DNA of 43,274 bases, taken from assembly GCA_017635095.1 (NCBI GenBank), contig JAGBMA010000043.1:1-43274 (forward strand). Direction: 5' to 3'. The position numbers were made by a program, and so were the translations under genes. Origin of the DNA: Ruminiclostridium sp. (lineage in GTDB: Bacteria > Bacillota > Clostridia > Oscillospirales > Ruminococcaceae). The notes beneath the pieces were generated by a model. The model worked only from the letters and a program-made list of their open reading frames with translations, did no database searches and was not told where the DNA came from. Shown here piece after piece: positions 1 to 43,274 of the stretch (positions are counted from its first letter, which is position 1; each line of letters opens with the position of its first letter).

Positions 1-2
1 AT

Positions 3-37
3 GTTGTTTAAATGCGCCTGCGGTGCATTTAAACAAC
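3..37. repeat. 13-bp perfect inverted repeat (hairpin)
   Basis: The arm gttgtttaaatgc (3-15) is the exact reverse complement of gcatttaaacaac (25-37), with a 9-nt spacer. There is no T-run after either arm, so it is not a clear intrinsic terminator. It may be part of an intergenic repeat that continues left of the window. Confidence 0.6.
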
Positions 38-64
38 GGACACATTCCTTGATGTCAAGCTCAT

Positions 65-130
65 TTCGTCCTTCGGACGAACAAAAGTGCATGGAAAATC
101 CTAAAATATATAAATTTTCCTTGCACTTTT
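65..130. repeat. Two adjacent inverted repeats
   Basis: A 7-bp stem ttcgtcc/ggacgaa (65-71, 75-81) has a 3-nt loop. It is followed by a 17-bp inverted repeat with one mismatch: aaaagtgcatggaaaat (83-99) against attttccttgcactttt (114-130), with an AT-rich loop. With the 3-37 hairpin this makes a densely structured 130-bp non-coding block between the window edge and the terminator at 159. Its function is unknown; it resembles intergenic repeat material. Confidence 0.55.
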
Positions 131-158
131 GCAGCCAATAATTCAGAAATCAAAGAAG

Positions 159-184
159 AAGGCTCCCTGTTTTCCGGGAGCCTT
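159..184 (-). terminator. Intrinsic terminator of the padR-DUF1700-DUF4097 operon
   Basis: A 9-bp stem, aaggctccc (159-167) with gggagcctt (176-184), lies 13 nt past the DUF4097 stop. Read on the minus strand it is followed by a pyrimidine-rich tcttcttt stretch. Confidence 0.7.
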
Positions 185-196
185 TCTCTGCTTTAT

Positions 197-1264
197 TCAG
201 TTATGTACGTTTATGCTGCCGCTTAGGGTGTGTGCGTCAACGGAGTGTACATTATCTCCACCGGTTTTGAAGCTGGTGTTGCCGTCGGGTGACAAGGACT
301 GGCCGTCGAGGTCGGTCTTCATGCTGCCGGAAGCGCGCTTGTAATTCACGTCGATACCCGATCCTGCAGGGAGCGTGACATCTACCTTACCGCTGAGGAG
401 TTCTATTGAGAGATCGCCGTCCCACTCTGCGTAAGAGAGGTTTATCGTACCGGAAGCGGCTTCGCAGTCCACATTTCCGGATATTCCGGTGAGGTCGGCT
501 TTTCCGCTTGCAAGCTCTACCTTCGTCCTGTCCGCCTTGAACCCGTTCATCTCGATCTTGCCGGATGCCGCTTCGACCTTTACCGAGGAAGCCCTGCGGT
601 CGGTGCAGTTGTTGAGCACCATTTTCCCGGAAGCTATCTGAACGGTCATATCGTCGGCAAATGCGCCGAGCTCCATTGTACCGCTTGCAGCGTTCGCGTC
701 AATACTGTCGGCGGTGAGATCTGTGGAGTGTATCGTGCCTGATGCGAGATTGAGCTTCACGCTCTCATACATCTGCTTCGGAACAGTGAGTGTGAGATCG
801 GAGCTGCGGAACGAGCCGAAGTTGAGCCATGAACCGTTCTTTTCCGTGACCGTGAGCTTTCCGTCCTCAAGAACTGCGGCGAAGTTCACCTTCATGTCGC
901 CCGTCTTGTAAATGACCTCAGTGGTGCCCGCGTCGGAGCATATTATCCGAGCGTCGCAGCTTGCGAGGGAAACCGCGATATCCTTGATCGTATCATTACC
1001 GAAGCTGAAGCGGTACTCCTTGTTCTTTTCAAAGTTTTCGTTGATGTTGGTCATATCGTGTCTGAAAAGAATGCCTGCGTTTCCGGGTAAAATATTTTCC
1101 ATAGCTGAACCTCCGTAAAAAAGATCTCCTATCTCACGTCCTCCGAGAGATATGCTGTAATCGCCGTTTGTTACGCCGAAAGCGGCAACGGTGAAGCCGA
1201 ATGCGATAGCGCTCACGAGAGCGATTATGCCGAATATCAGAAGCAGTTTTCCTGTTGTTCTCAT
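197..1264 (-). CDS. DUF4097 family beta-strand-repeat protein
   Basis: This is a 355-residue protein with an N-terminal membrane anchor or uncleaved signal (about residues 7-30). The rest is a repetitive beta-rich ectodomain in which LASGTI, AASGTM, IASGKM and AASGKI units recur every 15-25 residues. That is the DUF4097 pattern of a predicted extracytoplasmic beta-helix. Start ATG 1264 has a good SD (aaggaggt). It is the last gene of a minus-strand operon after padR and DUF1700, an arrangement common in Firmicutes and thought to act in envelope sensing. The molecular role is not established. Confidence 0.85.
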   Translation of the reverse strand: MRTTGKLLLIFGIIALVSAIAFGFTVAAFGVTNGDYSISLGGREIGDLFYGGSAMENILPGNAGILFRHDMTNINENFEKNKEYRFSFGNDTIKDIAVSLASCDARIICSDAGTTEVIYKTGDMKVNFAAVLEDGKLTVTEKNGSWLNFGSFRSSDLTLTVPKQMYESVKLNLASGTIHSTDLTADSIDANAASGTMELGAFADDMTVQIASGKMVLNNCTDRRASSVKVEAASGKIEMNGFKADRTKVELASGKADLTGISGNVDCEAASGTINLSYAEWDGDLSIELLSGKVDVTLPAGSGIDVNYKRASGSMKTDLDGQSLSPDGNTSFKTGGDNVHSVDAHTLSGSINVHN

Positions 1265-1265
1265 A

Positions 1266-1988
1266 TTATTCTACCTCCTTGCTTCTGCCGATCTTATGGA
1301 ACGGCTTGCGCCCTGTGAATACCTTTGCGTGCATATTTACGATAGAGATGCAGATGTTTATGAAGCCTCTGACCGAGCATACCGACGCTATTACGAGCAT
1401 TCCGCCGAGGGCTGTGAGCATGATGCCGAAGAATACAAGGCTGAGCGGAACGAATCCGGTCACGATGAAGCCGCTGAGGTCAACGAAGAACGAGAGCGCT
1501 CCGGCCACGAACACTGCAAGACCCGTGCAGACGAATGATACCGCGACTCCGATGAGTGCGACTATGATGCCTGCGAGGGCGGGCAGCGCCCATGAGAACA
1601 CGAACACGTCGAGTATTATAGTACCTGTTATCTTACCGGCGCTGGGGGTGAAAGCGTCGGACTTCGGTGCGGCGTACTGCGGGCTTGCATACTGCACGTT
1701 CCCGTACTGGGGCGGAGGAGGGGGTGCCGCCTGGGCTTCGGAAGCGCCGAACCCGCTCGTATCGGGCTCGTTTGCCTTTTTCTCCGCGTCCTCTGATATG
1801 TATTGCTTGATTATTTCGTCGATGTCGCCGAGTTTGCGGCAGACTTCCTCTTCCGTCTCACCTGCGACCTCGCCGTCCTCGAAATGCTGACGGAAATCGG
1901 TGAGAATATCGCGCGAATCGGCGACATTATTGTTTTCGAGCGCAACACGAAGGCTCGAAAGAAATTCTGTTTTAGTGGTGCAGATCAT
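1266..1988 (-). CDS. DUF1700/HAAS-domain membrane protein
   Basis: The protein has 240 residues. The first 65 or so form the alpha-helical HAAS/DUF1700 module, with the typical FxxHFEDGxxxGETEEEVCRKLGD pattern. A Pro/Ala/Gln-rich linker follows (about 85-115), then three or four hydrophobic helices (about 120-215). Start ATG 1988 overlaps the padR stop by four bases (ATGA), so translation is probably coupled, and the SD ggggagg lies upstream. HAAS domains usually accompany PadR regulators and are proposed to pass membrane signals to them. That role is inferred from family context. Confidence 0.85.
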   Translation of the reverse strand: MICTTKTEFLSSLRVALENNNVADSRDILTDFRQHFEDGEVAGETEEEVCRKLGDIDEIIKQYISEDAEKKANEPDTSGFGASEAQAAPPPPPQYGNVQYASPQYAAPKSDAFTPSAGKITGTIILDVFVFSWALPALAGIIVALIGVAVSFVCTGLAVFVAGALSFFVDLSGFIVTGFVPLSLVFFGIMLTALGGMLVIASVCSVRGFINICISIVNMHAKVFTGRKPFHKIGRSKEVE

Positions 1989-2305
1989 ATTTGTTCCTCC
2001 CCGTCAAGGATCCGGTCAATAGCGGCGGAAAAGCTCCGCCATTCTTCTTCCTGTTCTTTCTGTACTGCCCTGCCGTCATCTGTGATCCTGTAGTATTTTC
2101 GCGGCGGGCCTTCCTGTGACTCGACGATGTACGAGTCTATGGTGCCGGCATCTTTCAGCCGCTTCATGAGCGGATAGATGGTGCCTTCCGTTATATGCAT
2201 ACATCGTGAGATAAGGTTCACGAGCTCATAGCCGTACCTGTCGCCGCGGCAGAGCAGGGACAGAACGCAGAGTTCGAGGGTGCCTCTTTTTAACTGCGAC
2301 TGCAT
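1985..2305 (-). CDS. PadR family transcriptional regulator
   Basis: A 106-residue protein of standard PadR length. It has a winged-helix N domain (LKRGTLELCVLSLL at about 6-19; YGYELV at about 25; EGTIYPLMKRL at about 41-51; the wing PPRKYYRIT at about 67-75) and a short C-terminal helix. Start ATG 2305 has SD cggaggt. It is first in the operon with DUF1700 and DUF4097. PadR proteins often repress their own promoter, and dyad sites overlap this promoter (2331-2359 and 2393-2426). The ligand is unknown. Confidence 0.93.
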   Translation of the reverse strand: MQSQLKRGTLELCVLSLLCRGDRYGYELVNLISRCMHITEGTIYPLMKRLKDAGTIDSYIVESQEGPPRKYYRITDDGRAVQKEQEEEWRSFSAAIDRILDGEEQI

Positions 2306-2330
2306 TTCCGTACCTCCGTTTTCTTATTTG

Positions 2331-2426
2331 CAAGATACTTTGTGATGCAAGGTATCTTGTATGTTTGTATTATAGCACAAGCTATCTTATTTTGCAAGGT
2401 ACTATGTGTACAAATAATACCTTGCA
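2331..2426 (-). promoter_or_regulatory. padR promoter with flanking dyad operators
   Basis: On the minus strand, -35 TTGCAA (2397-2392) and -10 TATAAT (2374-2369) are separated by 17 bp. A dyad caagatac (2331-2338)/gtatcttg (2352-2359) sits just downstream of the -10. A second dyad, tgcaaggta (2393-2401)/taccttgca (2418-2426), covers the -35. The nested tgcaaggta/aagata half-sites suggest autoregulation by PadR. The promoter is read directly; the choice of regulator is inferred. Confidence 0.75.
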
Positions 2427-2553
2427 ATTTGCAGCCTGTTTGTGCATATATCACAAATCCGCCTTTTTGTTCCATAGCCGGCTGAAAAATACCGGTGAGA
2501 TCGCACTGATCCCATTTTCCATAAACTTTTTTGGCATATTTTGTCAAAAACCA

Positions 2554-2582
2554 TTGCAAAAAAATATTTTATGGTGTATAAT
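2554..2582 (+). promoter_or_regulatory. Promoter of the activase-like gene
   Basis: TTGCAA (2554-2559), a 17-bp AT-rich spacer and TATAAT (2577-2582) lie about 90 bp upstream of ATG 2672. Confidence 0.75.
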
Positions 2583-2671
2583 ATAATCTGTATTACTCTG
2601 CAAAGGGTAATTATTTGTGTACAAATTATAATAGTATATATAAGCTTACTTGTGTATTAAGGGTGATAACT

Positions 2672-5600
2672 ATGCTTCATATCGGACTTGATGTGGGTTC
2701 GACAACGGTAAAGATCGCTGTTATAGACGAGAAGAACGATTTCGTCTATAAGCAGTATCAGCGCCATTATTCAGACATAAAGAAAACGCTGGCGGAAGTG
2801 CTGCTCGCGGGGCTTGAAAAAGTGCAGGACAACGAAGTCACTGCCGCGGTGACGGGCTCCGGCGGCATAAACGCCGCAAAATGGCTCGGTATCCCGTTCA
2901 TTCAGGAAGTCGAGGCGGGTGCCGTTGCTATCGAGGCGCTCATTCCCGAGACTGATATTGCAATAGAGCTCGGCGGTGAGGACGCGAAGATAACATATCT
3001 GCGCGGAGGTATCGAACAGCGCATGAACGGCTCCTGTGCGGGAGGCACCGGCGCGTTCATCGACCAGATGGCAGCTCTTCTCAATACCGATATAACCGGT
3101 CTTAACGAGCTTGCGAAAGATTATGAGACGATCTATCCTATAGCGTCGCGCTGCGGCGTTTTCGCAAAGAGCGATATCCAGCCGCTTCTCAACGACGGCG
3201 CGAAGAAGTCCGATGTGGCTGCGTCTATCTTCCAGTCCGTCGTAAATCAGACCATAAGCGGGCTTGCCTGCGGTAAGCCTATCCGCGGCAAGGTAGCGTT
3301 CCTCGGCGGACCTCTGTTCTACCTGTCCGAGCTGAGGAAGCGCTTCATCGAGACTCTTGACATGAAGCCGGAAGACGTGATCTTCCCGCCGGACGCGAAC
3401 CTGTTCGTTGCAACGGGCGCTGCTCTTGCGGATAACCGCAGTACCATAAGCGTGAGCGCACTCAAAGAGAAGATAGCGTCCCTCGGGAGCGTTACCGTGC
3501 ATGAAGTCGAGAGACTTGCGCCGCTGTTCAGCAGCGAGGAGGAGAAGCAGGCTTTTCTTGACCGCCATTCAAAGAATGTTATCCCGACAGCCGATCTTTC
3601 TCAGCACAAGGGAAAGTGCTACCTCGGCATAGACGCGGGCTCCACCACCACAAAAGCCTGTCTTATCAACGAAAATGCGGAGATCCTCTACTCCTTTTAT
3701 AATAACAACCTTGGTGACCCGCTGAAATCGGTCATCGGCATACTTAAAGACATATATTCTAAGCTGCCGGAAGGCGCATACATCGCGAAATCCACTGCCA
3801 CCGGCTACGGCGAACATCTCATAAAAGCCGCTCTCGGCGTGGACTACGGCGAGATCGAGACTATGGCGCATTACAAGGCGGCGGAGCGTGTGCTGCCCGG
3901 AGTTGAGTTCATACTCGACATCGGCGGTCAGGATATGAAGTGTATGCGCGTCAAGAACGGCGAGATCGAGAGCATACTGCTCAACGAGGCCTGCTCGTCG
4001 GGCTGCGGCTCATTCATCGAGAATTTCGCCGCGGCGCTCGGTATGACGAGCCGCGAATTTGCAGCCGTAGGTCTTGAAGCCGAACACCCGGTGGATCTCG
4101 GTTCCCGCTGCACCGTCTTCATGAACAGCCGCGTAAAACAGGCGCAGAAAGAAGGCGCGTCCGTAGCGGATATCTCCGCGGGACTCAGCTACTCGGTAGT
4201 AAAGAACGCGCTTTTCAAGGTAATAAAGATACGCGACCCGAAAGCCATGGGCGAGAAAATAATCGTGCAGGGCGGTACTTTCATGAACGCGTCGGTGCTT
4301 CGTGCATTTGAGCTCACCTGCGGCCGCGAGGTGGTCCGTCCGGACAAGGCGGGGCTCATGGGAGCCTACGGGAGCGCGCTTGTGGCGATGCAGCGCGACG
4401 ACGGCAAAGGTTCGACCGTGTCACCGCTTGAAAAGCTGGAGAATTTCACGATACAGAAATCCACCGCAAGATGCGGAAAGTGCTCAAACAACTGCCTTCT
4501 CACTATAAGCAAATTCTCCGACGGCAAGCGCTTCATCACCAACAACCGCTGTGAGCGCGGAGCCGGTACAGGCGCGGGCAAGGCGACTCTTCCGAATATG
4601 TACGATTTCAAGTACAAGCGCCTGTTCGAGCACTACAAGCCGATACCTGCCGACGAGGCTAAACGCGGCGTGGTGGGCGTGCCGAGAGTCCTCGGAATGT
4701 ACGAGAACTACCCGTTCTGGTTCACATTCCTGACCGAGCTTGGCTACAGCGTTCTCCTCTCGCCGAAATCCTCCCGCGACATCTACGATATGGGCATCGA
4801 GACGATGCCGTCGGAATCCGTATGCTATCCGGCAAAGCTCTCTCACGGACATATCGAGTGGCTTCTGAAGCAGGGCGCGAAGTTCATCTTCTACCCCTCT
4901 CTGACATACGAAATGGATAACGGCGGAAAGGGCGACAACCATTACAACTGCCCTGTCGTCGCCACATACAGCGAGGTCATCAAGAACTCGGTGCCCGCTC
5001 TTCGCGATCACGATGTGAAGTTCATGAACCCGTTCCTGCCGATATACGATAAAAAGGCGATGACAAGGCGCATCGTCGAGGAGTTCTCTCCCCTCGGGAT
5101 AAGCGGCGAAGAACTCGGTGCGGCTCTTGCGAAAGCCTACGCCGAGGACGCCAGGTTCAAGGCGGACGTGCATAAGGAAGGCGAACGCATACTGAAACTC
5201 CTCGAAACGGAGGGCAAGAAGGGCATAGTTCTTGCGGGAAGACCGTACCATGTTGATCCCGAGGTAAACCACGGCATACCGGAGATGATAAACGGCTACG
5301 GCTACGCTGTGCTCACAGAAGACAGCATAGCGCATCTCGGGGAACTGCCCCGCCCGATACGCGTCGTGGATCAGTGGATGTACCACAACCGCCTCTACAA
5401 CGCCGCCGCGTTCGTGTCCACGAGAAAAGATCTCGAACTCGTGCAGCTCAATAGTTTCGGCTGCGGACTTGACGCGGTGACCACCGACGAAGTGCAGGAG
5501 ATACTGCAGGGAAGCGGAAGAATGTACACCCTGCTCAAAATAGACGAGGTCAACAACCTCGGCGCGGCGAGAATAAGGCTCCGTTCGCTCATCTCCGTAA

Positions 5601-6958
5601 TGGAAGAGCGTGAGCGCACCGGCTATGTTTCGGACAAGAAATACACCGGTTATCAGCGCCAGCCTGTTTTCACAAAGGAAATGAAAGGGCGCTACACGAT
5701 ACTTGCACCGCAGATGGCGCCGTATCACTTCGAGCTTCTTGAAGCCGCGTTCCGCTATTCGGGCTTCAACTTCGTGGTGCTCAAGGATTACTCGAAGCAG
5801 ATCGTTGACACCGGACTGAAATATGTGAACAACGACGCCTGCTACCCGTCGATACTCACGGTAGGCCAGCTCATGAACGCGCTTGAGAGCGGTAAGTACG
5901 ATCTTTCAAAGACCGCCCTGCTCATAACCCAGACCGGCGGCGCGTGCAGAGCCACGAACTACATCAGTATGATAAAGAAAGCGCTTGCGGACGGCGGATA
6001 CGCCGATACCCCGCTTCTTTCCCTGAACTTCAACGGCTTTGAGAAACAGCCCGGTTTCAAGATCACCCCGTCCCTTGCGATACGCGCATTCATGGGCGTT
6101 GTTTACGGCGACGCGATCTGCCGCTGTCTCTACAGAGTCCGCCCTTATGAGATCGAAAAGGGAAGTGCGGATAAGCTCTACGAAAAGTGGAATGAATATC
6201 TCAGGGAAGACCTGAAGCATATAAGCTTCCGGCGCTATCGCCAGAATCTGAAACAGATGGTGAAGGAGTTCGGCGAGCTTCCGGTGTATGATGTCGAGAA
6301 ACCCCGCGTCGGCGTAGTCGGCGAGATACTCGTGAAGTACAGCCCCGCCGCGAACAACGACGTTGTAAGGTTCCTTGAATCCGAGGGTGCCGAGGCTGTT
6401 GTCCCCGATCTTATGGGCTTCATCTACTTCTTCTGCGATCATGCCAATTCCCGCAAGGAGTTCCTTACCGTTTCGGGTGCAAGATACTTCTTCAGCAACG
6501 AAGCGATAAAGCTGCTTGAACGGCTGGAAAAACCGTTCATCGACGCGATAAAGGGCACGAAGTTCGGTGGGTTCACTCCAATATCGGAGATGAGGGAGCT
6601 GGTGGACGGTATCGTCTCGACCTGCAATATCGCGGGCGAGGGCTGGTTCCTGTCGGCAGAGATGCTTGAGCTTCTCGAAAGCGGCGTTTCCAATATTATC
6701 TGTATGCAGCCTTTCGCCTGCCTGCCGAACCACGTTACCGGCAAGGGCGTTATCGGCGAACTTCGCAGACGCAATCCCGAATCCAACATCATCGCCGTTG
6801 ACTACGACCCGGGCGCTTCCGAGGTCAACCAGATCAACCGCATAAAGCTCATGCTGACGGCTGCGCTCAAAAAGATAAAGAACAAGGACAGGCTCGCAGT
6901 ACCGGAAGCGGAAGTCACCGACAGTTATTCGGAGCTTCTCGATAAAAAGGCTATATAA
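2672..6958 (+). CDS. 2-hydroxyacyl-CoA dehydratase activase-related fusion protein
   Basis: A very large protein of 1428 residues. It has two BcrA/BadF/HgdC ASKHA ATPase domains in tandem: LDVGSTTVK near residue 6 and [10 protein letters not shown] near 317. Each carries a Cys in the helix-cluster region ([11 protein letters not shown] and [10 protein letters not shown]) that in HgdC/CompA binds a bridging [4Fe-4S] cluster. A CGKCSNNC motif near 600 leads into a DUF2229-like region and a long C-terminal region resembling the dehydratase HgdB-type fold. ATG 2672 is preferred because GGTGAT lies 4 nt before it and [12 protein letters not shown] is the family N terminus. Homologues are common in gut Clostridia, but the substrate is unknown. 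It is monocistronic. Confidence 0.88.
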
Positions 6959-6987
6959 TATAATTGTGCGGTATCGGGAAAATGTAA

Positions 6988-7062
6988 GTAAAATTTACCT
7001 GAAAGGTATTGACAAGTAAGCGGGACTGTGGTAATATATAGTTACAGTAAATCTGATTTACT
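6988..7062 (+). promoter_or_regulatory. SPFH-gene promoter bracketed by AGTAAA/TTTACT dyads
   Basis: TTGACA (7009-7014), 17 bp, then TAATAT (7032-7037). The dyad gtaaaatttac (6988-6998) lies just upstream of the -35. The perfect dyad agtaaat-ctg-atttact (7046-7062) lies just after the expected start of transcription. Two similar palindromes flanking one promoter suggest a dimeric repressor, not identified here. Confidence 0.7.
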
Positions 7063-7097
7063 TTCATGACCGGATACTCATTGGAAAGGAATAAGTT

Positions 7098-8060
7098 ATG
7101 GCTGAATTCAAATTCACAGACGCAGGAAAGAACAACACCCAGAAAAGCGGCGGCTCCGGCGCGAAGACCGGTTCGATAATATTCGCTGTCGTAATAATAG
7201 TGATCGTGCTCGCAGTGCTGTTCAACTGCTTCACAATAGTTCAGGAAGGCTTCATCGGAGTCAAGTACCAGTTCGGAAAGATCGTCGAGGACGACCTCTC
7301 CGCGGGTCTCAATTTCCGCATACCTTTCGTCGAGGAGATACAGGAAGTCGATATCCGTGACCAGATCTATTCTGTCACAGCCGACGCCTACACAAGCGAC
7401 ACCCAGAGCGTCAACGACCTCCAGCTCAAGCTCAACTACCGCTATTCAAGCTCCATGCTCTCCAGCATAATCCGCGAAACGGGCATCAATAACGTTGAGA
7501 ACAAGCTTCTCGTTCCCAATGTTGCAAAGATCGCAAAGGACGCTATCGGTAAGGTCAAAGCGGAGGACCTTGTCCAGTCCCGTTCGCAGGTCCAGAACTC
7601 CATACAGGAAGAGCTCACAAGCGTGCTCAGCCCTTATGGGATCATTGTTACCGCGTTCGCTATCGAGAACCTTAACTTCGACCCCGCATTCGAGGCTTCG
7701 ATACAGGAAAAGGTAATTGCAGCCCAGGACGCCCTGAAAATGGAGAACAAGACCAAGGAAAAGGAAGAGGAAGCAAAGCAGATAGTTATCGCGGCTCAGG
7801 CGGACGCAGACAGCCAGGTGGCTATCGCAAAGGCGGAAGCGGAAGCTATCTCCCTTATTGAGGAACAGCTCTCCAACAGCCCGAACTATATCGAGTACTA
7901 CACGATACAGAAGTGGAACGGCATTCTCCCGCAGGTGATCGGCGGCGACGGCATCAACCCGTTCGTTTCCATAACCGGCGGCAGCGGAAGCACACAGACA
8001 AGTGCTCCCCGTACCTCCACGGTCCCGACCCCGGTAACAACGGCTGACACAGCGGAATAA
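7098..8060 (+). CDS. SPFH/prohibitin-family membrane protein
   Basis: A 320-residue protein. It has a short cytoplasmic N terminus, one membrane helix (about residues 25-46), an SPFH band-7 domain starting at VQEGFIGVKYQFGK (about 48-220), a charged coiled coil rich in KEKEEEAKQ and AEAEA (about 205-255), and a Ser/Thr/Pro-rich tail. Length and order match the bacterial prohibitin/HflC group, which form membrane scaffold rings and often work with membrane proteases. SD ggaaagga precedes ATG 7098. The gene has its own promoter and terminator, so it is a single-gene unit, perhaps stress-regulated through the dyads at its promoter. Confidence 0.88.
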   Translation: MAEFKFTDAGKNNTQKSGGSGAKTGSIIFAVVIIVIVLAVLFNCFTIVQEGFIGVKYQFGKIVEDDLSAGLNFRIPFVEEIQEVDIRDQIYSVTADAYTSDTQSVNDLQLKLNYRYSSSMLSSIIRETGINNVENKLLVPNVAKIAKDAIGKVKAEDLVQSRSQVQNSIQEELTSVLSPYGIIVTAFAIENLNFDPAFEASIQEKVIAAQDALKMENKTKEKEEEAKQIVIAAQADADSQVAIAKAEAEAISLIEEQLSNSPNYIEYYTIQKWNGILPQVIGGDGINPFVSITGGSGSTQTSAPRTSTVPTPVTTADTAE

Positions 8061-8089
8061 ACGCATACCACACAATTGAATAAATGCAG

Positions 8090-8131
8090 CCTTACGCGCA
8101 TTTCCGGCGCGTAAGGTTTGTATTGTTTTTT
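8090..8131 (+). terminator. Intrinsic terminator after the SPFH gene
   Basis: A 9-bp stem, ccttacgcg (8090-8098) with cgcgtaagg (8108-8116), is followed by a T-rich run ending in tttttt. Confidence 0.8.
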
Positions 8132-8145
8132 CGGAAAGGACATTT

Positions 8146-10506
8146 ATGAGTTATACAGAGCTGAAAAAAAGAGTTCTTGAAAGATTTTTTGCAAGATCCA
8201 ACGATATGCAGAAAAAGGCAATATTCCGTACCGAAGGAGCGCTGCTCATAATCGCGGGCGCCGGAAGCGGAAAGACCACCGTTCTGTGCAACAGGATCGC
8301 GAATATGCTTCTCTTCGGCGACGCGTACCACAGCACATACGAGCCGTCGCTCACGGCGGAGGAGACCGCGTTCCTCCAGGCTTACGCCAACGGAAAGTAC
8401 GACAACACCCCCGAGGTGTCAGAACGTCTCTCCGGGATCATAGGTCATAATATCGCTACGCCGTGGAAGATACTCGCCGTTACGTTCACCAACAAGGCCG
8501 CCGCGGAGCTGAAAGAGAGGCTTTCGCGCATGAACGCGCCGGCAAGCGAAGTGTGGGCAGCCACGTTCCACTCGACCTGCGTGCGCATTCTCCGCAGGAG
8601 CATCGAGGCTATCGGCTACCAGAAGAATTTTGTGATCTACGATACCGACGACAGCAAGCGCGTGATAAAATCCGTTCTCGAATCCATGAATATATCCGAC
8701 AAGACCTTCAACCCGAAAGTCATTATGAACACTATATCCCGCGCTAAGGACAAACTCATAACGCCCGAGCAGTTCCCCACCACCAACAGCGACGGAAAAG
8801 CGGATTTCCAGCTCGGCGTGATACGGGACGTTTACGTTGAGTACCAGAAGCGGCTGAAAGCAGCGAACGCCCTCGACTTCGACGATATCATCATGAAGAC
8901 CGTGCAGGTTTTCAGAGCCGATCATGAGGTGCTCGAATACTGGCAGAGGCGCTTTGACTACATCATGGTGGACGAGTACCAGGATACGAATATGGCGCAG
9001 TACGAGCTCGTGAAGCTTATCGCCGGCGGGAGCGGCAATCTCTGCGTCGTGGGCGATGAAGACCAGTCTATCTATCGTTTCCGCGGCGCTACTATCGAGA
9101 ACATTCTCTCTTTCGAGAAGGAGTTTGATGCAGAAGTTGTAAAGCTTGAGCAGAACTACCGCTCTACCTCCAACATACTCGATGCCGCAAACGCCGTTAT
9201 CCGCAATAATACTCAGCACAAGGACAAGAGACTCTGGTCGGATCTCGGCGCGGGGGACAAGATACAGGTCTATCGCTTCTCCGACGAACAGGCGGAAGCT
9301 CTTTTCGTTGCAAACGAGATACTCAGCAACAAGAAAGAGGGAAGCAGCCTTTCCGACAACGCCATACTCTACCGCAACAACGCCCAGTCCCGAAGCTTCG
9401 AGCTTTCTCTCGGGAAAATGGGCATACCGTATGTTATCGTGGGCGGCACGAAGTTCTACGACCGCAAGGAGATACGGGATATGCTGGCATATCTGAGCGT
9501 TATCTGCAACCCCTATGACACCGTGCGTCTTTCGCGTATCGTGAATGAGCCGAAGCGCGGCATAGGCGACACCACATGGGCGGAAGTCGAGAACATAGCG
9601 CTTGCCTGTGGGATAAGCCCTATAGAGACGATGGAGCGCTGTGAGGAATTTGCGTCCCTCACTAAGAAAGCGAAGGCTCTCAAACCGCTTGCCGCGATGT
9701 TCAGGGAGCTTATCGACACTGCGGACGAGCGCGAGATAACGGATATCCTCGACGACGTGCTCCAGCAGTCCGGTTACAGCGATATGCTCATCTCCCAGGG
9801 CGATGAGGGTCTCGGAAGGCTTGAGAACATCAAGGAGCTCAAATCCTCCATGATCCAGTTCTGTGAGGAAAACGAGAGCCATAACCTGTTCGATTACCTT
9901 GAGCAGGTAGCGCTCATCTCCGACCTTGACAGCTATGACGATACCGACGACAGGGTAACGCTTATGACGATGCACTCGGCAAAGGGTCTTGAGTTCGCGA
10001 ACGTTTACATAGTGGGCGCGGAGGAGAACATCTTCCCGGGATACCGCAGTCTCGGCGATATGTACGAGCTTGAAGAGGACAGAAGACTTTGCTACGTTGC
10101 AATAACGAGAGCAAAGCGGAAATTATACATAACGACCGCAGCGTCACGACTTCTCTACGGTCAGACGCAGCATAACAAGAGATCAAGATTTATAGACGAA
10201 ATACCGGGGGAATATATGGAATACAATGATAAGACAATGAAAACAGCAATGAGTGAGAGGACATACGGCGGAAGAAAGCAGTCCACCTATCTTCAGGATC
10301 GTTCCGCTGCGCAGGCAGCGAAGGCTGCCGCGGAGCCGTCCGGCGAGTCTTTTGCGCCCGGCGACAGAGTGAGCCACCGCAAGTTCGGCGAGGGCACGGT
10401 TATCTCCGCTGCCGCGCTCGGCAACGATACGCTTCTTGAGATAAGTTTCGATACGAGCGGCACGAAGAAGCTTGCTGCCGCATACGCAAAGATCACGAAG
10501 ATCTGA
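8146..10506 (+). CDS. pcrA: ATP-dependent 3'-5' DNA helicase, PcrA/UvrD family
   Basis: A 786-residue SF1 helicase. Motifs in order: Q-like NDMQKKAI near residue 21; Walker A AGAGSGKTT near 37; TFTNKAAAELKER (Ia) near 111; VDEYQDTN (II) near 278; GDEDQSIYRFRGA (III) near 304; QNYRST (IV); and LMTMHSAKGLEF (V) near 606, before VAITRAKR (VI). The C terminus has the GDRVSHRKFGEGTV PcrA-type segment. UvrD/PcrA acts in nucleotide excision repair, removal of stalled RNA polymerase and rolling-circle replication. SD cggaaagga precedes ATG 8146. The large insert between motifs I and Ia (about residues 60-105) is longer than in Bacillus PcrA. Confidence 0.93.
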   Translation: MSYTELKKRVLERFFARSNDMQKKAIFRTEGALLIIAGAGSGKTTVLCNRIANMLLFGDAYHSTYEPSLTAEETAFLQAYANGKYDNTPEVSERLSGIIGHNIATPWKILAVTFTNKAAAELKERLSRMNAPASEVWAATFHSTCVRILRRSIEAIGYQKNFVIYDTDDSKRVIKSVLESMNISDKTFNPKVIMNTISRAKDKLITPEQFPTTNSDGKADFQLGVIRDVYVEYQKRLKAANALDFDDIIMKTVQVFRADHEVLEYWQRRFDYIMVDEYQDTNMAQYELVKLIAGGSGNLCVVGDEDQSIYRFRGATIENILSFEKEFDAEVVKLEQNYRSTSNILDAANAVIRNNTQHKDKRLWSDLGAGDKIQVYRFSDEQAEALFVANEILSNKKEGSSLSDNAILYRNNAQSRSFELSLGKMGIPYVIVGGTKFYDRKEIRDMLAYLSVICNPYDTVRLSRIVNEPKRGIGDTTWAEVENIALACGISPIETMERCEEFASLTKKAKALKPLAAMFRELIDTADEREITDILDDVLQQSGYSDMLISQGDEGLGRLENIKELKSSMIQFCEENESHNLFDYLEQVALISDLDSYDDTDDRVTLMTMHSAKGLEFANVYIVGAEENIFPGYRSLGDMYELEEDRRLCYVAITRAKRKLYITTAASRLLYGQTQHNKRSRFIDEIPGEYMEYNDKTMKTAMSERTYGGRKQSTYLQDRSAAQAAKAAAEPSGESFAPGDRVSHRKFGEGTVISAAALGNDTLLEISFDTSGTKKLAAAYAKITKI

Positions 10507-10539
10507 ACGTCGTTTAGTGCATTTGCTTAAATTTTTTGT

Positions 10540-10609
10540 AAAAATTTCTACATCTGCAAGGAAATATTTTTGAAAAATTGTAGAAATTTTTATAATAATG
10601 TGATATAAT
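10540..10609 (+). promoter_or_regulatory. Inverted repeat and promoter region before the FapA-like gene
   Basis: A 12-bp perfect inverted repeat, aaaaatttctac (10540-10551) with gtagaaattttt (10580-10591), may terminate pcrA transcription. An extended -10 TGATATAAT (10601-10609) follows, about 75 bp before ATG 10683. A second TATAAT occurs at 10591-10596. No good -35 is visible for the extended -10. Confidence 0.55.
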
Positions 10610-10682
10610 AAATTGATGTATTATGCAAATTTGCGTGATGATCGCTGCATAAACTGATATTTAACGAAAAGAGATGATATAT

Positions 10683-12047
10683 ATGGCAGATCCTATCGAC
10701 GGAACCATTAACCTTGAAGTTGACGACAAGTTCATGAACGCAAGACTCAGTATCCAGCCTGCCAAGAACGGCGGAAAGGAAGTTACCGAGGCAGCAGTGC
10801 GCGAAGCTATCGCGCTCAACGGTATAAGATACAACATCGATGAAGAAGCTCTCAAGACCGCCTTTACCAACGGCGGACTCAGCGTTCTGCTCGCAAAGGG
10901 TGAACCGCCCGTTGACGGCAAGAACGGCTATCTTGTGTACCACTTCGAGAGAAAGAGCGGAGCACAGATGAAGGCTGATGAGTTCGGCAACGTGGATTTC
11001 CGCGATCTCGGACTTATCCAGAATATCGAGAAAGATACAGTGATCGCCGATATATTCCCCGAGACCACAGGCTCGCCCGGACGTGACATACGAGGGATCG
11101 AGCTCCCGCAGTACCCCGGCAAGCCCGCGAAACTTGCGGTAGGGAACGGGGTCGCTCTCTCCGAGGACGGAAAACACCTCATGGCGGCTGTACAGGGCAA
11201 CCTGCGCTGGAACAAGGATCATTTCGTCGTTGACAAGGAGCTCGTTGTGGGCGATATCGACCTTTCCGTTGGCAATATAGATTTCATCGGCGATATAACC
11301 ATAAAGGGCAATGTGAACGAAGGGTTCATTGTGCGCTCCGGCGGCAATATCTCCATAGCCGGCAACGTAACGGGCGCTACGATCGAAGCTGACGGTAACA
11401 TCACCGCGAAGCTCGGCTTCGTGAGCTCGAAGATAACCGCGGGCGGCGATATAACCGTAAGCTTCGGCGAAAACTCCGAGATACACGCGGACGGCTCGAT
11501 CAAGGCACAGAGCTTTGTAGGCTGCACGGTGGTCTGCAACGGTCCCATGACTGTCCAGGGCGGAAAGTCCGTCATAGTCGGCGGAAAGTACACCTGCCTC
11601 TCGGATATAGAAGTAAACTACATAGGCTCCGATTCCTATGTGCGCACGCTTATCGTGCTCGGTAATGTGGCAGTCCTCGCGGAGGAACTCCAGGAGCTTA
11701 AAAATAACCTGAAGAACTACGAAAACCAGCTTACCCAGCTCGACATGGTGGTAACTACGCTCCAGCAGCAGAAGAAGATCGCCCCCCTCACTCCCGAGAG
11801 AGACGAGATGTTAAAGCGCTCCATAAAGGCGAAGTTCAGCCACATGGGTCTTATCAAGGAGACGAACGAGCGCATCGCGGATATCGAGCATGAGATCGAG
11901 AACAACAACGATCTCTGCGTAAAGGTGAAGAGAGCCGCGTTCCCGGGCGTCACAGTCAGGATAAACAACGCTCAGCTCGTTGTTGCAACCAAGAGCGGAG
12001 CCTGCACCATAAGAATGAATGAGAACAACGATGTTGTCATGCGCTGA
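10683..12047 (+). CDS. FapA/DUF342 family protein
   Basis: A 454-residue protein. An N-terminal alpha/beta region (about 1-175, with the family-typical AxxGxPGRDIRG segment) is followed by a right-handed beta-helix of G-N-I/V repeats (about 180-325: VGNIDFIGDITIKGNV, GGNISIAGNV, DGNITAKLGF, GGDITVSFG). A coiled coil (about 330-410) and a short beta tail complete it. This is the FapA (DUF342) architecture, a polymer-like scaffold of unclear role. ATG 10683 is preferred over ATG 10674 because the AAAGAGA SD is correctly spaced only for 10683. It heads a likely operon with the ABC ATPase and the EAL-HDOD gene. Confidence 0.85.
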   Translation: MADPIDGTINLEVDDKFMNARLSIQPAKNGGKEVTEAAVREAIALNGIRYNIDEEALKTAFTNGGLSVLLAKGEPPVDGKNGYLVYHFERKSGAQMKADEFGNVDFRDLGLIQNIEKDTVIADIFPETTGSPGRDIRGIELPQYPGKPAKLAVGNGVALSEDGKHLMAAVQGNLRWNKDHFVVDKELVVGDIDLSVGNIDFIGDITIKGNVNEGFIVRSGGNISIAGNVTGATIEADGNITAKLGFVSSKITAGGDITVSFGENSEIHADGSIKAQSFVGCTVVCNGPMTVQGGKSVIVGGKYTCLSDIEVNYIGSDSYVRTLIVLGNVAVLAEELQELKNNLKNYENQLTQLDMVVTTLQQQKKIAPLTPERDEMLKRSIKAKFSHMGLIKETNERIADIEHEIENNNDLCVKVKRAAFPGVTVRINNAQLVVATKSGACTIRMNENNDVVMR

Positions 12048-12067
12048 CGCGGAAGGAGGACGTACCG

Positions 12068-12787
12068 TTGTCTGATACGGCGAGACGGAGCTTCGTTTCC
12101 GTGAAGGACGTGTATAAGCGCTATAAAATGGGCGAGATCACGATAAACGCGTCCGACGGCATAACTTTCGATATAGAGAAAGGCGAACTCGCGATAGTGC
12201 TCGGACCTTCCGGTTCCGGCAAGACCACCGTGCTCAATATGCTCGGCGGCATGGATACTATCGACGAGGGAAGCATTGTCGTGGACGGAAACGACATCGC
12301 GCGGTATTCGCGCAGGGAGCTCATAACATACAGAAGATACGAGATAGGGTTTATCTTCCAGTTTTACAATCTTATCCAGAACCTTACCGCGAAAGAGAAT
12401 GTTGAGCTCGCGGCGCAGACCTGCAAGGATTTCGTTCCCGCGGACGAGATGCTCCGTCAGGTGGGCCTCGGGGAAAGGCTCGACAACTTTCCGGCGCAGC
12501 TTTCGGGCGGTGAACAGCAGCGTGTGGCGATTGCCCGCGCCCTTGCCAAAAAGCCGAAGCTTCTGCTTTGCGACGAGCCTACCGGCGCCCTCGATTACAA
12601 CACGGGCAAGATGATCCTGAAGCTTCTGCAGGATACCTGCAGAGAGCGGGGAATGACGGTCGTGCTCGTAACGCACAATTCAGCTATAGCACCCATGGCG
12701 GACAGGGTAATATACTTAAAGAACAGCCGTGTCATAGACGAAGTCGTGAACGGCGACCCGACGCCGGTTGAGGATATAGAATGGTGA
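12068..12787 (+). CDS. ABC transporter ATP-binding protein, LolD/MacB type, without adjacent permease
   Basis: A 239-residue complete ABC ATPase. It has Walker [10 protein letters not shown] near residue 42, Q-loop FQFYNL near 98, signature [15 protein letters not shown] near 140, Walker [13 protein letters not shown] near 164 and H-loop VTH near 199. The sequence resembles the LolD/MacB/FtsE group that powers FtsX-like permeases. The start is TTG 12068, fixed by the SD AAGGAGG 9-10 nt upstream. No permease lies on either side: the flanks are a DUF342 gene and an EAL-HDOD gene. The partner must be elsewhere, or the ATPase serves another role. Confidence 0.92.
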
Positions 12788-12849
12788 TGACGTGAACTTT
12801 CATGTCATGCCGAAAAAGGAGATAATAAACAAGAAGGGACAAATTGAAG

Positions 12850-14070
12850 ATGAGCTTTCTTATTTCAAAGCAAGCCGTGTTCAACCAGAGTGGCGGTACA
12901 GATATGTACCAGATGCTTTTTACTTTCGTTAGCAAAAAGAACCCGCTTGGCGATGAGGAACTTGTAAGCGAATCCGAGATCGAGGACGCCAAAGACTACA
13001 TAAAACGGAACATGGATACGATCTTCGACAGGAAGCTTGCATACATAAGGTTCACACACCTTATGCTCGACAACAATTTCCATGAACTGTTTTTGAAGGA
13101 AAAACTTGTGATAGAGCTGCCGACGGAGCTTCTTGCAGACCCGGTATCGCTCCAGCAGTGCATGAGACTCAAAAGGCTCGGCTATACGATAGCGCTCTCG
13201 GGATTCATGTACAGCGAGGACAATGAGGAGCTTTTCAAGTTCGCTGACATTCTGCGCTTCGATATAACCGGTGACAGCGATGAGATCGCATATACCGTTA
13301 AGAAGTGTCACGAACGCGGAAAGCGTGCGCTTGCGGCAAATGTTGAGGAGCAGGAGCATTTCGAGTTCGCGCGCGAGATCGACATAGATTATGTCTGCGG
13401 CGGATTTTTTGCTAAGCCGGTGCTTGAAACAAAGCGCTCCGGCGGACCCATGATAAAGACGTTTCTGCAGATACTGGCTCTGCTTTACAGCCCCGACCCG
13501 AATATAGAATACATCTCGGCTGTAATATCCACCGACCCGGTGCTCACCATCAAGCTGCTGAAAGTCATCAACCAGCTCTGCGCCGATAAGGGCAACACCG
13601 TATCTACCGTGCGTCAGGCGCTTGTAATGCTCGGTATCGACAGGCTCAAGGAGTGGATCTACCTCGTAGGTCTTCAGAGACTCAACCGCAATTCCCCTGC
13701 GGAGATACTCCGTCTCGCGCTTTTCAGAGCCCGTTTCTGCGAGCGCATCTCCAGGAATGCAGGCGGAAGCGTAGGCTCACGAAGCAACGAAGTGTACCTC
13801 ATGGGTCTTATCTCTATCGTCACCGGAAGCCGTGATGAAGAAGCCCTCAAGCGCGCTCTCAGCGACCTCCCCGTGTCGCAGGAGATCAAAGAGGGTATCA
13901 CCGGCGGCGGTGTGTTCGGAGATATATTCAACCTGTCAAGAAGCTATGAGCAGGGTGAATGGGAAAGCGTAGCCGTACTCGCTCAGGCGTGCAATATGGA
14001 CTTTGAAGTGCTCGCAAACGAGTATATCGAAGCTCATAAATTTGTGAAAAAGTACGGAAATTTCGCTTGA
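12850..14070 (+). CDS. EAL-HDOD (YuxH-like) signalling protein, degenerate EAL
   Basis: A 406-residue protein from ATG 12850; TTG 12844, two codons upstream in frame, is an alternative (SD aagaaggga). The N-terminal half follows the YuxH EAL outline (FLISKQAVFN, then IELPTELLADP and LKRLGYTIALSGF), but the ExL and DDFG metal-binding motifs are absent, so phosphodiesterase activity is unlikely. The C-terminal half is an HDOD domain (about 200-390: FLQILALLYSP, ISTDPVLTIKLLKVIN, VRQALVMLGIDRLKEW). EAL-HDOD proteins are regulatory hubs in motility and cyclic-di-GMP signalling. It is third in the run DUF342-ABC-EAL/HDOD. Confidence 0.82.
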   Translation: MSFLISKQAVFNQSGGTDMYQMLFTFVSKKNPLGDEELVSESEIEDAKDYIKRNMDTIFDRKLAYIRFTHLMLDNNFHELFLKEKLVIELPTELLADPVSLQQCMRLKRLGYTIALSGFMYSEDNEELFKFADILRFDITGDSDEIAYTVKKCHERGKRALAANVEEQEHFEFAREIDIDYVCGGFFAKPVLETKRSGGPMIKTFLQILALLYSPDPNIEYISAVISTDPVLTIKLLKVINQLCADKGNTVSTVRQALVMLGIDRLKEWIYLVGLQRLNRNSPAEILRLALFRARFCERISRNAGGSVGSRSNEVYLMGLISIVTGSRDEEALKRALSDLPVSQEIKEGITGGGVFGDIFNLSRSYEQGEWESVAVLAQACNMDFEVLANEYIEAHKFVKKYGNFA

Positions 14071-14115
14071 TGAAGCCCCGGAATGCAAAAAAATACGGAA
14101 AATACATTTTTCCTC

Positions 14116-14144
14116 TTGACAAGGGAACAAAATTTGTTTATAAT
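14116..14144 (+). promoter_or_regulatory. rpmH operon promoter
   Basis: Consensus TTGACA (14116-14121), 17-bp spacer and consensus TATAAT (14139-14144). This perfect sigma-A promoter fits a ribosomal protein operon. Confidence 0.9.
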
Positions 14145-14162
14145 AATATAGCTGTTATTTAG

Positions 14163-14181
14163 TGGGGGAACTGTACCCCCT
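14163..14181 (+). other. 5'-leader hairpin of the rpmH transcript
   Basis: A ggggg (14164-14168)/ccccc (14176-14180) stem with a 7-nt loop lies about 15 nt after the expected transcription start. It has no T-run, so it is probably an mRNA-stabilising or regulatory hairpin rather than a terminator. Confidence 0.5.
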
Positions 14182-14227
14182 GATAAATATAATAGAATGC
14201 ACAGATAATGAATGGAGGTATATCGAG

Positions 14228-14362
14228 ATGAAAAGAACATATCAGCCTAAGAAGCGCCAGAGAAAAATGGAGCATGGCTTCAGAAAAAGAATGAAGACTG
14301 CAAACGGCCGTAAGGTGCTTGCAAGAAGACGCGCAAAGGGCAGAAAACAGCTCACATATTAA
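14228..14362 (+). CDS. rpmH: 50S ribosomal protein L34
   Basis: A 44-residue basic protein with the canonical L34 sequence: start [20 protein letters not shown], then [22 protein letters not shown] ggaggtatatcgag precedes ATG 14228. It is first in the conserved rpmH-rnpA-yidD-yidC-jag cluster. In most Firmicutes dnaA lies divergently just upstream, but here the upstream gene is the co-directional EAL-HDOD gene. Confidence 0.98.
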
Positions 14363-14366
14363 GCTG

Positions 14367-14786
14367 ATGGGCGAATTTTCAAAACGGTTTTACGTCATAA
14401 AAAAAGACCGCGAGTTCCGATACCTTTATAAAAAGGGAGTCTGCTGCCCGAGCTACGGGTTCGTGTGCTACTACAGACCCAGTAACCGCCGCAGAAACAG
14501 ATGCGGTATTGTTACAGGGAAAAAGATCGGTAACGCGGTCACAAGAAACCGTTCGAGAAGAGTTATACGCGAGGCTTTCAGAATATTCGACAACGAGCTC
14601 CTGAAAGCTACCGATAAGCGCTTCGACTTTATCTTCGTTGCAAGAGAAAAGACCGTAACGCTCAAATCTACACAGATACTCGGAACTATGCGCGTAAAGC
14701 TCATGCCCCTGCTCACGGGAACGCAGGACAAGAAGCCGGAAAGCGGCGGCAGAAGACCCGCCGGGGACCGGAAGCAAAAAGAATGA
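14367..14786 (+). CDS. rnpA: Ribonuclease P protein component
   Basis: A 139-residue basic protein that assists the RNase P RNA in tRNA 5'-end maturation. It has the N-terminal [19 protein letters not shown] segment and the RNR motif region [13 protein letters not shown] (about residues 62-74), with [15 protein letters not shown] just before. ATG 14367 lies 4 nt after the rpmH stop, which implies tight coupling. The C terminus has a short Lys/Arg/Gly-rich extension ([16 protein letters not shown]). Confidence 0.96.
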
Positions 14787-14796
14787 CAATGTGCCA

Positions 14797-15078
14797 ATGA
14801 AATACTTACTGATCGGATTGATAAAGCTATACAGAATGACATTGTCTAAAATGAAGCCGCCTTGCTGCCGGTTTTATCCGACTTGCTCCGTTTACGGGAT
14901 CAATGCGATAAGACGGTTCGGTTCTGTCAGGGGCGGCTATTTGACTGTTAAAAGGATCGTGAGATGCAATCCGTTCAGCGCCGGCGGATATGACCCCGTG
15001 CCGGAGGAGTTTTCTTTTTTTAAAGGTGCAGATCACAGACAGAAAGAAATAAAGGTCATAAAAGAAAATAAAGGGTGA
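14797..15078 (+). CDS. yidD: Membrane protein insertion efficiency factor YidD
   Basis: A 93-residue protein with the YidD signature [20 protein letters not shown] and [24 protein letters not shown]. It is a small amphipathic protein thought to aid YidC-dependent insertion. ATG 14797 ([12 protein letters not shown]) matches the family start; GTG 14791 is an in-frame alternative. The TGA stop is embedded in the GGTGAT that serves as SD for yidC, so yidC translation is probably coupled. Confidence 0.95.
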
Positions 15079-15084
15079 TAGATC

Positions 15085-16503
15085 ATAAATTTCCTCTATA
15101 CGCTGATAGGAACACCGCTCGGATATATCATGTGGGTGTGCTACGCTCTCGTACAGAACGTAGGCTGGGCGATCATAATATTTACACTCATAATGCGTGC
15201 GGCTATGTTCCCCATAAATCTGAAACAGCAGAAGAATACTGCTATCTCTCAGCTCTATATGCCGAGAGTAAGAGAAATACAGACCAAGTATAAGAATAAC
15301 CAGGAGAAACAACAGGAAGAGCTCATGAAGCTCCAGAAGGAGGGCTATAACCCCACGGGCGGCTGTCTTCCTATGGTTCTTACTTTCGTGATACTCTTCG
15401 GTGTCATCGACGTTGTTTATAAGCCCATGACCCACATGGAGCATTTCAGCGGCGAGAACATAAATGCTATCGTTTCCTCGGCAAGAGATGTGGATATCGC
15501 ACAGACCCTGCTTGCAAACAAAGACGATTATGATGCAGTCCTTGAGTATTTTGCGGACGGAGCCACTCTCACATATGTCGAGAGCGAAGTGGTGGGCGAC
15601 GACGGCAAAAAGACAAAGACCAACAACAGAATAGTCGCGCCCGAGGGATTTGTCCTGGACAATGTCAAGAAAGAGACTGTGGTCACACAGGCTGTGCTGG
15701 ACGAGCTCTACCCGCTCCTCAAAGCAAGCAACAAGAATGATATCCTCGCGTCTCTCTATGCGAACAGCTCGCGTCTCTCCGATCAGGTACGAAACGGCCT
15801 TATGCAGATCGTGACCAACTACGGCGACCAGACGCTCTACAGAGAGCTCCGCGCCCTCAACTGCTACGGCAGGAGCGACATTAACGCTCAGCTTGTGGTG
15901 GATAACGCCGGTATTGACAGCGTGACAGCCGACAGACTCGAAAAACTCAGCAATAATATCTACTTCCTCGGCATAAACCTCGGAGAACAGCCGCGCTGGG
16001 AGTTCAACGAGCTTATCATTATTCCGATAATCGCGTTCGTTTTCTCTTTCGCCCAGATGTATATCCAGCAGTACCTCATGGAGAAGCAGAACCCCGAGCT
16101 TGCAAAACAGCAGGGCTCCATGAAGATAATGCTCCTTATGATGCCGTTCGTTTCACTGTTCATCGTGTTCAGCGTTCCTGCCGGTGCAGGTTTCTACTGG
16201 TCGGTATCGTATCTGTTCGGTATCCTGCAGAGTATTATAATGTACAAGTTCTGGCCTTCCGACAAGATAAGAGCCGAGGCACAGGCGAAGATGGACGCGG
16301 CGGCAGCAGCCAAAGAACAGCGCGCTACAGTCATAACCGTTGACGCCGAAGGCAATAAGGTAGAAAAGACCGAACGTGTATCAAAGCTTACACAGAAAGA
16401 GATAAAAGAGCTCAATAAAAAGAAGCTTGAAGCGGCAAGAAGAGCAGACGCCGAAAAGTACGGGGAAGAGTATGTGGAGTCACCGGATGATGACGACTTC
16501 TGA
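15085..16503 (+). CDS. yidC: Membrane protein insertase YidC, apparent AUA start
   Basis: A 472-residue YidC/Oxa1 insertase. The conserved groove arginine is in IIIFTLIMRAAMFPINLKQQ, and there is a membrane segment GGCLPMVLTFVILFGVIDVVY. An outsized loop of about 160 residues follows (about 115-290). The final segments are FNELIIIPIIAFVFSFAQMY and a long hydrophobic pair ending SIIMYKFW, then a basic tail. The first ATG (15130) lacks an SD and cuts inside the family N terminus. The frame is open back to a TAG at 15079, and INFLYTLIGTPLGYIMW fits clostridial YidC. ATA 15085, 5 nt after GGTGAT, is the best start although non-canonical. Confidence 0.85.
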   Translation: MNFLYTLIGTPLGYIMWVCYALVQNVGWAIIIFTLIMRAAMFPINLKQQKNTAISQLYMPRVREIQTKYKNNQEKQQEELMKLQKEGYNPTGGCLPMVLTFVILFGVIDVVYKPMTHMEHFSGENINAIVSSARDVDIAQTLLANKDDYDAVLEYFADGATLTYVESEVVGDDGKKTKTNNRIVAPEGFVLDNVKKETVVTQAVLDELYPLLKASNKNDILASLYANSSRLSDQVRNGLMQIVTNYGDQTLYRELRALNCYGRSDINAQLVVDNAGIDSVTADRLEKLSNNIYFLGINLGEQPRWEFNELIIIPIIAFVFSFAQMYIQQYLMEKQNPELAKQQGSMKIMLLMMPFVSLFIVFSVPAGAGFYWSVSYLFGILQSIIMYKFWPSDKIRAEAQAKMDAAAAAKEQRATVITVDAEGNKVEKTERVSKLTQKEIKELNKKKLEAARRADAEKYGEEYVESPDDDDF

Positions 16504-16525
16504 TCGGAAGAAAGGACAGTTATAA

Positions 16526-17497
16526 ATGGAAAAAATATACAGTGCAAAGACCGAAGAACTTGCCAAGGAGCAGGCGATAAATGAATTCCGTGCGCTCGGG
16601 ATAAGCGAGAACGACATTACGTTTGAAGTGATCGAGCAGCCGAGAAAAGGCATTTTCGGTATGAAAGGCGATTTCAAGATAAAAGCCTCCGCTGCAGATA
16701 TACAGGCAGATGAGCCTGAGCAGACAGAAGCCTCTGCGCCGGTTCAGGAACCTGCGAGAGAGGAAGATGCCGGCGATATGCCCGAACAGCAGATCTCGGC
16801 CCCCGCAGACGATGTTGATGTGCTTGCAAGCGAGAAAGTGGTAAATGCACAGAAGTATCTCAAGAAGGTGCTTGATGCGCTCGGACTTGAGAACTATACG
16901 ATAAACACCGAGAAGAACGGTGATACGGTTGTCCTTGATATCGTCGGAGACAAGCTCGGTGTTGTCATAGGCCGCCGCGGTGAAACGCTTGATGCGCTCC
17001 AGTACCTCACGATCCTTGCGAGCAATAAGGCTGAAAACTCCTATTGCAGGATCTCGGTAGATTGCAACGGCTACAGAGCAAAGAGAAAAGAGACTCTCGA
17101 AGCACTTGCGGTTAAGACTGCACACAGAGTATTAAAGCAGGGCAGACGAGTTACCCTTGAGCCCATGAACCCCTATGAAAGACGCATCATACACAGCAAG
17201 GTCGCTGAGATCGAAGGCGTTTACAGCAACTCCGTCGGCGAAGAGCCTTTCAGAAAGGTCGTTATCTCGTCCAATACCAAGCCTGCCTACAGCGGCAGAG
17301 GCGAGCGCGGCGGAAAGCGAGAGCGCGGTGAGCGCCGCTCTTACTCCACCGGAAAGAGCTATCGCCAGTCAACCGGCTTCTCCACCTCATTTGAGAGAGA
17401 GTACAAGCGTGCTCAGGCTGAGCAGCCTATCGAGTACTCTAAGGAGACTGTGGAACTTGAAAAGAGTACATCGCTCTACGGTAAGATCGAATTATGA
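16526..17497 (+). CDS. jag: RNA-binding protein KhpB/Jag
   Basis: A 323-residue protein with a Jag-N domain (MEKIYSAKTEELAKEQAI through GIFGMKGDFKIKA, residues 1-55), an acidic Pro/Gln-rich linker (about 56-100), a KH domain with GVVIGRRGETLDALQYL (about 147-163), and an R3H domain with MNPYERRIIHSKV (about 212-224). The C-terminal tail is basic and Ser/Gly-rich. KhpB binds RNA with KhpA and influences cell elongation and division. The gene order yidC-jag is conserved, but the usual next genes mnmE-mnmG are absent here. Confidence 0.95.
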   Translation: MEKIYSAKTEELAKEQAINEFRALGISENDITFEVIEQPRKGIFGMKGDFKIKASAADIQADEPEQTEASAPVQEPAREEDAGDMPEQQISAPADDVDVLASEKVVNAQKYLKKVLDALGLENYTINTEKNGDTVVLDIVGDKLGVVIGRRGETLDALQYLTILASNKAENSYCRISVDCNGYRAKRKETLEALAVKTAHRVLKQGRRVTLEPMNPYERRIIHSKVAEIEGVYSNSVGEEPFRKVVISSNTKPAYSGRGERGGKRERGERRSYSTGKSYRQSTGFSTSFEREYKRAQAEQPIEYSKETVELEKSTSLYGKIEL

Positions 17498-17504
17498 TGA
17501 TTGC

Positions 17505-17540
17505 GGGGCAGTTGCAGCGTCACGCTGTCTGCCCCTTTTT
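17505..17540 (+). terminator. Intrinsic terminator of the rpmH-jag operon
   Basis: Stem ggggcag (17505-17511)/ctgcccc (17529-17535) with an inner cagcg/cgctg stem, directly followed by ttttt (17536-17540). It ends two bases before tRNA-Gln. Confidence 0.88.
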
Positions 17541-17542
17541 AC

Positions 17543-17618
17543 TGGGCTGTCGCCAAGCGGTAAGGCAAGGGACTTTGACTCCCTCATCCCGTGGGTTCAA
17601 ATCCCGCCAGCCCAACCA
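17543..17618 (+). tRNA. trnQ: tRNA-Gln (anticodon TTG)
   Basis: The 76-nt gene has an encoded CCA. The acceptor stem tgggctg (17543-17549) pairs with cagccca (17608-17614), followed by discriminator A and CCA. The D-arm is gcc...ggc, the anticodon arm is aggga-ctttgac-tccct with TTG (reads CAA), and the T-arm is gtggg-ttcaaat-cccgc. It is immediately preceded by a strong terminator and followed by another at 17641, so it sits alone between two hairpins. Confidence 0.95.
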
Positions 17619-17640
17619 TCTTTACAGGACAAAAAGTATA

Positions 17641-17696
17641 TACAGCCCACAAACGGCACAGATAAGCCGAATGTGGGCTGTATTACTTTTGTTTTT
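17641..17696 (+). terminator. Intrinsic terminator after tRNA-Gln
   Basis: An 11-bp perfect stem, tacagcccaca (17641-17651) with tgtgggctgta (17672-17682), is followed by ttacttttgttttt. Confidence 0.88.
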
Positions 17697-17863
17697 CAAA
17701 ATTCCGACAGGTGTATATTTTCGACAGGGATTGGGTAGGTGGAGGGGATTGAACCTATTATAGGTGCGCCAATAGACTAAGGTCATACGGTACACTTACT
17801 CCAATAGAATTGTTCTAATACGGTGAAGCTTATCCCTTTTCCTTACTCCACAATTTCCTGCAT

Positions 17864-19108
17864 TTACACTCTCTTGACCCGAATATCGGTAACAGCGCAC
17901 TGATCTCCCGTTAGGGCTAAATATAGATCATCTGTGCCGTCCTGTACGCTCGTACTGCTGATGATAGCGATGCCCGCAGCTTCGGTCTGCATAACTACTC
18001 TGCCGCCTTCTTTCCTGATCCCGACAACGCAGTCAAGCCCCTGCTTGTTCTGATCAAGCCACGAATCCCATGATTTAAAGCCGCTTGTTTGCTCTATACT
18101 GACCTCGTTGATGACATTCTCGGTGGATTCCCAGTTCTCGCCGTTCAGCTTAAGAAGCAGATATTCGTGATAATCGTCACCGTCGATCTGTCCGTTTGCC
18201 GATGAAAATATGCAGAAATACGGGCAATGCCATACAAGCCGCGCCGTCGGATAGCTCATAGTGTGGAAGGAGAGCGTCATACCGTCACTGATCGGGATGC
18301 CGACCGAAGAGGAAGCTCTCGGACCGTCCACCTCGATATTCGGTATATCACCGACAGGACAACCTTTGATATAGCTGATCTCCTCGGCGATACGCGGGAT
18401 CACGGTATCACCGGCTTCCCGTGTACCCGTATCCATACGCAGATTGTGTATGATACAGTTTTCGCCGGTGATCGAGAGATAAGTATAGCGCGCGGGGTCG
18501 GGCAGCGCAAGTATAACGTCGAACGCGCCGGTTTCCGTTGATACGCGGATCAGAGCATGATCCCTGTTCCGTATCGCATCGATCCTGTACCGCTTGCCGT
18601 TTTCGGGCTCGCCGATGCATGACCTCCCGGCGTCTATACCTCCGTCAGTCATCCTGACTTCAGACTTTCTCGCGCCTGACGCGGTGACCTGACCGTCAAG
18701 CCTGATCCTCGCGTATTCATAATAAAGCAAATCCTTGTTATTCTCCTCACCGTGATGTACCTGTCCGTCCAGCGAGTCGAAAACGATCAGCGTTGGCAGA
18801 GAGTCGGAAGCGGAAGCCCCGTCATCAGGCTGACAGCAGAAGGTGAAACTGATAATGTCCTTTGAGATGACGATCCCGTCCGAACTATCGTGATAGATCG
18901 ACTTGCATCGCAGGCTGTCCACTTTTGCGATATTTTCTCCGGATATCCTCTCCTTCATATTATATTCGATATCAAGGTCGATAAGTTCTCTGACGGTGTA
19001 ATACGTCCCGTCGGGCTTGCGGGGCTTTTTCTGTACCGTGAACGGCTGGCACTGAAATGAACAGGTCATCCGGCGCAATGCGCACACATAATCGAGAACG
19101 TCCTGCAT
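17864..19108 (-). CDS. Hypothetical protein with a duplicated beta-rich domain
   Basis: I do not recognise this family. Of 414 residues, the first 80 or so are Cys-containing (MTCSFQCQPF). Two copies of a 150-170-residue beta-rich unit follow. FDSLDGQ...YYEYARIRLDG pairs with FSSANGQ...YHEYLLLKLNG, and YLSITGENCIIHNLRM (about 235) pairs with the C-terminal YLALTGDQCAVTDIRV. No signal peptide or membrane helix is seen, and there is no convincing SD before ATG 19108, so the 5' end may be truncated or the start wrong. It runs opposite to both neighbours. The fold could be a jelly roll or concanavalin-like; this is inference only. Confidence 0.6.
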   Translation of the reverse strand: MQDVLDYVCALRRMTCSFQCQPFTVQKKPRKPDGTYYTVRELIDLDIEYNMKERISGENIAKVDSLRCKSIYHDSSDGIVISKDIISFTFCCQPDDGASASDSLPTLIVFDSLDGQVHHGEENNKDLLYYEYARIRLDGQVTASGARKSEVRMTDGGIDAGRSCIGEPENGKRYRIDAIRNRDHALIRVSTETGAFDVILALPDPARYTYLSITGENCIIHNLRMDTGTREAGDTVIPRIAEEISYIKGCPVGDIPNIEVDGPRASSSVGIPISDGMTLSFHTMSYPTARLVWHCPYFCIFSSANGQIDGDDYHEYLLLKLNGENWESTENVINEVSIEQTSGFKSWDSWLDQNKQGLDCVVGIRKEGGRVVMQTEAAGIAIISSTSVQDGTDDLYLALTGDQCAVTDIRVKRV

Positions 19109-19109
19109 A

Positions 19110-19310
19110 GTGCAGGGAAAATCAAGCTTTGCAATGATGCTGAAAAGGAACTGCGATGCACACGAAAAACACTATGGCCCGATAGCTTCCTGCCGAGGAT
19201 GCCCGTTTTTCGGTCAATTGACTACGGCTGACGGAAAAAGTCAGTATAAGGGTTGTAAGATTGCTGATTTAGCCCCATTTGAATGGAATTTTTTAGAAGA
19301 GGTGAAATAA
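19110..19310 (+). CDS. Small Cys-rich protein, possibly truncated
   Basis: An open frame of up to 66 residues from GTG 19110; ATG 19134 or 19137 are other candidate starts. It carries HEKHYGPIASCRGCPFFGQ and a later Cys (YKGCKIADL), a Cys pattern that could bind metal. The stop directly precedes the next ATG (19311), and the SD agaggtga for that next gene lies inside this frame, so the two are probably coupled. The start has no clear SD and abuts the divergent gene at 19108, hinting at a junction. Similar small proteins occur in phage-derived modules. Confidence 0.5.
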   Translation: MQGKSSFAMMLKRNCDAHEKHYGPIASCRGCPFFGQLTTADGKSQYKGCKIADLAPFEWNFLEEVK

Positions 19311-19529
19311 ATGGAAATAAATAGATTCCCACTGAAAGAATGTCCGTTCTGCGGCAAAGAAGCTGAATTGCTGTTTGATGAAGCAGATCACAGAGAGTAC
19401 ACCTATGTCGTATGTTCGGGCTGCGGAATAAAGACACAAAGATTTTATGCGTGTGTTGAGGAATGCGCAATGCAGCAAGCCGCAGACACTTGGAATAAGC
19501 GATATACAGAAAGTGAGGAAAAATCATGA
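19311..19529 (+). CDS. Lar-like zinc-binding small protein
   Basis: A 72-residue protein with KECPFCGKEAELL (CPxCG knuckle, about 9-21), a second pair CSGCGIKTQRFYAC (about 35-48), and a C-terminal AADTWNKRY motif. This is the layout of Lar-type (restriction alleviation) proteins common in prophages. SD gaggtga precedes ATG 19311. It is second in the compact cassette 19110-20738, and its stop overlaps the next start by four bases (ATGA). Confidence 0.7.
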   Translation: MEINRFPLKECPFCGKEAELLFDEADHREYTYVVCSGCGIKTQRFYACVEECAMQQAADTWNKRYTESEEKS

Positions 19530-19792
19530 TAGAATATGGATTACCTTTTGCTATGACAGATGCGTTACCAAACGAAAACACGGACGATCTGCCCGTCGAT
19601 ATTGTCGTAACGCCCGTTAAGGTCGTTATGAAGCGGATACGCTGTAAGAAATGCGGAAACACTCTTATTTCGCAAGGCGTATCTATCATTAACCCGGATA
19701 AATATGGTTATCATTGCCCCGTCTGCAACAACGACTATATCAGCACAGTAAAATATCCCGCAATATGCTTCGTGGAAAGCGAGGAAGACTAA
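19526..19792 (+). CDS. Zinc-ribbon protein
   Basis: An 88-residue protein. An N-terminal 40-residue segment of unknown role precedes a zinc ribbon with KKCGNTL (about 42) and HCPVCNNDY (about 64), which fit two CxxC knuckles. It overlaps the genes on both sides (4 bp with the Lar-like gene, 1 bp with the radical SAM gene), so it is translated as part of the same coupled cassette. Function is not known; it may supply a metal site or bind nucleic acid. Confidence 0.65.
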   Translation: MIEYGLPFAMTDALPNENTDDLPVDIVVTPVKVVMKRIRCKKCGNTLISQGVSIINPDKYGYHCPVCNNDYISTVKYPAICFVESEED

Positions 19793-20475
19793 TGAAACCT
19801 ATATATAAAACTAAGGGGGCAGCGCATGAGTACGGAGAGCTTGCATTGAATATTTACACAGGCTGTCCGCACCAGTGCTTCTACTGTTATGTTCCGAACG
19901 TTATGCATTGTGACCGGGAAAAATTCCATACCGACATCAGACCGCGCCCAAATATCATCGAAGAGACCCGACGGCAGCTCGAAAGGGAACGGATCACATG
20001 CAAGCGCATACATCTCTGCTTCACCTGTGACCCGTACCCGACCGGGTACAACAGCTCCGTGACCCGGGATATTATCAAGCTCCTAAAGGAATACGGTAAC
20101 TGCGTGCAGATCCTCACCAAAGGTGACGGCAGTCGAGACTTTGATCTGCTTGACCTTAATGACTTCTATGGTATCACACTCGACGGAAGCGAAAGCAATG
20201 AAGAAGCTTTGTCAAGGGTACGTCCGCTGAAAAAGGCTCACGATCTCGGCATTAACACATGGATCTCTTTTGAACCGGTCATTGACCCGGATCGTGTTCT
20301 GTGGGACATTGCGTGGCGGGCTCAGAAAGCCGATAAAATAATGATCGGAAAGCTCAATTATCACAAGTCCAGTGTCGATTGGAAAGCCTTCGGGCATAGG
20401 GCAGAATCCATGTGTAAGAGCTGCGGAAAATCATTCTATATAAAGGACAGTCTCAGAAAGGAAATGGAGAAATGA
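19792..20475 (+). CDS. Radical SAM protein, phage-type SPL-like family
   Basis: A 227-residue protein. CPHQCFYCY (about residues 21-29) is the CxxxCxxC site for the [4Fe-4S] cluster that cleaves S-adenosylmethionine. CFTCDPYP near 67 and QILTKGDG near 99 are typical of the SPL-like radical SAM proteins found in phages and integrative elements. Two further Cys near the C terminus (CKSCGKSF) may bind a second metal. ATG 19792 (MKPIYKTKGAAHEYGELALNIYTG) is chosen as the family N terminus and overlaps the previous stop by one base. The substrate is unknown. Confidence 0.85.
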   Translation: MKPIYKTKGAAHEYGELALNIYTGCPHQCFYCYVPNVMHCDREKFHTDIRPRPNIIEETRRQLERERITCKRIHLCFTCDPYPTGYNSSVTRDIIKLLKEYGNCVQILTKGDGSRDFDLLDLNDFYGITLDGSESNEEALSRVRPLKKAHDLGINTWISFEPVIDPDRVLWDIAWRAQKADKIMIGKLNYHKSSVDWKAFGHRAESMCKSCGKSFYIKDSLRKEMEK

Positions 20476-20738
20476 ATGTTATAGACCTTATCGAAATCAA
20501 GCACCTCAAGGGCGAGCAGAAGGAGCTCGCAGAGACTATTGGTATCGAAGCCTATAGGAAGCTGCTGCTTAATTACAGCGGCGACAGACTGTTTATTTCA
20601 CGCTTTGACACTATCGTTTCTTACAATAAGGAAGAGCTTATAAGGGCTGCTATAGACAAGTTCTCGGAAGCTGAGATTATAAGCTTTTTCCGCATCTCAA
20701 AACGTGAATTTGAGCGTATCAGATTAGGCTGTAAATGA
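20472..20738 (+). CDS. Mor-like helix-turn-helix protein
   Basis: An 88-residue protein starting in an ATGA overlap with the radical SAM stop. Its pattern (ETIGIEAYRKLLLNYSGDRLFIS, then a C-terminal helix-turn-helix KFSEAEIISFFRISKREFERIR) resembles the Mor/C family of phage Mu middle-gene activators and Mor-like proteins of Firmicutes mobile elements. It is last in the cassette and directly followed by a terminator. It could regulate the cassette or be a leftover phage regulator. Confidence 0.6.
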   Translation: MNVIDLIEIKHLKGEQKELAETIGIEAYRKLLLNYSGDRLFISRFDTIVSYNKEELIRAAIDKFSEAEIISFFRISKREFERIRLGCK

Positions 20739-20740
20739 AT

Positions 20741-20767
20741 AAAAGAGCCTGTTTTACGGGCTCTTTT
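20741..20767 (+). terminator. Intrinsic terminator of the radical SAM cassette
   Basis: Stem aaaagagcc (20741-20749)/ggctctttt (20759-20767) with an A-run before and T-run after, so it may work in both directions. It begins 2 nt after the Mor-like stop. Confidence 0.85.
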
Positions 20768-21154
20768 ACTTGCGTACAGCCTGCATAAAAGCTGTATAAT
20801 ATGCAGGGATTTGCGAATATTCTTGCAAAAATCGAGTATTAAAATTGGTGGAAAAGTTGTTGAAAATTTAGTTCCGCGTGTTCCGCGTGAAATTTTGAGT
20901 TTTCAACCGTTTAAATGCATTTTTCATTTTGTGTCAAAATTTTTCTTAAACGCTTAACCGAGCGGTTTGAACGGCATTTGAACAGAAATTTAAACGAAAA
21001 AGTTTTCAACCGCAAATATAACAAATCGTATAATCGACAACAAATATTCTCTGACAAGCAAAATGAAAAATCTTTCACAAGCTAACGGTTTTAAATGCCG
21101 GTTTTCGGCTTGGTTACGCTATTTGTTCGGTATATCACCGGTTATCTCGGGTTA
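20768..21154. other. AT-rich non-coding tract with direct and inverted repeats
   Basis: No credible gene in 387 bp. It holds a tandem ttccgcgtg (20872-20880, 20881-20889), a 12-bp direct repeat agttttcaaccg (20898-20909 and 21001-21012), and a 13-bp inverted pair atttttcattttg (20919-20931)/caaaatgaaaaat (21059-21071). I see no DnaA boxes of the TTATCCACA type. It separates the phage-like cassette from the shortened HD-GYP gene and may be a remnant replication or attachment region. Confidence 0.5.
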
Positions 21155-22630
21155 TCACGTTTTTTTCATTTTCCTTGTCAAATAACACTTGACAAGTTCT
21201 TCTCTGACGATATGCTGCGGGATAGCTTTTCGGTAGCTTCGGTTTGAGGTCATGGCATCATAAGCATCGGCGACCGCGATGATACGCGCAATCTCCGGTA
21301 TCTCCTCACCCTTAAGACCTTCGGGATAGCCCCTTCCGTTGTAGCGCTCGTGGTGATAATGTGCGCCGATGCTGAGCCAAGGGATCAGACTTATATTTGA
21401 AAGTATCTGACTTCCGACAAGGGTGTGCTTTTTTATCTGCTCAAATTCCTCATCGGTAAGTCTGCCGGGCTTTGCAAGTATGGATTTGCTGACTCCTATC
21501 TTTCCTACATCGTGGAGAAGAGCGGCGTAATAGATGTTTTCGCATTCTTCAAGGGGCTTTCCCGCGTGCTCGGCTATAGTTTTTGAATACTCGGCGACAC
21601 GCACGGAATGACCGTTGGTATAAGGATCCTTTGCATCTATCGCGCTTGCGAGCGCTTTGGAGGTCTGTATGAACTGCTCGTGCATTTCCCTATTCTTTTT
21701 TTCAAGCGCGACAGTCGATGCTGTGAGATCGTATGTCTTTCTTGCCTCTTTCAGACGCCCGTGATATATAGCGACACATACTGTGGTCAGTGAGATAAAA
21801 AATGTGATATAGTTTACCGTGTCACCGGAGCTGACATTATACGTCGTACCGGATATGACGACTTCCTTCGCCTTGAATGACACTCCGTCCTGAAAAGTCA
21901 GCAATATCCGGTAGAAAGCTCCGAAACAGGTGCCAAGGATCAGTATGGTTATGAACGGGCGGTAGATCATAAGAAATCCGACATAGATCATCACCATCAG
22001 AAAACAGGTGATCTGTTTTTCTTCCCAGAAATCGGTGTATGACACAAGTATGCCGAATTCTATACAGATCAATGAAAACAAACCGACCGTAAGATGCTCC
22101 GGAAAAACAATATTCTTGTTTTTCAGATATCTGAGCAATGCGTAAATTACAATAACCGCGCCGAAAACAAACAGAGACAAATACAGAGAGACAATAAGTA
22201 TATTTGCCGTATCCGCCATTACAGGAGTTATCGCGTCGCTCTTTTCTATAAATCTTTCAAGACATAATACGGGCGTGTACAGCATACAAGCCGAGCCGAT
22301 CGCGAGCAGTGTGACGAACTTTCCCTTTGTGAGCTTTTTTTCTCTGCGGACGAACAGGCAAAATAATGTAAATCCAAGACCGATCAGAAGAAACAGCCAA
22401 TATTTGGTCGTGTACTTAACAAGCAGCGTAAACAGATCCGCGCCGTCCTGATACTTGGGAATGATCCTCGTGATCGTCTGCCTTATCAGCATCCAGACCT
22501 CCAGAATAACGGTAATAAAGCCTAAATAGATGCCGCCCTGCATATTCTTGTCATGCATATAACCGCGTTCATATCCGTTCAATTTTTCAAATCCGAGCAA
22601 ATGCGAGATATAGTTCAATGTCTTTTTCAT
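21155..22630 (-). CDS. Membrane HD-GYP cyclic-di-GMP phosphodiesterase, C terminus shortened
   Basis: A 491-residue protein. A multi-helix membrane region (about eight hydrophobic segments, residues 30-300) leads through a short coiled coil (EKKNREMHEQFIQ) to an HD-GYP domain (about 325-480): HSVRVAEYS, LLHDVGKIG (HD), HTLVGSQIL, HYHHERYNGRGYP with the diagnostic GYP, and IARIIAVADAYDAMTS. The family hydrolyses cyclic-di-GMP. Homologues continue past REELVK with a GTQFDP-type helix, but this protein ends in CYLTRKMKKT just before the repeat tract, so the tail is probably lost. The only good SD (aaaggag) is far from ATG 22630, with a small hairpin between them. Confidence 0.87.
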   Translation of the reverse strand: MKKTLNYISHLLGFEKLNGYERGYMHDKNMQGGIYLGFITVILEVWMLIRQTITRIIPKYQDGADLFTLLVKYTTKYWLFLLIGLGFTLFCLFVRREKKLTKGKFVTLLAIGSACMLYTPVLCLERFIEKSDAITPVMADTANILIVSLYLSLFVFGAVIVIYALLRYLKNKNIVFPEHLTVGLFSLICIEFGILVSYTDFWEEKQITCFLMVMIYVGFLMIYRPFITILILGTCFGAFYRILLTFQDGVSFKAKEVVISGTTYNVSSGDTVNYITFFISLTTVCVAIYHGRLKEARKTYDLTASTVALEKKNREMHEQFIQTSKALASAIDAKDPYTNGHSVRVAEYSKTIAEHAGKPLEECENIYYAALLHDVGKIGVSKSILAKPGRLTDEEFEQIKKHTLVGSQILSNISLIPWLSIGAHYHHERYNGRGYPEGLKGEEIPEIARIIAVADAYDAMTSNRSYRKAIPQHIVREELVKCYLTRKMKKT

Positions 22631-22672
22631 TATTATCCGAGCCCGAAGGGCGCGACTCCTTTTTCAGCTTCC

Positions 22673-23614
22673 TCAATATTCTTTTTCCCGGCTAAGCCCC
22701 GGATGTCTTGACATAAATATCCGGTGCTGGATTATGACATATATGAGTGACAGGGCGGTACCGATGATCGCTCCTGCGGATACATCGCTTAGATAATGAG
22801 CGCCGAGCTGCATTCTCGTAAACATAACGATCATACCGAACGTGAGCCCGCATATAAGCAGCAGGTCAACACGCTTTTTGAGCTTCGGGAACAGCCATAC
22901 CACGGAAAGAAGTATATATACGCAGGAAATGCTGAGAACACTGTGACCGCTCGGAAATGAATGAAGATCTGTCTTTTCGAGCCCGAATGACTCTATGAAT
23001 CCTGCGGCGCCCGAAAACGGCTCATACCATGGCACAAAGCCTATCCCTTCATATCCTCTTACAACGATACGGTATCTCGGGCGGCTGAATATGATCTTCA
23101 GCACCTCCATTGACAGCAGTGCGATGAGCATTATTGCCACAAGTCCCAATATCTTTTTTGCAAGCAGCTTATCCTTGGACTTGGCTCCGAGCCTGTACCC
23201 GAGGAAAAACAGCGGATATGCCGCCACGATGCTTACGGCTATGGCTATGGGAGTATTATGATTCAGCGCCGGGAATACGCCGCCGAGACAATCCACCGAA
23301 AGAAGTGAGCGCGAGCCTTCGAATCCCGAATACAGAGCAAGACCGGCGCAAATGCAGCAGAACAGCACTTTCAGAGGCTTATTCAGACCCGAGTGGATCG
23401 TACGTTCGGTAAGTGTACCCATAAACAGCACGGCGGACGCAAAGAAGGGATATATTCCCGCCGTCGTGATAAATATTGCCGGCAGATTGTCGGGTGTGTA
23501 TATTGCGGCAGCTATCGTTTCGTCGTAAAACGTTCCCACGAAAAACAAAGCTGTGAAAATGACCAGCGTGATGATATGAAAGACGATCTGCCACGTGTAT
23601 TTCTTTATTGACAT
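22673..23614 (-). CDS. PAP2-family membrane phosphatase
   Basis: A 313-residue integral membrane protein. It has the three PAP2 motifs in order: KIIFSRPR (about 172-179), HSFPSGHS (about 218-225) and FTRMQLGAHYLSDV (about 263-276). They sit among about eight hydrophobic helices. PAP2 enzymes dephosphorylate lipid phosphates such as phosphatidate or undecaprenyl pyrophosphate; the substrate cannot be told from sequence. SD gaaagg precedes ATG 23614. HD-GYP follows 42 nt downstream on the same strand, so the two may be co-transcribed. Confidence 0.9.
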   Translation of the reverse strand: MSIKKYTWQIVFHIITLVIFTALFFVGTFYDETIAAAIYTPDNLPAIFITTAGIYPFFASAVLFMGTLTERTIHSGLNKPLKVLFCCICAGLALYSGFEGSRSLLSVDCLGGVFPALNHNTPIAIAVSIVAAYPLFFLGYRLGAKSKDKLLAKKILGLVAIMLIALLSMEVLKIIFSRPRYRIVVRGYEGIGFVPWYEPFSGAAGFIESFGLEKTDLHSFPSGHSVLSISCVYILLSVVWLFPKLKKRVDLLLICGLTFGMIVMFTRMQLGAHYLSDVSAGAIIGTALSLIYVIIQHRIFMSRHPGLSREKEY

Positions 23615-23693
23615 AACCTTTCACCAACCTCAGATTATTGTTATTACTTCTGCAATTAAAAAATTGCTTTAGAGGTTCCCTTTATATAATACA

Positions 23694-23724
23694 TTCATTC
23701 CCCAGCCGGAGGCGGGGGAATGAA
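23694..23724 (-). terminator. Hairpin after the CPBP gene
   Basis: A 10-bp perfect stem, ttcattcccc (23694-23703) with ggggaatgaa (23715-23724). It lies 30 nt beyond the CPBP stop on the minus strand, between that gene and PAP2. The U-run is weak, so termination is likely but not certain. Confidence 0.55.
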
Positions 23725-23753
23725 CAAAAATCAAACTATTTATTGTAATATCA

Positions 23754-24839
23754 CTATGCCGTCGCTGCCATGCTTGACATAAACACCGTTATCATAGAGC
23801 CAAGCTCAAAGATCACCGCTATCCAGAAGGAAGGACAGCCGAACAGGAGCTTTACCGTATTTTCGGACTTTGCGGGAAGCTCAGAGTTAAGACCGGGCGC
23901 GATGATATCCGTTTTGTTGTTTATCCTTCCGTTCTTTTTGAAGAACAGTATAAGACACGGTGCGGCAATGACAAATTCTGCGACGAAGAATATAATGTAT
24001 CCCGTATCTCCCCATGCCTCCGCTGCAAAGCCAGCCGCGAACGCCATAAAGTTCGTAAGCATATGCGCGATTATATTGGGTATGACGCTTCCCGCTTTAA
24101 GTGCGATATAGCCGTGAATGATACCGATGATGAATGTATTGGGGAACTGCCCTAAATTCCCGTGTATGAGAGCAAACATCAGCGACGAAACGATTATCGC
24201 AAACCACTTGCTTACCGGCGAGAGTGCGTTCAGCATAAATCCCCGGAAAAACAGCTCTTCGAGCAGCGCGGCGAAAATGCAGGAATAGATCATGGCTATT
24301 ATCTGCCCGACAGGGTCGCCGTTGCCGCTCATCGTATTTGCCAGATCCGCAGACGAGCCGTTTGTTCCGGCGATCGTTCTTAACAGCAGCGAAATGAGTA
24401 CCGATACCGGCTGTACAGCAAGGATACCGATAACGCCGAGCGGAACTGCCTTAGCGCGGGTCTTGGTATGGAGACTGTCCCTGAATCTGAAGGTATGTAT
24501 CATTTTATATCCGACGGCTGTCGCAACCACGAGAGCGAGTCCGGCAGCCGCAAGACTGATGAGTGTAGTCAGCACCGCTTGCTGCCCGATAGCCTCGCTC
24601 ACAAGCACTTTCAGCTCTTCCGCGGAAACGCCGGGATTTTCCGCTTGCAGACGCGATGCGGCTATAGCCTGTAAAACCACATTTGCACCGACGGAAACAA
24701 GGTTTATCACAAGTATCTGGAACAATACCGCTGTGGTGGATACGCCGTATGAGCGCTTTACGCGCCTGCGCTCTTCTTTTACCGGATCGGACGTGCTGCC
24801 GGTATCATTACTCTGAACCGACTCTTCCGCTTTTTTCAT
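23754..24839 (-). CDS. CPBP (CAAX/type II) intramembrane metalloprotease
   Basis: A 361-residue membrane protein with motif 1 EELFFRGFML (EExxxR, about 192-201), motif 2 FALIHGNL (about 220) and motif 3 IIAHMLTNF (about 255-263) within eight hydrophobic helices. Motif Glu/His residues needed for the Rce1-like active site are present. An N-terminal basic cytoplasmic segment of about 35 residues precedes the first helix. CPBP proteases act in prenyl-protein processing or bacteriocin maturation and immunity; the substrate here is unknown. It is a second, distant paralogue of the CPBP gene at 39555. Confidence 0.88.
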   Translation of the reverse strand: MKKAEESVQSNDTGSTSDPVKEERRRVKRSYGVSTTAVLFQILVINLVSVGANVVLQAIAASRLQAENPGVSAEELKVLVSEAIGQQAVLTTLISLAAAGLALVVATAVGYKMIHTFRFRDSLHTKTRAKAVPLGVIGILAVQPVSVLISLLLRTIAGTNGSSADLANTMSGNGDPVGQIIAMIYSCIFAALLEELFFRGFMLNALSPVSKWFAIIVSSLMFALIHGNLGQFPNTFIIGIIHGYIALKAGSVIPNIIAHMLTNFMAFAAGFAAEAWGDTGYIIFFVAEFVIAAPCLILFFKKNGRINNKTDIIAPGLNSELPAKSENTVKLLFGCPSFWIAVIFELGSMITVFMSSMAATA

Positions 24840-24952
24840 AGGTGATTCTCCTCAATTCTTTGTTTTGTTGCGTTATAAATCTGACAGATCTGAAAACAAC
24901 GATAATTCTTCTTAAAAACAATACGTTTGCGAACCAGATTCCACTCAGCGTA

Positions 24953-25600
24953 TCATGCTTCAAGCATCTTCTTTCCCTTAGTGAGATATACAAGATAGAT
25001 GATATATCCGATAAGGGATATGATCGTTGCAACGATCAGAAGAATACCGTTCGTAAAAGTAGCTATTGTTGCAAGCACGATCTGTACGACCTCGATCACG
25101 AGAATAACATTGCCCATGGACACGACATCATCTCTGCCGAGATCCTTGGCGAGTGTGCTTATACCCATTACCGTGAAGACATACACAGCGATAGTAGCAA
25201 CATTCAGGAAGGTCTTAAGTACGCTTGCTATAGTGCCGAGGAAGGGTATCACTCCCGCGAGTCCGGTGATAAGATTTGCGATAAGCAGAAGGACAGACAT
25301 TATAAAAGCGTTTTTAAAATACTTTGGCTCATCCTCCGATGCCTTCTTAAGACCGATGATCATAAATATTACGGAAATGATGCTCAATACGGCAATTCCA
25401 AGCGAAAGGATCACTACTCCGAGACCCGAAGCGACAGCGCCGACCGCTCCCGCTTCCGAGCCGTCCGCCGCAGCAGCGGCACCTGTCAATGCTGTAACAC
25501 CGAGCAATGCGACTATGATCGCAAGACCCGCACTGATGATCTGGAGGGCTTCGGCTGCTACGATCTTCTTCATTCCCTCATAAGCGTTTTTGAACTTCAT
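24953..25600 (-). CDS. Hypothetical multi-pass membrane protein
   Basis: A 215-residue, very hydrophobic protein with about five or six helices: 13-40, 55-85, 100-130, 135-155, 163-205. An Ala/Gly-rich loop with GSEAGAVG lies near residue 50. There are no catalytic motifs and I recognise no family. ATG 25600 has SD aaaggtgg. It lies just downstream of the two-component system genes in the same direction, and its 5' region contains the dyad at 25663-25680, so it is a plausible target of that system (inference). Confidence 0.7.
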   Translation of the reverse strand: MKFKNAYEGMKKIVAAEALQIISAGLAIIVALLGVTALTGAAAAADGSEAGAVGAVASGLGVVILSLGIAVLSIISVIFMIIGLKKASEDEPKYFKNAFIMSVLLLIANLITGLAGVIPFLGTIASVLKTFLNVATIAVYVFTVMGISTLAKDLGRDDVVSMGNVILVIEVVQIVLATIATFTNGILLIVATIISLIGYIIYLVYLTKGKKMLEA

Positions 25601-25662
25601 GTGTTTCCACCTTTCCGCGAAGGCTATAGACCTTCGACTTGCATAGATTTAAATTATGTCAA

Positions 25663-25680
25663 ACCATATCCCTATATGGT
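25663..25680. promoter_or_regulatory. Dyad accatat-N4-atatggt, candidate operator
   Basis: A perfect 7-bp inverted repeat (25663-25669, 25674-25680) between the response regulator stop and the membrane protein gene. It is a candidate binding site for the neighbouring regulator; no assigned consensus is known to me. Confidence 0.4.
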
Positions 25681-25704
25681 CAATGACCTGCGAATATCAA
25701 TAAA

Positions 25705-26511
25705 TCATCGGGAATCGCTTTTCATGCGCGAGGCGTATGCTTCGCGCATGTTTGCCCACGAATACTGATTCATATATTCTCCGCGGTACGAATTGACCGC
25801 GTCGGCATCGCCTGCAAGAAATCTGTACATATCGCAGTCGATAAGCTCCGGACGTATCCGCATGGTAGCCCGTTCAAGGACGAATATATCCTCCGCGCCG
25901 TGCTCCTTCAGCACATTTCTCAGGTTTCTTATCACATTGTCGAACTGCTTCTGCATCGACCTGTCATACTCCCTGTTCTCATAAAGCGCCATAAACGCCT
26001 GCAGCCTTGAAACGCTTCTGCCGTGCTTTTCGATCAGATATGCCAGAAGCTCCTTTGATTTGGACTTGATGAATACCAGTATCTCTCCGTCAACCCTGAC
26101 CTCGAAATCACCGAATGTCTGCACCGTGATACGGGAATACATATACAAAGGATGATTTACAAGCGCGTATTTTATCTCCGCCGCAAGCGTCTCCTTATCT
26201 ATGGGCTTCATGATATATCCCGACGCGTGAAGCCTGAACGCCTCCACTGCGTACTCCGAATAAGCGGTCAGGAAGATTATGGAGGTATCGGGACTTTTAT
26301 CCTTTATACGGACAGCAAGCTCTATCCCGTTCATATCGGGCATATTGATATCGAGCACTGCGATATCGACAGTGTTTTTGCCGATATATTCAAGCGCAGC
26401 TCCGCAATTTGTGAACCCCTTCGCTTCCGCTATACCATCGATCTCACCGCAAAGACTCACGGTCTGATCCAGCACCAGCGGCGCATCATCCACACACATT
26501 ACATTTATCAT
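25705..26511 (-). CDS. Response regulator with SARP-like winged-helix output
   Basis: A 268-residue protein. The receiver domain (1-120) has the acidic pair DD near residue 8, phospho-acceptor Asp in AVLDINMPDMNG (about 53), the FLTAYSEYA switch region near 80 and Lys in YIMKPID near 102. The output region (about 128-215) has VQTFGDFEVRVDGE followed by SKSKELLAYLIEKHGR, a Trans_reg_C/BTAD-like winged helix. The DNA-binding half is therefore SARP/OmpR-like, not LytTR, unusual beside a LytS-type kinase. It lies 17 nt after the kinase gene. Confidence 0.88.
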   Translation of the reverse strand: MINVMCVDDAPLVLDQTVSLCGEIDGIAEAKGFTNCGAALEYIGKNTVDIAVLDINMPDMNGIELAVRIKDKSPDTSIIFLTAYSEYAVEAFRLHASGYIMKPIDKETLAAEIKYALVNHPLYMYSRITVQTFGDFEVRVDGEILVFIKSKSKELLAYLIEKHGRSVSRLQAFMALYENREYDRSMQKQFDNVIRNLRNVLKEHGAEDIFVLERATMRIRPELIDCDMYRFLAGDADAVNSYRGEYMNQYSWANMREAYASRMKSDSR

Positions 26512-26528
26512 AAAACATATCCTTTCGG

Positions 26529-27764
26529 TTACAACGGTATGCAGATAACGACCTCCGTTCCCTCATTCACGGCGCTGTGTACCGTTAAACTACCTCCGGT
26601 TATTTTTTCTATCCTTGCACGCACATTTCGCAGTCCGATATGCGTATCGTCCATATCGAAAGCCTTTTCGGCATCAAACCCTTTTCCGTTATCCTTTATC
26701 ACTATCTCATGGTGATCGTCCGTGCGCCTTGTGATAACGCTTACAATACCTTTTTCCCGAATGCGTACCCCGTGGCTTATGGCGTTTTCCACCATAGGCT
26801 GAACGGTGAGCGAGGGAATAGAAAAATCCTTGTCCCGTATATCATATTCAAGGCGCACATTCGGATACTGGAGCATCTCGATATCGGCATACACCTTTGT
26901 ATATTCCAGTTCCTTCTCAAACGGAATGAGCATATCGCTGCGAAGAGTGTCTATGTTCTGCCGCAGATAAACTCCGAATTTCTGCACCGTCTCCCCGGCA
27001 AGGACGGGGTCTGTCCTGCATAGTGACTGTATCGCCGCAAGAGTATTGAAAAGGAAGTGCGGACTCATCTGCGACATCATTATCCTTATACGCTGTTCGG
27101 CTTTAAGGTCGTTCTCATGCTCGCGGACGAACTGGAGATGCAGCCAGATGTAATAAAGAACACAGCTTGACGCGGACACCACCGTGAGCAGATCTATCCG
27201 ATAGGTCTTGAGGATAAAAATATCGGTGATCGTTGCGGCTGTGATGAGTACGACGACAACGAACGGAAAAACAGACAGCCTGTTCATAGTTTTACGGTAG
27301 TTCCTTACAGATGCAAAGATCAGCTGTATAAGCAGGATCACGCTTACCACGAAGCAGCTGTAGCCGAGAGGACCCCGCATAAAATTGCCGCTTTCGCTGT
27401 AATAGAACGAAAGCTCCGAGAAAAATGCCGTGCAATAGACAGCCGCGTTCAGACCGACAAGTATCCACATCTTTCTGCTGTCTGTGAATATCTTTATAAA
27501 CAGACTTATGATGACAGGTCTGATACTGTACCCGTAAACGCCGGAAACTATCCTTGCCGCAGTCATGTTATTTTCGTCAAAATACGCGCCTGCCTGCTGC
27601 TGTATCACCAGCGTCAGTACAAGCACCGTATTGATCATCATTATTCTCTTGCTCCGCTTATTTATAAACGGATCCATCACAAGAGTGAAGATCATTCCGA
27701 AAAGCTGGACAAGAAGCGCCACATTCAGCGCCGTCATTGTCTGCTCAAATACCGTGTTTGTCAA
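26529..27764 (-). CDS. Sensor histidine kinase, LytS/YesM-type
   Basis: A 411-residue protein with six or seven N-terminal membrane helices (about 1-200) and no extracytoplasmic domain. The His-kinase box SQMSPHFLFNTLAAIQSL (about 222-239) and the HATPase region with VENAISHGV (N box, about 328) and IKDNGKGFD (G1, about 358) follow. TTG 27764 is chosen because SD aaaggaagg lies 7 nt upstream. GTG 27773 would sit inside the SD. Together with the response regulator it forms a two-component system; the signal is unknown. Confidence 0.88.
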   Translation of the reverse strand: MTNTVFEQTMTALNVALLVQLFGMIFTLVMDPFINKRSKRIMMINTVLVLTLVIQQQAGAYFDENNMTAARIVSGVYGYSIRPVIISLFIKIFTDSRKMWILVGLNAAVYCTAFFSELSFYYSESGNFMRGPLGYSCFVVSVILLIQLIFASVRNYRKTMNRLSVFPFVVVVLITAATITDIFILKTYRIDLLTVVSASSCVLYYIWLHLQFVREHENDLKAEQRIRIMMSQMSPHFLFNTLAAIQSLCRTDPVLAGETVQKFGVYLRQNIDTLRSDMLIPFEKELEYTKVYADIEMLQYPNVRLEYDIRDKDFSIPSLTVQPMVENAISHGVRIREKGIVSVITRRTDDHHEIVIKDNGKGFDAEKAFDMDDTHIGLRNVRARIEKITGGSLTVHSAVNEGTEVVICIPL

Positions 27765-27793
27765 AAAAAGCACCTTCCTTTCGCGTATGACAA

Positions 27794-27822
27794 ATTATAT
27801 CACACAACACGCCGGATTTCAA
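27794..27822 (-). promoter_or_regulatory. Promoter of the two-component operon
   Basis: On the minus strand: TTGAAA (27822-27817), 17 bp, TATAAT (27799-27794) with an upstream TG (extended -10), about 30 bp before the TTG start. Confidence 0.8.
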
Positions 27823-27885
27823 GCAGACCGCCTCGTTTCCGGCGCGTGCGTATGTGTATTGCAGGGAAGGTATGCGGCTCAGAGA

Positions 27886-28743
27886 TCAGAAAAGCCCGTC
27901 GATATACTTCGTCAGAGCTTCCCTGTCATAGAAATGCTCCATTTTGCTGATAACAAAGTCCGGTTCCACGCCCTGATCTATGTCATAGAAGGAGCCGTTC
28001 CTGAGGAAGCTCAGCCGCATAGAGCCCGAAACATTGAACAGGCTTCCTGTGGCGGTGGACATAGGCATAACATAGCAGGCGCCGCCGCCGCTTCTCTGTC
28101 CGATAAGGGTCACATGGGGATCGTCCTTGAACACGGCAGGTACAAGGTTTCCGCAGGAGAAGCTCACCTTTGATTCAAGGCAGTAAAGGTTTAGTCCCTT
28201 GCCCGCCAGAGTATCCTTGGAATCGAACTTGTGGTCGAAATTGGTGTCTATCTTGTAATCATTGGTAACGAGAGCGCCGGTGTTCGGATCCTCCAAGCTT
28301 ATCGAAGCCTTGCCGAGGAAGGCGGCTATGGTATATACTGCCGCGTCCGCCTGACCGCCGGTGTTGCAGGAAAGGTCGAGCACAACATTCTTTATCGGGC
28401 TGTCTTTTCTGAGGATCTGCTGTACGGAATAAGCTATTATGCCGAATGTATCCCTATCTTTGGCGGTCGGAGCCTCTTCGTAATAGTCGCGCATATTTGT
28501 GTAGAAGCCGTCAAAGGTTATGTAAGCTGTATCACCGACCTCCTGATACCCGGGAACTCCGTCGGGATTGTATTTTTTTCTTATGCTCTCATACTCATCC
28601 TCGAGCGCAAAGGTATTTTCTCTTGCACGGCCTTCGCCGAATTTCTCATATAGAGCATCGCCGAATTCATATCCCGACGCGTAGGAAGACATATTGAACA
28701 TGATGATTTTTGAAAGGAAGGACAATTTATGGCATTTAGACAA
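27886..28743 (-). pseudogene. 5'-truncated S41-family peptidase
   Basis: The remaining 285 codons hold the C-terminal catalytic part of a tail-specific-protease-like S41 peptidase. This includes KNVVLDLSCNTGG near residue 120, the nucleophile region SFSCGNLVPAVFKD near 195-208 and IGQRSGGGACYVMP near 215. S41 enzymes normally have a signal peptide and N-terminal domain before this, and neither is present. The first 14 residues (MSKCHKLSF...) read antisense through DNA belonging to the mobile-element remnant. There is no SD at any candidate start. The break is at about 28690-28710. Probably non-functional. Confidence 0.72.
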
Positions 28744-28802
28744 GCCTCCCGCCGAGATTTTATTGGGTTTGGTAATGGAATTTCGGCGCGGGTCGTGGTA
28801 TC

Positions 28803-28963
28803 ATGTTGGGTAAAAAACAAAGCATCTTCCGCCTTGCAGTCGAAAAGATAGTTGCCATGTCCGAGAACGAGGTGCTGTTCAAGGTAAGCGGCGGACTGGA
28901 ATTCAAGGAAAAGATAGAGAGGTAAAGCACATGAGATCGCACAGAAATATCCCATTCGGTTAG
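28803..28963 (+). pseudogene. Serine-recombinase 3' end and 5' start of its partner gene (remnant)
   Basis: Codons 28803-28925 read IFRLAVEKIVAMSENEVLFK plus a GG-LEF-KEKIER end, which resembles the C-terminal tail of large serine recombinases. The frame is closed upstream by TAA 28773, so the body is missing. An SD (gagagg) and ATG 28931 then start MRSHRNIPFG, the typical opening of a second small recombinase in such clusters; the frame hits TAG at 28961 exactly where the DNA changes character. Together these look like the internal scar of a deleted integrative element. Family assignment is from memory of tail patterns and needs a search. Confidence 0.5.
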
Positions 28964-30533
28964 TTTTGCTGTTTTATGGAGTAGACTTCTTGGCAGTAAC
29001 TATGGAGAAACATTAATTAATGCTGGATTCAAGAAAACCAGCGTCTTAATAACATTAAGAGACGATATTTCTAATTTTAATAAACATCGCGGTGAAATAC
29101 CTGACTGGAACAGCTGCTGTACATTTTATGAGGAATTGTATAAACTTGTTTCAAATTTCATCTCCAATGATGCGATGGTCAAAGCCGAGAGATTAAATAC
29201 AGGGGCACAAGAATGGGATGACATTTTTTCTGATGCAAAAGGCTTTGGTAAATTCAGTGGTTATAAATATGCACTTGTCTGTGACAGACTTGATTTAGAA
29301 AACAAGCTTGACATTTTCAGAATACCGTGGTCTTTGCTGTTAGATCTCGATTTTGATTCACAGGAAGAAAGCGGTCTGAAATATGAGTATAATCACAATG
29401 ATACAGATACCACGGCGGTTTTTTACAGAATATATGATAATAAAGCTAATATTATCGAAAGGTCATCATCAATTCATTGGATGTCTGTTTGCAACTATGA
29501 TGAACAAGGAAACAGACCACCATTAAGAAGAATTAAAATGCAAATCACCCAAAATCTTGATAGATTGATAAAAAATTATCACAGGTTTAACTCCGAGCCT
29601 CTGATAGTTGTGTTAGCAGTCACTAATCAGCAATATATCCCTTTGTTGAGTGAGATATTACGTATTTTTAACAATAACTATTACAATGAATATGTAGAAA
29701 CATACACAGATGTAAGTTTTTTTAAACTTAATTACTCTTGTGTTGAACTGCCAATAACTGAGGATTATCAAATAAAAGGATATGATATCAATATAAAAAC
29801 ACTTTCAAAAGGCGCTAATGCTGAGATCAACCATCCGAAAAATAACGGCAAATATGTTATTCCTTCTGAAAAAAATGAAGACGGTCTTGAGTTAGCTGAG
29901 ATATCCAGAGATCAGTATCTCAGAATGAAAAACTACTTTGAACCCGTGTTTATAGGTATAGAGCATGATGCGGAAAACAACAATGTCACAGATCCTATTT
30001 ATTTTTACAAAGGGGCTTCACGGATAACCTGGAAAATGCTTTCTGATGAAGTTGACATTGTTCCGAATATAACAGAGAAATGTATTAGCCGGATAAAAGA
30101 AATATGCGCAAATAAAGGAAACAGTAAAATTAGGATGTATTACAATCGCGGAATGGGCGGAACAACTTTATTGAGACGGCTTGCTTTTTTACTTCATAAT
30201 GAATTTCCCGCGATTATGATCAACTCCTATACAAAAGAAAAGACCGCCGATGAGATAGAAAAGCTATATAATCTTTCCAAAAAAACAGTTGTAATTTTCA
30301 TCGACTGCAACAGATTATATCACGAAGAGACGGAAAACCTTCATAATGAACTAAAAAGCAGAACAATTAACAGCGTTATTATACATTTGATGAAAAAAAC
30401 CGGTGTTTCCGGTAAGGAAATTATTCCCTCTCTGTTAAAATACAGTTCAGACGAAGTTGAGCGATTAAAGGAAAAGCTTAAATTAGTTATAAAAACGTGT
30501 TATGATAACATATTTACTGGAACAATTTGCTAG
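28962..30533 (+). pseudogene. Headless SAMD9-like STAND P-loop NTPase
   Basis: A frame open from 28935 to 30533 with no ATG, GTG or TTG before TTG 29136, yet protein-like sequence runs from the junction at about 28962 (VLWSRLLGSNYGETLINAGF). About 520 residues remain. FYKGASRITWKML near residue 350 is followed by the P-loop YYNRGMGGTTLLRRLAF, where GGTT replaces GKT as in SAMD9-like NTPases, then Walker B-like VVIFIDCN. The N terminus and the region after about 30500 are missing. Codons are far more AT-rich than the neighbours, indicating transfer. SAMD9-like STANDs are antiviral in animals and defence-linked in bacteria; that assignment is inferred from motifs. Confidence 0.55.
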
Positions 30534-30890
30534 TCTTCCGCTTTCCGAACGTGAAATGGTATACTGCTATGATCAGTTTAAGACCATAAAGGAAGTCATA
30601 AAGAAAAGCGAGATCCTTATTGTAAAATTATCTTCCAAAAATGAGTATGAAGTCAAGCCAGTTGACCTCAAGATAGACGAAAACATATTATCGTACTATC
30701 TTATAGGTTACTCAAGGCTCAAAGGAAGTGAAAGCGATTTTGAAAGTTACCCATTAAAATTAAGCAGAATTAAAGAATGCAAATCCAAGCACAAAGATGC
30801 CCAGCTTTCACATACGGAAATAAAAATACTAAAAGAGATTGACGAAAAATTTGGAAGTGCATATATTGCAAAAAATCTTGAAAAAAAGCA
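30502..30890 (+). pseudogene. WYL-domain regulator fragment
   Basis: From ATG 30502 the frame reads LLEQFASLPLSEREMVYCYD, then a WYL-like module (EVKPVDLKIDENILSYYLIGYS and YPLKLSRIKEC) up to about residue 125. The frame stays open to 31053 only because it then runs antisense over the next gene. No HTH precedes the WYL domain, and there is no SD before 30502, which overlaps the STAND frame. It looks like the C-terminal half of a WYL regulator fused by deletion to the STAND remnant. WYL proteins are frequent regulators of defence loci. Confidence 0.55.
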
Positions 30891-31275
30891 TCATTGCACT
30901 TGTGCGGATACTTCCGTCCTCATTCAGGTTGTCCGCGAGACGGCCTTCTATGATCTCCGGCAGAAAACCGCCGCATACTCCCGCAAGTATAATGAATCCG
31001 GTCACCAGCATTATTTTTGCGGTATTCAGGTCTTTCTGGTTGACGGGATATAAGCTGTCTTTTTTGGCAGTGTAAACGGTATATACGAGCATAGATATCC
31101 CGGAGAACAAAGCGATCGCTCCGATCCCGCTTGTCCAGTGCACAAAATCGCTTAATACGGAATTTACTGCCGATAACACGGAGAATACGGCGAGCGCAAT
31201 GATCGAACCCCTTGTCTGGTTTTTCTTCTGCAGCTCATCGAACTCAGCCGGATTGAATTTTTTGTAATCTGTCAT
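30829..31275 (-). CDS. Small membrane protein partner of XRE regulator, 3' end replaced
   Basis: A 148-residue protein. A soluble N terminus (MTDYKKFNPAEFDELQKKN) precedes four hydrophobic helices (about 22-45, 50-68, 85-105 and a last one). The genuine part runs to about ...DGSIRTSAM; the terminal FFKIFCNICTSKFFVNLF lies in the AT-rich island and is probably foreign read-through, so the original C terminus is lost. It lies 5 nt after the XRE gene. XRE plus small membrane protein pairs are common in Firmicutes. The function is unknown and the gene may be impaired. Confidence 0.65.
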   Translation of the reverse strand: MTDYKKFNPAEFDELQKKNQTRGSIIALAVFSVLSAVNSVLSDFVHWTSGIGAIALFSGISMLVYTVYTAKKDSLYPVNQKDLNTAKIMLVTGFIILAGVCGGFLPEIIEGRLADNLNEDGSIRTSAMMLFFKIFCNICTSKFFVNLF

Positions 31276-31280
31276 GATCG

Positions 31281-31484
31281 TTACCTCTTTTCTTCGTCCC
31301 AGAACAACTCATCGAGTGTTTTGCCCAAAGCCTTGCATATGGCTATGCAAAGATTGAGCGTCGGATTGTAATCCCCGCGTTCTATCGCGTTAAGGGTCTG
31401 CCGCGTCACGCCGACTTTATCTGCAAGCTCCTGCTGCGAGAGGTCGAGTGCCGCCCTTGCCGATTTCAGTTTTAAGTTCTTCAC
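31281..31484 (-). CDS. XRE-family transcriptional regulator
   Basis: A 67-residue single-domain Cro/CI-type regulator: SARAALDLSQQELADKVGVTRQTLNAIERGDYNPTLNLCIAICKALGKTLDELF. It resembles the YgzD/YozG group. The start is GTG 31484, supported by SD ggagggg. It is followed 5 nt later by the membrane protein gene and preceded by a consensus promoter, so it probably controls the pair itself. Confidence 0.92.
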   Translation of the reverse strand: MKNLKLKSARAALDLSQQELADKVGVTRQTLNAIERGDYNPTLNLCIAICKALGKTLDELFWDEEKR

Positions 31485-31511
31485 CTTGCCCCTCCTCTTC
31501 TTACAATGTAC

Positions 31512-31540
31512 AGTATAGCAGATATTTTACAATATGTCAA
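31512..31540 (-). promoter_or_regulatory. Promoter of the XRE operon
   Basis: On the minus strand: TTGACA (31540-31535), 17-bp spacer, TATACT (31517-31512), 28 bp before the GTG start. Confidence 0.85.
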
Positions 31541-31685
31541 GTATATTATACATATTTTATGAAATATTTTACTTGTCGTGCTTCAGGTGCAGGATAAGAG
31601 CAAAAGATTCACCTCGTCGGTGGGAGTATGAAAGAGAGATATCGGGAGTGCAGAGACCGCCTTATAGACTGCACGAAAAAAATAG

Positions 31686-31714
31686 TTGAAAAGAGAAACC
31701 GTTTGTGGTATAAT
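31686..31714 (+). promoter_or_regulatory. Promoter of the FnIII/thioredoxin-fold gene
   Basis: TTGAAA (31686-31691), 17 bp, TATAAT (31709-31714), 50 bp before ATG 31765. A gtgcag...ctgcac inverted repeat (31647-31652, 31673-31678) lies just upstream. The 280-bp gap 31485-31764 otherwise holds only the divergent XRE promoter. Confidence 0.8.
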
Positions 31715-31764
31715 ACTGGGTATGGGAAAAATGCAGCAGCGATAATATACAGGAGGGTACAGAT

Positions 31765-32853
31765 ATGAAGTTCAGAAAAGCGGCCGCAGGCATACTTGCA
31801 GCGGTGATGTTTGCGGCGGGAGTACCGGGGATTTCCGGAAATACGGGTATTTCTGTGGTGAGTGAGGCGGCTTCCAAGCTCAAAGCGCCGAAAGTCACAC
31901 TCGTTAGCACGGTTGACGATACAGTCACGATCAAGTGGAAGAAAGTCAGCGGAGCGGACGGCTATAAGCTGTATATGTTAAATCCTGCCGAAAAGAAATA
32001 TGTTACATACGGGCTGTATACCGATGAGGCCTGTGCGGTGACCGGGCTGAAAAAGGGGATAACGTATAAGTTCAAGCTTGCCGCGTATATCGAAAAGAAC
32101 GGCAAGATCGTACCGCAGACCAAGACGTCTGTTTTTAAGGCAGCTACGGAGAAACTGCCCGCGCCGAAGTCTGTCAGAGCGGAGGTCACCGAGAACAGTG
32201 TAAAGCTCACCTGGGACAAGGTGGAGGGCGCAGAGAAATACAAGGTCTTCCGCTATGAAGAGTCATCGAAAACATACAAGCCGTTTGATACCGCGGAGTC
32301 AGAGGAATACACGGCGGAAGGACTTACTACCGGCACCACCTATTATTACAGGGTAGCTGCTATGGTGAGCGACGGAAAGAACTATATCACGCAGAATATT
32401 TCCGACGCGGTGACGGCGATGCCGAAGCGCAATGTTGAGCTCAAGACTGCAGACGCGACCTTCTACGACAAGACGGGAAAGCCCCACAAGCTCTCGGATT
32501 TTGCAGGTAAACCCATGGTCGTGAACCTTTGGGCGATATGGAGCGACTGGAGCTCTCTTGACCTGAAAAGATTTCAGAAGATGTACGAGGAGTACAAAGA
32601 CGACGTTGAGTTCATAATCATCGACCGCGATCCGGGACAGGAGCGTGAACACATTCTTGAGTTCCTCGACAGATACGGCTATACCTTCGAGCCGTATTTC
32701 GACAATCACAATGAGGTGAACAAATACTACGGCGAAGATGTAGTGCCGACCACGTTCACCATAAGCAAGGACGGAGAGTGGATCGAAACGGTCCGCCATT
32801 CTCTCACCGAAAAGGACATGGAGAACCTCATAGAGCGCGCGAAGAGATTCTGA
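31765..32853 (+). CDS. Secreted protein: two FnIII domains plus thioredoxin-like domain lacking CxxC
   Basis: A 362-residue protein with a signal peptide (1-about 36, AAGILAAVMFAAGVPGISG). FnIII domain 1 spans about 40-125 (TIKWKKVSGADGYKLY) and FnIII domain 2 about 130-215 (KLTWDKVEGAEKYKVF). A TlpA/AhpC-like domain spans about 220-360 (KPHKLSDFAGKPMVVNLWAI, then cis-Pro-type VVPTTFTISKDG). At the redox site, where WCxxC is expected, the sequence is WSDWSSLD with no cysteines, so disulfide chemistry is excluded. A structural or binding role outside the cell is inferred. SD aggagggt precedes ATG 31765. Confidence 0.85.
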   Translation: MKFRKAAAGILAAVMFAAGVPGISGNTGISVVSEAASKLKAPKVTLVSTVDDTVTIKWKKVSGADGYKLYMLNPAEKKYVTYGLYTDEACAVTGLKKGITYKFKLAAYIEKNGKIVPQTKTSVFKAATEKLPAPKSVRAEVTENSVKLTWDKVEGAEKYKVFRYEESSKTYKPFDTAESEEYTAEGLTTGTTYYYRVAAMVSDGKNYITQNISDAVTAMPKRNVELKTADATFYDKTGKPHKLSDFAGKPMVVNLWAIWSDWSSLDLKRFQKMYEEYKDDVEFIIIDRDPGQEREHILEFLDRYGYTFEPYFDNHNEVNKYYGEDVVPTTFTISKDGEWIETVRHSLTEKDMENLIERAKRF

Positions 32854-32875
32854 CAGGTCGGATATATGTAGCCGG

Positions 32876-32907
32876 AAGCACCGCGAAAGCGGTGCTTTTG
32901 CTGTTTT
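32876..32907 (+). terminator. Intrinsic terminator after the FnIII gene
   Basis: A 9-bp stem aagcaccgc (32876-32884)/gcggtgctt (32889-32897) with a GAAA tetraloop and a T-rich tail. Confidence 0.9.
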
Positions 32908-32959
32908 TCGGTATTATACGGCTCATTCGCCGGCTCTGTGAAAATGACAAAACAGTTAC

Positions 32960-33168
32960 ATTTAGGTAAATTTGCTTAATTAAAAAAATATAAAGCAATA
33001 AGCCACTTTTTTAAGTCATTTGCACCAAAACGGTCTGCTGCTGTTATATAAATTTTACAAATATCGGCATAGAACGTTTCTTTTTTGATAATATTGTATT
33101 GACTTTGAAGCAATTATAAGTTATAATTTAAGCAAGATTTAGGCAAAACGGATCGGGTTTACCTAAAT
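32960..33168 (+). promoter_or_regulatory. Sugar-importer promoter with two kinds of dyad operator
   Basis: TTGACT (33099-33104), 17 bp, TATAAT (33122-33127). A perfect 8-bp dyad aattataa-g-ttataatt (33112-33128) covers the -10. Downstream, atttaggcaaa (33137-33147) and tttacctaaat (33158-33168) form an 11-bp inverted pair with one mismatch, about two helical turns apart centre to centre. A third half-site atttaggtaaa lies at 32960-32970, about 170 bp upstream, suggesting repression by looping. The 350-bp gap contains no gene. Confidence 0.65.
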
Positions 33169-33204
33169 CACACTCCGAATTCAACATGAAGAAAGGAATT
33201 TATT

Positions 33205-34644
33205 ATGAAACTGAAGAAGGTTTTATCCGCTGCGGTATGTTCCGCACTCGTTCTCTCCGCTGCTTCCTGCGGCGGCAGCACAGCAAGCACCACCACGGCT
33301 GCTGCAACAACTGCGGCTGCTAACAACAATGACACCGCTGCTACCGAAGCTGCTGCAACAGAGGCCGCTGCAACAGAGGCTCCCGCTGCTGATGACACAA
33401 CAAGCGGCGAAAAGCTCACCCTCACAGTCCTCACCTGCCGTACAGACCGCGTTCAGGACGGTTCCCTCGACGCGATCACAGACGCGTTTGAAGCAGCCAA
33501 CAACTGTGAAGTGAAGTACCAGGGCTACACCGACTATGTAAGCGACGTATCCACGATGATGAACACCACCGATTACGGCGACGTTCTCATGATCCCCGAT
33601 ACAGTCAAGCTCACAGATCTCGCAAACTTCTTTGAACCCCTCGGATCTTACGATGAGTACAAGGACAAGTACAACTGGGCAGACGCAAAGATGTACGACG
33701 GCACGGTTTACGGTATAGCTCACCGCGGCAACGTATCCGGCGGTATCTGCTACAACAAGAAGGTATGGGCTGATGCAGGCGTTACAAAGCTCCCCACAAC
33801 TCCCGAGGAGTTCATCGAGGATCTCAAGCTTATCCGCGACAACACAGATGCTATCCCTTACTACACCAACTTTGCCGCTGCAGACTGGACCCTCGTTCAG
33901 TGGGCTGCACTCGTTCTCTCCGCTTCCGGTGATCCGGCATATGAGAACAATATCCTCGTAAACAAGGAAGATATCTTCGTTGAGGGCGGCGCTTACTACA
34001 ACGTATATAAGCTCATGTACGATGTATTCAGCGATCCCACACTTATCGAGGAAGACCCCGCAACTACCGACTGGGAAGGCTGCAAGGCTGCTATCAACAA
34101 CGGTAAGATCGGTACAATGGTTATGGGCTCCTGGGCAGTTTCCCAGTTCGCGGAAGCAGGCCCCAACCCCGATGATATCGGCTATATGCCCGCTCCGTTC
34201 TCCATCAACGGCAAGCAGTACGCACAGTCCGCTCCCGACTACTGCTACGGCATAAACAAGAACCGCTCCGACGCTATCAAGGAACTCGGCAAGAAGTACA
34301 TCACATGGTATATCGAAGAATCCGGCGATGCACAGGCTGAGGGAAGCATCTGCACACTCAAGGGAAGCGAAATGCCCGAATACCTCGATGCATTCAAGGA
34401 TTGCGAGCTCTTCGTTGCAGAACCCGCTCCCGACGGACTTGTAGGTGTATGGGATACTATCAACAACGATTCTCAGGTCGGCACATGGGCAGGCGATGCC
34501 GCTAACTTCAAGATCCGTATAGCGGAAGCTGCTATCGCAGGCGAACCTTTCAGCTCTGTTGAAGCTATCTTCGCCGACAACAACCAGAGATGGGCAGCTA
34601 CAAGAGACGCGAACGCTGAGCTTGAAGCTTACCTTGCAGGCTAA
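33205..34644 (+). CDS. Carbohydrate ABC transporter substrate-binding lipoprotein
   Basis: A 479-residue protein. The lipoprotein signal peptide ends in the lipobox LSAASC (lipidated Cys about residue 23). A Thr/Ala-rich linker follows (about 24-65), then a family 1 extracellular solute-binding fold (LTVLTCRTDR, FEAANNCEVKYQGY, GIAHRGNVSGGICYNKKVW, IGTMVMGSWAVSQF). It captures a sugar or oligosaccharide outside the membrane for the two permeases downstream. The ATPase is missing from the operon, as is usual when a shared MsmK-type ATPase is used. Specificity is unknown. SD gaaagga precedes ATG 33205. Confidence 0.92.
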   Translation: MKLKKVLSAAVCSALVLSAASCGGSTASTTTAAATTAAANNNDTAATEAAATEAAATEAPAADDTTSGEKLTLTVLTCRTDRVQDGSLDAITDAFEAANNCEVKYQGYTDYVSDVSTMMNTTDYGDVLMIPDTVKLTDLANFFEPLGSYDEYKDKYNWADAKMYDGTVYGIAHRGNVSGGICYNKKVWADAGVTKLPTTPEEFIEDLKLIRDNTDAIPYYTNFAAADWTLVQWAALVLSASGDPAYENNILVNKEDIFVEGGAYYNVYKLMYDVFSDPTLIEEDPATTDWEGCKAAINNGKIGTMVMGSWAVSQFAEAGPNPDDIGYMPAPFSINGKQYAQSAPDYCYGINKNRSDAIKELGKKYITWYIEESGDAQAEGSICTLKGSEMPEYLDAFKDCELFVAEPAPDGLVGVWDTINNDSQVGTWAGDAANFKIRIAEAAIAGEPFSSVEAIFADNNQRWAATRDANAELEAYLAG

Positions 34645-34690
34645 GAACAATACATATCTGCGCACCCGGGGGCAAACGCTCCCGAGCGCG

Positions 34691-34735
34691 GATATTCTGA
34701 AAGGGCGGCAGTTCATGCCGCTTTTTCAGAATATC
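34691..34735 (+). other. Intercistronic hairpin between binding protein and permease
   Basis: A 12-bp perfect stem gatattctgaaa (34691-34702)/tttcagaatatc (34724-34735) with an inner gcggca (34705-34710)/tgccgc (34715-34720) stem. It lies 46 nt past the lipoprotein stop and 22 nt before the permease start. Such a hairpin often stabilises the binding-protein mRNA or partly terminates it, lowering permease expression. Confidence 0.75.
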
Positions 34736-34757
34736 ATTCAGGGAAAGGAAATGAACT

Positions 34758-35684
34758 ATGGCTGCACCTACCAAAGCAAAAAAAAGAGACTTCTTTGACT
34801 GGCTCCACGGCTATACCGGTCAGAAGTACACCACAACGATACTGTTTCTTCTGATACCGATCATACTCATGATACTCTTTACCGTTATACCCGCGGTAAA
34901 TATGGGCATTTTCAGTTTTCAGGAGCGCGACCAGTTCGGTGCCAGCGTGAAGTGGGTCGGCCTTGACAATTACAAGACCCTGTTCTCCGACTCAAGCTAT
35001 TTCGAGACATTCATAAACTCGATCTACTATTTTGCGGGCTCGTTTGTCCAGCAGGCTGTTGCGCTTCTTGTGGCGTGCATTCTCTGTACGAAGATAAAGT
35101 TCGCGAATGTGTTCAAGGGCGTGATATTCTTTCCGTACATGATGAACGGCGTTGCAGTTTCCCTGATCTTCCGCCGGTTCTTCCAGAAAGGTGACGGCAT
35201 AACCAATACCGAGGGCACGCTCAACAGCATTCTCATGCTTTTCGGCGCGGATCCGGTGAAGTGGCTCTCCAATACCGACATCGTCAACTGGTGCCTTGTG
35301 TTTGCATCGGTGTGGCGCTATATCGGCTTTGATATAATAATGTACATAGGTGCTATCCAGTCTATCTCTCCCGATATCTACGAGGCTGCCGATCTTGACG
35401 GCGCAAATTCATGGCAGCGCTTCCGCTACATAATCTTCCCCAGCATACGTCCCATAATCGCGCTCCAGCTCATACTTGCAATAAAAGGCTCGATCTCCGT
35501 ATTCGAGATACCTTACATAATCACCGGCGGACGCTTCGGTACAAGTACCTTCGTTATAAGGACGATAGACACCGCGTTCACCTACCAGCACGTCGGGCTC
35601 GCGTCCGCAATGGCGGTGGTGCTGCTTGCGATAATACTTGTGGTTACGGGCATACAGAAAGCGATATTCAGGGAGGACAAATGA
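34758..35684 (+). CDS. Sugar ABC transporter permease, MalF/UgpA type
   Basis: A 308-residue protein with six membrane helices and the EAA coupling loop EAADLDGANSWQRFRYIIFP (about residues 210-229), which contacts the ATPase. The N terminus is cytoplasmic and basic (APTKAKKRDFFDWLHG). SD gaaagga precedes ATG 34758. It forms the heterodimeric channel with the next gene, whose start follows this stop by 1 nt. Confidence 0.93.
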   Translation: MAAPTKAKKRDFFDWLHGYTGQKYTTTILFLLIPIILMILFTVIPAVNMGIFSFQERDQFGASVKWVGLDNYKTLFSDSSYFETFINSIYYFAGSFVQQAVALLVACILCTKIKFANVFKGVIFFPYMMNGVAVSLIFRRFFQKGDGITNTEGTLNSILMLFGADPVKWLSNTDIVNWCLVFASVWRYIGFDIIMYIGAIQSISPDIYEAADLDGANSWQRFRYIIFPSIRPIIALQLILAIKGSISVFEIPYIITGGRFGTSTFVIRTIDTAFTYQHVGLASAMAVVLLAIILVVTGIQKAIFREDK

Positions 35685-35685
35685 C

Positions 35686-36642
35686 ATGGACGAAAACAAG
35701 GATCTCATGACCGAAGAAGCGTCTGTGGAGCAGCCTTCCGAAGAGCTCACCGGGACGGACGCACTTGCCGAATTCCGTAAAAATCACCAGTCGTACAAGT
35801 TCAGGGAAACACCGAAGCCGGTACGGTTCCTGTTTACGCTTCTTAAATACCTTGTGCTTATTGTGGGCTGCCTGCTGGTCATACTGCCGCTTCTGGTGGT
35901 TCTCCTCGGCGCGTTCAAGACCCATGACGAGTACATCACCACAAACGTGTTCGCTCTTCCGGCGGCTCCTCAGTGGGAAAACTTCACCACTGCATTCATC
36001 GACGGCGACGTGCTCCGCGGACTTCTGAACACGGCGATAATCCTGCTCATATCCTGCGCCGGCACAATAATCACCGGCACTATGACCGCCTTTGTTCTCC
36101 AGCGTTTCAATTCGCTTTTCACCCGCGCGGTCAAGGCGGTATTCCTGGTCGCGGCGCTTCTGCCGAATATCTCGATGCAGGTAACGGTTTTTCAGGTCAT
36201 CAACTCCCTCGGACTTTACAACACGATCTGGGCGCCCTGCATTCTCTACATCGGAACTGATATTATCTCGATCTATATTTTTATGCAGTTCCTCGACAAC
36301 ATCTCCGTATCCCTCGATGAAAGCGCATTCCTCGACGGCGCGAGCTACTTCCGGATCTACTGGAGCATAATCCTTCCCATGCTCCGTCCCGCTATCGCTA
36401 CAGTCCTCGTCATAAAGTTCGTGGGCATCTACAACGACTTCTATACCGCGAACCTTTATATGCCGTCAAAGGAGCTTGGCGTAGTATCTACGGCGCTGTA
36501 CCGCTTCATAGGTCCCTACGGCGCAAAGTGGGAGATAATCTTCGCCGGTATCATAATCTGTATCATACCGTCACTTATAATCTTCATCTCCCTCCAGAAA
36601 TTCATCTACTCGAACCTTGTAACAGGGTCGGTAAAAGAATAA
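35686..36642 (+). CDS. Sugar ABC transporter permease, MalG/UgpE type
   Basis: A 318-residue protein. A cytoplasmic acidic N-terminal tail of about 50 residues is followed by six helices and the EAA loop ESAFLDGASYFRIYWSIILP (about residues 208-227). ATG 35686 is chosen because SD gggagg lies 11 nt upstream and the longer frame would overlap the previous gene. It is the second permease and last gene of the importer operon, followed by a terminator. Confidence 0.92.
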   Translation: MDENKDLMTEEASVEQPSEELTGTDALAEFRKNHQSYKFRETPKPVRFLFTLLKYLVLIVGCLLVILPLLVVLLGAFKTHDEYITTNVFALPAAPQWENFTTAFIDGDVLRGLLNTAIILLISCAGTIITGTMTAFVLQRFNSLFTRAVKAVFLVAALLPNISMQVTVFQVINSLGLYNTIWAPCILYIGTDIISIYIFMQFLDNISVSLDESAFLDGASYFRIYWSIILPMLRPAIATVLVIKFVGIYNDFYTANLYMPSKELGVVSTALYRFIGPYGAKWEIIFAGIIICIIPSLIIFISLQKFIYSNLVTGSVKE

Positions 36643-36669
36643 GCATATCTTCTTCATCATTTTCCTCAG

Positions 36670-36702
36670 AAGGCTTCCGTTTTTTACGGGAGTCTTTTTT
36701 TT
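36670..36702 (+). terminator. Intrinsic terminator of the sugar-importer operon
   Basis: Stem aaggcttccgt (36670-36680)/acgggagtctt (with G-T pairs, 36686-36696) followed by an eight-base T-run. Confidence 0.85.
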
Positions 36703-36722
36703 CAAAAAAATGAAATTCCCTA

Positions 36723-36770
36723 TTGACAAGTGTGTATATGTATGCTATACTGTGTATAACGTATATATAC
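36723..36770 (+). promoter_or_regulatory. GntR operon promoter with AT-rich dyad
   Basis: TTGACA (36723-36728), 17 bp, TATACT (36746-36751). The palindrome gtatatatac (36761-36770) and repeated tgtgtata units overlap the transcription start, a likely binding site for the YtrA-type GntR repressor encoded first in the operon. Confidence 0.75.
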
Positions 36771-36788
36771 AATATAACAGGAGCTCTT

Positions 36789-37169
36789 ATGGATATTATA
36801 CTCAGAACTTCATCAGACGAGCCTATCTATCAGCAGATAACCGACCAGATAAAGGCTCAGATCATGAACGGAACTCTCACGGCAGGGGACGCTCTGCCGT
36901 CGATGAGGACCCTCGCGTCACAGCTCCGCATAAGCGTTATCACTACAAAGCGTGCATATGAGGATCTCGAACGTGACGGGTACATCGAAAATTTTGCCGG
37001 AAAAGGCTGCTTCGTCAAGGCGCAGAACACCTCGTTCCTGCGGGAGGAAGCAATGCGGCAGACGGAAGCTCTGCTCGAAGAGGCCTGCAAAAAAGCAAAA
37101 CTCTGTGACATATCCCTTGAGGAAATGTCGGAGATGCTTGAGCTTGCCTATCTGGAGGGTGATACATAA
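36789..37169 (+). CDS. GntR-family (YtrA subfamily) repressor
   Basis: A 126-residue protein. The winged helix (EPIYQQITDQIKAQIMNG, then ALPSMRTLASQLRISVITTKRAYEDLERDGYI) spans about 11-75, with a short helical YtrA-type tail (about 76-126) instead of a large effector domain. ATG 36789 is chosen because SD aggagc is 6 nt upstream and MDIILRTSSDEPIYQQI is the normal start. YtrA regulators control ABC exporters encoded with them, which matches this operon. Its stop overlaps the next ATG by one base. Confidence 0.93.
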   Translation: MDIILRTSSDEPIYQQITDQIKAQIMNGTLTAGDALPSMRTLASQLRISVITTKRAYEDLERDGYIENFAGKGCFVKAQNTSFLREEAMRQTEALLEEACKKAKLCDISLEEMSEMLELAYLEGDT

Positions 37170-38047
37170 TGAACAGTTACGAAAACGCGATCGAAATAAA
37201 CGGGCTTACAAAGAAGTACGACGGCTTCACGCTCGACAACGTGAGCTTCAGCGTCCCGAAAGGCTCTATCATGGGATTTATCGGTCAGAACGGCGCCGGT
37301 AAGACCACCACCATTCGCGCCCTTCTCAACATCATAAAGATCGACAGCGGCGAGATAAAGCTGCTCGGGCTCGATCATAAAAAAGACGAATACGCCGTAA
37401 AAGAACGCATAGCCGTGGTGTTCGACGAGCTTCCGTTCCATGACAGCTTCACCGGTGCCGCACTCTCGAAGATGTTCGGCGGACTTTACGGGACATGGGA
37501 CGAGAAGCGTTTCTTCGAGCTTTGCGACAGGTTCGGACTTCCCGTCAAAAAGAAGCTCAGCAAGTTCTCGAAGGGCATGAAGATGAAGATGCAGATCGCC
37601 ACCGCCCTTTCGCATAACGCCGAACTGCTCATAATGGACGAAGCCACCACCGGTCTCGATCCGGTCGTGCGCAATGAGATACTTGATATGTTCCGCGAGT
37701 ACCTTATGGACGACGATAAGTCTATACTCATGTCCTCACACATAACAAGCGACCTCGAAAAGATAGCGGACTGTGTTACCTTTATAGACAAGGGTAAAAT
37801 ACTGCTGACAGGATATAAAGACGATGTTCTCGACACTCACGGCGTGATAAAATGCACGAAAGCGGAATTCAAGGAGATCGCTCCCGCCGATTTCATAAGC
37901 GCCCGTGTCAATGACTTCGGGGCGGACGTGATGATCGCGGACAGAGCGGCGGCGGAGAAGAAATACTCCGGCGCAATGATCGAAAAGACTACACTTGAGG
38001 AGATAATGCTGTTCTATGTGAACCGGGGCAAAAAGGAGTGGTCGTGA
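37169..38047 (+). CDS. ABC transporter ATP-binding protein (YtrB/BcrA type)
   Basis: A 292-residue protein with Walker A GQNGAGKTT near residue 37, Q-loop VVFDELPF near 85, a degenerate signature region LSKFSKGMKMKMQIATAL near 131, Walker B LLIMDEATTGLD near 156 and H-loop SSHI near 190. Signature SKGMKMK instead of LSGGQ is typical of this exporter subfamily. The last 70 residues form a small C-terminal domain. Both ends overlap neighbours by one base, so the operon is tightly coupled. Confidence 0.93.
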   Translation: MNSYENAIEINGLTKKYDGFTLDNVSFSVPKGSIMGFIGQNGAGKTTTIRALLNIIKIDSGEIKLLGLDHKKDEYAVKERIAVVFDELPFHDSFTGAALSKMFGGLYGTWDEKRFFELCDRFGLPVKKKLSKFSKGMKMKMQIATALSHNAELLIMDEATTGLDPVVRNEILDMFREYLMDDDKSILMSSHITSDLEKIADCVTFIDKGKILLTGYKDDVLDTHGVIKCTKAEFKEIAPADFISARVNDFGADVMIADRAAAEKKYSGAMIEKTTLEEIMLFYVNRGKKEWS

Positions 38048-38829
38048 TGAAAACGGGAAAATTCACAGCACTCGTTTACCGGGAGCTTTATCTTGCAAGA
38101 AAGAGCTGGATAGGCGGGATCGTGTCGTTTTTATTGGCCGCATTGATCTGCTGGCTGATTCTGCTTAGCTACAACTATGGCAACATCGGAAAGATACTCA
38201 ACGAAGTCATGGTGAGCGGGGACGGCACCATAGCTCCCGATGCGCCGGACATTATTGAGAATATGCGCAGGAGTATGTATCTTTTTGTCCAGTTTCTTCC
38301 CGCAGTAATGTCTATGCAGTTTTTTATATCGGCATCGGATATTGCGGCAAAAGATACCCTGACCTGCTGGTGCAGGTTTGAACACTGCACGCCCGTGACC
38401 CCGATGCGCTTCGCGGCGGTGAAGCTTGCACTGAACGTGCTGCTGCTCGCTGTATCGTTTGCTCTCGGAGCAACTTATATGTACACTGTGGGACTTGTAT
38501 CCGGGTATGGATACTCCTACAGCAATTTTTCCATGTTCATGCTGATATACGTCGTACTTTCCGCATTCTGCATCATATCCCAGATCTTTGTGTTACTCCT
38601 TAAAAACAGGGATAAGGGAATGCTTGCGACAATGGCGGTGGTAGTACTCCCTCTGGCGGTATTATCGTTCATCAATGGTCAGAACCCGGGCACGGAGGAA
38701 GATAACACTTTTGACGCATTAATAAACGCAGCGGAAACATTATGTCCCTACACCCCTCTGATAATATCCGGTATGCTCATACTGCTGTTTGCAGCCATGT
38801 ATTTTCTGTACAAAAGGAGGGAGAAATGA
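38047..38829 (+). CDS. ABC-2 type permease, subunit 1
   Basis: A 260-residue protein with about six membrane helices (about 20-40, 78-98, 120-145, 152-175, 185-205, 230-252). ATG 38047 is selected: SD aaaaggag ends 8 nt upstream and the ATG overlaps the ATPase stop. It forms the membrane channel of the exporter with the next gene. The substrate is unknown; such operons often respond to cell-wall antibiotics or bacteriocins. Confidence 0.83.
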   Translation: MKTGKFTALVYRELYLARKSWIGGIVSFLLAALICWLILLSYNYGNIGKILNEVMVSGDGTIAPDAPDIIENMRRSMYLFVQFLPAVMSMQFFISASDIAAKDTLTCWCRFEHCTPVTPMRFAAVKLALNVLLLAVSFALGATYMYTVGLVSGYGYSYSNFSMFMLIYVVLSAFCIISQIFVLLLKNRDKGMLATMAVVVLPLAVLSFINGQNPGTEEDNTFDALINAAETLCPYTPLIISGMLILLFAAMYFLYKRREK

Positions 38830-38830
38830 G

Positions 38831-39565
38831 ATGTCCGGTCTTATATACAAGAACTTCCTTATAAATAAATGGTCTTTCCTGTTTTCTTTGATCACGGCCT
38901 TGCTGTGCGGACTTGTTGCTGTGCTCATGAGCATATTCACCGGCGGTGCAGATTCGCTCAGGCAGGAAAGCGACGCGGAAAGCGTGACGTGTGTGTTCGC
39001 GGTACTTTATTATCTGGCTTTCATGCTCCCGTCCATGACCACGAGCCTGCTGTTTGAAGCGGACGAGAACAAGACTGCCTGCGCCTTTGCTATGTCGACT
39101 CCGCAGGGCGGAAAGGGTCACGTCGAATCGAAATACTACTATATCCTTATACTCAATATTATCGTTATGTTCATGCTTTTCGTATGCGACACGATAACCA
39201 CGGGACTGTTCAAAGGAGCGGTGTCGGCATCACTTATACTCATGTTGTTTTTCTGCTGGCGGCTCTTCATCAGCGCTATTGAGATACCGTTCATTATCCG
39301 TTTCGGCTCACAGCGCGGAGCAGCGATAAAGGGTGTTGTCGTATCGGTATTGGTGGTCATTATCGGGATATATTTTCTGTTCGGAGATATATCATGGCTC
39401 ATAGGCACCGACGATCCGATCGCCTCATTTGCAGAATGGCTTCAAAGCGGAGATATCACATTCTGGATATCGCTTTTCCCGTATTTCGCGATAGCAGCGT
39501 ACTATATTTCCTGCAGGATCTCGACAGCGCTTTTCAGGAAGGGGGCTGAATCGTATGAGCAGTGA
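38831..39565 (+). CDS. ABC-2 type permease, subunit 2
   Basis: A 244-residue protein beginning MSGLIYKNFLINKWSFLFSL, the usual opening of ABC2_membrane_5 permeases, with about six hydrophobic helices and a conserved-looking cytoplasmic MSTPQGGKGHVESKYYY segment (about 92-108). ATG 38831 is chosen by SD ggaggga. It is adjacent to subunit 1 and overlaps the CPBP gene by 11 nt. Confidence 0.83.
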   Translation: MSGLIYKNFLINKWSFLFSLITALLCGLVAVLMSIFTGGADSLRQESDAESVTCVFAVLYYLAFMLPSMTTSLLFEADENKTACAFAMSTPQGGKGHVESKYYYILILNIIVMFMLFVCDTITTGLFKGAVSASLILMLFFCWRLFISAIEIPFIIRFGSQRGAAIKGVVVSVLVVIIGIYFLFGDISWLIGTDDPIASFAEWLQSGDITFWISLFPYFAIAAYYISCRISTALFRKGAESYEQ

Positions 39566-40451
39566 CAGGAAACTTACCGTAAAGCGGCTTGTTATCTTTC
39601 TTGTGATCGCATTTATTCCGTTCTGTGTGATCGTACCGATAATGTGGTCATATTTCGGCGAGCCGATATATGCATCGGAAAACGAAGATGCAGCGATCCC
39701 CGTTTATATTCTGGGCGTTTTCGGAATGATGATACCGTCCTGTGCCAACATCATCACCCGGCTCATAACGAGAGAGGGCTTTACGCGCAGTTACCTCGGG
39801 CTGCACACAAAGGGAAAAATGGGGTACTGGGCAGCTTCCGTATTTGTGCCTGTCGCATATTCTCTGATAACTTTGCTCCTCATTATCGCGGTCTTTATGG
39901 GCGATATGGGCATTTCCGGCGCACTTGAGCCGCCTGACCGCGGAAAGATCGGGCTGCTGCTGTTTCAGGCGGCGTTTTCTGTGATAGTATTTTTCCCTGC
40001 ATTCGGCGAGGAATGGGGCTGGCGCGGATACATGATGCCGAAGCTTATGGAGTTAATGCCGAAGCCGCTTGCGGTATTTGTCGGCGGCATTATCTGGGGG
40101 CTCTGGCACGCGCCGCTTACCGTGGCGGGACACAATTTCGGTGTGGATTATCCGGGCTATCCGTTTGTCGGCATTGGTCTGATGTGTCTGATGTGTGTGG
40201 CTCTCAACGCGTTCCTGACGCTTCTCACGGAGAAAACGCAGTCTGTTTATCCCGCAGCTTTCTGTCACGCGGTCAACAACAATCTCAGCTGGGGTGTGTT
40301 TATGATGATGCTCGGGAAGGAGGAAGCTCTTGAAAAGATGCAGGCGCTCCCTACGATCCAATCTTTTTTCCTGTACTTCTGCACTGTCGGAGTTGTCGGC
40401 ATCATCAGCTTTGTGCTCCTTATAAAGAAATCCGATACCTCAGCTGCCTGA
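39555..40451 (+). CDS. CPBP intramembrane metalloprotease of the exporter operon
   Basis: A 298-residue membrane protein with motif 1 GEEWGWRGYMMP (EExxxR, about 153-164), motif 2 GLWHAPLT (about 181-188) and motif 3 FCHAVNNN (about 235-242), all intact. It lies at the 3' end of the GntR-ABC-permease operon, its start inside the previous gene. CPBP proteases beside ABC exporters often mature or give immunity to peptides; no precursor peptide gene was seen here. It differs clearly from the CPBP at 23754. Confidence 0.88.
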   Translation: MSSDRKLTVKRLVIFLVIAFIPFCVIVPIMWSYFGEPIYASENEDAAIPVYILGVFGMMIPSCANIITRLITREGFTRSYLGLHTKGKMGYWAASVFVPVAYSLITLLLIIAVFMGDMGISGALEPPDRGKIGLLLFQAAFSVIVFFPAFGEEWGWRGYMMPKLMELMPKPLAVFVGGIIWGLWHAPLTVAGHNFGVDYPGYPFVGIGLMCLMCVALNAFLTLLTEKTQSVYPAAFCHAVNNNLSWGVFMMMLGKEEALEKMQALPTIQSFFLYFCTVGVVGIISFVLLIKKSDTSAA

Positions 40452-40481
40452 CCGTGCGCGTGGGGCAGCGCGTCTGCGGAC

Positions 40482-40822
40482 GCGCGTGTGGGGCTCTGCC
40501 CCACGCCCTGTGTCCGGCGCTCCCGCGCTTTACTCTCCCGAGTGGGGCCAGCCTACGCGGCTGGATCGCGCCAGCGTGACGCTGGACCCAATAGCTGCCG
40601 CGATTGAACCGTAAGTAATCAAAAAAGCATATAAAAACAGCAGACCCGTTACGTTTGAGTCTGCTGTATCTTTTTGCTGTGTAGAGACTGTCGGGATAGT
40701 CGCGGCAGCTACGGGTGCAGGGCTTGCCCTGCCGCGGGACGGGGGCGCGTAGCCCCAGCGCCGTCTGCGAAGACAGCGCGGGAGCGCCGGACACAGGGTG
40801 TGGGGCGGAGCCCCACAAGCGC
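40482..40822. repeat. Element of about 340 bp bounded by 48-bp inverted repeats
   Basis: The left arm 40482-40529 and right arm 40775-40822 are reverse complements at 45 of 48 positions. Inside is a second inverted pair tagctgccgcga (40591-40602)/tcgcggcagcta (40699-40710) and a bidirectional terminator. The DNA is GC-rich and without a gene. The right arm ends one base before the stop of the AmiS gene. It looks like a non-coding mobile or MITE-like element, or paired copies of a GC-rich intergenic repeat. Confidence 0.7.
40637..40675. terminator. Bidirectional terminator between convergent genes
   Basis: Stem acagcagac (40637-40645)/gtctgctgt (40659-40667), with an A-run before and T-run (atcttttt) after. 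It can serve the plus-strand CPBP operon and the minus-strand AmiS operon. Confidence 0.8.
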
Positions 40823-40823
40823 G

Positions 40824-41327
40824 TTACCAAAGACCGAGGAGCATCAGAACGCCGGGCAGCCATGCGGTAACGATGCCCTCGAAGATCTGAAGAACAGGGA
40901 CGAATCTGCCGAGTTTCTTTCCGAGAAGGGCGGGGAGAGATGTTCCCCAAAGAAGCGCCCAAAGCCACCAGATCGCTGCCCAGCGGATATCGGGTGTGAT
41001 GCCGAGAGCCGCGGAACCGGAAATGCCCTCGACAAAGCCGAAAACAAGCGCGTTTACTGCAACAAATACCGAGAAAATGTGAAACGGCTTGTCGTCAAGT
41101 GAAAACAGGTCAATTGCAGCAACGAACAGGTATGTAAAGCAGAACAGAAGACCTGTGCCGGCAGCATAATAATTGCCCTGTATGAGATTGAGAACATTTA
41201 TGATGAGCGAGAGCCCGCCGGTGAATATGTTCATGACAGCCGCCGGGCGGGGGCTGCATTTCATGAGCGTGCAGGCTCCGTTGTTGATAAGTACGATACC
41301 TACAAAAAGAAGGCATACCCCGAGCAT
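40824..41327 (-). CDS. AmiS/UreI-family urea or amide channel
   Basis: A 167-residue protein with six predicted helices and the AmiS/UreI pattern: LLFVGIVLINNGACTLMK, AAVMNIFTGGLSLIINV, TYLFVAAIDLFSLDDKPF, a WWLWALLWGTSLPALLGK stretch and a hydrophobic C-terminal helix. These proteins form urea or short-chain amide channels, usually next to urease or amidase genes. No such gene is in the window. SD taaggagga overlaps the stop of the upstream PAS-GGDEF-EAL gene (spacing 12 nt), so the two are one transcript. Confidence 0.85.
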   Translation of the reverse strand: MLGVCLLFVGIVLINNGACTLMKCSPRPAAVMNIFTGGLSLIINVLNLIQGNYYAAGTGLLFCFTYLFVAAIDLFSLDDKPFHIFSVFVAVNALVFGFVEGISGSAALGITPDIRWAAIWWLWALLWGTSLPALLGKKLGRFVPVLQIFEGIVTAWLPGVLMLLGLW

Positions 41328-41339
41328 ATCCGTTCCTCC

Positions 41340-43076
41340 TTACCTGTCGGAAACAGTCTCCCATATAAGTCCCTTTTCCCGGGTGTGACGGCGCGTCTCC
41401 TCCATGGGCATAGGTTTGCCGAAATAGTATCCCTGAGCTTTATCACAGCCTATCTCCTTGAGAAACTCGTAGTGTTCCTCAGTCTCAACGCCCTCTGTGA
41501 GCGGCTTTATGCCCATTTCCACAGCGGCGTAAACAATGTAGTTTATAAGATTGCCGGTGCGCGGGTTCTTGTCATATGTCCGGAGAAATTCCATATCGAG
41601 CTTGAGCACGTCGAAGTCGTACTCCATGAGCGTGTTGAGCGACGAGTAGCCGCTTCCGAAATCGTCGATCCATATCTGATAGCCGGAATTGCGGAATTTC
41701 CTGCATTCGCTCTTGAGATGATCCGACTTGGCGTTGAGTGCGCTTTCGGTAATCTCTATGTCGAGCATCTCGCGCGGGACATTGTAGAGCCTGCGGTAGC
41801 TCTCGACTACCTCAACGATATTGCAGAGCTCGAAGTCAAGACGCGAAAGATTTACAGATACCGGAACTATCGGCTCGCCGCGGTCACGGAGGGCTGCATA
41901 ATCCTCGCATACCTTCTTTACAACGAAGCTGTCGATCTTGTGTATGAGGTGGAACTTCTCAAGCGTTTCGATAAAATCAGCCGGTGAAAGAAATCCGAAT
42001 TTCGGGTCTATCCAGCGCGCGAGTGCTTCATATCCGCATATCTCGCCTGTTGCAACACGGATAACGGGCTGATAGAACACCTTGATGTACTCCTTCTCGA
42101 CCGCGTCGTCAACGTAATCAACAATGTACTGCTGGCGGCGCAGCTTCTCATAGAGCGTGACATCGTATATGCTGTAGATCACGTCGTAGCGGTGCTTTAC
42201 GGTATTGCAGGCAAGGCGGGCGTGATCGCAGGCAAGACCGACTTCCCCGCAGGTCTCATCGAGCTCGTAAATACCCGCGCGTATCTCGACTTTCGTGCCC
42301 TCGATTATCTGGTTTACGGAATCATGCACGGCGGTCACAAGGTCGGTGACATTCTCCGCGGCGGTGCAGACAACGAAGTGATCGTTGGAAAAGCGGGCGA
42401 TTATGCTGTAATCACCGAAGATCCCGCGGATCGTGTATGCTACGCGGCACAGCAGATCATCACCGCGCTGGAAACCGTAGCGCTCATTGAATATCTTGAA
42501 GTTCGCGATATCGAAATGCACGAAAGTGAACTTAGCCTGTTCACGCTTCATGGGATCGGAGATGATCTCCTGCACCTTCTGATAGAACGTCGCCATGTTA
42601 TACAGACCGGTAAGGCGGTCTGTGTTCTGGTTCATGGAGAAGATCTGTGTTTCCGCGAAACTGTTGCGGCTCCGGTTGAGGTATTCGTTCTTGTCGATAT
42701 CGACGATGAATACATAGAAATAGCTCCTGCCGTGTTCGCCGTGAAGCAGATGTCCGAAGTCTTCTATGTAACGGATCTCTCCCGTTTTTGCAACTATACG
42801 GTAGCGTACATAATCGTGGCGCTTCTCCACAGTAAGTGTCTGGGACTGGATCTCATTCTGTATCTTGTCGTAATCTTCGGGGTGTACCATGCCTTTGAAG
42901 CTGTTGCCGGTGTACTCGCGGAACTCCGCCATTGTCTCACACCCGAACAGCTTTATCACGTTCTCCTCCGCAAAGAGTATCTCATCGTTTTCGCCGGCGC
43001 TGTAAATGAAAAAACCGCCCGGCAGTCCTGTGGGTATAAAGTTCTCTCCGATATCTATAGTCGTTTCGTCGCTCAT
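41340..43076 (-). CDS. PAS-GGDEF-EAL protein with degenerate cyclase site
   Basis: A 578-residue cytoplasmic protein. A PAS domain spans about 20-135 (GLPGGFFIYSAGENDEILFA, VHPEDYDKI) and a GGDEF-like domain about 150-320, in which the GGDEF loop reads RFSNDHF, so diguanylate cyclase activity is unlikely. The EAL domain (about 325-570) is intact: YEALARW, VNLSR, DIEITES, IDDFGSGYSSL, KLDMEFL and EGVETEEHYEFL. It should act as a cyclic-di-GMP phosphodiesterase, perhaps tuned by PAS or GTP binding. ATG 43076 is chosen by SD aaggagg. It heads an operon with AmiS. Confidence 0.93.
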   Translation of the reverse strand: MSDETTIDIGENFIPTGLPGGFFIYSAGENDEILFAEENVIKLFGCETMAEFREYTGNSFKGMVHPEDYDKIQNEIQSQTLTVEKRHDYVRYRIVAKTGEIRYIEDFGHLLHGEHGRSYFYVFIVDIDKNEYLNRSRNSFAETQIFSMNQNTDRLTGLYNMATFYQKVQEIISDPMKREQAKFTFVHFDIANFKIFNERYGFQRGDDLLCRVAYTIRGIFGDYSIIARFSNDHFVVCTAAENVTDLVTAVHDSVNQIIEGTKVEIRAGIYELDETCGEVGLACDHARLACNTVKHRYDVIYSIYDVTLYEKLRRQQYIVDYVDDAVEKEYIKVFYQPVIRVATGEICGYEALARWIDPKFGFLSPADFIETLEKFHLIHKIDSFVVKKVCEDYAALRDRGEPIVPVSVNLSRLDFELCNIVEVVESYRRLYNVPREMLDIEITESALNAKSDHLKSECRKFRNSGYQIWIDDFGSGYSSLNTLMEYDFDVLKLDMEFLRTYDKNPRTGNLINYIVYAAVEMGIKPLTEGVETEEHYEFLKEIGCDKAQGYYFGKPMPMEETRRHTREKGLIWETVSDR

Positions 43077-43132
43077 AAGCAGACCTCCTTGATCGAATTG
43101 GTGGCTCCTCAGCATTTCACAATAGGGTACCT

Positions 43133-43274
43133 CTAAAAACCGCTTTGAAAAGAGAAAATGAGATAGCTGCGTCGGATACAAGGAAAGCCGACGAAGCCGG
43201 GCTGGCGCCCGGTTAGGAGGTTTGACGCAGTAGACGGCGTGGATAGCTCTTTTTATCTCAAATTGGGTTTTTAG
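43133..43274. mobile_element. MITE-like 142-bp element at the window end
   Basis: The left end ctaaaaaccg (43133-43142) and right end cgggttttag-like gggtttttag (43265-43274) are inverted: ctaaaaacc matches perfectly for nine bases, then similarity is imperfect over about 30 bp (gagatagct against agctctttttatctc). Inside, ctgcgtc/gacgcag, gtcgg/ccgac and ccgggc-tggc-gcccgg make a nested stem-loop. It has no coding capacity. The window stops at the terminal ag, so a target duplication cannot be checked. Confidence 0.6.

Follow-up and report, generated by a model that had tools for sequence, protein, structure and literature searches.

In a 43,274-nt stretch of contig JAGBMA010000043.1 from Ruminiclostridium sp. 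(GCA_017635095.1), analyzed at its full length and called the window here, the stumps of six genes lie end to end within 2.2 kb (28690–30895). They derive from an S41 peptidase, two serine recombinases (integrases), a SAMD9-like NTPase, a WYL-type regulator, and a membrane gene. The features, in window coordinates, are as follows.

27889–28689, minus strand: S41 peptidase, C-terminal part, about 270 codons (PF03572, E 5.8e-14)
28690–28712: junction 1, S41 to recombinase leader (homologies up to 28705 and from 28699)
28699–28822, plus strand: noncoding leader preceding a triplet's first serine recombinase (homology to relatives)
28821–28822: junction 2, recombinase body deleted (1.42 kb; leader–tail spacing in relatives)
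28821–28925, plus strand: 3' end of the first recombinase, 34 codons plus stop (bases 1–103 match G046:C171 exactly)
28931–28963, plus strand: second recombinase, first ten codons (ATG at 28931) and then TAG (28961–28963)
28962–28963: junction 3, second recombinase to AT-rich DNA (all tail matches end at 28962)
28963–30488, plus strand: SAMD9-like STAND NTPase, middle part, 508 stop-free codons (PF25199)
30150–30167, plus strand: variant P-loop GMGGTT of SAMD9 type, with no lysine (signature as given in the available text of PMC5445408)
30485–30493: junction 4, NTPase frame to WYL frame (WYL-frame stops at 30484 and 30490)
30493–30888, plus strand: RspWYL1-type protein, central WYL (Sm-like) domain (15-homologue profile)
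30888–30893: junction 5, WYL to membrane gene
30829–31275, minus strand: membrane gene, last ~30 codons lost, now ending in ~19 foreign codons
31281–31484, minus strand: intact XRE-type HTH gene preceding the membrane gene (PF01381, E 1.3e-19)

The initial annotation had proposed five unrelated gene pieces here: an S41 peptidase without its 5' part, a serine-recombinase tail, the first ten codons of a partner recombinase, a headless SAMD9-like STAND NTPase, and a WYL fragment, next to a membrane gene that had lost its 3' end. All the pieces are present where it placed them, at scores far above chance, and its SAMD9-like and WYL identifications are supported. In some respects the damage goes further, as the NTPase is also tailless and the WYL piece is cut at both ends; the recombinase remnant is larger than described, as it includes the leader. 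The description as joined fragments holds, but intact elements carry the two recombinase pieces side by side, so the fragments do not represent five unrelated genes.

The S41 peptidase and the recombinase triplet

The S41 piece lacks its first ~330–370 residues: about 270 remain, and the three closest relatives are open frames of 654, 612, and 602 aa. Its DNA is 92% identical to G042:C120 (where the gene encodes 639 aa), in a match that is clearly weaker from 28689 and ends at 28705. At junction 1 the homologies of the two sides overlap by 7 nt.

The leader is 82% identical to another copy in the same genome (G000:C140:4765-4874), 84% to G039:C104, and 85% to G006:C10, with matches spanning 28713–28822 (28699–28822 in G039). 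It abuts 28821–28962, where a large serine recombinase ends and the following one begins. Leader and tail are 1418–1420 bp apart in these three intact relatives and adjacent in the window. The missing 1.42 kb carries the Resolvase and Recombinase domains of the intact genes, and the remaining frame has no Pfam match. Two to four nucleotides are common to both sides of junction 2 in the relatives.

In C140, the own-genome copy, the first and third recombinases have Resolvase and Recombinase domains; the second is short, and its Recombinase domain is partial. The three genes have no cargo between them. Eight triplets were compared, and downstream of the third recombinase their DNA was of five different kinds: one common to C140, G006, and G046:C123, another to a more distant pair (C194 and G006:C206), and differing sequences in G046:C171, G039, and G060. 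G046:C123 is another cut triplet, whose third recombinase matches residues 1–387 of 540 only.

Homology ended sharply at each junction on every side that has a close relative, in keeping with deletion; no close relative covers the NTPase side of junction 3 or 4. An alternative is a misjoin, in which the assembler connected reads of different loci or organisms into a mosaic present in no cell. The mosaic is known from one draft assembly (236 contigs, 4.18% estimated contamination), and its flanks are unequally related to G040: the left flank is 97.5% (24944–28278) and 92% (23571–24860) identical, and the right flank, an end repeat apart, reaches 68%–77%. Yet five misjoins within 2.2 kb would be needed, and a search within the genus found relatives for both flanks. 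Short-read assemblers need a word length far above the overlaps of 7 and 2–4 nt measured between partner sequences at junctions 1 and 2, which makes a misjoin quite unlikely.

Rather than recurring as fused DNA in many strains, the joined DNA was absent from all 70 of the other genomes of the genus; one 26-base match inside it in G010 was taken as chance. A search for the empty site found the two flanks adjacent in none of the 10 stretches compared.

AT-rich DNA with truncated NTPase and WYL genes

The G+C content of 28963–30889 is 33.7%, compared with a mean of 50.0% (SD 3.0) in 750 other windows of the same length on the contig. As the value (0.337) is below the minimum of those windows (0.424), the AT-richness noted by the initial annotation stands. 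The recombinase remnants have a G+C of 0.41–0.48 versus 0.33–0.34 in the STAND–WYL DNA.

The NTPase piece scores 34 bits against PF25199 (nSTAND_NTPase5), equal to the cut-off, and 36.4 bits when trimmed to the domain. Distant full-length relatives have open frames of 1482 (G670), 1615 (G958), and 1493 aa (G889), and the model is at or above the cut-off in the window and in Gemmiger and below it in G670 and G889. The P-loop reads GIGGTT in Gemmiger, GSGGTT in G889, and GVGATT in G670. According to the available text of PMC5445408, a P-loop with GGT/S replacing GKT/S is a signature of the SAMD9 family. In alignments, the NTPase sequence ends at ~30488, some 660–940 residues before the ends of the three relatives, and the TPR array and C-terminal OB-fold of the family are absent from the fragment. 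Its first part (28962–29997) has no Pfam match; a PW-type motif aligns with Gemmiger 263–304 and G889 392–456, a match below significance that would hint at the variant Sir2-like domain found before the NTPase in the SAMD9 family.

No close relatives of the NTPase piece were found in genome contigs, viral contigs, plasmids, or phages. PF25199 matched in 239 of 245 genomes, for the most part probably to other ATPases, as only four of the 245 had a match above the cut-off and all 14 controls matched, none above it. Two further hits were judged chance: G598 (E 0.002), which aligns outside the P-loop (query 423–516), and G1022 (E 0.008), a lipoprotein-like frame with 29 aligned residues.

WYL homology begins between 30487 (L124) and 30493 (L128). 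Against a profile of 15 homologues the WYL piece scores 139 bits (E 5e-42; best of 2000 shuffles, 11.5 bits). It covers positions 129–258 of 341; positions 1–128 and 259–341 are absent, and with them the N-terminal RHH part, including the gene start, and the C-terminal dimerization part (WCX in Pfam). The piece is 71%, 70%, and 58% identical to homologues in G1031, G787, and G889. All 16 homologues among the matches listed have frames of 327–401 aa, compared with 132 in the window. The Pfam WYL model gave nothing for the whole frame and E 0.14 for the trimmed piece. Matches in the PDB were designed TIM barrels, hit through short repeats, and were discarded. Viral contigs, plasmids, and phages held no close relatives of the WYL piece, and the PADLOC models (library of 2023) assigned neither it nor the NTPase piece to any family.

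The NTPase and WYL frames are stop-free over 508 and 132 codons, with start codons present at 29136 (TTG) and 30502 (ATG), as would be expected if the joined DNA remained in use, with the 465-aa frame of the NTPase or that of the WYL domain yielding a shortened protein that has its own function. A recent break-up likewise predicts the absence of stops, however, and the WYL frame lacks its DNA-binding and dimerization parts and the NTPase its long C-terminal part. Moreover, a short-form NTPase homologue was found in none of 21, 197, 398, and 396 genomes (own genome included), nor in plasmids or phages, and genome and viral contigs, scanned with a reach limited to close relatives, gave no match. 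We consider continued use highly improbable.

On the right, the membrane gene resembles a G059 protein of 159 aa (45% identity) as far as the motif ..RTSxMM, where the homology breaks and foreign DNA begins. The HTH and membrane genes are also paired in G059 (71% DNA identity of 31234–31570 to G059:C113).

A probable deletion scar

We conclude that the locus is probably a nonfunctional scar of successive deletions, with no working system. None of the pieces keeps a complete domain set, and the NTPase and WYL pieces are without their original starts; on these grounds, neither defence nor recombination activity should be expected from the locus. Relatives with the missing parts were found for every piece, although for the NTPase these were distant ones only. 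Direct or inverted repeats of at least 8 bases between 28640–28760 and 30830–30960 are lacking, so there is no sign of clean transposition, and an Rfam scan of the window at gathering scores returned tRNA only.

The break-up looks recent, given the stop-free NTPase and WYL frames and the identity of the recombinase tail to G046:C171 over 103 bases. When random substitutions were simulated (400 runs), the first stop appeared after a median of 14 changes.

As none of the genomes compared shows the locus in its form before the deletions, we infer how many events there were and in which order, and likewise that junctions 3 to 5 arose at short matches. A mobile element bearing a triplet of serine recombinases would have adjoined the S41 peptidase gene, or inserted near it; further right would have stood AT-rich DNA that encoded a SAMD9-like STAND NTPase and a WYL regulator of the RspWYL1 type. 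Very short matches would then have been the endpoints of the losses: at junction 1, the element interior and the S41 5' part; at junction 2, the first recombinase's body; at junction 3, what remained of the second and third recombinases together with the NTPase head; at junction 4, the NTPase tail and WYL head with everything between them; and at junction 5, the WYL tail along with the membrane gene's 3' end.

The initial annotation had suggested that an integrative element carrying a STAND–WYL locus inserted and then collapsed. Collapse by deletion is supported by the 1.42-kb deletion, which is seen directly, the lost ends of both defence-type pieces, and the absence of stops. A single element bearing that cargo, a variant whose odds overlap those of the scar reading, is doubtful. 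The recombinase remnants do directly adjoin the defence-type pieces, and in Gemmiger a WYL–STAND pair lies a few kilobases from integrase-like and RepA-like frames (named by sequence inspection). Against it stand the lower G+C of the STAND–WYL DNA, the lack of cargo between the C140 recombinases, and the DNA after the third recombinase, whose variation among G046:C171, G039, and G060 would be expected at an element end. The available text of PMC4701971 places the serine-integrase triplet of streptococci at or near the extremity of the element, and adds that some coding sequences can sit between triplet and target. Taken with the variable DNA after the triplet and the cargo-free C140, this streptococcal arrangement makes it more likely that the AT-rich DNA adjoined the element or arrived separately.

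Read as a scar, the locus is an ordinary but clear example of mobile and defence-type DNA lost by deletion, so recently that the fragments remain readable without stops.

Intact WYL and large ATPase loci elsewhere

The NTPase and WYL pieces may come from a single locus. In the window the ATPase comes first and the WYL gene second on the same strand, and a large ATPase and a WYL gene are likewise arranged in G787, G1031, and G889, where the ATPase frames upstream of the WYL relatives measure 1247, 1264, and 1683 aa, respectively. A radical-SAM gene cluster lies between the two genes in these three of the five closest WYL relatives. Gemmiger formicilis An812 has an intact WYL gene (369-aa frame) beside a 1615-aa SAMD9-like STAND NTPase frame, with the WYL gene upstream, opposite to the window order. 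The ATPases beside the closest WYL relatives, those of G787 and G1031 included, could not be shown to resemble the NTPase of the window (E 0.087); a two-sequence profile gave 0.4 bits (E 0.005 in a database of one), without P-loop-to-P-loop alignment.

SAMD9-like NTPases are of a kind linked to virus defence. Tentatively, the scar might be what is left of a defence module not yet described, one that places a large STAND ATPase (SAMD9-like in some bacteria) under the control of a WYL protein of the RspWYL1 type. If so, the animal antiviral SAMD9 family would be tied to a type of WYL switch known from CRISPR-Cas13d. A pairing of a Cas13d-accessory-type WYL protein with a SAMD9-like or large STAND-type ATPase is named in none of the titles or abstract lines of the literature searched. 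The wider worth of the scar is as a pointer to the intact loci that combine WYL with a SAMD9-like or other large STAND-type ATPase; if those are defence systems, they would offer bacterial SAMD9 relatives with a ready-made regulator for study.

Comparison with known systems

BrxR-family regulators reportedly have a winged helix as their N-terminal part. The locus resembles the BrxR-type WYL regulators of defence islands, as given in the available text of PMC9122601, in having a WYL domain protein near a defence-type gene, but the partner genes and the N-terminal part differ. The likeness to the RspWYL1-type proteins of Type VI-D CRISPR-Cas (PDB 6OAW; excerpts of PMC6547453) is through the Gemmiger relative, which matches WYL1 (E 5e-16), and the window piece, which aligns with the central region of that protein family; unlike those proteins, the piece is little beyond a WYL domain, and it does not match 6OAW directly.

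C140, with three consecutive co-oriented serine recombinases, resembles the serine-integrase triplet module of integrative conjugative elements, as presented in the available text of PMC4701971. The leader and tail in the window match that module, of which the window keeps the leader, the tail of the first recombinase, and ten codons of the second, with no catalytic domain. Unlike the SAMD9 family in the available text of PMC5445408, the window piece has lost the AlbA, kinase, TPR, and OB-fold parts; like it, the window P-loop has GGT where GKT is expected, and the full-length relatives carry GGT (Gemmiger and G889) or GAT (G670).

Gene remnants are joined end to end in a probable deletion scar

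The window is all of contig C195 of the own genome, a 3.83-Mb draft in 236 contigs with a completeness of 98.3% and a contamination of 4.18%. The initial annotation had described pieces of unrelated genes lying end to end at 28690–30895, and the pieces were borne out: we identified remnants of six genes, in the order listed, of which the two recombinase remnants are contiguous in intact elements.

Remnants of the probable scar in their order on the + strand (window coordinates; C140 is another contig of the own genome)
Leftmost piece, - strand: S41 peptidase gene, 3' part
28713–28822: match to the leader (the non-coding DNA 5' of the gene) of the first recombinase gene of C140
28821–28962: match to the tail of the first recombinase of C140 and the start of the second
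+ strand: second recombinase, ten codons only
28963–30488, + strand: long frame with an nSTAND_NTPase5 domain
From 30493, + strand: WYL frame
Right end of the scar, - strand: membrane gene whose 3' end is foreign

The stretch is best read as a real and recent deletion scar. At its left side, G042:C120 matches the S41 DNA at 92% over 26736–28705, weakening from 28689, and runs on past the break seen here into a gene of 639 aa. The S41 piece was matched in 14 of the 71 genus genomes (own included), several with many matches. One paralogue (L135 9386–16494, G010:C1) lies amid small double-glycine-leader-like frames and apparent peptide exporters; from these neighbors, named by inspection, the expanded family may have a putative role in secreted-peptide processing.

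Compared with G040, the left flank is 97.5% identical over 24944–28278 and 92% over 23571–24860, whereas the right flank, end repeat apart, shows 68%–77%. Besides part of the S41 gene, the similar region (23571–28278; 92%–97.5% to G040:C34) includes a response regulator and a histidine kinase. The contrast between the flanks may reflect a recent transfer or recombination event, or else faulty binning of one of the genomes. The contig end (43122–43274) lies inside a high-copy interspersed repeat, matched in all 10 genus genomes searched (77%–100% identity among the matches listed; more than 20 each in G010 and G066). Copies in L131, L135, and L077 start with AGGGTACCTCTAAAAACC (or nearly so) and end with GGGTTTTTAGAGGTTCCCT, giving terminal inverted repeats of ∼18 bp; judged by its sequence, the repeat is a MITE-like element.

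Recombinase remnants and the age of the probable scar

On C140, the own genome has a triplet of consecutive co-oriented serine recombinases (504, 262, and 540 aa). Both Resolvase and Recombinase domains occur in the 504-aa first member and the 540-aa third. The leader and tail found in the window are separated by 1420 bp in C140, 1418 bp in G039, and 1420 bp in G006. When the closest tail (G046) is used for comparison, both sides of their breakpoint have AG in common; with G039, they have AAAG. Island DNA was matched in six of the 71 genus genomes, own included; recombinase DNA accounts for the matches in the own genome, G046, G006, G060, and G039, and the G010 match (26 bases only, at about 30376–30401) was taken as chance. 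Every tail match in this search ends at 28962, and the first 103 bases of the tail are identical to G046:C171. Another damaged triplet was seen in G046:C123 (L082): its third recombinase matches residues 1–387 of 540 only, and the DNA after the cut is found further downstream in C140 and G006.

An assembly misjoin is the less likely reading: it would require an error at every one of the five junctions, and at the first two from the left (junctions 1 and 2) the sequences overlap by fewer bases than a word-based misjoin needs. When we applied random substitutions to the 1920 stop-free bases, an in-frame stop arose after a median of 14 changes, and by 63 changes in 95% of 400 runs. The stop-free frames, together with a recombinase tail identical to another species' copy, speak for a break-up that would be recent; the lack of stops is also compatible with frames still in use, a reading that fits less well.

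The initial annotation had further envisaged an integrative element that carried a STAND–WYL locus and later collapsed. The collapse by deletions is supported; carriage by the element is the less likely part. Among eight triplets compared, the DNA after the third recombinase is common to C140, G006, and G046:C123, of another kind common to C194 and G006:C206, and of its own kind in each of G046:C171, G039, and G060; matches of 30, 66, and 146 bases between unlike kinds are disregarded here. Such variety is consistent with an element that ends there. Excerpts of PMC4701971 place a streptococcal triplet at or near its element's extremity, with some coding sequences possible between triplet and target gene. 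If the element ends after its third recombinase, whatever now adjoins the second would derive from outside that end, so that a neighboring or separately acquired origin of the AT-rich STAND–WYL DNA is favored over cargo of the recombinase element.

The NTPase and WYL pieces

The NTPase piece runs for 508 codons without a stop (28963–30488). Its P-loop reads GMGGTT, a substitution of the type reported for the SAMD9 family by Mekhedov and colleagues (excerpts of PMC5445408). Relatives beyond the own genome were found neither among 21 relatives nor among 197 genomes of the order. Searches of 398 phylum genomes matched the own genome and G670 (E 1.1e-8, 1482-aa frame), and those of 396 family genomes the own genome, G958 (Gemmiger formicilis An812; E 2.2e-5, 1615 aa), and G889 (E 3.5e-5, 1493 aa); matches in G598 (phylum) and G1022 (family) were chance-like. 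These three relatives are distant (23%–31% identity over matched parts), and alignment to them shows the piece to be short by roughly 150–320 residues at the front and 660–940 at the back.

Pfam was unconvincing for the WYL piece (no match for the whole frame; E 0.14 when trimmed). The lead came from the Gemmiger gene 5' of its SAMD9-like NTPase gene, which matches RspWYL1, the WYL protein of Type VI-D CRISPR-Cas, in PDB at E 5e-16 and whose end scores 21.1 bits against WCX, below the cut-off of 23.9. This protein type is present in 16 of 396 family genomes, own included. We built a profile from 15 of the 16 homologue frames (that of G732 left out). Its positions 129–258 (of 341) align to the window starting at 30493, with a score of 139 bits and E 5e-42; among 2000 shuffled sequences, the highest score was 11.5. 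Set against the RspWYL1 layout (N-terminal part to residue 176, WYL domain 177–301, dimerization-driving C-terminal part; excerpts of PMC6547453), this span implies that little beyond the WYL domain is kept. In direct comparison the piece is 71% identical to G1031, 70% to G787, 63% to G976 and G789, and 58% to G889. For Gemmiger the identity is 33% across 72 residues, or 22% across 125 when taken from a multiple alignment. DNA similarity covers 30491–30887 with G787 (L127) and 30493–30887 with G1031 (L128), stopping at both ends.

Both pieces may have come from one locus, with evidence on either side. Both are AT-rich (G+C 0.339 for NTPase, 0.326 for WYL); this need not mean one origin, because five WYL genes elsewhere are AT-rich too (G+C 0.32–0.38). 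The two kinds adjoin in Gemmiger, with 183 bp between the open frames:

L096 6125–12259, Gemmiger formicilis An812, NZ_JACJJP010000005.1: RspWYL1-type WYL gene next to a SAMD9-like STAND gene of 1615 aa, both intact

There, however, WYL precedes NTPase, opposite to the window's order. WYL relatives also lie downstream of large ATPase frames on the same strand in G787 (1247 aa), G1031 (1264 aa), and G889 (1683 aa). Yet in G787 and G1031 the P-loop of these ATPases is of the normal GKTT form, their score against nSTAND_NTPase5 is only 14 bits, and they bear no similarity to the window's NTPase piece demonstrable by sequence or profile comparison. This counts against one locus, as does the lack of an open frame >621 aa in the stretch read of G976 and G789. 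Between ATPase and WYL stand a radical-SAM cluster (Pfam-checked in G787, assigned by likeness in G1031 and G889) and a ∼300-aa gene, replaced in G889 by a 552-aa ATPase. This ATPase/radical-SAM/WYL arrangement (L127/L138, L128/L139, and L129/L140) appears to be a recurrent, unnamed neighborhood.

Comparison with known systems

The scar is of value chiefly for pointing to WYL and STAND loci that are intact. No paper listed in literature searches on SAMD9-like proteins, bacteria, defense, and WYL mentions a SAMD9-like/WYL pair in its title or the abstract lines given; in excerpt, PMC12169576 on SAMD9 concerns the human protein. WYL proteins are well known as regulators of defense systems (excerpts of PMC4012209 and PMC9122601). 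In its N-terminal part, the SAMD9-like 1493-aa frame of G889:C203 (L097 362–4840) contains a TCAD9 domain and weakly matches the kinase-like RIO1. This agrees with the description, in the excerpted text of PMC5445408, of bacterial SAMD9 proteins that bear a kinase.
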